A stretch of 42,628 nt of DNA, taken from the NCBI GenBank assembly GCA_030726975.1, contig JANRCO010000017.1:1-42628 (forward strand), given 5' to 3'. The position numbers and the translations under genes were made by a program. This document shows positions 1-42,628 of the stretch, one piece after another (the stretch's first letter is position 1; each line of letters begins with the position of its first letter). The stretch is from Ilumatobacteraceae bacterium (GTDB taxonomy: Bacteria; Actinomycetota; Acidimicrobiia; Acidimicrobiales; Ilumatobacteraceae). Below the pieces are notes generated by a model. That model had not been told where the DNA came from. It was given only the letters and a program-made list of their open reading frames with translations, and made no database searches.

Positions 1-1067
1 CTCCAGAGCCTGCTGCTGCACCAGCACCTGCACCAGCTGCTGCACCAGCACCTGCACCGGCTGCTGAACCAGCACCTGCACCAACTGTTGTGGTGGCTGC
101 TGCTCCAAGTGCAGGTAATGCGCCGTTGTTGTCGCCAGTGGTGCGTCGCCTCATTTCTGAAAACAATCTCGATGTAGCAAAAATTGCGGGCACTGGCCCT
201 GGTGGTCGCATCACACGTGAAGACGTGTTGGCACTCATCGATGCACAGGCCGGCAAGTCAACGCCTGCTGCTCCAGCGCCTGCTGCAGCACCCGCGCCTG
301 CTGCAGCAAAGCCTGCCGCTGTGGCAAAAGCTGCACCAGCGGCCGATAGCAACGAGCGCGAGAAGCGCATCAAGTTGTCGAAAATTCGCAGACTCACTGG
401 CGACCACATGATTATGTCGAAGGCAGTGAGCCCGCACACCTTTAGTGTGGTTGAGGTCGACTATGCAAATGTCGACGTGGTGCGTTCACGCGTGAAGAAC
501 GAATGGAAAAAAACAGAAGGTTTCAGCCTCACTTATTTGCCATTCATCTCGCGAGCAGTTGTCGACGCACTCGTTGAGTTCCCGCATCTCAATGCGTCAC
601 TCGATGGCAATGAACTTGTTGTTCACCAATATGTTGACCTTGGCATTGCAGTAGACCTCGACTTTCAAGGCCTGTTAGTACCTGTTGTGCGTGATGCTGA
701 ATCAAAGCGTTTGCGTGCTTTGGCTCGTGAAATTAGCGATCTTGGTGCTCGTGCAAAATCTCGCAAATTGTCGCCCGATGAAATTCAAGGTGGAACATTC
801 ACCCTGTCGAACAATGGTTCGGCAGGTTCAGTTCTCACCATGGCCGTCATCAACCAACCACAAGTTGGCATTATTTCTACCGATGCCATTGTGCGTAAGC
901 CAGTGGTGGTGAATTTGCCAGATGGTGGCGAAAGTATTGCCATTCATCCGGTGGGCAAGCTTGCAATGAGCTGGGATCACCGCGCTTTCGACGGTGCATA
1001 CGCAGCCGGCTTCCTCTCGCGTGCAAAAGAAATTCTTGAAACTCGCGACTGGTCTGCAGAGCTGTAA
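1..1067 (+). CDS. dlaT: Dihydrolipoamide acyltransferase (E2) of a 2-oxoacid dehydrogenase complex, C-terminal part
   Basis: The gene is cut by the left window edge; its frame is open from base 3 through an Ala/Pro-rich linker, so no start is visible. Next comes a peripheral subunit-binding domain (SPVVRRLISENNLD, then GTGPGGRITREDV), which in this family binds E1 or E3. A second Ala/Pro linker leads to the catalytic acyltransferase domain, which ends with the active-site motif DHRAFDG (His and Asp of HxxxDG). The lipoyl domain must lie upstream of the window. E2 enzymes move acyl groups from lipoyl-lysine to CoA in pyruvate, 2-oxoglutarate or branched-chain dehydrogenase complexes. Which complex this serves cannot be decided here. 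The lipoate synthesis gene follows 14 bp downstream, the order known from mycobacteria (dlaT-lipB-lipA), which is the basis for the symbol. Confidence 0.93.
   Translation, partial: PEPAAAPAPAPAAAPAPAPAAEPAPAPTVVVAAAPSAGNAPLLSPVVRRLISENNLDVAKIAGTGPGGRITREDVLALIDAQAGKSTPAAPAPAAAPAPAAAKPAAVAKAAPAADSNEREKRIKLSKIRRLTGDHMIMSKAVSPHTFSVVEVDYANVDVVRSRVKNEWKKTEGFSLTYLPFISRAVVDALVEFPHLNASLDGNELVVHQYVDLGIAVDLDFQGLLVPVVRDAESKRLRALAREISDLGARAKSRKLSPDEIQGGTFTLSNNGSAGSVLTMAVINQPQVGIISTDAIVRKPVVVNLPDGGESIAIHPVGKLAMSWDHRAFDGAYAAGFLSRAKEILETRDWSAEL
12..83 (+). repeat. Three tandem 24-bp units encoding an Ala/Pro linker
   Basis: Units at 12-35, 36-59 and 60-83 follow the pattern GCTGCTGCACCAGCACCTGC plus four bases, with one or two substitutions each. 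They encode the flexible Ala/Pro linker between lipoyl and subunit-binding domains of the E2 protein. The array may continue left of the window. Such tracts can change length by slippage. Confidence 0.9.
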
Positions 1068-1081
1068 TTCAGCGCTTCATC

Positions 1082-2779
1082 ATGACATCTCCGCTGCATG
1101 TTCGTTGGTTAGGAAAGGTTCCTTATCGCGAAGCGTTTGCAGTGCAACGTTCTCTTTTTGAACACTCTCGCGAACAGCATCTGCTGTTGCTCGAGCATCC
1201 GCACGTGTTTACCTATGGGCCAAGTGCCGACCTCAACAAAAACTTGAAATGCGTGCCCAGTGAAGTAGGTGCTGACTTTGTCAAGGTCAATCGTGGTGGC
1301 GACATTACGTATCACGGCCCTGGCCAATTGGTGGGTTACCCCATTCTCAATTTGCAGCCAAAACATGGCGGCAACGCGGGGCCCGCCGACACCAATGACT
1401 ACGTGTTTCGTGTTGAACAGTTACTCATCGACTCGCTCACTGAATTAGGTCTCAGCGATGTTGGCCGCCTTGCCGATTATCCAGGTGTGTGGGTAGGCGT
1501 CGCAACTCATCAGCCAAGGAAAATTTGTGCCATCGGCGTGCGCCTCAGCCGTGGTCGCACCATGCATGGTTTTGCGATCAACGTGGAAACAGACCTTACG
1601 TACATGCGTGAACACATTGTTCCATGCGGCATTGCAGAATATCCGGTTACTTCGCTGCGTGAAGAAGGAATTGAATCGTCGCTACAAGAAGTATCTGAAG
1701 TGGTAGCGCGTCATGTAGCTCTTGCCTTCGCCGATGGGCAAACTGCCCGTCAAGACGTTGCGTGGTATCACCGCCCAGAAGATCTTTCTGCATTCTCGCG
1801 TGGTGAAGGCGCAGGCGAACCCGTACGTCTCATCTCTCGGCTGGCTCAAGCAGGCGTGGGCGACGGCCTCAAAATTGAAGAACGCAAACCCGATTGGTTG
1901 CGCCCGAAAGTTCGCCTCACTGAAGAAGTGATGGAAACGAAAAAAGTGGTGCGCGATCTTGGCCTTGTCACCGTGTGTGAAGAAGCAGGGTGCCCCAACT
2001 TGTCGGAATGTTGGTCTGACCGCACAGCAACGTTCATGGTGCTCGGAGAACGCTGCACGCGTGCTTGTGGTTTTTGTTTGGTCGATACTCAAAAGCCAGA
2101 AATCCCTGCGAGTGATGAACCCGACCGTGTTGCAGAGGCCATTCAACGTATGGGCCTCTTGCATGCAGTACTCACCATGGTTGCACGCGACGATTTAGCT
2201 GATGGTGGCATGTTGCACGTGGCGCAATGTGTTACTGCAATTCGCAAAGTATCGCCACTGACGCGTATTGAAACTCTCATTTCCGATGTGAAGGGAACCG
2301 ATGCTCTCGACATTTTGCTTACCGTGAAGCCCGATGTTCTGAACCACAACATCGAAACGGTGGCACGGTTGCAGCGTGCGGTGCGCCCGAGTGCTGGCTA
2401 TGCACGCTCTTTGTCGGTGCTTGCTCGTGCCAAGGCTGCTGATCTCACCGCAAAATCGGGTCTCATTATGGGCATGGGCGAAACCCTTGAAGAAGCCGAA
2501 GGAACTCTGGTTGACCTTGCTGGTGTGGGTGTCGACATTGTCACTATTGGCCAATACTTGCGTCCCACCACACATCACCTGCCTGTCGCGCGTTGGGTAG
2601 AGCCTGCAGAGTTTGATCACTTGAAACAATTTGGTGAAGCATTAGGCATTAGCCATGTGGAATCGAGCCCGCTTACTCGTTCGAGCTATCACGCTCGCCA
2701 ATCGGCAGAAGAAGCCGAGCAGAAAAGTATTGATACCGCGGTCTCGTTGACACGCAAACCCCAAGGAGCAAATAAGTGA
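1082..2779 (+). CDS. lipBA: Fused octanoyltransferase-lipoyl synthase (LipB-LipA)
   Basis: One uninterrupted 565-residue frame holds two complete enzymes. Residues 1 to about 235 are LipB, with RGGDITYHGPGQLVGYP at 71-87, the HGFAINV motif, and the dyad Lys147 (RKICAIG) and Cys182 (VPCGI), which transfers octanoate from acyl carrier protein to E2 or GcvH. Residues from about 250 on are LipA: auxiliary-cluster cysteines C299, C304 and C310 (CX4CX5C), radical SAM cysteines C325, C329 and C332 (CX3CX2C), and the terminal RSSY at 533-536 that supplies the serine ligand. LipA inserts two sulfurs to make lipoate. Both parts are near normal family length and keep every key residue, so this looks like a working fusion and not a sequencing error. 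It lies 14 bp after the E2 gene that needs the product, and its stop overlaps the pirin start. Confidence 0.95.
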   Translation: MTSPLHVRWLGKVPYREAFAVQRSLFEHSREQHLLLLEHPHVFTYGPSADLNKNLKCVPSEVGADFVKVNRGGDITYHGPGQLVGYPILNLQPKHGGNAGPADTNDYVFRVEQLLIDSLTELGLSDVGRLADYPGVWVGVATHQPRKICAIGVRLSRGRTMHGFAINVETDLTYMREHIVPCGIAEYPVTSLREEGIESSLQEVSEVVARHVALAFADGQTARQDVAWYHRPEDLSAFSRGEGAGEPVRLISRLAQAGVGDGLKIEERKPDWLRPKVRLTEEVMETKKVVRDLGLVTVCEEAGCPNLSECWSDRTATFMVLGERCTRACGFCLVDTQKPEIPASDEPDRVAEAIQRMGLLHAVLTMVARDDLADGGMLHVAQCVTAIRKVSPLTRIETLISDVKGTDALDILLTVKPDVLNHNIETVARLQRAVRPSAGYARSLSVLARAKAADLTAKSGLIMGMGETLEEAEGTLVDLAGVGVDIVTIGQYLRPTTHHLPVARWVEPAEFDHLKQFGEALGISHVESSPLTRSSYHARQSAEEAEQKSIDTAVSLTRKPQGANK

Positions 2780-3627
2780 GCCCCATGAGAGCAGTTGCCG
2801 AAGTCGTTCAGGCTCACCGCACAGTTGAAGGTGGCGGCTTTGTTGTGCGCCGTCCATTTCCTACCACATCGCTCGACCATATTGATCCGTTTTTGTTGCT
2901 CGACGAAATGGGCCCAGTGGAATACGGCCCAGGTGAAGCAGTAGGCGCACCCGAGCACCCTCACCGCGGCTTTGAAACAGTCACATACCTGTTGCATGGT
3001 GCCATGGAGCATCGCGATTCATCGGGCGGAGTCGGAACCATTACGCCAGGTGGAGTGCAATGGATGACCGCTGGGTCGGGTGTGGTGCACAGTGAATTGC
3101 CACCAGCATCAATGGTGAAGTTGGGCGGCAAAATGCACGGCTTTCAACTGTGGGTCAACCTTCCTGCTGCCAAGAAAATGATTGCACCGCGTTACCAAGG
3201 TTTCGATGCTGAAGAAATTGTGGCGAACACTCTTGCCAATGGCGGTGTGATGAAAGTTGTTGCCGGCGAAGTGGCAGGGGTTCTCGGCAAAGTGAATACC
3301 ACGAGCCCAGTTACTTATGCGCATATTGAGTTTGCAGCAGGTGACCAGGTGGTGTGGGCTCCTCAAGAAGGGCACACGGCGTTAGTGCATGTGTTTGGTG
3401 GGGAAGTAGAAGTCAATGGTGAAAAAGCTGTTGATGGCCAAATGGTGGTGTTAGAGCGCACTGCAGGTGAAGTGCGTGTCACCAGCGCAAATGGGGCAAG
3501 TGTGTTGCTCCTTGGAGGTGAACCACTCAATGAGCCCGTTGCTCGCTACGGCCCTTTCGTCATGAATACGCAAGCAGAAATTGTTCAAGCCTTTGAGGAA
3601 TACCAAGCCGGGACACTGGTGCGATGA
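2776..3627 (+). CDS. Pirin family protein
   Basis: This 283-residue bicupin protein has the pirin metal-binding residues in the N-terminal cupin: HPHRGFET (His61, His63) and VVHSE (His105, Glu107). Pirins are iron-binding proteins; some bacterial members act as quercetin dioxygenases or modulate pyruvate dehydrogenase, but the substrate here is unknown. The start is GTG at 2776, chosen because AAGGAG lies 7 nt upstream (2763-2768) and because it gives a 4-bp GTGA overlap with lipBA. An ATG at 2785 is the alternative. It also overlaps the peptidase gene downstream by 4 bp, so it is almost certainly translationally coupled in the lipoate operon. Its place beside an E2 gene fits a link to 2-oxoacid dehydrogenase function, but that is inference. 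Confidence 0.92.
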   Translation: MSPMRAVAEVVQAHRTVEGGGFVVRRPFPTTSLDHIDPFLLLDEMGPVEYGPGEAVGAPEHPHRGFETVTYLLHGAMEHRDSSGGVGTITPGGVQWMTAGSGVVHSELPPASMVKLGGKMHGFQLWVNLPAAKKMIAPRYQGFDAEEIVANTLANGGVMKVVAGEVAGVLGKVNTTSPVTYAHIEFAAGDQVVWAPQEGHTALVHVFGGEVEVNGEKAVDGQMVVLERTAGEVRVTSANGASVLLLGGEPLNEPVARYGPFVMNTQAEIVQAFEEYQAGTLVR

Positions 3628-4748
3628 ACTCTCGCGAATCTCACGCATTGCCAACGCGTATTTATGAAGAGCGCGTTGCTCGCGTTAAAAAAGAGATGAA
3701 GGCGCAAAACATCGATGCATTGTTGTTGTCTATTGGTCACGACCTCCCGTATCTCACGGGTTACCACGCCATGCCACTTGAACGCCTCACCATGTTGGTG
3801 GTGCCACAAGAGGGTCTAGCAACGTTGGTCATTCCTCGTTTAGAAGCACCTCGTGTTGCATTGCATCCCACAGTGTTCACACTTGCTGCATGGAACGAAA
3901 CCGATAATCCAGTAGCTCTGGTGGCACAACTCACGAAAGACGCGCGCACCGTGTCGGTGGGCGATCAAATGTGGGCGCGGTTTTTGGTAGAGCTACTTGC
4001 CTTTGCGCCATCTGCGCACTATTCGCGAGCAGTAGATGTTGTGGGGCCGTTGCGCAAAGTGAAAACTCAAAGTGAAATTGAAGCACTGCAACGCGCGGGT
4101 GCGGCCGCCGACCGCGTAGCGACGCAATTGCAGTCGGGTCTTATTCCATTGGTGGGGCGTACTGAGGCGCAAGTGTCGGCCGATATTTCGGCGCGACTTT
4201 TAGAAGAAGGCCACGATGTGGTGAACTTCGCGATTGTTGCGGCAGGTGAAAATGCTGCAAGCCCACATCATCATCCAGGGGCACGCATCATTCGTGACGG
4301 TGAAATTGTGTTGTGTGATTTTGGTGGAACCATGGCCGACTACTGCAGCGACATCACGCGTTGTGTGCATTTAGGTACGCCGCCACAAGAAATTTTGGAA
4401 GCGTATGCAGTGTTGCAAGAGGCGCAAGCTGCTTCGGTTGCTTCAGCCCAAGTGGGTGCTACCTGTGAATCGGTCGATGAAGCGGCCCGGCGTGTCATTG
4501 CCGAAGCTGGCTTTGGTGAGTATTTCGTGCATCGCACGGGCCATGGCATTGGCATGGAAGCCCATGAAGACCCCTACATCGTGGCGGGAAATACTGAAGC
4601 ATTGCTTGCGGGGCATGCATTTAGTATTGAGCCAGGAATCTATATTCCGGGTCGATTCGGCATGCGTTTAGAAGACATTGTGGTGGCGACCGACCAAGGA
4701 CCGCTGGCTATGAACCACGTCTCGCATGATTTGGTTGTTCTCGCATAG
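3624..4748 (+). CDS. M24 family Xaa-Pro peptidase
   Basis: The product (374 residues) has a creatinase-type N-terminal domain (to about residue 145) and a pita-bread metallopeptidase domain. All five dinuclear metal ligands are visible: Asp232 (CDFGG), Asp243 (SDITR), His307 (TGHGIG), Glu336 (SIEPGIY) and Glu350 (RLED). Enzymes of this type remove or cleave next to proline in peptides (Xaa-Pro aminopeptidase or dipeptidase); sequence alone does not separate the two. No signal peptide is seen, so it is cytoplasmic. The ATG at 3624 overlaps the pirin stop (ATGA), so it is coupled to the gene upstream. Confidence 0.93.
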   Translation: MNSRESHALPTRIYEERVARVKKEMKAQNIDALLLSIGHDLPYLTGYHAMPLERLTMLVVPQEGLATLVIPRLEAPRVALHPTVFTLAAWNETDNPVALVAQLTKDARTVSVGDQMWARFLVELLAFAPSAHYSRAVDVVGPLRKVKTQSEIEALQRAGAAADRVATQLQSGLIPLVGRTEAQVSADISARLLEEGHDVVNFAIVAAGENAASPHHHPGARIIRDGEIVLCDFGGTMADYCSDITRCVHLGTPPQEILEAYAVLQEAQAASVASAQVGATCESVDEAARRVIAEAGFGEYFVHRTGHGIGMEAHEDPYIVAGNTEALLAGHAFSIEPGIYIPGRFGMRLEDIVVATDQGPLAMNHVSHDLVVLA

Positions 4749-4775
4749 ATTAAGAACCTGAGAGATGGGGGAATC

Positions 4776-6488
4776 ATGCTCGACGTTCTAATTACCGGTG
4801 GCGATGTTATTGACGGAACAGGCGCAGTGCGTCGGCGGGCCGATGTAGGAATTGTCGATGGGCGCATTACGCAAGTAGGCACCATCACAGAATCAGCACA
4901 TCAGACCATCGATGCAACTGGCAAAGTAGTAACACCTGGTTTCATCGACCTGCACACGCACTACGACGCGCAAGCCTTTTGGGACACGTCACTTAGCCCG
5001 TCGCCATTGCATGGTGTTACCACCGTCATTGGTGGCAACTGCGGTTTCACTATTGCTCCACTCACTCCACAAGATGGCGACTACCTCATGCGTATGTTGG
5101 CCCGCGTTGAAGGCATGCCGCTCGAATCGTTGCAGCAAGGTCTGCCATGGAACTGGACCACCACTGCGGAATATCTCGATGCGCTCGATGGCACCCTGAT
5201 GCCGAACGCCGGCTTCCTGGTTGGTCACAGCGCATTGCGCCGTGTGGTGATGCACGATGCAGCCAACCAACGCGAAGCAACCGACGAAGAAATTGAAGCA
5301 ATGTGCAACTTGTTGCGCGATGGTTTGCGTGCAGGTGGCATGGGCTTTTCTTCCACATGGTCACCAAGTCATAACGACCACACAGGTGTTCCTGTTCCGT
5401 CGCGTCACGGTTCACGTAAAGAACTCATTGCGTTGTGCGCAGTAGTTGAAGAGTTCCCCGGAACCACACTTGAATTCATTCCTGCTGTTGGTGAATTTGC
5501 TCAAGAGACCTTCGAACTCATGGGCGACATGAGTGCCGCAGCAAACCGTCCGTTGAACTGGAACTTGTTGCAGGTGTATGCCCAGAACTGGGAACTTGTT
5601 CAACATCAGTTGAAAGGGTTCGATATTGCCGCTGAGCGTGGTGGCAAAGTTATTGCACTAACCTTGCCCGACACCTTCCGTATTCGCTTGAACTTCAAGA
5701 GCGGTTTTATTCTCGACATTTTGAACGGTTGGGACGAACTGATGGCGCTTCCCGACGATGTGAAGCTCACCATGATGCGCGATCCGAAGGGTCGTGAAGA
5801 AATGAATCGTTTGGCGCAAAGCACACAGGGCCCTACTCGCTCTATTGGTAACTGGGGTGCATACATCTTGCTCGAAACCTTTACCGATAAGTGGCAGAAA
5901 TACGCAGGGCGCCTCATTGGCGACATTGCAAAAGAACTCAAGGTTGAGCCATGGGATCTCCTCATCGACATTGTCATCGACGACAATTTGCGCACGGTCA
6001 TTGCCAACCAAGACAAAGGTCAAGATACGGCAACATGGAAGCGTCGTGTTGAAGTGTGGCGTGACGAGCGTGCCATTGTTGGTGCAAGTGACGCTGGTGC
6101 TCACCTCGACATGATTGACAGTTTCGCTTTCTCTACCACGCTCATTGCCCGCGCCGTACGTGATGAAAAACTGATGGAACTGGAAGAAGCGGTGTATCAC
6201 CTCACCGAGCAGCCAGCGCGTTTGTACGGGTTGCGCAATCGCGGTCGAATTGAAGTGGGCTATTGCGCCGATGTTGTGGTGCTCGACCCACTCACCGTTG
6301 GCCCTGGCCCTGTATACACAAAGTTCGATATGCCTGCTGGCGCCGGACGTGTATATGGGGAAGCTGAAGGAATCAATCACGTTCTCATCAATGGTGTTGA
6401 AACGGTACGTAACGGAGAAATTCTCACAGCACGGCCCGGAACTTTGTTGCGCTCGGGTCGCGATACCGACACCGTGACTGCTCGCTAG
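4776..6488 (+). CDS. N-acyl-D-amino-acid deacylase family amidohydrolase
   Basis: The 570-residue protein is a metal-dependent amidohydrolase of the D-aminoacylase group. Visible features are the N-terminal beta-sandwich start (VLITGGDVIDGTG), the metal motif DLHTHYD (His60, His62), the GGNCGFTIAP segment whose cysteine (Cys89) is the metal ligand in D-aminoacylases, VGHSALR, and a late ASDAGAHLD segment with the expected catalytic aspartate. Family members hydrolyse N-acyl-D-amino acids or related cyclic amides; the substrate here is not known. GGGGG lies 4 nt before the ATG. The gap from the peptidase gene is 27 bp in the same direction, so it may share that operon. Confidence 0.88.
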   Translation: MLDVLITGGDVIDGTGAVRRRADVGIVDGRITQVGTITESAHQTIDATGKVVTPGFIDLHTHYDAQAFWDTSLSPSPLHGVTTVIGGNCGFTIAPLTPQDGDYLMRMLARVEGMPLESLQQGLPWNWTTTAEYLDALDGTLMPNAGFLVGHSALRRVVMHDAANQREATDEEIEAMCNLLRDGLRAGGMGFSSTWSPSHNDHTGVPVPSRHGSRKELIALCAVVEEFPGTTLEFIPAVGEFAQETFELMGDMSAAANRPLNWNLLQVYAQNWELVQHQLKGFDIAAERGGKVIALTLPDTFRIRLNFKSGFILDILNGWDELMALPDDVKLTMMRDPKGREEMNRLAQSTQGPTRSIGNWGAYILLETFTDKWQKYAGRLIGDIAKELKVEPWDLLIDIVIDDNLRTVIANQDKGQDTATWKRRVEVWRDERAIVGASDAGAHLDMIDSFAFSTTLIARAVRDEKLMELEEAVYHLTEQPARLYGLRNRGRIEVGYCADVVVLDPLTVGPGPVYTKFDMPAGAGRVYGEAEGINHVLINGVETVRNGEILTARPGTLLRSGRDTDTVTAR

Positions 6489-6532
6489 AGAGTTTTTGGT
6501 CACAAATTCACTCTTGGCGACGCTGCGTCGCC

Positions 6533-6538
6533 TAGGTT
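6533..6538 (+). promoter_or_regulatory. Candidate -10 box of a leaderless transcript
   Basis: TAGGTT lies 7 nt before the GTG at 6546 and no Shine-Dalgarno site is present. It belongs to the TANNNT-N6-9-start pattern seen at many genes in this window. Confidence 0.5.
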
Positions 6539-6545
6539 GCTTGTC

Positions 6546-7283
6546 GTGATGCGACTTGATGCGGCCACAGTACTTCTGCAATGGGCGAGTGGTGGTCTGC
6601 TTTTTTGTTGGCTCACTACCCGCAACAGTGAAATTGGCCGTGGTTACACCTGGCTCTTGCATGGTGTGTTCGCCACAATGGCTGCAGGTGCATTTGCCTG
6701 CGGGCTCACCTTAGGCGTGGTGCCCGTGCGCGAAGGCGCATCGCTAATAGTTGCGTTACTTGCACTTCTCACATTGCGTAAGACCCCTCCTCATCGCTTG
6801 CTTATTGCGCCACTCATTGGTGGTATTGGTGTTGTTGCTGGAGCGCTCGATGTTGCGAGCGGCCTTGGCGATTCACTGTTGGCGTCATTTCGTGTTGTGA
6901 TTGGCGCAATGTTCTTGGGTGCCATTACCGATGCCATGCTCTTGGGCCACTGGTATTTGGTGCAACCAGGAATGCCGCGCAAGCTTCTCAACGACCTTGT
7001 TGACGTCATGTATTGGGCACTACCGCTGGAAGTGCTCGCAATGCTGTTGCCCACGGGAATGGTGAGCGTTATCAACGGCTCTATCGATGATGGCTGGAAC
7101 GGCACTTTGGGCTGGTTCTGGATTGCCTGTGTGGTTGCAACGGCTGCCTTAGTGGTGGTCACCAAGGCAGCGCTGAAAGAACGCAGTTATTCAGCAGTCA
7201 TGGCAGCAACAGGGCTCTTGTATTTGGCAATTCTCACCGCTTTTGGTGTTGATCTTGTTGCACGTGCTGTTCTTGCTGGTTAG
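6546..7283 (+). CDS. Integral membrane protein of unknown function (about 7 TM)
   Basis: I do not recognise a family. The product of about 245 residues is very hydrophobic, with about seven predicted membrane spans by eye: residues near 7-20, 35-57, 60-75, 85-105, 115-135, 185-205 and 215-238. A short DVMYWALPLEVLAML segment and a polar stretch (NGSIDDGWNG) sit between spans. The start is uncertain: GTG 6546 is preferred because a TAGGTT box lies 7 nt upstream; ATG 6549 and TTG 6537 are in frame. It lies between an amidohydrolase and an acyl-CoA dehydrogenase with its own promoter, so the neighbours give little hint of function. Confidence 0.75.
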   Translation: MMRLDAATVLLQWASGGLLFCWLTTRNSEIGRGYTWLLHGVFATMAAGAFACGLTLGVVPVREGASLIVALLALLTLRKTPPHRLLIAPLIGGIGVVAGALDVASGLGDSLLASFRVVIGAMFLGAITDAMLLGHWYLVQPGMPRKLLNDLVDVMYWALPLEVLAMLLPTGMVSVINGSIDDGWNGTLGWFWIACVVATAALVVVTKAALKERSYSAVMAATGLLYLAILTAFGVDLVARAVLAG

Positions 7284-7323
7284 GAACTTCGCTCACAGTT
7301 TTTCTCATGCTGCCTTGAACATC

Positions 7324-7329
7324 TAGCGT
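7324..7329 (+). promoter_or_regulatory. Candidate -10 box of a leaderless transcript
   Basis: TAGCGT lies 7 nt before the ATG at 7337. This decides for that ATG over the in-frame GTG at 7328, which overlaps the box itself. Confidence 0.55.
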
Positions 7330-7336
7330 GAGCGGA

Positions 7337-8494
7337 ATGGAAGCTTTCCCACGCACAATTTTTGATGAAGTCCACCAGCAATTTCGTTCCACCTTTCGCT
7401 CGTGGCTCGATAAAGAAGTAGTGCCTCATCACGAAGAGTGGGAAGCTGCGGGTATTACACCTCGCGAGTTGTGGCTCAACGCTGGCAAGCAAGGCTTCCT
7501 TGGTCTCAATGTTCCTGGTGCATATGGCGGCGGCGACACAGACGACTATCACTTTGCGGCAATCATGGCTGAAGAAATTGGTACAACCGGGGTCATTGGT
7601 AGCGCTAATGGAATCACTTTGCATAACGACATCGTGTTGCCGTACTTTCTTGGTCTCGCTAACGAAGAACAACGCGCACGATTCTTGCCCGGCATGGTTA
7701 CTGGTGAAGTCATTGGCGCACTAGGAATTACCGAGCCCAATACGGGAAGTGACGTCGCTGGCATTCGCACGACGGGTCTCAAAAAAGGTGGTGCATTCAT
7801 TGTGAATGGCGCCAAAACTTTTATCTCCAATGGCATCAACAGCGATGTGGTCATTGTTGTTTGTCGCACCGACCCAGAAAAAGGTCATCGTGGTATTTCA
7901 CTGCTTCTCGTAGAGCGGGGCATGAAAGGTTTTGAACGCGGTCGCAACCTCAACAAGTTGGGGATGCATGCTCAAGACACCGCAGAGTTGTTCTTTTCCG
8001 ATGTTGAAGTTCCTGCGGAAAACGTGTTAGGCGAAGAAGGCAATGGGTTCGTGTATCTCATGACCAACCTTGCCCAAGAGCGCCTCGGTATTGCTGTTGG
8101 TGCTGTTGCAGTTGCCGATGCAGCACTGCACTGGACACTCGATTACACCAAAGAACGCAAAGCATTTGGTCAGTCCATTTCGCAATTCCAAAACAGCAAG
8201 TTCCTTCTTGCCGAACTTGCAACGGAAGTGCAAATTGCTCAGGTGTATGTAGACCGGTGTGTAGAATTGCACTGTGAAGGCAAGCTGTCGGCAGAACAGG
8301 CAGCAGCCGCGAAGTTCTGGACCACTGAACTACAAAATAAAGTGGTTGACCGTTGCTTGCAGTTGCACGGCGGTTATGGCTACATGATGGAATACCCCAT
8401 TGCGCGAGCCTGGGCCGACAGCCGTATTCAAACCATTTACGGTGGCACCACCGAAATTATGAAGGAAATTGTGGGTCGTTCAATTACAAAATAG
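7337..8494 (+). CDS. Acyl-CoA dehydrogenase, long-chain type
   Basis: The product (385 residues from this start) is a full-length flavin acyl-CoA dehydrogenase for the first step of beta-oxidation. FAD-site segments ALGITEPNTGSDVAGI and FISNGINSD are present. The C-terminal signature reads YGGTTEIMKE, with Gly where short- and medium-chain enzymes carry the catalytic Glu. The base is instead likely Glu248 in NLAQERLG, the position used by long-chain and isovaleryl-CoA dehydrogenases; the tail (TELQN, LQLHGGYGYMMEYPIARA) also resembles the long-chain family. ATG 7337 is preferred over GTG 7328 because of the TAGCGT box. Its stop overlaps the convergent CoA-transferase gene by 11 bp. Confidence 0.92.
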   Translation: MEAFPRTIFDEVHQQFRSTFRSWLDKEVVPHHEEWEAAGITPRELWLNAGKQGFLGLNVPGAYGGGDTDDYHFAAIMAEEIGTTGVIGSANGITLHNDIVLPYFLGLANEEQRARFLPGMVTGEVIGALGITEPNTGSDVAGIRTTGLKKGGAFIVNGAKTFISNGINSDVVIVVCRTDPEKGHRGISLLLVERGMKGFERGRNLNKLGMHAQDTAELFFSDVEVPAENVLGEEGNGFVYLMTNLAQERLGIAVGAVAVADAALHWTLDYTKERKAFGQSISQFQNSKFLLAELATEVQIAQVYVDRCVELHCEGKLSAEQAAAAKFWTTELQNKVVDRCLQLHGGYGYMMEYPIARAWADSRIQTIYGGTTEIMKEIVGRSITK

Positions 8495-9671
8495 CGCCGA
8501 TAGAGCGCAAGTGCGCTGCATCGAAGCCAAGCTCGTTCACAATTTCATCGCTGTGTTCTCCCACCATCGGAGCCGGGCGGCTGACGCGTAATTTGGTGTC
8601 GGAAAAGATCACCGCGGGGCGCACTTCACGCATGTTTCCTGCAGCGTGGTGAGAGCGTTCTACAAACACTTCGTTGTGAACTATCTGTGGGTCTAACGGC
8701 AGGTCGGCGATGGTATTCACGCGTGATGCAGGCACATCGTTTTCTTCGGCGCGGCGTAAGAAATCATCGAGGTTTGCCTCGAGTGCGTGCTTCGTCATTG
8801 TTGAGACAAGTGCTTCCATATTTTGACCACGATTTTTTGCTGAGGTAAAACGCGGGTCATCGGCAATTGCTTCATGACCAAGTGCTGCACACCAGCCGCG
8901 GAACTCGGCATCGCTCACTGCTGCCCCTGCGCAATATCCATCAGACAATTTTGTGACTGAATAATTAGCGCCAAGAGTAGGGGTGCGGTTGACGTCGTCG
9001 TCGAGTAACGCTGCATCCATGCCACCGTCAGGCCAGAGGAAAGCAACTGCAGAGTCGAGCATGGCAATCGTGAGGTGTTGACCCTTGGCAATGCCGCGTT
9101 CGCGTGCAAATAGTGCAGAGGTAATGCTTTGCATTGCGGTATACGAGGTGACCTTGTCGCACACCAAGTTGCGCAACATGCCAGGCGCTCCTGTTGCGGG
9201 GTCAGTTTGTACTGCTGCCATGCCACTTGCGGCTTGAATGACGTTGTCGTACACACGACGGTGGCTGTTGGGCCCAGTTGGCCCGTATCCGCTCACCGAC
9301 ACATAAATAAGATTGGGGTTGAACTTCTTCACGTCGTCGTAACCAAGACCTAAACGGTCCATAGCGCCGGGGCGGAAGTTCTGAATGAACACGTCGGCTT
9401 CAGCGATGAGTTTTTTGAGAACGTCAAGACCTTCGGCTTGTTTCACGTTCAATGTGATGGCTCGCTTGCCACGGTTGTTGAGTGAGAACAAACCAGTCAT
9501 GCCACCTTTGCTCGTGCCAAGAAATCGCATGAGGTCACCAAGACCTGGTGACTCCACTTTGATGACGTCTGCACCGTAGTCGGCAAGCATCATTGCGGTG
9601 AGTGGTCCGGAAATCATTACCGACATGTCGACAACTTTGATTCCTGCGAGTGGTCCTGTATTTGTAGTCAT
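8484..9671 (-). CDS. Family III CoA-transferase (CaiB/BaiF type)
   Basis: The product (395 residues from ATG 9671) shows the family III pattern: an N-terminal GIKVVDMSVMISGPLTAMML, ADYGADVIKVE with the CoA-binding loop, NNRGKRAITLN, and the expected active-site aspartate at about residue 172 (NLVCDKVTS), which forms the acyl-aspartyl intermediate. Members move CoA between organic acids, or epimerise branched acyl-CoAs (racemase subgroup); the substrate is not clear. GGGGAGAG lies just before ATG 9671, so a TTG at 9683 in the same frame is rejected. It follows the amidase gene by 24 bp on the same strand and is probably co-transcribed with it. Confidence 0.9.
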   Translation of the reverse strand: MTTNTGPLAGIKVVDMSVMISGPLTAMMLADYGADVIKVESPGLGDLMRFLGTSKGGMTGLFSLNNRGKRAITLNVKQAEGLDVLKKLIAEADVFIQNFRPGAMDRLGLGYDDVKKFNPNLIYVSVSGYGPTGPNSHRRVYDNVIQAASGMAAVQTDPATGAPGMLRNLVCDKVTSYTAMQSITSALFARERGIAKGQHLTIAMLDSAVAFLWPDGGMDAALLDDDVNRTPTLGANYSVTKLSDGYCAGAAVSDAEFRGWCAALGHEAIADDPRFTSAKNRGQNMEALVSTMTKHALEANLDDFLRRAEENDVPASRVNTIADLPLDPQIVHNEVFVERSHHAAGNMREVRPAVIFSDTKLRVSRPAPMVGEHSDEIVNELGFDAAHLRSIGAIL

Positions 9672-9695
9672 ATCTCTCCCCAAAAGTAAAACTGT

Positions 9696-11111
9696 TTATA
9701 TCGTTGCAGATGGAGCCACTAATGGCCATGGTCGTGAGCGCTCAATTGCCAAACCCAGTTCCAAAAGAACCTGTTCTTGAAAGTGTTTGCCCACAATTTG
9801 CAAGCCAACGGGTAGCCCATCTACCTGCCCGGCAGGCACCGATAATGCGGGGTTTCCGTGCAGGTTTGCAGGGAAAGTGAGTTTGCCATTGTTGGCCGCA
9901 CCACCTTTTTCTCCACCGAAAGTATCGGGGAGGGGGCCTTCTGCAGCAAAGGCAATATCGGGGTTACTTGCGGTGAGCACAACGTCAACTTCAGAGAAGA
10001 TGGCGGCCATGCGCTCATTTAATTTCATACGCCGTTGTTCAATTTTGTCGCGCGCAGCTGAGCTGTAGAGCCCACTTGTGAACTCTAAGCCCATGCGAAT
10101 TTCTGGTGTAAGTACATCGGCACACTCTGGCCAAAACTCAGCGAGTTCTGCAGCAATAGAGATCATTCCTGAAATAGACCATGCGGCGCCCATGCTGGGC
10201 AAGTCGGTATTCACGTTGTCGACGCGACGCAACCCTTGTGAACTAATGAGCCACTCGGCGGTCTCATTCAATACGTTCCACATGTGTGGCGACACCACAG
10301 CGCCACCCCAGTTCGGCACCACTGCAACGCGCAACCCACGTAAGGAAAGTGTGCCGAGTGCATCTTCCCACCCTGCCTCGCGCGGCAAACTGAATGGGTC
10401 GCGTGCATCGTGACCATTAGCAATGTCGAACCATCGTGCGGTGTCGCGAATACTGCGCGAAACACACCCTGTTGTGGTGGTGAGATTTCCCATGTAGTGC
10501 TGTGGCGCGCGCGGAATGCGACCATAGGTTGCTTTCAACCCAACAAGCCCCGTGAAGCCCGCGGGAATACGAATAGATCCACCGCCATCGCCTGCGGTTG
10601 CGCTTGTGCATAAACCGCCAGCAACTGCAGCAGCAGCGCCGCCCGATGAACCACCAGGTGTGAGACCTGTACGCCACGGGTTGTGCGTGGCGCCATTCAA
10701 AACAGTGCGGGTGACATTGACACCACCAAATTCACTTGCCGTGGTGAGCCCGAAGGGAACCATGCCACCTTCGTGCTGCAGGCGTTGCACCATGATGGAC
10801 GTGTGCTCGGCAACACGGTCGGCAAAGACTGCACATGCAGAAGTGTCGGGCCAACCCTGAACTGAATCTAACTCTTTGACTGCGAGTGGCACGCCACCAA
10901 AGGGGAGCGACGTGTCGGCGGTTTGTGCCGCGGCAAGAGCGCTGGTTGCATCGATGAAACTAAATGCATTGAGGTCGCTTTTTTCAATATCGCGCAAAGT
11001 GGCAGCGAGTTCTTCAGCGGGGCTGCGTCGTTTGGCACGAAATTCTTCGACGAGAGAACATGCATCTCCTTGCCAAGATTCGCGGAAGCTGTGTGGGGAT
11101 GTGTCTGACAT
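9696..11111 (-). CDS. Amidase signature family enzyme
   Basis: This 471-residue protein carries the Ser-cisSer-Lys triad: Lys79 (PLAVKE), the cis-serine Ser155 in GGSSGG, and the nucleophile Ser179 in GDGGGSIRIPA. The family hydrolyses or transfers amides and ranges from nicotinamidase-like enzymes to GatA. A catabolic amidase is more likely than GatA, because no gatB or gatC lies nearby and the next gene on the strand is a CoA-transferase. The start ATG 11111 has a TAGTTT box 8 nt upstream and faces the thioesterase gene across 52 bp, so the two share a divergent control region. Confidence 0.92.
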   Translation of the reverse strand: MSDTSPHSFRESWQGDACSLVEEFRAKRRSPAEELAATLRDIEKSDLNAFSFIDATSALAAAQTADTSLPFGGVPLAVKELDSVQGWPDTSACAVFADRVAEHTSIMVQRLQHEGGMVPFGLTTASEFGGVNVTRTVLNGATHNPWRTGLTPGGSSGGAAAAVAGGLCTSATAGDGGGSIRIPAGFTGLVGLKATYGRIPRAPQHYMGNLTTTTGCVSRSIRDTARWFDIANGHDARDPFSLPREAGWEDALGTLSLRGLRVAVVPNWGGAVVSPHMWNVLNETAEWLISSQGLRRVDNVNTDLPSMGAAWSISGMISIAAELAEFWPECADVLTPEIRMGLEFTSGLYSSAARDKIEQRRMKLNERMAAIFSEVDVVLTASNPDIAFAAEGPLPDTFGGEKGGAANNGKLTFPANLHGNPALSVPAGQVDGLPVGLQIVGKHFQEQVLLELGLAIERSRPWPLVAPSATI

Positions 11112-11119
11112 ATCACTGC

Positions 11120-11125
11120 AAACTA
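11120..11125 (-). promoter_or_regulatory. Candidate -10 box for the amidase-CoA-transferase unit
   Basis: On the minus strand TAGTTT lies 8 nt before the ATG at 11111. No Shine-Dalgarno site is seen, in line with a nearly leaderless transcript. Confidence 0.45.
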
Positions 11126-11148
11126 CAACGCTTTGGCCCTGTGCGTAT

Positions 11149-11154
11149 TAGCGT
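11149..11154 (+). promoter_or_regulatory. Candidate -10 box for the thioesterase gene
   Basis: TAGCGT lies 9 nt before ATG 11164. The same hexamer precedes the acyl-CoA dehydrogenase gene (7324-7329). Confidence 0.4.
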
Positions 11155-11163
11155 CGTGAAGGT

Positions 11164-11991
11164 ATGGATACCGTTGAATTTCTTGGGCTGAAAAGTAGCC
11201 ATAATCCCTTCCGCTGGCACTTAGAGGTAGTTCCTCATATCTCCACCTCTGTCAATTTTCTCTTTGGCGGCTGTGGGCTTGCTGCAGCAATTTCGGCCAT
11301 GGAAGCCACAACGGGGCGCAATCTCATTTGGGCCACTGCTCAGTACCTTTCCTATGCGCGGCCAGGTGAAGTGATGGATATCGATGTCACGGTGTCGGTA
11401 TCGGGGCATCAAATGACCCAAGCTCGTGCTGTTTGCCATGTGGGGGAGCGAGAAATTCTCACCGTCAATGCCGCACTCGGCGATCGTCCACTCGATATGC
11501 ACGGCCAGTTCGAAGCCATGCCTGTCGTTCCTCCGCCAGATGACTGCCCGTTGTTTATTCATCGCGGTCTTCAAGAAGGTTCCATCAACGAACGCATTGA
11601 AAAAAGACTGGTGAAAGGGCGCCAAATTGCCACGCTCGACAAAACAGTGGGCGATGGTCAAACGCTCATGTGGGCACGTATTCCCGGTGTCATTCAAGGC
11701 GTCGACGCCAGTGCCCTTGCGGTGCTGGGCGATTACATTCCCCTTGGCGTGAGCCAAGCCATGGGCATTCGTGGTGGGGGCAACAGCCTCGACAACACAT
11801 TGCGTGTGGTGCGCCTGGTGCCCACGGAATGGGTTTTGCTCGATATCCGTATTCATGCCATCGACCGCGGTTTTGCGCATGGTTTGGTGCACATGTTTGC
11901 CGAAGACGGAACGCTCATGGCAACCGCCAGTCAAAGTTGCATCGTTCGTTTCTGGAAAGATGAAGTGCCTAAAGATAAGGAAGTCTCATGA
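11164..11991 (+). CDS. Acyl-CoA thioesterase, TesB-like double hotdog
   Basis: The 275-residue protein has two hotdog halves. The first holds LFGGCGLAAAISAMEATTG and the RPGEVMDIDV strand; the second ends with GNSLDNTLRVVR, EWVLLDIRIHAIDRGFAHG and HMFAEDGTLMATASQS, the usual closing strands of type II acyl-CoA thioesterases. Such enzymes hydrolyse medium- or long-chain acyl-CoA to free acid and CoA. The stop overlaps the start of the next gene (ATGA), so it is coupled to an F420-type oxidoreductase. The nearby acyl-CoA dehydrogenase and CoA-transferase support a role in acyl-CoA metabolism. Confidence 0.85.
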   Translation: MDTVEFLGLKSSHNPFRWHLEVVPHISTSVNFLFGGCGLAAAISAMEATTGRNLIWATAQYLSYARPGEVMDIDVTVSVSGHQMTQARAVCHVGEREILTVNAALGDRPLDMHGQFEAMPVVPPPDDCPLFIHRGLQEGSINERIEKRLVKGRQIATLDKTVGDGQTLMWARIPGVIQGVDASALAVLGDYIPLGVSQAMGIRGGGNSLDNTLRVVRLVPTEWVLLDIRIHAIDRGFAHGLVHMFAEDGTLMATASQSCIVRFWKDEVPKDKEVS

Positions 11992-12977
11992 GCCAAGCCA
12001 TCCCTCGACGTAACGGAATGACCGTTCCACTCCCTGGGCATCTCCATTCGCATCGTGAAAAACTCAGTGAATTAGCCGACCTCGGCTACAGCGACATCTG
12101 GTCTGCAGAATCAGACGGCGCCGATGCATTTACTCCACTCGCAATGGCTGCTGCATGGGAACCACGGTTGCGTTTAGGAACAGCAATTGTTCCGGCATTC
12201 ACGCGCTCACCGGCTGCTTTTGCACAATGCGTTGCATCACTTGCCGATGCTGCACCCGGGCGCTTTGCCATTGGCATTGGTTCGTCGAGCAACGTCATTG
12301 TTGAAAAGTGGAATGGCGTACCTTTTGTAGAGCCCTACAAGAAAGTGAGAGACATCGTGCGTTTTCTGCACGACTCCTTTGAGGGTGAAAAAATCGTTAA
12401 GAAGTACGACACATTTGAAATTAACGGTTTCCGTTTAGGTGTGAAGCCTGAGGTGAAGCCGAAGATCCTTGTTGCTGCTTTGCGTGAAGGAATGTTGCGC
12501 TTGGCTGCGCGCGAAGCCGATGGCACCATCATCAACTGGCTCTCAGCTGAAGACGTGAAAAAAGTTGCTGCAGTGGTGAACGGCGCAGCAAATGGTGTAC
12601 CAAAAGAAATTGTGTGCCGTATTTTCGTGTGCCCAAGTGAAAACGCTGAAGTGGTGCGCAAAGCCGCTCGGTTTGCCATTACGGCTTACATGAATGTTCC
12701 GGTATACGCACAGTTCCACGAGTGGTTGGGCCGTGGCCCAGCATTTCAAGGCATGTGGGATGCATGGAAAGCTGGCGACAGAAAAGCTGCACTTGCTGCG
12801 ATTCCCGATGAAGTAGTCGACCAACTCATTGTTCATGGCTCGCCTGAAAAGTGCCGTGCACAAATTGATCAGTACTTCGCAAACGGAGTCACCACAAGCT
12901 CAATTGCCATTATGGCCTTCGACCCAGAGTTGAGTCATTGGGATGCAGTGAAGGCGCTCAGCCCGAGCGCATCGTAA
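11988..12977 (+). CDS. LLM class flavin/F420-dependent oxidoreductase
   Basis: The 329-residue protein is a luciferase-like TIM barrel. Typical segments are LADLGYSDIWSAES, WEPRLRLGTAIVPAFTRSP, and the signature APGRFAIGIGSSSNVIVEKWNG. A late EKCRAQIDQYFANGVTTSSI is common to actinobacterial F420-dependent members. Such enzymes use F420 (or FMN) to reduce or oxidise small substrates, which are not predictable here. The start ATG overlaps the thioesterase stop, with AAGGAAG upstream. The stop is 2 nt from the stop of a second, opposing LLM gene; the two are only distantly alike, so this is not a recent inverted duplication. Confidence 0.88.
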   Translation: MSQAIPRRNGMTVPLPGHLHSHREKLSELADLGYSDIWSAESDGADAFTPLAMAAAWEPRLRLGTAIVPAFTRSPAAFAQCVASLADAAPGRFAIGIGSSSNVIVEKWNGVPFVEPYKKVRDIVRFLHDSFEGEKIVKKYDTFEINGFRLGVKPEVKPKILVAALREGMLRLAAREADGTIINWLSAEDVKKVAAVVNGAANGVPKEIVCRIFVCPSENAEVVRKAARFAITAYMNVPVYAQFHEWLGRGPAFQGMWDAWKAGDRKAALAAIPDEVVDQLIVHGSPEKCRAQIDQYFANGVTTSSIAIMAFDPELSHWDAVKALSPSAS

Positions 12978-12979
12978 AT

Positions 12980-13891
12980 TTATAGCAAGGCGTCGGCGAG
13001 GCGATTCCACTGCGTCATGGGCACCACCTGTGGCGTGTCGGTGAGTACCTGAATGCACACATGGTTGGCGCCTGCAGCGTGATGCTCGGCGACACGATTT
13101 TTAATGGTTGCTTCGTCTCCACACACGATGACTGCATCGATGAGGCGTTGAGAAGGTTCACCGTTGCCTGCGTCGATGTCGGCATCGGAAAAACCCACGC
13201 GCTTCAAGCTGTTGGTGTAGTTCGGCAAGCGTAAGTAGCGAGTCATGCCAGCAACAGCAATAGCGCGCGCCTTTGCCTTGTCTGTTTCCAAAACAACCAT
13301 TTGTTCAACGGCAAGGTTTGCTGCAGGGTTGGTGCTGTCAATGTCGCCGCGAGCGAGCGCAGTGTGTTCAGGTGGCATGAAGTAAGTAAGCGCACCCGAT
13401 GTGCGTTCGCCAGCAAGACCCACCATGCGTGGGCCTAGTGCACCCAACATGCGATGTGGAGTGGTGTTTGGTGTGGGGCCCATATATGTGGCCTTGTCGA
13501 TGGTGTCGAGGTAGTTCTTCATGAGGGTGAGCGGGGTGTTGTACGCGGCATCTAAAACGCGATTCACAAACGTGGAATGGCTCACACCAATACCCAATAC
13601 AAATCGACCTTCGTGTGCTTCAGAAACAGCCATCCACCCACTGTGCATGGAAAGGGCAGTGCGTACCTGCGCATTGGCTACGCCCGATGCAATACGAATG
13701 TTTTTGCTGGAGTTCAAGAGCAACATGGCATTGGCAAACACTTCGCGGTTCACCGATTCGCCAATCCATAGTGTTGGCCAACCGCGCTCGTCAAGTGCAG
13801 CAATGCCTTCGCGCACAATGGGGGAGCGCTGTGTTTCAAATGCACCGGTGAAAATGCCAACTGTGCCGAGGTTGAGTGTGGGGGTTGTCAT
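12980..13891 (-). CDS. LLM class F420-dependent oxidoreductase (second family)
   Basis: This 303-residue luciferase-like protein begins with LGTVGIFTGAF and contains ALDERGWPTLWIGES, HEGRFVLGIGVSHSTFVN and LGALGPRMVGLAGERTSGAL. It resembles the MSMEG_4141-type F420 enzymes of actinobacteria, judged from memory. The substrate is unknown. Its start lies 24-30 nt downstream of a possible TAACGT box, with a perfect 7-bp inverted repeat over the expected transcript start. It is the last gene of a minus-strand run with the small protein and the carotenoid oxygenase, but the 42-bp gap and the box suggest its own promoter. Confidence 0.87.
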   Translation of the reverse strand: MTTPTLNLGTVGIFTGAFETQRSPIVREGIAALDERGWPTLWIGESVNREVFANAMLLLNSSKNIRIASGVANAQVRTALSMHSGWMAVSEAHEGRFVLGIGVSHSTFVNRVLDAAYNTPLTLMKNYLDTIDKATYMGPTPNTTPHRMLGALGPRMVGLAGERTSGALTYFMPPEHTALARGDIDSTNPAANLAVEQMVVLETDKAKARAIAVAGMTRYLRLPNYTNSLKRVGFSDADIDAGNGEPSQRLIDAVIVCGDEATIKNRVAEHHAAGANHVCIQVLTDTPQVVPMTQWNRLADALL

Positions 13892-13902
13892 GTTGCTCGC
13901 TC

Positions 13903-13918
13903 GCTTCTCTTGAGAAGC
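13903..13918 (-). promoter_or_regulatory. Inverted repeat upstream of the LLM gene, possible operator
   Basis: GCTTCTC and GAGAAGC face each other with a 2-nt spacer, a perfect 7+7 palindrome. On the minus strand it directly follows a TAACGT box (13921-13926) and ends 11 nt before the start codon. The loop is too short for a stable RNA hairpin with full pairing, so a repressor site is more likely than an attenuator. No regulator gene is adjacent. Confidence 0.4.
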
Positions 13919-13933
13919 AAACGTTAACGAAAA

Positions 13934-14110
13934 CTAGGCCGCGTTGGTGCGTTGGGCTTCTTTTTCGGAGCGTTGAAGTTCTTCGCGCCGAGCTTGCTCA
14001 GCGAGTTGAGCTTTGATGAGCGCTATGTGTTTGAGCCCCAACTCACGCGTATGACGAGACAGCCGTGTTTGGCGTGGAGTGAACCCGGGGAGTGTGGCAT
14101 TCGTTGTCAT
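13934..14110 (-). CDS. Small charged hypothetical protein
   Basis: A 58-residue frame begins at ATG 14110 (MTTNATLPGFTPRQ). A GTG at 14137 would add nine residues and start 4 nt after the carotenoid oxygenase stop. The sequence is rich in Arg, Lys, Glu and Gln and probably helical over its second half (LIKAQLAEQARREELQRSEKEA). No membrane span or known motif is seen. It may be a real small gene in the carotenoid oxygenase transcript, or a chance frame. Confidence 0.45.
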   Translation of the reverse strand: MTTNATLPGFTPRQTRLSRHTRELGLKHIALIKAQLAEQARREELQRSEKEAQRTNAA

Positions 14111-14140
14111 GAAAAAATCATGCCAACGAGGTGTCACATG

Positions 14141-15571
14141 CTATTTGGCGCCGGGCATCCAGTTGCCGTGAAACCCTGCAGGCACACGCTGTGGCAGGTG
14201 CACGCGGGCAACAGGGCCTGCTGCAAGATCTTCAGCATTGAAGATGCAAAAGTCGGTGGTCATTGCGGCAAGGTCGGTGGCGTACACCATGACATATGCA
14301 CCAAGTTCACCTGGTCGTGTGGGGTCGTCGGCAACAACGGCTTCACCAATGGCGGTGCCTGGCCCAAAGGCGAAGGTTTGGTCGCTGCCACCTTCGAGGT
14401 CATAGCGAATGATGCCATTGAAACCAAGGCCCATTGGGCCATCGAGGGTTGCTGAGGCAAAGCCATAGCGGTGCTTCAAGCCCAAGAGGTCGTCGTGCAA
14501 GCGCGGGAAGTCGCTGCGCAGATCGTGAATCATTTCTTCTTTCACGGTGCCGGTGGTGAGGTCGATGGTCCACTTGGCCATGCCGACGCCGTCTACCGCA
14601 GCAATGCCACTTGGCGCATCGCCTGTTGCCTCGAAGTCGAGGTCGACGTTTGGCATACGGCATCCATAAGCAACGATGCGCTCGTGGCCATCGCTGCCAA
14701 CTTCTTCCCATGCATTCAAGAAGTGGAATACATAGCAGGGGTCGATGTCGAACCAACGCACGTCGGCATCGCTGCCATGACGCGGCATCACACCAATGCG
14801 TGCACCAAGATCTGGCTGCCACATTGATTTGCCTTCCATTGCTGCTGCAATGACTGCAGGCAAATCGAAAATGATGGAGTAATTGCGCGTCGTGAGGAAG
14901 TCGTGCATCATGACGCCTTCGGGAATGGTGATGGGTGTGCTGTGCACAAGGTTGCCGTGTTTGTCGGCAACGTGGTAACGCAAGAAAGGTTGTCCGCCAA
15001 TGGGGTCGTAACCAATGATGATGAGTTCACCGGTCTCGGGGCACCACTTTGGGTGAGCTGTCATGGAGCCTTCAAGTTTTCCGGCGTAGTCCATGATGCC
15101 AACAGTGTCGAGCTCGCGGGTGATTTCCGATGGTGGACCACCTTCCCACAGGCCAAGAATTTTGTCGGCGTGGCGAATGATGTTGGTGTTCGCTGCATTT
15201 TTGAAAATGCCACATTCGGCCATGATGTCTTCAGGTGGGAATTGGAAATTGAGAATGCCGCCAAAGAGTGCTTTTTCTTGTTCACGTTCGTGGCGCAAAC
15301 CAGGTGTTTCAATCCACCTGTTCTTGTAGCGAGCTTTGCCGTTTTCCAAATACACAGCGTGAATCATCCCGTCGCCATCGAACCAGTGGTAGCGACCCAT
15401 GGGTGCAAACTGTGGGTTCGCGCCATTGCGCATGTACACGCCAGTGAGTGCGGCAGGAATTTCGCCAGTGACGCGCAAGTTGGCTTCGTTCATCTCGTCG
15501 AAAACGGGTCCGTACGCTCCACGAAGAAAAGGGCTGTAGTCGGCAAAGGGCTGTGATTCAAGTGCGGTCAT
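14141..15571 (-). CDS. Carotenoid cleavage oxygenase family enzyme
   Basis: The 476-residue protein fits the beta-propeller carotenoid oxygenase family. The four iron-binding histidines expected for it are visible: His173 (TAHPKW), His223 (MMHDF), His283 (VFHFLNAWEE) and His468 (GFHGNWMPG). YMRNGANPQF and YHWFDGDGMIHAV near the N-terminus are also typical. Members cleave double bonds of carotenoids, apocarotenoids or stilbenes with O2; the substrate is open, and no carotenoid synthesis gene lies in the window. A TAACAT box 6 nt before the ATG suggests a leaderless transcript. Confidence 0.93.
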   Translation of the reverse strand: MTALESQPFADYSPFLRGAYGPVFDEMNEANLRVTGEIPAALTGVYMRNGANPQFAPMGRYHWFDGDGMIHAVYLENGKARYKNRWIETPGLRHEREQEKALFGGILNFQFPPEDIMAECGIFKNAANTNIIRHADKILGLWEGGPPSEITRELDTVGIMDYAGKLEGSMTAHPKWCPETGELIIIGYDPIGGQPFLRYHVADKHGNLVHSTPITIPEGVMMHDFLTTRNYSIIFDLPAVIAAAMEGKSMWQPDLGARIGVMPRHGSDADVRWFDIDPCYVFHFLNAWEEVGSDGHERIVAYGCRMPNVDLDFEATGDAPSGIAAVDGVGMAKWTIDLTTGTVKEEMIHDLRSDFPRLHDDLLGLKHRYGFASATLDGPMGLGFNGIIRYDLEGGSDQTFAFGPGTAIGEAVVADDPTRPGELGAYVMVYATDLAAMTTDFCIFNAEDLAAGPVARVHLPQRVPAGFHGNWMPGAK

Positions 15572-15577
15572 AAAGCA

Positions 15578-15583
15578 ATGTTA
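15578..15583 (-). promoter_or_regulatory. Candidate -10 box of a leaderless transcript (carotenoid oxygenase)
   Basis: On the minus strand TAACAT lies exactly 6 nt before ATG 15571, which would place the transcript start at or next to the A of the start codon. Confidence 0.55.
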
Positions 15584-15628
15584 GACGGAAATGAGGGGGT
15601 GGGCTACCAGCGGGTAGAGCCAAAACGA

Positions 15629-15634
15629 TACGGT
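15629..15634 (+). promoter_or_regulatory. Candidate -10 box for the ABC exporter operon
   Basis: TACGGT lies 7 nt before ATG 15642 with no Shine-Dalgarno site. It faces the carotenoid oxygenase promoter across 70 bp. Confidence 0.5.
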
Positions 15635-15641
15635 AGAAGCG

Positions 15642-17444
15642 ATGTCGCAAGCGGAAAGCCACCCACAGGACGGCCCCGCTACCGCGGAGGGCTGGAAACT
15701 TTTACGCAAGGTACTGCGTGAACAGCGCAGAGGTTTGCTACAAGGCGTGGCCATTGGGCTCATGTGGAGTGCGGGCAAGGTGTCGATTCCACAACTGTTC
15801 AAGCTGGGTGTTGACCGTGGTATTGAACAAAGCGGTTCATTGTTGTTCTGGGCGGGGGCAATTACTTGCGCCGGAATTATTGCAGGCTTTTTCGCTGGCT
15901 GGCGCAGATGGATTGGTTTTCGCGAGAGCAGATGGACAGAAAGTTCGCTGCGTGAGCGTCTCTTCACACATTTACAGGGCCTGCACATCGGGTATCACGA
16001 CATGACCCAAACAGGGCAACTCATGAGTCGTGCCTCAAGCGACCTTGGCCAAATTCAGGGTTTTGTTGTGATGATTCCCATCACAATTTCCAACGTAGCC
16101 ATGGTGCTTGCCGTGATGGTGATTTTGCTGTCGAGCCAACCCATGCTTGCCATAACTGCGCTCGCACCTTTGCCGTTTATCAACCTGGCCGCGCGACGTT
16201 TTTCTCACGACATTCATCCGGCAGTTCTTGCGATACAAGCAGAACAAGCAGAACTCGCCAACGTTGTTGAAGAAAGTGTGTCGGGTATTCGCGTTGTGAA
16301 AGGTTTTGGTGCTGAAGCAACACAAATGCGCAAGTTAGAAAAAGAAGCGAACGATATTCGTCATGTCTCACTCGGGGCCGCAAAAATACGCAGCAAATTT
16401 CTGCCAGGTATAGACCTTTTGCCGTCTATTGGTCTCATCGCTGTTTTAGGCATTGGCGGACACCGCGTCATTAATGGCCAAATGAGTGTGGGCGACCTTG
16501 TTGCATTCAATACGTATCTCACCATGCTCATCTGGCCATTGCGCAATATTGGAATGACAGTGGCTTTTGGTCAACGCGCTGCTGCGGCACTGATGCGTGT
16601 GAATGAAGTGTTGTCGACCGAACCAGCAATTGCCGACCCACCAAAACCCGTTGCACTCCCCAGTAGAGCAAGTTCAGCTTTTACGGGTGCAGTGACCTTC
16701 AGCAATGTTTCATTTGGCTACAACAATGGCCAAGAAGTGCTGAGCAATTTAGATCTGGTCATTCAGCCTGGAGAATCTGTAGCAATTGTTGGGGCAACAG
16801 GAAGCGGTAAGAGCACCCTGGCACGTTTGCTGTTGCGTTTTTACGACACGACTTCTGGTGACATCACTCTTGATGGCATCGATATTCGCCAGTTGCGTCT
16901 ATCAGAACTGCGGCGTGCGGTTGCAGTGGTATTTGAAGACACTTTGTTATTCAACGACACAGTTGCAGCCAATATTGCCTTTTCAGATCCCAATGCGCTG
17001 CAAGATCGTATTGAAAGTGCGGCTCGTTTAGCTGGGGCACACGAGTTCATCTTGGAACTTCCCGAGGGGTACAACACTGTTCTGGGTGAGCGCGGATACT
17101 CGCTCTCGGGTGGGCAACGTCAACGCATTGCCATTGCACGTGCCATTGTGGCCGACCCCCGCGTGTTGGTGCTTGACGATGCAACATCTGCAGTGGACCC
17201 CGCCAAGGAAAACGAAATTCGTGAGGCGATGACCACGGTGATGCGTGGTCGTACCACTTTGGTCATTGCGCATCGGCCAGCAACTATTGCACTTGCCAGC
17301 AAAGTGGCTTTGCTCGACGAAGGTCGCATTGTTGCTTTTGGTGAACATGCTCACTTGCTTGCGACCAATGCGAAGTATGGCGAAGTTCTTGCTGCGCAAG
17401 AAAAGAACATTGCAGAGCAGACCAACCAATTGGTGGGTGAATAG
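15642..17444 (+). CDS. ABC exporter half-transporter, degenerate ATPase site subunit
   Basis: This 600-residue protein has an N-terminal six-helix membrane domain (to about 330) and a nucleotide-binding domain. Walker A is GATGSGKST (384-392), the signature is canonical LSGGQ (488-492) and the switch His is in IAHRPAT. Two deviations are seen. The catalytic glutamate after Walker B is Asp513 (LDDATSAVD), and the Q-loop has Glu432 (VVFEDT) in place of Gln. In heterodimeric exporters the subunit with the Asp builds the non-hydrolysing site. The partner follows 2 nt downstream. Substrate cannot be inferred; family members export drugs, lipids or peptides. Confidence 0.93.
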   Translation: MSQAESHPQDGPATAEGWKLLRKVLREQRRGLLQGVAIGLMWSAGKVSIPQLFKLGVDRGIEQSGSLLFWAGAITCAGIIAGFFAGWRRWIGFRESRWTESSLRERLFTHLQGLHIGYHDMTQTGQLMSRASSDLGQIQGFVVMIPITISNVAMVLAVMVILLSSQPMLAITALAPLPFINLAARRFSHDIHPAVLAIQAEQAELANVVEESVSGIRVVKGFGAEATQMRKLEKEANDIRHVSLGAAKIRSKFLPGIDLLPSIGLIAVLGIGGHRVINGQMSVGDLVAFNTYLTMLIWPLRNIGMTVAFGQRAAAALMRVNEVLSTEPAIADPPKPVALPSRASSAFTGAVTFSNVSFGYNNGQEVLSNLDLVIQPGESVAIVGATGSGKSTLARLLLRFYDTTSGDITLDGIDIRQLRLSELRRAVAVVFEDTLLFNDTVAANIAFSDPNALQDRIESAARLAGAHEFILELPEGYNTVLGERGYSLSGGQRQRIAIARAIVADPRVLVLDDATSAVDPAKENEIREAMTTVMRGRTTLVIAHRPATIALASKVALLDEGRIVAFGEHAHLLATNAKYGEVLAAQEKNIAEQTNQLVGE

Positions 17445-17446
17445 CA

Positions 17447-19234
17447 ATGTGGGGCGGTGGAGCAGTTTCCGAAGAAGATCGTGTATCACGCGATGAAGCT
17501 CGCAACCTATTGCGTCGCACTCTTGCCATGGCGGCACCTTTTCGCAAAACAATGCTTGCTGCACTTGCTTGCGTTATCGCGGTCACGTTGTGCACATTGG
17601 CGGGCCCCGTGCTTGTGCGCCATGGTATCGATGCGGGAATTCGCGCAAAGAACACTCGCTCGCTCAATATTTCGGTCATTGCTTATATTGCGGTGACCTG
17701 TATTGCGTATTGCTTTGGGCGTGCACAATACATTTTCATTAACCGTGCTGGCGAGAATCTATTACGCGTCTTGCGTTTGCGTGTTTTCTCGCAAATGCAA
17801 AAACAGTCAATGGCATTCTACGACCGAGAAAAAGCCGGTGTTCTGGTAGCACGCATGACCGCCGATATTGAGAGCATGAGTGAACTGGTGCAGTGGGGTT
17901 TATTGCAGTTCATTTCAGCAGGTTTTCTTTTGTTCCTAGCGGTGATCTTGCTCTTCACATTGTCGTGGCAACTCACCATTGTGGCGTTGCTCGTGATGCC
18001 AGTCATTTTCGTTGCCTCAATCAAGTTCCAACGCGATTCCAACAAGGCATATTTAGATGTGCGCGAACACGTGGGCACAAACCTCTCTGCCCTGCAAGAA
18101 GGAATTACTGGCGTGCGAGTCATCCAGGCTTACGCCCGTGAAGAGGAACAGATTCGACGCTTCCGTGCATCGAACGATGCTCTTTATAAAAGCCACATGC
18201 ACAGTGTGAAAGTCAGCATGTGGTACTTCGGCTTTGTGGAGTTCGCCGGCATTTTTGCCTCTGCGCTCATTGTGGGCATGGGTGGATGGCTTGTGCATCG
18301 AGGAAGTGTGTCGGTGGGAACAGTGGTGGCGTTTGTACTACTTCTTGCCAACTTGTTCGACCCCGTTCAACAGTTGTCGCAGCTCTATAACACCATGCAG
18401 TCTGCAGGCGCGGCGCTGAAAAAGTTGTACGGCATTATGGACGCGGTACCCGAAGTGAATGAATCTATTTCTGCAGTTGATTTGCCAGAGCATGGCGACC
18501 TAGTGGTGAGCGGTGCCACATTCACATATGCAACAGGTGCTCAGCCCGCATTGTGCAATGTTTCTATTGCAGTGCCCAATGGCAAGCGTCTGGCACTGGT
18601 GGGGCCAACTGGCGCCGGTAAGTCGACCCTTGCGAAGTTGATGGCGCGCTTGTATGACCCAAATGTTGGTTCCATTACATATGGTGGCGTGAACTTGCGT
18701 GATGCAACGATGCAGTCGTTACGCGAGCGCATCGTGGTGGTGCCGCAAGAAGGGTTCCTTTTCAACGGAACTATTCGTGAAAATCTGCGCATTGCAAAAA
18801 GTGAAGCAACCGATGCAGAGATTGAAAGTGCACTGCACGCTTTGGGCGTATATGAACGCTTTATGGCGTTTCCCGAAGGTCTCGACACCGAAGTGCATGA
18901 GCGCGGGTCGCGCTTGTCTGCAGGGGAGCGTCAACTCGTTTCTCTTGCGCGAGCAGCTCTTGTTGACCCTGCTGTGCTCGTGCTCGACGAAGCAACCTCG
19001 AACCTCGACCCTGGTACGGAAAAAGATGTTGAAGCAGCCCTAGAAGCGTTAATGCAAGGGCGCAGCGTTGTGGTTGTTGCGCACCGACTCACCACGGTTC
19101 AACGCGCCGATGCCATTGGGGTTGTCGACCATTCCGAACTGGTGGAATGGGGAACGCACAGTGAACTAGTGGAGAAGAACGGAAAGTATGCCGCGCTCGT
19201 CAATGCTTGGAACGCCAGCCAGCCGACACGTTAG
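17447..19234 (+). CDS. ABC exporter half-transporter, catalytic subunit
   Basis: The 595-residue partner has the same fused layout. Walker A is GPTGAGKST (386-394), the Q-loop is VVPQEG, Walker B plus catalytic base is LDEATSNLD with Glu515, and the switch His is in VAHRLTT. Its signature motif is altered to LSAGE (490-494). This complements the first subunit: this Walker B (Glu) pairs with the partner's good LSGGQ to form the active site, while LSAGE pairs with the partner's Asp site. That is the arrangement of known heterodimeric exporters. The stop shares TTAG with the stop of the opposing DUF805 gene. Confidence 0.93.
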   Translation: MWGGGAVSEEDRVSRDEARNLLRRTLAMAAPFRKTMLAALACVIAVTLCTLAGPVLVRHGIDAGIRAKNTRSLNISVIAYIAVTCIAYCFGRAQYIFINRAGENLLRVLRLRVFSQMQKQSMAFYDREKAGVLVARMTADIESMSELVQWGLLQFISAGFLLFLAVILLFTLSWQLTIVALLVMPVIFVASIKFQRDSNKAYLDVREHVGTNLSALQEGITGVRVIQAYAREEEQIRRFRASNDALYKSHMHSVKVSMWYFGFVEFAGIFASALIVGMGGWLVHRGSVSVGTVVAFVLLLANLFDPVQQLSQLYNTMQSAGAALKKLYGIMDAVPEVNESISAVDLPEHGDLVVSGATFTYATGAQPALCNVSIAVPNGKRLALVGPTGAGKSTLAKLMARLYDPNVGSITYGGVNLRDATMQSLRERIVVVPQEGFLFNGTIRENLRIAKSEATDAEIESALHALGVYERFMAFPEGLDTEVHERGSRLSAGERQLVSLARAALVDPAVLVLDEATSNLDPGTEKDVEAALEALMQGRSVVVVAHRLTTVQRADAIGVVDHSELVEWGTHSELVEKNGKYAALVNAWNASQPTR

Positions 19235-19554
19235 AAGCTGGCTGGTGGAGCTGGTGGCCCGAAGCGGTTAATGGAAACATCGCCAGGCTGGGCCCAAAAA
19301 ATGAGGTTGCCAATGGGGAGAAGAATCCACCAACCCGATTTATTGACATCGTGCATGCGACGAATACCAAACATGATTTGTGGAAGAAAAATAGCCGCGG
19401 AGAAGATGTTGCCTCCACTTGTGCTCACACCCGATACGAGAAGCTGCGCAACAATGGTGAAAAGCATCCACCACCAAAAATCGTTTCGTCGCGCGCGACC
19501 TTTGTAGTTGATGTAGTTCACAAACCCGAGTTTGACTGCGGTAACAATAGGCAT
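19231..19554 (-). CDS. DUF805 family small membrane protein
   Basis: The 107-residue protein matches the DUF805 pattern: FVNYINYKGRARRNDFWWW at the start, a membrane region of two to three spans, and RRMHDVNKSGWWILLP near the end. The function of this family is unknown. It starts 9 nt after the metH stop on the same strand, so it is probably read from the metH transcript. This may only reflect packing, since no link to methionine synthesis is known. Confidence 0.85.
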   Translation of the reverse strand: MPIVTAVKLGFVNYINYKGRARRNDFWWWMLFTIVAQLLVSGVSTSGGNIFSAAIFLPQIMFGIRRMHDVNKSGWWILLPIGNLIFWAQPGDVSINRFGPPAPPASF

Positions 19555-19563
19555 GAGGCGAAC

Positions 19564-22500
19564 TTAGCGGGCGACGAAGTATTTTGCGCGGGGATGATGG
19601 CAAATGATTGCTGAAGTTGTTTGTTCAGGCTGGTATTGCCAGCCCGTTTCTTCGCTCACTTCAATGCCAAGTCGTCCTGCTTCAAGTAGAGCAGCCACGG
19701 TTGCGTTGTCTTCTAATTCTGGGCAAGCGGGGTATCCCCACGAATAGCGCCCTCCGCGGTATTGCTGGCGAAAGAGTCCATGCAGAGATGGCCCGTCTTC
19801 TTCAACAAAGCCCCATTCGGAGCGAATGCGATGGTGCCAATACTCGGCAAGAGCTTCAGCCATTTCCACACCAAGGCCGTGCAAGATGAGATAGTCCTGA
19901 TACTTGTTCTGCTCAAACAACTCAGCTGCCATTTCACTGACCGCATTACCCATGGTCACAATGTGGAACGCTGCGTAGTCTTTTTCGCCCGACTCAACAC
20001 TGCGGAAGAAATCGGCAATGCAGAGAAATGGTTCTTCGCGTTGGCGTGGGTAGTGAAAGCGACACTGTTCAGTAGTGCGGGTGTCGTCGGTGTACACCAC
20101 AAGATCGGTACCGTCGGCGTTAACCGGGAAGTAGCCGTACACCACTTGCGGCAACAGCACGCCACTAGTTTTGGCATTGCTCAATTGTTCGCGCAACAAA
20201 GGGCGTAAGCGATCTTTAAATTGTTCATCGGTTTCGCCATTTTCCGGGCGGAACTGCCACTGGTTGCGAAAGATTGCCGTTTCATTGATGTAAGCGGCAA
20301 TATCGTCGATTGCTAGACCCTTCACCACTTTTGAACCAAGGAATGGAGGTGTGAACACCGGGTTGTCGGTCGCAGCATCTGGAGAGCGATGCGGCAATTC
20401 CACTTCTTCGCGTTCTGCCTTTTTGCGATCGGGAAGGACGCGACCGCTCGGGATGCGCCCGAAATCGGGGTCAACGACACCGTCACGTTTAATCGACATA
20501 ATTTTGTCGAGCGTGTAGAGCCCTTCAAAGGCGTCGCGACCGTAAAACACGCGGCCGTCGTACACCTCGCGCAGATCTTTTTCTACGTAGGTACGTGTGA
20601 GTGCAGCACCGCCCAAAATGACGGGAATTTCCGACAGTCCAACCGCGTTCAACTCTTGCAAGTTTTCGCGCATGATGAGTGTGCTCTTCACTAAGAGGCC
20701 ACTCATACCAAGTGCATCGGCATTGACCTCTTGAACTTTGGCAATCATGTCGGCAATAGAGACCTTGATTCCCATGTTCACCACTTCGTAGCCATTGTTG
20801 GTGCAAATGATGTCGACCAAGTTCTTGCCAATGTCGTGAACGTCGCCTTTCACTGTGGCGAGCACAAGGCGACCCTTGGAGGTTTGCCCATCAACTTTTT
20901 CCATGAAGGGTTCAAGGTGTGCAACGGCAGTTTTCATTGTTTCTGCGCTTTGCAAAACAAACGGCAATTGCATTTGTCCTGAACCGAACAACTCACCAAC
21001 AACTTTCATGCCTTCAAGAAGAATGTTGTTAATGATGTCGAGTGGTGGAATGCCTTGTGCCATAGCGGTGTTGAGATCGTCGGTGAGCCCGTCGCGCTCG
21101 GCGTCGATGATGCGTTGCTTCAAAATGCGTTCAAGTGTCCAGTCGCTGCGGTCTTCTTTCACCGCATCAACCGACTTCACATCTTCAAAGAGGCGCAGCA
21201 AAACATTGAGTGCATTTTCACCCTTAATCTCTTCGTCGTAGATGAGCGCTCGGCATACTTCTTTTTGCTCTTCAGGAATACGTGAGAGAGGCAAAATTTT
21301 GCTGGCATGAACAATTGCCGAGTCGAGACCAATGGCCGTACATTCGGCAAGAAAGACGCTGTTCAACACCTGGCGCAGTGCTGGCTTCAAACCAAAGCTC
21401 ACGTTCGACAAGCCCAGTGTGGTGAAAGCGCCGGGTATTTCTTCTTTAATGCGACGAATGGCTTCCATGGTTGCCAAGCCGTCGCGACGCAGATCTTTGT
21501 CGCCGGTACCAATAGGGAAGGTGAGCGCGTCGAAGATGAGATCAGATGAACGCAAGCCGTAGCGCTCGGTGGCAATTTTGTTGAGGCGATGTGCCACTTC
21601 CATTTTCCACTCAACATCGCGTGCCTGACCGCGTTCGTCGATGAGCAAGCAAATAACCGCACATCCGTAGTCGCGAGCAAGGCTAAAGACGCGGTCGAGT
21701 CGGCTGCCTGGCGCTTCACCGTCTTCAAGGTTGGCCGAGTTCAATACGCCACGACCACCGCTGTGTACAAGGCCTGCTTCCATTACTTGGGGTTCGGTGC
21801 TGTCGAATACCAACGGAACGCTCACTTGCGAACCGAATCTGCTGGCAATGGAGTCCATGTCGACGACGCCATCGCGGCCTACATAGTCAACACAGACGTC
21901 AATAACGTGTGCACCTTCACGTATTTGCTCGGCGCCCATTTTGGTGCAACCGTCCCAGTCGGCTTCAAGCATGAGGTCGCGAAATGCTCGTGAGCCGTTG
22001 GTGTTGGTGCGTTCTCCAATAATAAGAAATGAATTGTCTTGAATAATGGGTACCGATGAATACAAAGAGGTAAGTGCAGGCTCAAAGTTGAAATTGCGTG
22101 GAGCAGGTGTGAGGTCGCGTACTGCTTCTACAACCTGGCGCAGATGCTCTGGGGTGGTGCCACAGCAGCCACCCACAATGCCAACGCCTAAATCTTCCAC
22201 GTGATGCTTGTGGTACGAAGCGAGCTCGGCCGGTGTGAGGTCGTAATGCGTGCGGCCATTTAAAACGCTCGGTAAGCCAGCATTAGGCAAGACAGAAATA
22301 GGGATAGGTGAGTGTTGCGAGAGGTGACGCAAGTGCTCTTGCATTTCAGCGGGCCCAGTTGCGCAGTTGATGCCAATGACGTCGGGGCGCATTGCTTCGA
22401 GAGCAACTAGCGCAGCACCAATTTCGGTACCCACCAACATGCGGCCTGTTGTTTCCATGGTGACTTGCACCTGAATGGGAATTTCACGACCCACAATTTT

Positions 22501-23040
22501 CATTGCTTGGCGACATGCTTGCATTGCTGCCTTAATTTGCAGCAAGTCCATGCAGGTTTCAATGAGGAAAAGGTCTGAGCCGCCATCAAGAAGTCCGCGT
22601 GCTTGTTCTACGTACGAGTCGCGCAGTTCGGCAAAGCCGATGTGCCCAAGGCTCGGCAGTTTGGTGCCGGGGCCCATTGAACCTGCAACGAAGCGAGTAC
22701 GACCGTCGGATTCGTAGCTACTTGCCATCTCGCGAGCAAGAGATGCCGCTACAGCGTTGAGCTCGTATGACTTTTCAGGAATGGCATATTCCGTGAGAAC
22801 AGTAGAGAAAGATCCGAAACTTGCCGTTTCAATTGCGTCAACGCCGACCTTGAGAAAGGCGTCGTGCATGGAGCGAATCACATCGGGGCGAGTGAGACAG
22901 AGCATTTCGTTGCAACCTTCAAGAGCGGCACCACCAAAATCGTCTGGGCCAAGATCAAGATCTTGCACAAAAGTGCCAAAGGCACCATCAAATACGATGA
23001 CTCGTTCGTTCACGGCCTGAAGATAGGTCTGTCTTTTCAT
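19564..23040 (-). CDS. metH: Cobalamin-dependent methionine synthase
   Basis: The 1158-residue protein has all four MetH modules in order. The homocysteine domain has zinc ligands Cys226 (INCATGP), Cys292 and Cys293 (GGCCGTTPEH). The folate domain starts near 340 (IGERTNTNGS). The cobalamin module has the cap helices and DVHDIGKN, whose His735 coordinates cobalt. The C-terminal activation domain binds AdoMet (RGGRYSWGYPACPE). It methylates homocysteine from methyl-tetrahydrofolate. Length is slightly below the E. coli enzyme. It is divergent from a cob(I)alamin adenosyltransferase gene across 65 bp, so both B12-related genes share one control region. No cobalamin riboswitch fits in that gap. 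Confidence 0.97.
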   Translation of the reverse strand: MKRQTYLQAVNERVIVFDGAFGTFVQDLDLGPDDFGGAALEGCNEMLCLTRPDVIRSMHDAFLKVGVDAIETASFGSFSTVLTEYAIPEKSYELNAVAASLAREMASSYESDGRTRFVAGSMGPGTKLPSLGHIGFAELRDSYVEQARGLLDGGSDLFLIETCMDLLQIKAAMQACRQAMKIVGREIPIQVQVTMETTGRMLVGTEIGAALVALEAMRPDVIGINCATGPAEMQEHLRHLSQHSPIPISVLPNAGLPSVLNGRTHYDLTPAELASYHKHHVEDLGVGIVGGCCGTTPEHLRQVVEAVRDLTPAPRNFNFEPALTSLYSSVPIIQDNSFLIIGERTNTNGSRAFRDLMLEADWDGCTKMGAEQIREGAHVIDVCVDYVGRDGVVDMDSIASRFGSQVSVPLVFDSTEPQVMEAGLVHSGGRGVLNSANLEDGEAPGSRLDRVFSLARDYGCAVICLLIDERGQARDVEWKMEVAHRLNKIATERYGLRSSDLIFDALTFPIGTGDKDLRRDGLATMEAIRRIKEEIPGAFTTLGLSNVSFGLKPALRQVLNSVFLAECTAIGLDSAIVHASKILPLSRIPEEQKEVCRALIYDEEIKGENALNVLLRLFEDVKSVDAVKEDRSDWTLERILKQRIIDAERDGLTDDLNTAMAQGIPPLDIINNILLEGMKVVGELFGSGQMQLPFVLQSAETMKTAVAHLEPFMEKVDGQTSKGRLVLATVKGDVHDIGKNLVDIICTNNGYEVVNMGIKVSIADMIAKVQEVNADALGMSGLLVKSTLIMRENLQELNAVGLSEIPVILGGAALTRTYVEKDLREVYDGRVFYGRDAFEGLYTLDKIMSIKRDGVVDPDFGRIPSGRVLPDRKKAEREEVELPHRSPDAATDNPVFTPPFLGSKVVKGLAIDDIAAYINETAIFRNQWQFRPENGETDEQFKDRLRPLLREQLSNAKTSGVLLPQVVYGYFPVNADGTDLVVYTDDTRTTEQCRFHYPRQREEPFLCIADFFRSVESGEKDYAAFHIVTMGNAVSEMAAELFEQNKYQDYLILHGLGVEMAEALAEYWHHRIRSEWGFVEEDGPSLHGLFRQQYRGGRYSWGYPACPELEDNATVAALLEAGRLGIEVSEETGWQYQPEQTTSAIICHHPRAKYFVAR

Positions 23041-23049
23041 CTCCAGTAC

Positions 23050-23055
23050 AAGTTA
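23050..23055 (-). promoter_or_regulatory. Candidate -10 box for metH
   Basis: On the minus strand TAACTT lies 9 nt before ATG 23040. GGAG touches the ATG directly, too close for a normal ribosome binding site. Confidence 0.4.
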
Positions 23056-23091
23056 TCGGCACAGGATCAGGTGCTCGTAACTCTCCCGCAC

Positions 23092-23097
23092 TAACGT
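23092..23097 (+). promoter_or_regulatory. Candidate -10 box for the adenosyltransferase gene
   Basis: TAACGT lies 8 nt before ATG 23106. The overlapping TTGTAACAA (23097-23105) is a near-perfect 4+4 palindrome and could be a small operator. Confidence 0.4.
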
Positions 23098-23105
23098 TGT
23101 AACAA

Positions 23106-23669
23106 ATGGCACGCGAACCGATCTACACACGTGATGGCGACGATGGCACTACTGGCCTCTTTTACGGAGGAAGGGTGCCCAAAGACTCAGCGCTACCACG
23201 CGCCTATGGCACCGTCGACGAGGCGCAAGCCGTGTTGGGGCTTGCTCGTAGTGCTGCGGTGAGCAACAGTGGCGATGCTCGTTCTCAAGAAGTGGTCACG
23301 ATGCTCGAGCCATTCATGCGCGACTTATGGGTGCTTATGGCTGAACTGGCCACATTGCCTGAGAATCGCCACAAGCTAGTGCCAGAAAAGTCGTGTGTGT
23401 CAGCAGAGATGGTGACCAACATGGAACAACTCATCGACAAGCTCGATACGCAATTTGAACACCCCACGGAGTTTGTGGTTCCCGGCGAGCACCCGGTGTC
23501 GGCATGGCTCGATCTTGCACGCACCGTTGTGCGTCGTGCAGAACGTCATTCGCTTGCTGCTGCACCAGCTCCATCTCATGTAGTTCCATATCTGAATCGG
23601 ATGTCCGACTTGTTGTGGACCATGGCACGTTGGCAAGAGGGTACGAGTCGCCCAGTGCGCAGCGTTTAG
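23106..23669 (+). CDS. pduO: ATP:cob(I)alamin adenosyltransferase, PduO type
   Basis: The 187-residue protein carries the PduO ATP-binding start (YTRDGDDGTTGL, then GGRVPKDSALPRAYGTVDEAQA) and the closing helices (FVVPGEHPVSAWLDLARTVVRRAER). It makes adenosylcobalamin, the cofactor of mutases such as methylmalonyl-CoA mutase. Family members act as trimers in the cytoplasm. It lies head to head with metH, which uses methylcobalamin, so the shared region may coordinate use of the two B12 forms. The peptidase gene follows 9 nt downstream but has its own TAGACT box. Confidence 0.93.
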   Translation: MAREPIYTRDGDDGTTGLFYGGRVPKDSALPRAYGTVDEAQAVLGLARSAAVSNSGDARSQEVVTMLEPFMRDLWVLMAELATLPENRHKLVPEKSCVSAEMVTNMEQLIDKLDTQFEHPTEFVVPGEHPVSAWLDLARTVVRRAERHSLAAAPAPSHVVPYLNRMSDLLWTMARWQEGTSRPVRSV

Positions 23670-23672
23670 ACT
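23667..23672 (+). promoter_or_regulatory. Candidate -10 box of a leaderless transcript (pepA)
   Basis: TAGACT lies exactly 6 nt before GTG 23679. It overlaps the stop codon of the adenosyltransferase gene. Confidence 0.5.
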
Positions 23673-23678
23673 TCGCAT

Positions 23679-25139
23679 GTGACTATTCAATTCAGCGTTT
23701 CCACCTCATCTCGTTCACAAGCAAGCGCCATTGGTGTACCAGTGGGCACCGACGGGCCAGTATCTCCAAAAATTGGTCTCAATCGTAAGCAGTTAGCTGA
23801 GCGGGGCTTCGACGGACGAGTGGGTCAAACTTTGGTGCTGCACGGTTTAGGTGGTGCATCTATTGTTGTGGCCGTCGGCGTTGGCGCAAGTAATTCCTTA
23901 ACCCCCAACGATGCTCGTAAAGCAGCTGCAGCCTTTGCTCGCGCTGCAGGCAAGATGGAAAGCTTGTCAACCTCGCTTGCCAACTTGGGTCGTGGCAGCA
24001 AAGCAAACATTGCGCAAGCTGTTGTTGAAGGAATTCAACTGGCGACGCATCGCTACAGTTCACTGAAGAGCGATAAGAATTTCGCTTCACCGTTACGTGA
24101 CGTAGTGCTGGTGGCAACTGCAGCTAATGCAACAGCAATTTCACGTGGAGTAAAAGACGGAGCAGTCATTGCCAATGCAGTGTGCACGGCACGCGATTTT
24201 GCAAACATGCCCCCTGCGTATCTCACGGCTCGTCACTTTGCTGAAAAGGCACAAGAGATTGCTGCACAAACTGGCCTCGACATCACGGTGTACAACAGAG
24301 AAGAACTCATTCAAATGGGTTGTGGCGGCATGATTGGTGTGAACCAGGGAAGCATTGAGCCACCACGCATGGTGAAGTTGTCGTACAACCCCAAGGGTGC
24401 AGGCAAAAAGCAGCACGTTGTGCTTGTAGGTAAAGGTGTCATGTACGACTCTGGCGGCATCAGCTTGAAGCCGTCCGACCCATCGCATGCAGTGATGAAG
24501 ATGGACATGAGCGGCGCTGCTGCAGTGTTGGCCACCATGAGCACGCTGAGTGCCTTGAAGTGCCAAACGCGGGTCACCGCATTTCTCATGTGCACCGACA
24601 ACATGCCCTCAGGTAGTGCGTTGAAACTTGGCGACGTACTCACCATGCGCAATGGCAAAACGGTAGAAATTCACAACACCGATGCCGAAGGGCGCCTCAT
24701 TTTGGCCGACGGTCTCTCGCTCGCTGCTGAACTCAAGCCATCGGCAATTATCGACATTGCAACACTCACCGGAGCCTGCCTGGTGGCACTCGGCGAAAAA
24801 GTTGCTGGCGTTTTAGGAACTAACGACAAGCTCATTTCTCAACTAGAAGATGCAGCGGCTCGTGTCGATGAACCCATTTGGCAATTGCCATTGGTGAAGG
24901 AATACCGGCGTTTGCTCGACTCCACTGTTGCCGACATGCGCAACATTGGTGGGCCAGCTGGTGGCACCATTACTGCAGGTTTGTTCTTGAGCGAGTTCGT
25001 TGGCAACACGCCATGGGCGCATCTCGATATTGCTGGGCCAATGAAAGTTGACGGCGACGATGGTTGGATGCAAAGAGGTGCAACAGCATTTGGCACGCGT
25101 CTTCTTATTGACACGGTGACCAGTTTCAAGCCTGTCTAA
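23679..25139 (+). CDS. pepA: Leucyl aminopeptidase (M17 family)
   Basis: The 486-residue protein has the M17 two-domain layout. All catalytic-domain residues are visible: Lys252 and Asp257 (GKGVMYDSGG), Lys264, Asp276 (DMSGAAAV), then Asp335, Glu337 and Arg339 in NTDAEGR. These bind two metal ions and the bicarbonate-type base. The enzyme removes N-terminal residues from peptides and acts as a cytoplasmic hexamer in known cases. The start is GTG 23679, supported by the TAGACT box; the ATG two bases upstream is out of frame. Its stop overlaps the opposing gene's stop within CTAA. Confidence 0.95.
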   Translation: MTIQFSVSTSSRSQASAIGVPVGTDGPVSPKIGLNRKQLAERGFDGRVGQTLVLHGLGGASIVVAVGVGASNSLTPNDARKAAAAFARAAGKMESLSTSLANLGRGSKANIAQAVVEGIQLATHRYSSLKSDKNFASPLRDVVLVATAANATAISRGVKDGAVIANAVCTARDFANMPPAYLTARHFAEKAQEIAAQTGLDITVYNREELIQMGCGGMIGVNQGSIEPPRMVKLSYNPKGAGKKQHVVLVGKGVMYDSGGISLKPSDPSHAVMKMDMSGAAAVLATMSTLSALKCQTRVTAFLMCTDNMPSGSALKLGDVLTMRNGKTVEIHNTDAEGRLILADGLSLAAELKPSAIIDIATLTGACLVALGEKVAGVLGTNDKLISQLEDAAARVDEPIWQLPLVKEYRRLLDSTVADMRNIGGPAGGTITAGLFLSEFVGNTPWAHLDIAGPMKVDGDDGWMQRGATAFGTRLLIDTVTSFKPV

Positions 25140-25567
25140 CTCGTTGCATCAGTGAGCCACATTGCATGTGTCTCGCGGAGGTGTTGGGGTAGACGTTGAA
25201 CATGTCGTGCCGATAACGCAGGTATGCGTGTTCGTACGGCGAGCCCGTAAGAGTATTTCTGCGCCACACCAAACATCACCAACCGGTCAATTCCGCGCGT
25301 GAAGGGGCATTCTTTGTCGGTGCGGTAATTCAACCCGAGTGCTGCCGCGGTTTCCGGCAAGTTGAGTTCGTATCCGTCGGGGTAGTGGTCGAACCCGCTC
25401 ACTAAGCGACGCAAAAGCCAGGTAGAAGTAGGCCCAAGTATGCCGAGCCAATAGTGCTCGACGTAGTCGCTGCGTACTTCGAAACCAGTGGAGTCGACCA
25501 CAGGGTCGAGCCATGGGTAGACCACCAGTGTTTCGGAATCGTGAAGAACAGTTGCAGTTGAGTTCAT
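25136..25567 (-). CDS. Conserved actinobacterial protein of unknown function
   Basis: The product is about 143 residues from ATG 25567; a start at 25603 would add 12 residues but seems less likely. Segments such as YVEHYWLGILGPTSTWLLRRLV, cut into YVEHYWLGILG and STWLLRRL, the acidic ELNLPETAAALGL, then FTRGIDRLVMFGVAQ and a basic AVRTRIPALSARHVQRLP, recall an unnamed protein common in actinobacteria. The pattern (a helix with ALGL, then basic helices) hints at a small winged-helix fold, but that is only a guess. It is divergent from the sirtuin gene across 74 bp and tail to tail with pepA. Confidence 0.75.
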   Translation of the reverse strand: MNSTATVLHDSETLVVYPWLDPVVDSTGFEVRSDYVEHYWLGILGPTSTWLLRRLVSGFDHYPDGYELNLPETAAALGLNYRTDKECPFTRGIDRLVMFGVAQKYSYGLAVRTRIPALSARHVQRLPQHLRETHAMWLTDATS

Positions 25568-25641
25568 GCCTATATGTGTGCATTGTGTGGCACTTGGTGA
25601 CACAAATTGTTTGATGAACCCAAGAGAGTAAGAATGAAGCG

Positions 25642-26403
25642 ATGTCGGATGAACTACTGAAGCTTGCTCAAGAGTTGTTGGCAGGTGCCGAACGTGTCAC
25701 CGTGCTCACTGGCGCTGGTATTTCTACCGATTCCGGCATTCCCGATTTTCGTGGGCCCAACGGCGTGTGGACACGCAACCCAGCAGCTGAAAAAGTGGCA
25801 ACGCTCAAGCACTATTTAGAAGACGAAGAGATTCGCAAAATCGCCTGGCAGAATCGGCTTATTTCACCAGCATGGACTGCACAACCCAACCCTGGGCACC
25901 TTGCACTTGTGCAACTGGAACAGCAAGGAAAAATGCACGGTCTCATTACGCAAAACATTGACGAGCTTCATCAACGTGCAGGAAATTCCCCCGAGCTTGT
26001 AATTGAAGTGCACGGCACGATGTTTCGCACCGCATGTTGGAGTTGTCATGAGCGACTTCCCATGGAGCACGCCATTGAACGGGTGCGTAACGGCGAGGAA
26101 GATCCGCAGTGTTTAGCGTGCGGAGGAATTCTCAAAAGCGACACCATTAGTTTTGGTCAAGCATTGGTGCCCGAGGTCATCGCACGTGCCATGCAGGTGA
26201 GTGAAGAGTGCGATGTGTTTGTTGCTGTGGGCTCCACCTTGTCGGTGTTTCCGGCGGCTAATGCCGTGCCTCGGGCAAAAGCAGCGGGAGCAAAAATCAT
26301 CATTGTGAACGGCGTGCCCACCGAGATGGACCGCTATGCCGATGCGGTATTACTGGGCGATATCAGCGTTCTCTTGCCGCAATTAGTGGCTCTCGCGGGC
26401 TGA
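25642..26403 (+). CDS. NAD-dependent protein deacylase (sirtuin)
   Basis: The 253-residue protein has the sirtuin core: GAGISTDSGIPDFRG for NAD binding, QNIDELH, catalytic His124 (VHGTM), and a zinc ribbon with Cys132, Cys135, Cys157 and Cys160. It removes acyl groups from lysines and produces nicotinamide and O-acyl-ADP-ribose. The usual GGxLRPxVVxFGE stretch reads GGILKSDTISFGQ, a mild deviation after the zinc site. An AAGAAT box lies 6 nt before ATG 25642. The gene lies in a region with acyl-CoA enzymes, whose acylated proteins could be substrates; that is inference. Confidence 0.93.
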   Translation: MSDELLKLAQELLAGAERVTVLTGAGISTDSGIPDFRGPNGVWTRNPAAEKVATLKHYLEDEEIRKIAWQNRLISPAWTAQPNPGHLALVQLEQQGKMHGLITQNIDELHQRAGNSPELVIEVHGTMFRTACWSCHERLPMEHAIERVRNGEEDPQCLACGGILKSDTISFGQALVPEVIARAMQVSEECDVFVAVGSTLSVFPAANAVPRAKAAGAKIIIVNGVPTEMDRYADAVLLGDISVLLPQLVALAG

Positions 26404-26435
26404 AGTTGCCCCGAGCCGAAACCCGACCCATCAGG

Positions 26436-26441
26436 TAGCAT
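26436..26441 (+). promoter_or_regulatory. Candidate -10 box of a leaderless transcript (moeZ)
   Basis: TAGCAT lies exactly 6 nt before ATG 26448, and there is no Shine-Dalgarno site in the 45-bp gap after the sirtuin gene. Confidence 0.55.
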
Positions 26442-26447
26442 TTAGGC

Positions 26448-27614
26448 ATGGCTACATTCCGTGACCTTCTGTCGAAGGCAAAAGCGCAAATTACCGAGGT
26501 CGACACCGCTGAAGCGCAAAAGCGCATTCAAGGTGGTGGAGTCATTGTGCTCGATGTTCGCGAGCCAGATGAATTCGACCAAGGTGCGTTGCCCGATGTG
26601 TTGCACATTCCCCGTGGGCACTTAGAAGCACAAATTGAAGGCAAGATCATCGACAAAGATGCGCCAGTAGTGGTGTATTGCGCCGGTGGTGTACGTAGTG
26701 CGTTTGCCGCACAAACTCTCACTGAAATGGGATACACCAACGTTGTTTCCATGGACGGCGGATTCGGTAAATGGAAAGACGAAGGCCGCACCTGGAAGCT
26801 TCCTGTCACGCTCACACCAGAACAGCGCAATCGCTATCAGCGCCATCTGTTGTTGCCAGAAGTTGGCGTTGAAGGTCAAGCAAAATTGCTTGGGGCAAAG
26901 GTGCTCATGCTTGGTGCAGGCGGCCTTGGTTCACCAGCAGCGTTGTATTTAGCTGCAGCTGGTGTAGGCACCATTGGCATCATCGATATGGACGTTGTTG
27001 ATGCGTCGAACTTGCAGCGCCAAATTTTGCACAACCTCGACCGCATTGGCGATCGCAAAGTAGATAGTGCAAAAAAGACACTCACGCTCATGAACCCCGA
27101 TGTCAACGTGGTTACTTACGACACGCGCCTCGATGCCAGCAACATCATGGACATCATTGCTGGCTACGACGTCATTGTCGACGGTGCCGACAACTTCCCG
27201 AGCCGTTACTTACTGAACGATGCCAGCGTGAAGTTGGGCATCCCAGTTGTTCACGGTTCCATTTTCCGCTTTGAAGGAATGGTGAGTGTTTTCCACCCAC
27301 TCGAAGGCCCTACGTATCGCGACATGGTTCCCGAGCCACCTCCAGCAGAACTTGCACCAAGTTGTGCAGAAGCTGGTGTTCTTGGCGTGTTGCCGGGCAT
27401 CATCGGCTCCATTCAGGCGCTTGAAACTATTAAGGTCATTTTGAAACTTGGCGAGCCTCTCATTGGTCGCATTCTTGCGGTCGATACCACCGAGATGATT
27501 TTCCGCACGTTCAAATTGCGTGCCGACCCATCGAACCCTGTGACCTATGCCAACCGCGATCTCATTCAGGTACGTGACCTCGAAGGACTCTGCGGGCCAC
27601 AGATGGCTCACTAG
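26448..27614 (+). CDS. moeZ: Rhodanese-MoeB fusion: sulfur-carrier adenylyltransferase/sulfurtransferase
   Basis: The 388-residue protein has an N-terminal rhodanese domain (about 15-115) with active-site Cys78 in VVVYCAGGVRS, then a MoeB/ThiF-type E1 domain (about 122-380) with the ATP loop GAGGLGSP at 156-163 and Cys306 in APSCAEAGVLG. The E1 domain adenylates the C-terminal Gly-Gly of small sulfur carriers (MoaD, ThiS, CysO types) and the rhodanese supplies sulfur. Mycobacterial MoeZ has the same parts in reverse order, with rhodanese at the C-terminus. The two CxxC zinc pairs of E. coli MoeB are not seen. No carrier gene lies in the window, so the pathway (molybdopterin, thiamine or cysteine) is open. 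Confidence 0.92.
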   Translation: MATFRDLLSKAKAQITEVDTAEAQKRIQGGGVIVLDVREPDEFDQGALPDVLHIPRGHLEAQIEGKIIDKDAPVVVYCAGGVRSAFAAQTLTEMGYTNVVSMDGGFGKWKDEGRTWKLPVTLTPEQRNRYQRHLLLPEVGVEGQAKLLGAKVLMLGAGGLGSPAALYLAAAGVGTIGIIDMDVVDASNLQRQILHNLDRIGDRKVDSAKKTLTLMNPDVNVVTYDTRLDASNIMDIIAGYDVIVDGADNFPSRYLLNDASVKLGIPVVHGSIFRFEGMVSVFHPLEGPTYRDMVPEPPPAELAPSCAEAGVLGVLPGIIGSIQALETIKVILKLGEPLIGRILAVDTTEMIFRTFKLRADPSNPVTYANRDLIQVRDLEGLCGPQMAH

Positions 27615-27617
27615 GCT
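27612..27617 (+). promoter_or_regulatory. Candidate -10 box of a leaderless transcript (glf)
   Basis: TAGGCT lies exactly 6 nt before GTG 27624 and overlaps the stop codon of the moeZ gene. Confidence 0.5.
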
Positions 27618-27623
27618 GGCAGG

Positions 27624-28781
27624 GTGCCTGTACGCCCTCGTCATATAGCCATCGTTGGTGCCGGATTCTCGGGTGCGGTCATCGCTCGTGAACTCGCCGA
27701 AGCAGGTCATCGTGTCGATGTATTCGACTCGCGACCACATGTAGCGGGCAATTGTCATACAGAGCGTCAAGACGACGATGTGATGGTGCATGTTTATGGG
27801 CCACATATTTTTCACACTGCTCATGAACACGTGTGGCAGTACATGAATCGTTTCGGCACCATGATGCCGTACAACCACAAAGTGAAAGCGACCACGCAGG
27901 GCAAAGTGTTTTCATTGCCGGTCAACTTGCTCACCATCAATCAATTTTTTGGCAAAACTTTTACGCCAGCAGAGGCTGAAGCATTCATCACTTCCATTGG
28001 CGACCAAAGCATTACCGACCCCCAATCATTTCGCGATCAGGGTCTGCGGTTTGTTGGGCCAGAGTTGTACGCAGCATTTTTCGACGGTTACACGCGTAAG
28101 CAGTGGGGCGTTGACCCTGTGGAATTGCCTGCAAGCATTTTGGCGCGCTTACCTGTGCGTTTCAACTACGACGATTCGTACTTCAATCATCCCTATCAAG
28201 CCATTCCGCGCGACGGATACACGCCCATTGTGGCCAATATTCTCGACCACCCCGCCATCACCGTCACCTTGGGTGTGGTGAAATCGCGTGCCGACCTTGC
28301 TGGCGCCGATCACGTGGTGTGGAGTGGCCCCATCGATGCATATTTTGGTTTTGAGCATGGCCGCTTGGGGTATCGCACGCTCGACTTTGAACGTCAAGTG
28401 CACGATGGCGACTTCCAAGGCTGTGCAGTAATGAATTATGGCGACCCCGATGTGCCTTACACGCGGATTACTGAACACAAGCACTTTGCACCATGGGAAA
28501 CACATCAAAAAACGGTCACGTACCACGAATACAGCCGCCTTGCCGACCCCAATGACATTCCGTATTACCCCATTCGCTTGGTGAAAGAAAAAGGTCAACT
28601 GCAGCAATATGTGCATGAAGTGGGGAAGTTGAGCAACATCACCTTTGTGGGTCGCTTGGGAACATATCGTTATCTCGATATGGACGTCACAATTCACGAA
28701 GCACTTGGCGCAGTTCGAGCATTGCTCACTGCTTGGGAAAATAACTCTGCAGTATCGCCCTTCTCGGTGGACCCACTTTGA
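27624..28781 (+). CDS. glf: UDP-galactopyranose mutase
   Basis: The 385-residue flavoprotein starts with the FAD-binding loop IVGAGFSGAVIARELAEAG and has hallmark segments GPHIFHT, GYTRKQWGVDP and PVRFNYDDSYF. It converts UDP-galactopyranose to UDP-galactofuranose using reduced FAD. The start is GTG 27624, set by the TAGGCT box. It overlaps the GlfT2-like gene that would use its product, so the two form a galactofuranose unit. Confidence 0.96.
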   Translation: MPVRPRHIAIVGAGFSGAVIARELAEAGHRVDVFDSRPHVAGNCHTERQDDDVMVHVYGPHIFHTAHEHVWQYMNRFGTMMPYNHKVKATTQGKVFSLPVNLLTINQFFGKTFTPAEAEAFITSIGDQSITDPQSFRDQGLRFVGPELYAAFFDGYTRKQWGVDPVELPASILARLPVRFNYDDSYFNHPYQAIPRDGYTPIVANILDHPAITVTLGVVKSRADLAGADHVVWSGPIDAYFGFEHGRLGYRTLDFERQVHDGDFQGCAVMNYGDPDVPYTRITEHKHFAPWETHQKTVTYHEYSRLADPNDIPYYPIRLVKEKGQLQQYVHEVGKLSNITFVGRLGTYRYLDMDVTIHEALGAVRALLTAWENNSAVSPFSVDPL

Positions 28782-30562
28782 TGTCTGTTGCAGCATTCCC
28801 CGAAATCAACTTGTTGCAGCGCATTTTGCCAGCGCGCGCCGACACGCTCGAGCCACCGCTTTACGAGCGCATTGCGGGCAATGTGCACAGTTTCGATACC
28901 TACTTTGGTGTCTTCCCTGCAGCACGCTGGCGGCGTAAATCGGCTGTTCATGCGTTGCATGTAGTACTTGAAGTGTCGGGGCCATGCGAAATTGAAGTAG
29001 TAGCAGTGAAGCGCTTAAAAGAAAGCATTGTGACCACACATGTGGCTCAAAGTGCTGGTGTTGTCAACATGCGTGTGTGTGATCTGCAAGACACCACAGT
29101 CGATTCCTATTACGTCAGTGTTCGTCGCAATAGCGACAATGGTGGCCGTCTCGTCACCGGTGGTTGGTATTCAGGTGCGGCCCCGTTGCGCGAAGTACGC
29201 ATGAATGCGGTCATCACCACGTTCAATCGCCAGCCTTACGTACTTGCCAACGTCGAACGGATGCGTCAACTCATTACTGAAGTGCCAAGCATTGAACAAT
29301 CTTTCCGTGCCACCATTGTCGACAACGGGCGTAACCTAGAAGTTCCAGCAAGTACAGGCATGAGCCCAACACTTATTCCTAACCCGAACTTGGGTGGTGC
29401 AGGTGGTTTTGCGCGTGGTCTTATTCATGCGCGCAACGATGGGTGGACCACTCATGTGGTGTTCATGGATGACGACATTTCACTTGAAGTGGAATCGTTA
29501 GTACGTACCATTGCGATGTTCCGCTATGCCACCGACGACAAGCTCTGTATTCACGGGGCCATGATCTCAGAAGAAATTCCCTGGATGCAGTTTGAAGCTG
29601 GCGCACACTATGCATGGCGTTACACGTATCCGCTGCGTGCAATTGGTCGTGAAGACGACCTGCGCGATCGCATCACAGTGCTGGCCGATGAACTCGAGCC
29701 GAAGTTTGAATACACCGCCTGGTGGTATACCGCGTTTCCCATTGCAGTTGGTAAAGAGAACCCGGTACCAGTCTTCGTGCGTGGCGACGACGTTGCCTTT
29801 GGCCTCATGCACACTGGCGAGCACAGCATCACCATGAAAGGTGTTGCAGTGTGGCACGCCGACTTTGCCCTCAAAAACGGGCCAATGACTCTGTACTACG
29901 AAACCCGCAACATGTTGTTGGTAGAAACATTGGTCTACGACCAGCACAAGTGGTATCACACGGCATATCGCACGTTGTCGTTTGGGTTCCGCAACATTTT
30001 CTCACTGCGCTATGCCAGTTTGGAATACATGTTGAAAGGTCTCGACCACTATTTGGAAGGCCCCGATTTCTGGCGCAATGTCGACCATGCGGCAATGCAC
30101 GATGAAGTGCGCGTGTGCCCCGAAGAAAAAGCTGTGCCGCTGAATGCCGAACTCAGCGCAATTCAAATTCCTGCTGGTATTCCAAAGCCCATTCGTCTCA
30201 TTGGCTTTATTGCTGCTGTGCCACTTGTTGGTGGTTACATATTGCCGCAGTGGTTGCGTTCCAAAAAGATGGGTGTTGCCCCCATCAACTCACGCGCGGT
30301 GGGCTTAGCTACGCGTCGTAACAGTATTTTGCATCGCCATCCACGCCTCGACGAGGGTTACGTGTTGGTGCGCGACACGCCACGTTTCTGGCGCGATATG
30401 AAGGCCTTGCGTGTATCGCTCATGCGTTTGCGCCGCGATTACCCACGCTTGAAGCGTGAATATCGTGCGTATTACCCCGAGATGGTGAGTGATGAAGCGT
30501 GGGCGCAGCGCTTTGGTGTTTCTATAGACGATCTGCGGTCGTCATCAATGCCAGCCAAGTAG
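28781..30562 (+). CDS. glfT2: GlfT2-like galactofuranosyltransferase
   Basis: The 593-residue protein has an N-terminal beta-sandwich, a GT2 catalytic domain (about 140-400) and a C-terminal helical part. Motifs match mycobacterial GlfT2: the metal/UDP site FMDDDIS (Asp230-232), YTAWWYTAFP with paired Trp314-315, RGDDVAFG (Asp336-337, candidate catalytic base) and VWHADF (His359). GlfT2 extends the galactan of the cell wall from UDP-galactofuranose at the inner membrane face. ATG 28781 overlaps the glf stop; a TTG just before it is in frame. Its 3' end overlaps the opposing wall-protein gene by 41 bp. A galactofuranose polymer in the envelope is therefore likely, although no arabinan or mycolate genes are in view. 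Confidence 0.93.
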   Translation: MSVAAFPEINLLQRILPARADTLEPPLYERIAGNVHSFDTYFGVFPAARWRRKSAVHALHVVLEVSGPCEIEVVAVKRLKESIVTTHVAQSAGVVNMRVCDLQDTTVDSYYVSVRRNSDNGGRLVTGGWYSGAAPLREVRMNAVITTFNRQPYVLANVERMRQLITEVPSIEQSFRATIVDNGRNLEVPASTGMSPTLIPNPNLGGAGGFARGLIHARNDGWTTHVVFMDDDISLEVESLVRTIAMFRYATDDKLCIHGAMISEEIPWMQFEAGAHYAWRYTYPLRAIGREDDLRDRITVLADELEPKFEYTAWWYTAFPIAVGKENPVPVFVRGDDVAFGLMHTGEHSITMKGVAVWHADFALKNGPMTLYYETRNMLLVETLVYDQHKWYHTAYRTLSFGFRNIFSLRYASLEYMLKGLDHYLEGPDFWRNVDHAAMHDEVRVCPEEKAVPLNAELSAIQIPAGIPKPIRLIGFIAAVPLVGGYILPQWLRSKKMGVAPINSRAVGLATRRNSILHRHPRLDEGYVLVRDTPRFWRDMKALRVSLMRLRRDYPRLKREYRAYYPEMVSDEAWAQRFGVSIDDLRSSSMPAK

Positions 30563-32897
30563 CACGGTTCACGTTGCCTGTAGCACGCAACTTTGCGCGT
30601 TGTTGGAACTGCTTCACGTAGTACACCGTGGGTCGGTCGTAATAGCCAGATGTTTTCAATGTAATTTTGAGTACCCGGTTGAGCGTTGCTTGCAAAACTT
30701 TCACCGACGGATGCTTCGCGCCGAGGCGCAACACAGATGTGCGTGGCTTTTTATCGAGGCCAAGACTTTTCCACACCTCAATGTCGACAACGCCATCAAC
30801 CGGAAGTGCCATGGCGGTTTCATACCTCTTAACCAGTGACCTTGTGCTCTTGCCGAAAATGCCATCGGTAGGAATCGCTTTCTTCTTCAGTTTGAAAGCA
30901 GCGTTCAGCGACTTCTGCACCAATTTCACCATGTCGCCTCTGTGTTTGGTGCGCAGTGGTAAACCAATCACCACATCGGGAGCCCCTGGTGTTTGGGGGA
31001 GCAGACCCTGAGCACGTAGTGCATCGAGTTGTGCACGAATGTATAACGCAAACTCGGTTTGGCCCGTTGCCGTGAGGTGCACATTGTCGTTCTTCACAAA
31101 CCAACGCCACCTTGGAGTGTCAGATGAATATGTATTCCAGTCGAACAGGGTGACATTTGCATGTGTTGCAGCAATGTTGGCGAGCGCTGTATTCGATACG
31201 TCGTACCCAGCCGTTGTGCGCCGAGTAGACATGTTGATGAAAATGATTCTCTGCACGCCTTTGGCAGTAAGCGCAGCTACTACTTGATCTGCTTCGGCGC
31301 CAAACGTGCTCGATGAATCGTTGTAGCCCAGTTGAATGACAGCGATTGCCGGTGTCTTATCTGCAGGTAATGAGTTGATGATGGTAATTCCATCGGGTGC
31401 TCCTGTGCATGAAGCGCCAATGAGACACCGCGAACTCTGCGCTTGATAATCGACATTGGGGTAGGCAGGGCGAACAATGCTGTTGAACTCAGAAGTAATA
31501 CTTTCTCCAACCGAGTCACCAATGAACAACATCGGCCCGACCACTGTTGATGTTGATGTTGAGCCGTAAACCGGTGTGGTTTCGTACCACGGAGAACGTA
31601 GAGCAAATGCCGATTTAAAATCCCACCCACCCACACTCACTACGCCTGCTGTGCCAGAAATGGTGACCTTGGTTGCATAGCCATTCCAATCGCTTCCTAG
31701 CCCGTCGTGGGTGGTAACAACAGAAAGCAGCACACCAATGCTTGGGTACTTCTTTTGAATACTCTTGGCATCAATCACCGCACTCCAATTGAGGTCAGAT
31801 GAATCGGCCGCAATGTCACCATCGTCAACACGCATGGGGAAAGTTGTGCCGGCAGTTCGGCCACCATTCGACGAGGTGAACTCAGTGCTCACCACGCCAC
31901 CTTTTGCGGTACGCATAATGAATCCACTGGTGTCGCTGATGGCAGTGTTGGTGCGCATGTCTTCTAAAACCGCAATGGGGCGGCCTATTTTCTCGCGAAG
32001 TGCTGCACCGCCGTACACCTGGCACGATTGCGTGTCGCAGGTTTTGGCGTAGCTATAGCGCTTTTGGCCAAGGGAGTACGAGCGTGCAGCAACTGCTTGC
32101 GCACGTAGTGCATTCATGCCTGCGCCACCTGCGAGGTCGCCCCAAGACGCAGGAGATTCACGAGGAACTACTCCACGCAAGTAATCGTCGAGTTTCACCA
32201 GGTTGACGGTGCGATTTTCTTTGTCGGTTCCATTCACGGCACGAATGGTTCCGCGGTAGTAACGCGTGGCACCCGCGGGTTCACATATGCCAATTGCATC
32301 ATTTGGCATCACTGCTGCAGATGCATCGTTGCTGAGAGTTGTTGAAACATTGGTGGGGCCAGCAATGTCGGCAACGAGAACGAATTTGTTTGCTACGGGG
32401 TCAGATTGTTCAGCAACACAAGTTGGTGTGGTGCTTCCCCATACGCGATACGTGCCCACAGTGCCGGCAATCTCGCGCACCACTAGCGCTGCCCATTTGC
32501 GACCCGGCACGGGGTCGTTCTCAAGAAGGAGAGAAGCATTTTCCGACACCATTGCTGTTTGTTTGTTGTCGAGGGCGGTGAGTCGCACACTCATGACGCC
32601 GTTGGGTGTGAGATCCGCATCTGCATCGGTGAGTGGCGACAACGTGGTGCCGCCGTAATAGAAGTCGAGAATTTCTTGCCAGGTTTTGCTGTAGGTGGTG
32701 GCCCAGCCGAGTGCGCCGTATTGGCTCATGCCACGCCCGTGACCATTTCCTTTGCCGTTCACCAAAATCGATGCGGGGGGTAGACCCGCGAATTCGTCTG
32801 CAAATGCAGGGGGAGTGGGTACCGCGAAGAGGAAGGTGCTCAACAAGACCGCCGCAACAATGATGCGACGAAGTTGAGTTGAGGACGCGTGGATCAT
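30522..32897 (-). CDS. Secreted three-module wall protein: SpoIID/LytB, SGNH hydrolase, peptidoglycan-binding repeats
   Basis: The 791-residue protein begins with a signal peptide (RRIIVAAVLLSTFLF, then PPAFADEF). Residues about 40-430 are a SpoIID/LytB domain (NGHGRGMSQYGA, LDDYLRGVVPRESPASWG, LRAQAVAARSYSLG), related to lytic transglycosylases acting on denuded glycan. Residues about 455-635 are an SGNH hydrolase: block I FIGDSVGE, QLGYNDSS, and closing DNVHLT with Asp and His; these often deacetylate carbohydrates. Residues about 640-790 hold two peptidoglycan-binding repeats. GGAGG lies 3 nt before the ATG. It lies next to galactofuranose genes on the opposite strand, which fits envelope work. 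A single chain with both activities is uncommon. Confidence 0.88.
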   Translation of the reverse strand: MIHASSTQLRRIIVAAVLLSTFLFAVPTPPAFADEFAGLPPASILVNGKGNGHGRGMSQYGALGWATTYSKTWQEILDFYYGGTTLSPLTDADADLTPNGVMSVRLTALDNKQTAMVSENASLLLENDPVPGRKWAALVVREIAGTVGTYRVWGSTTPTCVAEQSDPVANKFVLVADIAGPTNVSTTLSNDASAAVMPNDAIGICEPAGATRYYRGTIRAVNGTDKENRTVNLVKLDDYLRGVVPRESPASWGDLAGGAGMNALRAQAVAARSYSLGQKRYSYAKTCDTQSCQVYGGAALREKIGRPIAVLEDMRTNTAISDTSGFIMRTAKGGVVSTEFTSSNGGRTAGTTFPMRVDDGDIAADSSDLNWSAVIDAKSIQKKYPSIGVLLSVVTTHDGLGSDWNGYATKVTISGTAGVVSVGGWDFKSAFALRSPWYETTPVYGSTSTSTVVGPMLFIGDSVGESITSEFNSIVRPAYPNVDYQAQSSRCLIGASCTGAPDGITIINSLPADKTPAIAVIQLGYNDSSSTFGAEADQVVAALTAKGVQRIIFINMSTRRTTAGYDVSNTALANIAATHANVTLFDWNTYSSDTPRWRWFVKNDNVHLTATGQTEFALYIRAQLDALRAQGLLPQTPGAPDVVIGLPLRTKHRGDMVKLVQKSLNAAFKLKKKAIPTDGIFGKSTRSLVKRYETAMALPVDGVVDIEVWKSLGLDKKPRTSVLRLGAKHPSVKVLQATLNRVLKITLKTSGYYDRPTVYYVKQFQQRAKLRATGNVNRATWLALMTTADRL

Positions 32898-32931
32898 GTT
32901 CCTCCAAAGGGTAGTTGTGCAGACATGATTA

Positions 32932-33891
32932 TTATCGGCAACTACCCCCTCCCCCTTGAGTGTTCTCGGCGCCGTATGTCACGTTTTTTGCAACATTTTG
33001 CGCCGAGAAACCTCTTTCGAGGTTCGCAGCGACAAGTTTTGGCTCAAAAGCAATCTGTCGGAATGAAAAGCGCCACACCGTGTAGCCCAAAGATTGCAAT
33101 TCCGCATCGCGAAGGCGGTCATTTTCAAAAGCATCGCGAGTTGACCCGTGATAGGAAAACCCATCGCATTCCACAATTGCTCGATACTGCCGCCAGAGAA
33201 AATCAACTCGGTGATTGCCAACTTGAGCTTGAAATTCAAATGGAGGCAATTTATTCATGAAACAAAGGGACAACATTTTTGCTTCCAAAACACTTTCGGG
33301 TTGTGCAGTGTCGAGATCCCATTTATTCAGGAGGTTTTTCAACTGCGTAATGCCGGGGCGACCCTGTTTCGCATGAAGAAAAAGTTGTCGCCATGCAGAT
33401 TGGATAGTGAATTGATCGGCAACTAAGAAATGTTCAAGTACGCGGTGGGCAAGTGCGGGGTTCCATGCGCACGTATCGAGCAGTGTGCGAAATGGCGAAG
33501 TAGAGGGAATTCCTTGCGTGTCGATAGGAGAAAGGTCATAAGTATCAATTGGGCGATGCACGACAGCGCCAACAAGTTTGCGGTGAAGTGGCCGCGTGGG
33601 GCTCAGAATATGGATGGGTTCAATGAATGGAAGCGATACTCCATGCAGCCAAGCCGCAGTTGCTCCTCCCGCCATCGCATCTTTCCCAGATGCACGAACT
33701 GCAGCAGCAATACGTTGTTCTGGTGACTGCTGTGTGTTGGTGACCGCGCCAATTCCAGGCTGGAGAATAGAGAGATAGCCACGATGAACTGCGCGACTCC
33801 AAGAAGAGCGAGAAACGTGAGCAGGAACAACTTCGCCGTGGGCGATGAGGCCGAATTGATCTGCGAATTGCTGAAGTGTGTTGTGGTACAT
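32932..33891 (-). CDS. DUF559-type PD-(D/E)XK nuclease with AbiEi-like N-terminus
   Basis: The 319-residue protein has an AbiEi/transcriptional-regulator-like N-terminal half (FGLIAHGEVVPAHVSRSSWSR, then the GGATAAWLHG helix typical of AbiEi-like proteins) and a C-terminal DUF559 domain related to Vsr repair endonucleases. Nuclease residues are RVDF (Asp230), VECDG (Glu241, Asp243) and YHG (His248), followed by NDRLRDAELQSLGYTVWRF. The function of such proteins is unknown; nicking or cleaving DNA is the family expectation. The gene sits between two inverted palindromic elements, and residues from about 294 on are encoded by the left one. No antitoxin or toxin partner is adjacent. The cassette separates the divergent wall-protein and hom genes. 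Confidence 0.87.
   Translation of the reverse strand: MYHNTLQQFADQFGLIAHGEVVPAHVSRSSWSRAVHRGYLSILQPGIGAVTNTQQSPEQRIAAAVRASGKDAMAGGATAAWLHGVSLPFIEPIHILSPTRPLHRKLVGAVVHRPIDTYDLSPIDTQGIPSTSPFRTLLDTCAWNPALAHRVLEHFLVADQFTIQSAWRQLFLHAKQGRPGITQLKNLLNKWDLDTAQPESVLEAKMLSLCFMNKLPPFEFQAQVGNHRVDFLWRQYRAIVECDGFSYHGSTRDAFENDRLRDAELQSLGYTVWRFSFRQIAFEPKLVAANLERGFSAQNVAKNVTYGAENTQGGGGSCR
32959..33012. repeat. Palindromic element, left copy, at the 3' end of the nuclease gene
   Basis: The 54-bp element has arms TTCTCGGCGC (32963-32972) and GCGCCGAGAA (33000-33009), a perfect 10-bp inverted repeat around a 27-nt loop. It has AGTG on the outer side and ACC on the inner side. It is inverted relative to the right copy (33935-33988). 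By hand alignment 44 of 54 bases agree, including 22 consecutive outer bases. It lies inside the nuclease reading frame. Confidence 0.93.
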
Positions 33892-33934
33892 ACCTGACTG
33901 TGTGCATTAGTCACATGAGAGCGCCACAAATTTT

Positions 33935-33988
33935 GGTTTCTCGGCGCGTTTCGTCACGAAAAGCGGGACATACGGCGCCGAGAACACT
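33935..33988. repeat. Palindromic element, right copy, upstream of the nuclease gene and hom
   Basis: Arms TTCTCGGCGC (33938-33947) and GCGCCGAGAA (33975-33984) again enclose exactly 27 nt. The loop holds a further small palindrome, TTTCGTCACGAAA (33949-33961), that the left copy lacks. The element covers the place where a -35 box for hom would be. No other copy of the arms was found in the window. Confidence 0.93.
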
Positions 33989-34000
33989 AAAAGTGGGTTA

Positions 34001-34006
34001 TAGCCT
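34001..34006 (+). promoter_or_regulatory. Candidate -10 box of a leaderless transcript (hom operon)
   Basis: TAGCCT lies exactly 6 nt before ATG 34013. A -35 box at the usual 17-bp distance would fall in the right palindromic element and reads CCGAGA, unlike TTGACA. Confidence 0.55.
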
Positions 34007-34012
34007 GAAGGG

Positions 34013-35299
34013 ATGAAGCAAGAGGTGCGTTTAGGCGTTATTGGTGTGGGAAATGTCGGAGCGGCATTGATCAACCTTGTTCACGAGCGTGCTGAAACAA
34101 TTACCCAGCGCACAGGCATCACTTTGGTGGTGAGCCGAGCCTCCGTGCGCGATCTTTCACGTGCTCGTGGCGTGTCGCTCGACGCGAAAGCATTCACTGC
34201 GAACCCGCTCGACGTGGTCAATGACCCCAATGTCGATGTTGTGGTGGAACTCATGGGCGGAATTGAGCCCGCTCGCGACCTCATCACCCAAGCACTGGGC
34301 AAAGGCAAGCCGGTGGTCACGGCAAATAAGGCGCTCCTTGCCGAGCATGGCGCAGAACTTTTTGCTGCTGCCGACGCTGCGGGTGTTGACCTTCTCTTTG
34401 AAGCCGCAGTTGCTGGCGGCATTCCATTCATTCGTCCGTTGCGCGAAAGTTTGCGTGGCGAACCGATACGCCGTGTCATGGGCATTGTGAATGGCACCAC
34501 AAACTTTATTTTGACGAAGATGACAGAAGAGGGTGCCGACTACGCAGCAGTTCTTGCTGAAGCTCAAGCTTTGGGTTATGCCGAAGCCGACCCCACAGCC
34601 GATGTTGAAGCATTCGATGCGGCTGCGAAGTGTGCAGTGATTGCGAGCATCGCATTTGGAGCCAACGTCACTTCACACGATGTTCATCGCGAAGGAATTA
34701 CTACGGTCACAGCGGCCAACATTGCTGTGGCAAAACGCCTCGGTTATGTAGTGAAGTTGCTTGCCATTGCGGAAATCGATGCAGATTCGCAAGAACTTTC
34801 TGTACGCGTGCACCCTGCAATGGTGCCACTCAACCACCCACTAGCCAGCGTGCGCGAGGCGTATAACGCCGTGTTCGTCGAGGGCGATGCAGTGGGGTCG
34901 TTAATGTTCTACGGCCGTGGTGCCGGTGGCAGCCCAACGGCAAGTGCGGTACTGGGCGACATCATTGACGCTGCAGTGAACTTGAAAAAAGGCACGCACG
35001 CCATGCTGGGTTCGTTCTCAAAACCACGCTTCACCGCAATAGATAAAACGCATAGCGAATATATGTTGGCACTTGAAGTGCTCGACCAACCAGGTGTTTT
35101 GCACAGCATTACAGGCGTGTTTGCACAAAACGGCGTGAGCATTCGTACAGCCGAACAAGAAGGCATTGGCGAAAATGCACGTCTTGTTTTCATTACACAC
35201 CTTGCACAAGAAGCTTCGGTCCAAAAGTGTTTGCGCGATTTCGCAGGTCTTGCAGTAGTCAAACGATCGGGTGACTTCATTCGAGTTGTAGGGCAATAA
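34013..35299 (+). CDS. hom: Homoserine dehydrogenase
   Basis: The 428-residue protein has an NAD(P)-binding N-terminus (LGVIGVGNVGAAL), the catalytic core (VVTANKALLAEHG, AAVAGGIPFIRPLRE, VNGTTNFILTKM, GYAEADPTADVEAFDAAAK) and a C-terminal ACT domain from about 345 (LALEVLDQPGVLHSITGVFA). It reduces aspartate semialdehyde to homoserine, and the ACT domain usually gives threonine feedback control. It is the first gene of the threonine block; thrC starts 3 nt after its stop. Homoserine kinase, which should act between the two, is not encoded nearby. Confidence 0.96.
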   Translation: MKQEVRLGVIGVGNVGAALINLVHERAETITQRTGITLVVSRASVRDLSRARGVSLDAKAFTANPLDVVNDPNVDVVVELMGGIEPARDLITQALGKGKPVVTANKALLAEHGAELFAAADAAGVDLLFEAAVAGGIPFIRPLRESLRGEPIRRVMGIVNGTTNFILTKMTEEGADYAAVLAEAQALGYAEADPTADVEAFDAAAKCAVIASIAFGANVTSHDVHREGITTVTAANIAVAKRLGYVVKLLAIAEIDADSQELSVRVHPAMVPLNHPLASVREAYNAVFVEGDAVGSLMFYGRGAGGSPTASAVLGDIIDAAVNLKKGTHAMLGSFSKPRFTAIDKTHSEYMLALEVLDQPGVLHSITGVFAQNGVSIRTAEQEGIGENARLVFITHLAQEASVQKCLRDFAGLAVVKRSGDFIRVVGQ

Positions 35300-35302
35300 C
35301 TG

Positions 35303-36697
35303 ATGCAGTACGTATCAACTCGTGGTACTGCGCCCGTCCTCTCTTTTGCCGATGCTGTACTTGCCGGTCTAGCCACCGATGGTGGTTTGTACGTTCCGCA
35401 ACAGTGGCCGTCTGCTCCAGACACGTTGACCACCGACTACGCATCGCTCGCAGCGTCGGTGATGGCTCCATTTATTGGCGACGAAATTGATGCAAACACA
35501 TTGCAGAAACTCTGCGGCACTGCATATTCCACATTTCGCGACCCACGTGTCACCCCGCTTGTTCCATTGGAAGCCAATCACTGGATGTTGGAACTTTTCC
35601 ATGGCCCGACCTTGGCGTTCAAAGACGTGGCTCTGCAGTTTTTGGGTCAATTGTTCGACTTGCTTCTGGAGCAACGTGACGAGCACATCACTATTGTTGG
35701 AGCAACAAGCGGTGATACCGGTAGTGCAGCTATTGACGGCGTGAAAAATTGCTCACGTGTAAAAATTGTCATTTTGTACCCAGAGGGTCGCGTGAGCGAT
35801 GTGCAGCGACGCCAAATGACCACAGTGAATTCACCCAATGTGAAAACACTTGCGGTGAATGGAACCTTCGATGATTGCCAAGACCTTGTGAAGGCAATGT
35901 TCAACAATCAAAAGTTTCGTGAACAACAACGCCTGTCGGCAGTGAACTCCATCAACTGGGCACGCATCATGGCTCAAGTGGTGTACTACTTCTCTGCAGC
36001 GCAGCAGTTGGCCTCTAGTGGTGTTTCCATTAGCAATGGCGTTTCTTTCAGTGTTCCCACTGGCAACTTTGGCAACGTTTTGTCGGGTTGGATTGCGCGA
36101 CAAATGGGCGCACCTATTCATCAACTCATCGTTGGCTCAAATTCCAACGATATTTTGACGCGCTTTTTCGCCACACAAGAGATGCGCGCACAAAGCGTGC
36201 TGCCAACGCTGAGCCCCAGCATGGATATTCAAGTGTCGTCAAACTTTGAGCGGTTGCTCTTTGAAATGAACAACCGCGATGGTGCACGCACTGCCGACCA
36301 ACTTGGTCGCTTTCGTTCTGAAGGCGCATTTGCAGTGAGCCCCGAGCAATACAACACCTGGCTTGCACCGGTCTTTCGTGCAGCACGATGTGATGATGCA
36401 ACAACGCTGGAAGTCATTCGTGATGTGTTTAAAAAAACTGGGCAGCTCATCGACCCACACACTGCAGTGGGTGTGTTCGGTGCGCGTCAGCATCAAGCAG
36501 CCGACATTCCAATGGTCACTTTGGCAACTGCTCATGCAGCGAAGTTCCCCGATGCAGTAGAAAAAGCAACAGGGAGCCGGCCGTCGTTGCCCGCGTATCT
36601 TGCAGACCTCTTGGACCATGAGGAATATGTGACTGCGGTCGAAAACGACCTGGAAGCGGTACAAAATGCCGTTGCTCGGTTCACTGCCGGTGCTTAA
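35303..36697 (+). CDS. thrC: Threonine synthase, long form
   Basis: The 464-residue PLP enzyme begins with the typical YVSTRG and contains FHGPTLAFKDVALQ with the cofactor lysine, GATSGDTGSAA for phosphate binding, and VNSINWARIMAQ. This is the long E. coli/yeast-type threonine synthase and not the roughly 360-residue form of mycobacteria, although the gene order is mycobacterial. It converts O-phosphohomoserine to threonine. It probably shares the hom transcript. The stop overlaps a possible promoter for rho. Confidence 0.95.
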   Translation: MQYVSTRGTAPVLSFADAVLAGLATDGGLYVPQQWPSAPDTLTTDYASLAASVMAPFIGDEIDANTLQKLCGTAYSTFRDPRVTPLVPLEANHWMLELFHGPTLAFKDVALQFLGQLFDLLLEQRDEHITIVGATSGDTGSAAIDGVKNCSRVKIVILYPEGRVSDVQRRQMTTVNSPNVKTLAVNGTFDDCQDLVKAMFNNQKFREQQRLSAVNSINWARIMAQVVYYFSAAQQLASSGVSISNGVSFSVPTGNFGNVLSGWIARQMGAPIHQLIVGSNSNDILTRFFATQEMRAQSVLPTLSPSMDIQVSSNFERLLFEMNNRDGARTADQLGRFRSEGAFAVSPEQYNTWLAPVFRAARCDDATTLEVIRDVFKKTGQLIDPHTAVGVFGARQHQAADIPMVTLATAHAAKFPDAVEKATGSRPSLPAYLADLLDHEEYVTAVENDLEAVQNAVARFTAGA

Positions 36698-36710
36698 TTT
36701 TCGCTAAGCG

Positions 36711-36739
36711 TTGCAACAAGTTCCCCAGGTGGCTATGGT
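36711..36739 (+). promoter_or_regulatory. Candidate rho promoter
   Basis: TTGCAA (36711-36716) and TATGGT (36734-36739) are 17 bp apart, a good vegetative promoter layout. A transcript start near 36746 would leave a leader of about 150 nt before rho. An alternative, TTGCTC (36672-36677) and TAATTT (36695-36700), also has 17-bp spacing and would include the upstream ORF. Confidence 0.4.
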
Positions 36740-36833
36740 GGGATCATCTCGGGTTGCCGAGATTGATTTCCGAAGCGGCGTCCCGCTCCCGCTCGTTACT
36801 GCTTTTGCGGTGTATCTGCGCGAAATCTCGTGA
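36738..36833 (+). CDS. Candidate 31-codon upstream ORF in the rho leader
   Basis: A GTG at 36738 is preceded by AGGTGG with a 5-nt gap, the same site and spacing as for rho itself. The frame (MGSSRVAEIDFRSG, then VPLPLVTAFAVYLREIS) ends at TGA 36831-36833, inside the loop of the leader hairpin. An ATG at 36735 is in frame. It would act as a leader peptide whose translation alters leader folding. It could be a chance frame, and it is only transcribed if the upstream of the two promoter candidates is used. Confidence 0.35.
   Translation: MGSSRVAEIDFRSGVPLPLVTAFAVYLREIS
36746..36763 (+). promoter_or_regulatory. First hairpin of the rho leader
   Basis: ATCTCGG and CCGAGAT pair as a 7-bp stem with a GTTG loop. 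The right arm can also pair with ATCTCG at 36825-36830, which would open the second hairpin. The two structures are therefore mutually exclusive. Confidence 0.45.
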
Positions 36834-36850
36834 ACTTTCACTGATTTCGC
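36820..36850 (+). promoter_or_regulatory. Second hairpin of the rho leader
   Basis: GCGAAATC and GATTTCGC form a perfect 8-bp outer stem; an inner GTGA/TCAC stem closes the loop. No U-tract follows, so it is not an intrinsic terminator. It lies 47 nt before the rho start and contains the stop codon of the candidate upstream ORF. Confidence 0.5.
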
Positions 36851-36897
36851 CGTGATGACCTGAACGCACATGAGATGGCATATGAAAGGTGGCAGCA

Positions 36898-38682
36898 ATG
36901 GCTGCAGAAGCACTAGAGCAATCAGTTCTTGAATCCAAGGACCGTGAACAACTCATGGCAATCGCCCAAGCACTGGGAGTGAAGTCGGTTTCGCGTGCCA
37001 AAAAGGCTGAACTCATCGACAAAATTTTGGAGCAAACAGCTCCACCCCTAGAGTCCAAGCGCCCTGCTCGCATTGAGAAGCAAGCACCAAGAGAGGCTGC
37101 AGCACCAAAGGAAACACCAGCTGCCAAAGCAGAACCACGTGTGGTCATTGGCATTGACGGTGAACCATTGTCAGAGTGGGAACTCGAGCTCGCCGAACAT
37201 GAAGGAACGCTCGAGAAGACCGCTTCTGAAGGTCATCGCCCGAATCGCCCGCACAACGACCGTCAACAAAACGATCGTGGCCCACGCCCTGAAAACGATC
37301 GCCAGCAAAATGATCGTGGCCCACGCCCACAAGGTGGTCAGCAAAACGATCGCGGTCCGCGTCCACAAGGTGGTCAACAAGGTGGCCAGCCAGGTTTCCA
37401 ACAGGGTTCACGTTTCGACAACGACCCAGCAAATCGCAATCGCAATCGCAACCGTCGCCGTCGTAAAGGACGTCGTGACGATGAGGGCCCACAGGGCACC
37501 GACCGTTATGAAACCGATGTTGACGTTTCAGACGATCCCATCAGTACAGAGCCAGTAGCAGTGTCGGGTTACCTCGACCTGCGTGACGAGGGATACGGCT
37601 ACTTGCGTGTCAATGGCTACTTGCCAACACGTGAAGATGCATACATCTCGGTGAAGCAAACGCGTCAGTACGGATTGCGCAAAGGCGACCATGTCACTGG
37701 CATGGCACGCCCCGCTGCTCGCGGCGAAAAGAACCCGGCAATGCTCGATATCGCTACGTTGAATGGCAAGTCGCCAGACGATGCAAAAAAGCGTCCACGC
37801 TTTGAAGATCTCACGCCGTTGTTCCCCGATTCTAAATTGCGTCTCGAAGACGACAATGATCCGGGCAACATGACCGCACGCATCATCGACCTCATTGCGC
37901 CAATTGGTAAAGGCCAGCGTGGGCTTATTGTGTCGCCGCCTAAAGCGGGCAAGACCACCATCATGAAGACCATCGTGAGCTCCATTGAAAAGAACAACCC
38001 CGAGGTCGACCTCATTGTTCTGCTCATCGATGAACGTCCTGAAGAAGTAACCGACATGAAGCGCACCGTTCGTGGTGAAGTCATTTCATCAACCTTCGAC
38101 CGTCCGTCTGAAGAGCACACCATCGTTGCGGAAATGGCAATTGAAAAAGCCAAGCGCATGGTGGAAGCTGGCAAAGACGTGGTTGTTGTTCTCGACGGCA
38201 TTACGCGTCTCTCGCGTGCATACAACCTTGCTGCTCCGGCAACAGGTCGTGTGATGTCGGGTGGTATCGACGCAGGTGCTTTGTACCCACCGAAGAAATT
38301 CTTTGGTGCTGCTCGTAACGTGGAAGAGGGTGGAAGTCTCACCATCCTTGCCACGTGTCTGGTGGAAACTAACAGCCGTATGGACGATGCCATCTTTGAA
38401 GAATTCAAAGGAACCGGCAACATGGAATTGCGCCTCGATCGCCGCCTCGCCGAGCGTCGTGTGTACCCAGCAATCGATGTCGATGCCTCAAGTACCCGTC
38501 ACGAAGAGCTGCTCTTCCCACCCAAGCAGTTGCAGTTGGTCTGGAAACTCCGCCGCGTGCTCTCAGGCCTCGCTGCCGATGGAAATGGGGCTCCAGGGCT
38601 CGAACTCCTCATCGACCGCCTCAAATCGTTCCGCAATAACGACGAATTCTTGTCTGAAATCGCTAAACAACCCTCGATGTAG
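36898..38682 (+). CDS. rho: Transcription termination factor Rho with disordered insert
   Basis: The 594-residue protein has a Rho N-terminal helical domain (about 1-50), an acidic/basic linker, a low-complexity Arg/Gln/Asn/Gly/Asp-rich stretch (about 113-200), the cold-shock RNA-binding domain ([15 protein letters not shown]) and the RecA-type helicase core. Walker A is SPPKAGKTT and Walker B is [10 protein letters not shown]. Rho ends untranslated transcripts. The insert is common in actinobacterial Rho and may add RNA binding or drive condensation. ATG 36898 is chosen because AAAGGTGG lies 5 nt upstream; GTG 36889 overlaps that site. In a region without intrinsic terminators between convergent genes, Rho may carry most termination. 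Confidence 0.97.
37264..37386 (+). repeat. Imperfect tandem repeats inside rho
   Basis: Three full units start at 37264 (39 bp), 37303 (36 bp) and 37339 (36 bp), followed by a partial unit at 37375. They encode QQNDRGPRP-type repeats of the disordered insert. Unit number could vary between strains. Confidence 0.85.
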
Positions 38683-38733
38683 GGCGCATTTCGCCCGATA
38701 CACTCATGCCACTGCTAAGAACTCCGGAGAGCC

Positions 38734-38952
38734 ATGAAGACCGACATTCATCCCCAATACGTAGACACCAACGTCATTTGCTCATGTGGCAATACCTTCA
38801 CCACACATAGCACCAAAGGTGGCGAATTCCGCGTTGAATTGTGCAATGAGTGCCACCCGTACTTCACCGGTAAGCAAAAACTGGTCGACACTGGTGGTCG
38901 CGTGGAGCGCTTCAACAAGCGCTACGGCGAGCGCAAGTCCAAGAACTCCTAA
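38734..38952 (+). CDS. rpmE: Ribosomal protein bL31, zinc-binding form
   Basis: The 72-residue protein begins MKTDIHPQY and has the zinc cysteines of the C-plus form: CSC near residue 16-18 and CNEC at about 37-40. It is a 50S subunit protein at the subunit interface. GGAG lies 4 nt before the ATG. The rho-rpmE-prfA order is conserved in actinobacteria. Zinc-free paralogues usually replace this form under zinc limitation; none is seen here. Confidence 0.96.
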
Positions 38953-38975
38953 TTCGACGTTCTTCGGTTACGCCC

Positions 38976-40004
38976 GTGTCGCTTGACGACTCTCGAAAAG
39001 GTCAACTCCTTTCTTTGAAGTTGCGCGTCCTTGTCCACGAGCATCTCGGCAAGAGCATTCCTGAATCTGATCTCGAGCCACTTGGCTTTTCGCGTGGCGC
39101 TGCAGTGAAGCACGGAACCGATGTGTGGGTATTGGTGAGCGATAACCCGCAACGTGGGCTCGGCCCAGCATTGTTGTGGGCTCTCAAAGAAGAGGCAACC
39201 GCGTTACACGTGCTTGCCGAAGAAAATACAGGCGTGCTTGCTCGGCAGGCCGAACACTTTTCTTTTCCCATCACCGTTTGGCACGTCAATGACCGCGAGT
39301 TGCTGCCCGCTATTGCCGTGCCTCATGTTGAAGCAACTCCGGCACTGCCTGAACACTTAGCTTTCATCGAGCTCATTGCATCGGGTGGTGCAGTTCCTCA
39401 TGTTGAACACGGCATTGTTACCGGTGAAGTGCTTGGCCTTGAAGTGTGTCGTGCGGTGACCGATGTCTATACCGCCGAGGTGCGCCTGGAAGTGGGAATG
39501 GGTGCACACGACAGAGAAGCATTTGTGCTGTTGCATGGCAATAAGCCACAACAAGAAGCATTGGCAGGCGTTGTTGCATCGGTAGCAAAACAACGCCACC
39601 CCGATGCCGAACCACATCCGTTCAATCGACTTGCACCAGAACGTATGTTGCGCGCACGCGTGGTGAATGAACCAGGTCTTGTTGGTGCAGTGTCGCTTGA
39701 ACCTTGCGACCCGCCATTTGCTCGCAGCAATGTGCTCGATGTGGTGCCCTGTGTGGGTAAAGCGCAAGATGCGAGCGGTCAACAATTCATTGTTGTATTC
39801 ACAACTGGTGCCGACCCCGACATTGTTCCTTTTGCCCTCGATGCACGCAGTTACATCGACCCCTCTGCAGAACTTGTTATTGCAATGCCCGACACGCACA
39901 TCACACGTACGAACCTGCTTGCTGTAGAAAAAGCCACGAAGCCTGCTCGGTTCCTTGGCATTCCTGCTGCAACGAAGAACTCACAGTTAGCCTCTCCTTC
40001 ATGA
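38976..40004 (+). CDS. Protein of unknown function in the rho-prfA operon
   Basis: I do not recognise this 342-residue protein. It starts at GTG 38976, 23 nt after rpmE, and its last codons overlap the prfA start. The first half has alternating strands and helices (TDVWVLVSDNPQRGLGPALLWALKEEA, split as VWVLVSD and GLGPALLWALKEEATALHV), ending with HFSFPITVWHV. The second half contains FIELIASGGAVPHVEHGIVTGEVLGLEVCR pieces and QQFIVVFTTGADPD. No signal peptide or membrane span is seen. Conserved placement between bL31 and RF1 would suggest a link to translation or tRNA/rRNA metabolism, which is inference. Base composition matches the neighbours. Confidence 0.8.
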   Translation: MSLDDSRKGQLLSLKLRVLVHEHLGKSIPESDLEPLGFSRGAAVKHGTDVWVLVSDNPQRGLGPALLWALKEEATALHVLAEENTGVLARQAEHFSFPITVWHVNDRELLPAIAVPHVEATPALPEHLAFIELIASGGAVPHVEHGIVTGEVLGLEVCRAVTDVYTAEVRLEVGMGAHDREAFVLLHGNKPQQEALAGVVASVAKQRHPDAEPHPFNRLAPERMLRARVVNEPGLVGAVSLEPCDPPFARSNVLDVVPCVGKAQDASGQQFIVVFTTGADPDIVPFALDARSYIDPSAELVIAMPDTHITRTNLLAVEKATKPARFLGIPAATKNSQLASPS

Positions 40005-41065
40005 TGGATCGTCTCGATGGCATAGAACGCGACTATGCAGAGCTTGAAGCAAGCCTTGGCGACCCCGACATTGTTGGCGACCAAAACAAACTGCGCGATG
40101 CTTCACGTTTATATAAGCAAATGACCCCTATCGTGCAGTGCATTCGCACCATTCGCGAAACGCAGGGTAATGCTGAAGCTGCTCGTGAACTCATGGAACA
40201 AACCGTGGGCGACGAGCGCGACCTCTTCCGTGAGGAATTGGCCAGTGCAGAAGCTGAACTTTTGTCGCTTGAAGCAGAACTCAAATTGCTTCTGTTGCCA
40301 CGCGATGCGAATGACGGCAAAAATGTGATTGTAGAAATTCGCGGCGCTGAAGGTGGCGAAGAGGCGAACCTTTTTGCTGCAGATCTGCTCGAGATGTACC
40401 GCGCGTATGCCGCCAACCAAGGTTGGAAGTGCGAAACACTTTCACTCGATTTCTCGCCGTTGGGCGGAATCAACCAGGTAGTTATTCTCATGAGTGGCGA
40501 TCTTGCCTGGACCTACATGAAATTTGAAGGTGGCCCGCACCGCGTACAACGCGTTCCGGTTACTGAAAGTCAAGGCCGAGTACACACGTCATCGGCAACG
40601 GTGACCGTGATGCCAGAAGCTGAAGAAGTCGATGTTTTCATCGATGAAAAAGACTTAGATATCGACATTTATCGTTCATCGGGTGCTGGCGGACAGCACG
40701 TCAATACCACCGACTCTGCAGTGCGTATTACGCACAGGCCAACAGGTGTTGTGGTGGCGATGCAAGACGAACGTAGTCAGCTGCAAAACAAGGCACGTGC
40801 AATGCAGGTTCTGCGCACACGTATTATGAAACTGCGCCAAGAAGAACACGATGACGAGGCTTCTGCCCAGCGCAAAGCCCAAACCGGTGGTGGTGGTCGC
40901 AGCGAGAAAATTCGGACCTACAACTACAAAGATAATCGCCTCACCGATCACCGCATTGGGCTCACGTTGTACAAATTGCAAGACATCTTGAGTGGCAACT
41001 TGCTTGAAGTGTCGCAAGCGCTCATTAGCGACGAACGTTCACGGCAGTTGGCCGGAGAGAAATAA
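40001..41065 (+). CDS. prfA: Peptide chain release factor 1
   Basis: The 354-residue protein has the codon-reading motif PVT (RVPVTESQG), which assigns it to RF1 (UAA/UAG), not RF2, and the peptidyl-hydrolysis loop GAGGQHVN. Starts at 40001 and 40004 are both ATG. The 4-bp overlap with the unknown gene upstream suggests coupling. Its glutamine is methylated by the product of the next gene. Confidence 0.97.
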   Translation: MMDRLDGIERDYAELEASLGDPDIVGDQNKLRDASRLYKQMTPIVQCIRTIRETQGNAEAARELMEQTVGDERDLFREELASAEAELLSLEAELKLLLLPRDANDGKNVIVEIRGAEGGEEANLFAADLLEMYRAYAANQGWKCETLSLDFSPLGGINQVVILMSGDLAWTYMKFEGGPHRVQRVPVTESQGRVHTSSATVTVMPEAEEVDVFIDEKDLDIDIYRSSGAGGQHVNTTDSAVRITHRPTGVVVAMQDERSQLQNKARAMQVLRTRIMKLRQEEHDDEASAQRKAQTGGGGRSEKIRTYNYKDNRLTDHRIGLTLYKLQDILSGNLLEVSQALISDERSRQLAGEK

Positions 41066-41086
41066 ACCCAAGCCTGGGTGTGCCCC

Positions 41087-41971
41087 ATGAGTAACGAACA
41101 GGCAAGTACGTGGCGCGAGTTGTGGAATGAAACCACGTCACTGTTAGGCGACGAAAAAGAAGCACGCTGGATCTGTGAAGAAGCAAGCGGGCTTGAGGGT
41201 AGTGAATTCCTTGAGTCGCTGAACGAACTAGCAACAATGCGCATGGGTGTGTCTTTACAAGCAATGGTGGGGCGCAGGCTGGCCGGCGAACCTGTGCAAT
41301 ACGTGCTAGGGCACTGGCCATTTCGTCATATCGATTTGCACATCGACCAGCGGGTACTCATTCCTCGATCGGAAACAGAACAAGTGGTTGAAGTTGCATT
41401 GAGTTGTGCTCGTCAGTTGCGTAGCGATGAACATATGTTGCGCATTGCCGATATTGGCACTGGTAGTGGAGCAATTGGGCTATCGATGGCAAATGAATTA
41501 CCGCACGACAACACTGAAGTGTGGCTGAGTGATATCTCCACCGATGCACTCGATGTTGCACGGGCAAATATTGCCGGCATTGGTCGCAATGCACGCAATG
41601 TGCGTGTAACTGAGGGCAGTTGGTGTGCGGGTCTTCCGCGTGAACTGCGTGGTTCCTTCCAGGTCATTGTGTCGAACCCTCCCTATGTCGATGAAGCTGA
41701 CCCACTTGTTGAAGACTCGGTGCGTACGTGGGAGCCACACATTGCACTTTTTTCTCCCAACCAGGGTCTTCGCGATGTGTTAGGAATTGCCCAAGAGGCA
41801 CGTGAGTTTCTGGCACCTGGTGGCTATCTCGTTTGTGAGATGGGTTTTGCACAAGGCGATGTGTTGCGTGCCGAGTTTGCACAACTGGGCTATGCGCACG
41901 TGGAAGTGCGCAAAGACTTTGCGAGTCTTGACCGCATCATTATGGGGCAGTGGGCAATGAGCGCTGAATAA
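41087..41971 (+). CDS. prmC: Release factor glutamine methyltransferase
   Basis: The product (294 residues from ATG 41087) has an N-terminal helical domain, VQYVLGHWPFRHIDL, the AdoMet-binding ADIGTGSGAIGLSMA, and the catalytic NPPY motif (VSNPPYVDEADPL). It methylates the GGQ glutamine of RF1 and RF2. GTG 41078 is an in-frame alternative. It is the last gene of the block; its 3' end overlaps the opposing S9 peptidase gene by 32 bp. Confidence 0.94.
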   Translation: MSNEQASTWRELWNETTSLLGDEKEARWICEEASGLEGSEFLESLNELATMRMGVSLQAMVGRRLAGEPVQYVLGHWPFRHIDLHIDQRVLIPRSETEQVVEVALSCARQLRSDEHMLRIADIGTGSGAIGLSMANELPHDNTEVWLSDISTDALDVARANIAGIGRNARNVRVTEGSWCAGLPRELRGSFQVIVSNPPYVDEADPLVEDSVRTWEPHIALFSPNQGLRDVLGIAQEAREFLAPGGYLVCEMGFAQGDVLRAEFAQLGYAHVEVRKDFASLDRIIMGQWAMSAE

Positions 41972-42628
41972 ATGAGAGTTGATGCAGGAGTAAATTCTCT
42001 GCAACAACTTCTTGAGGTGTCATGTGTGTGACCCCAGACAAAGGCAAAACTTCGTGGTCTTTACCTGCAGCAAGTAGTGCGCTCGATAATTGCAATGTGT
42101 GTGCCGCAACTACGTTGTCGTCGGCAAGACCATGAATGAGAAGTAGTGGTCGTTGAAGTAGATGAGCGTCATTCATGAGCGACGTGCTCTCATACGGGTG
42201 TGCATCGACTGCTGGGTTCCCTAAATAACGTTCGGTGTAGTGCGTGTCGTACAAGCGCCAGTCGGTGACGGGAGCCCCCGCAACTGCGCAATGGAAAACG
42301 TCGGGTCGGCGAAGCACAGCAAGTGCAGCAAGGTAGCCACCAAAGCTCCAGCCACGTATTGCAACGCGAGAGGTGTCGGCGCGGGGTTCAAGTTGCGCAA
42401 GTGCCTGTGCAACTTCCACTTGGTCAACAAGCACAGGTTCGGCAAGATCGTGCAACACACTGCGCTCATAGGCACTTCCTTTGCCCGGAGTTCCACGTCC
42501 ATCGGCAATCACCACTACGAATCCTTGGTCGGCAAACCACTGCGAGGTGGCATAGGCAAGAAGTGAGCCCACCACACGCTGTGCATGCGGCCCGCCATAG
42601 GGGTCGAACAGCACCGGGAGTTTGGTTG
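41940..42628 (-). CDS. S9 family peptidase (DPP-IV/acylaminoacyl-peptidase type), C-terminal part
   Basis: The gene runs off the right edge: the frame is open to base 42628 (TKLPVLFDPYGGPHAQR), so the beta-propeller N-terminus lies outside. The alpha/beta-hydrolase triad is visible: nucleophile Ser in RGWSFGGY, Asp in HGLADDNV and His in GVTHMT. Family enzymes cleave short peptides, often after proline or at N-acylated residues. Export cannot be judged without the N-terminus. Confidence 0.93.
   Translation of the reverse strand, partial: TKLPVLFDPYGGPHAQRVVGSLLAYATSQWFADQGFVVVIADGRGTPGKGSAYERSVLHDLAEPVLVDQVEVAQALAQLEPRADTSRVAIRGWSFGGYLAALAVLRRPDVFHCAVAGAPVTDWRLYDTHYTERYLGNPAVDAHPYESTSLMNDAHLLQRPLLLIHGLADDNVVAAHTLQLSSALLAAGKDHEVLPLSGVTHMTPQEVVAENLLLHQLSFIQRSLPTAP

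Follow-up and report, generated by a model that had tools for sequence, protein, structure and literature searches.

The chemistry of the enzyme families behind octanoylation and the sulfuration that follows it is known (PMC9307952, PMC12246082). In both Escherichia coli and Mycobacterium tuberculosis these steps belong to two polypeptides, the octanoyltransferase LipB and the lipoyl synthase LipA (structures 1W66; 5EXI/5EXJ/5EXK), and the two E. coli genes are separated by ybeF. The lipBA operon of Shewanella oneidensis has lipB followed by lipA and is co-transcribed, but its genes are not fused (PMC4398509). The NCBIfam family NF053790 (LplA_LipA_fuse, bifunctional lipoate--protein ligase/lipoyl synthase) has an LplA-type ligase as the N-terminal half in front of LipA, while the fused Lpl(AB) and Lpl(BA) ligases join lipoate-attachment parts without a lipoyl synthase (PMC10332631).

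The window analysed here (42,628 nucleotides from an Ilumatobacteraceae bacterium, contig JANRCO010000017.1 of assembly GCA_030726975.1) encodes LipB and LipA as a single protein (Table 1). It shares domains, folds, catalytic residues and reaction order with the separate enzymes of E. coli and M. tuberculosis and gene order with S. oneidensis, yet the two parts are fused. As in NF053790 an attachment enzyme is found N-terminal to LipA, but this enzyme is LipB, and the protein falls outside that family, scoring 333.4 bits against the 800 bits set for it and matching only profile positions 328–605, which are the LipA part. Lipoate-attachment parts are also fused in the Lpl(AB)/Lpl(BA) ligases, which differ in the missing synthase. 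We consider it very probable that the window protein is a bifunctional LipB-LipA lipoyl-cofactor synthase, which originated from one fusion near the base of the Acidimicrobiia and is the sole source of LipB and LipA found in its host. The two activities, the E2 client and the benefit of tethering we infer.

Table 1. Features of the lipBA locus in window coordinates (residues numbered in the fused protein).
Feature	Position	Strand	Basis
E2 acyltransferase, peripheral-subunit binding and catalytic domains	3..1067	+	PF02817, PF00198
lipBA fusion gene, octanoyltransferase-lipoyl synthase, 565 aa	1082..2779	+	single ORF; NCBIfam, Pfam; conserved in relatives
LipB domain, aa 2–221	1085..1744	+	TIGR00214, PRK14345 over cut-off
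Catalytic Lys147	1520-1522	+	E. coli LipB K135
Catalytic Cys182	1625-1627	+	E. coli LipB C169
Linker, ~40 aa, about aa 222–264	1745..1873	+	alignment; pLDDT; dN/dS
LipA domain, aa 265–547	1874..2722	+	TIGR00510, PRK05481 over cut-off
LipA auxiliary cluster C299/C304/C310 (CX4CX5C)			E. coli LipA C68/C73/C79
LipA radical-SAM cluster C325/C329/C332 (CX3CX2C)			E. coli LipA C94/C98/C101
LipA RSSY motif R533-S534-S535-Y536			E. coli LipA R306-S307-S308-Y309

The one-frame LipB-LipA polypeptide proposed in the preliminary description was borne out by the 565-codon frame, which starts with ATG and contains no internal stops. Both domains were recognised by NCBIfam above the curated cut-offs, and Pfam was concordant. 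The LipB half scored 136.5 bits with TIGR00214 (cut-off 83.55) and the LipA half 341 bits with TIGR00510 (cut-off 310.25). Alignment with the E. coli K-12 reference proteins, read from NC_000913, confirmed the complete octanoyltransferase with its correctly numbered Lys147 and Cys182, which match the Cys-Lys catalytic pair named for LipB (PMC9307952), as well as the complete lipoyl synthase with both iron-sulfur triads and RSSY, whose cluster motifs have assigned roles (PMC12246082). Across 85 representatives, conservation reached at least 97% for the LipB dyad and likewise for the six LipA cysteines and RSS. All catalytic residues are conserved among relatives, and the inactivating changes that had been raised as a concern were absent from the fused gene. 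The predicted model agreed with known folds, giving Z 27.7 against M. tuberculosis LipB 1w66, while aa 247–549 could be aligned with residues 11–306 of M. tuberculosis LipA 5exk (Z 37.0). Foldseek and VIA searches placed the LipB and LipA families on top, followed by fold relatives.

The fused protein was matched in 275 of 296 genomes of the class Acidimicrobiia, the class assignment being taken from named relatives (Acidimicrobiales, Ilumatobacteraceae, Desertimonas flava). LipB was found in 139 of 148 class genomes, and in 138 of these 139 its frame was at least 431 aa long, which is too long for LipB alone. LipA likewise sat in long frames, the short cases being contig-edge pieces in G103 and G143 and a second copy in G052. 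Direct reading of 20 stretches from the class gave a single-frame fusion in 19, and three genomes with two matches (G217, G240 and G161) were also fused. Among 269 Actinomycetota genomes outside the class, no top-ranking match had both domains in one frame; one match (G480) spans both domains but with three stops. Seven loci read outside the class all had separate, adjacent lipB and lipA genes, and annotated matches in the plasmid collection were separate genes only, with no fusion. The lineage mapping suggested earlier therefore shows the fusion as the normal form across the Acidimicrobiia, with separate genes elsewhere in the Actinomycetota sampled, and it is a fixed gene-fusion marker for the class. 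No description of a LipB-LipA fusion was found in the freely available literature searched, and NCBIfam returned no LipB-LipA fusion model for the window protein; automatic annotation in UniProt/InterPro may already list the architecture. The statement that no enzyme of this type had been described holds for that literature, but the type itself is not rare.

A few class genomes deviate from this pattern. The only shorter LipB frame belongs to G092, where a stand-alone LipB (L154, contig C15) was seen and LipA was not detected in the 85% complete genome. The twentieth stretch (L131, contig C83 of G052) holds a second E2-lipB-lipA set with separate, overlapping genes, and the same genome also carries the fusion (L130). 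L131 has a similar GC content and could be either contamination at the contig level or an operon gained by transfer. Four class genomes more than 90% complete (G099, G058, G062 and G146) had no match to the fused protein and may lack the lipoylation pathway of the fusion.

The LipA tree placed every row from the class, the truncated G103 piece included, on the same side of one branch (support 81). The quick LipB tree misplaced one row (G009), and a LipB tree constrained to unite the class rows gave a better fit (AU p 0.79). The trees fit a single origin at the base of the class, when adjacent lipB and lipA genes were joined.

The preliminary description also named the adjacent E2 as a natural client, and the gene neighbourhood supports this. 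The E2 stop codon lies 14 bases 5' of the fusion start, and E2 was the immediate 5' neighbour, in the same orientation, in 73/73 close relatives with enough flank and in 17/20 loci from a spread of class families, unlike the downstream pirin gene, which is not conserved (15/73). The window start (1–90) falls within the Ala/Pro-rich E2 linker, a repeat in which the assembly broke. A lipoyl domain is found at the end of host contig C41 (L164, 1–300), with a short overlap with the window start. As the C41 end reads into the Ala/Pro linker of the window, this lipoyl domain is very probably the E2 N-terminus. It is one of three biotin/lipoyl domains found in the host assembly; GcvH was not found there.

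The known chemistry of the two families indicates how the protein should work. The LipB half would take octanoyl from acyl carrier protein onto Cys182, assisted by Lys147, and would attach it to a lipoyl-domain lysine, with the E2 encoded upstream as the main client. In the LipA half, S-adenosylmethionine and a pair of [4Fe-4S] clusters would then serve to introduce sulfur at C6 and C8 of the octanoyl chain. Tethering would fix the two activities in a 1:1 ratio and ease the hand-off of the octanoylated domain. The gene could be used as a one-gene lipoylation module for engineering. The protein is a natural single chain for testing hand-off from LipB to LipA and might also lead to a structure that captures both sites together.

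The separate lipA and lipB copies that the preliminary description had asked about were absent from the assembly of the host, which comprises 1.5 Mb in 103 contigs and is 78.6% complete. There was no second LipA, the next match scoring 26.8 bits and thus far below cut-off, and no second LipB was found. At this level of completeness the assembly could lack a further lipA or lipB; class genomes more than 90% complete likewise have one LipA/LipB copy. Contig C2 encodes a 216-aa protein of the LplA/LipB fold (L002, 1396–2046, minus strand), flanked by apparent mraZ and HNH endonuclease genes. It has no clear NCBIfam assignment and matched ligase-type models weakly, below their cut-offs, which makes it unlikely to be a second LipB. 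This LplA-like protein may allow salvage.

In the lineage of the window the inter-domain linker contains the motif RQDVAWxHRPxDLSAFSRGEG, and in the alignment DVAWxHRPxDLSAFSRGEG and RLLGRLAxAGV are common to many class members, although some class lineages are without the linker motif. In the structure comparison with 5exk, the last part of the linker matches the extension at the N-terminus of LipA from M. tuberculosis, and RLLGRLAxAGV is located there. A motif of the form [APRS]F[ST]R was present in 57/85 representatives against 0.7 expected by shuffling, where the shuffles ignore relatedness. Among close relatives the linker has a dN/dS of at most 0.02, no higher than the value for the whole gene. 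AlphaFold gave pLDDT below 50 for aa 232–234 and 236–246, so that the centre of the linker is likely disordered. Measured from S191, a landmark in LipB, to P270, a landmark in LipA, the intervening sequence is between 52 and 199 residues long in members of the class.

The fusion might be neutral, having arisen when the stop between adjacent genes was lost with catalysis unaffected, and having been kept because reversal is hard. We regard this as quite possible, if short of an even chance. Adjacent lipB and lipA genes are common outside the class and both domains are ordinary, just as a neutral origin would have it, but against it stand the presence of the fusion almost throughout a deep class and the purifying selection on the linker among close relatives.

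In the bifunctional synthase proposed above, octanoyl is carried by a folded domain some 80 aa in size, which makes a tunnel unlikely, and the variable length of the S191–P270 stretch argues against a rigid one. Raised local concentration or hand-off between docked domains is the more plausible benefit of tethering. AlphaFold modelled the window protein with a pTM of 0.88 and a relative with a short linker with a pTM of 0.86, compared with the roughly 0.5–0.6 that we estimate for two rigid domains without preferred orientation. A preferred domain arrangement is implied by this difference, and the models hint that the LipB and LipA domains dock in a defined way.

A rival reading is true channelling, which the preliminary description had raised. 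Here LipB and LipA would be held in a fixed docking, so that a bound octanoylated domain, or its arm, stays on the protein while it moves from Cys182 to the two LipA clusters. The predicted pTM values, the retention of the linker motif far above the shuffled expectation and the low linker dN/dS would all agree with this, but they have to be set against the widely variable linker length, the predicted disorder at its centre, the lineages from which the motif is missing and the relatedness that the shuffles disregard. On balance we find channelling rather unlikely. If it were true, fixed docking together with a conserved linker motif would make the protein a natural model for lipoyl-cofactor hand-off.

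That the gene is an artefact or decayed, with a missed stop or frameshift or as a dead copy beside real ones elsewhere, is exceedingly improbable: two related loci (L068 and L070) do have apparent frameshifts, but the same frame recurs in many independent assemblies, the residues are conserved, dN/dS is ~0.03 and no other LipA or LipB was found in the host. The frame was intact in seven other assemblies at 96–98% identity and also unbroken in dozens of assemblies at 52–80% identity in a contig scan of genomes with the fused protein, for which the best 80 matches were listed, nearly all named Actinomycetota. The missed frameshift or stop between the domains that had been considered beforehand was accordingly absent. 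Compared with the 96–98% relatives, the entire gene has a dN/dS of 0.024–0.032, showing that lipBA is under purifying selection. The LipB-LipA fusion is real, ancient and conserved, and made of ordinary parts.

Possible start codons are present near the LipA boundary (e.g. GTG at aa 259), from which free LipA could in principle be made. No Shine-Dalgarno-like sequence was found 5' of these starts, and we reject this option, though not fully. Finally, three metagenome-assembled genomes titled Bifidobacterium breve or Acidobacteria (L010, L011 and L012) carry genes that are 80–96% identical to the window gene, and these titles look like mislabelling.
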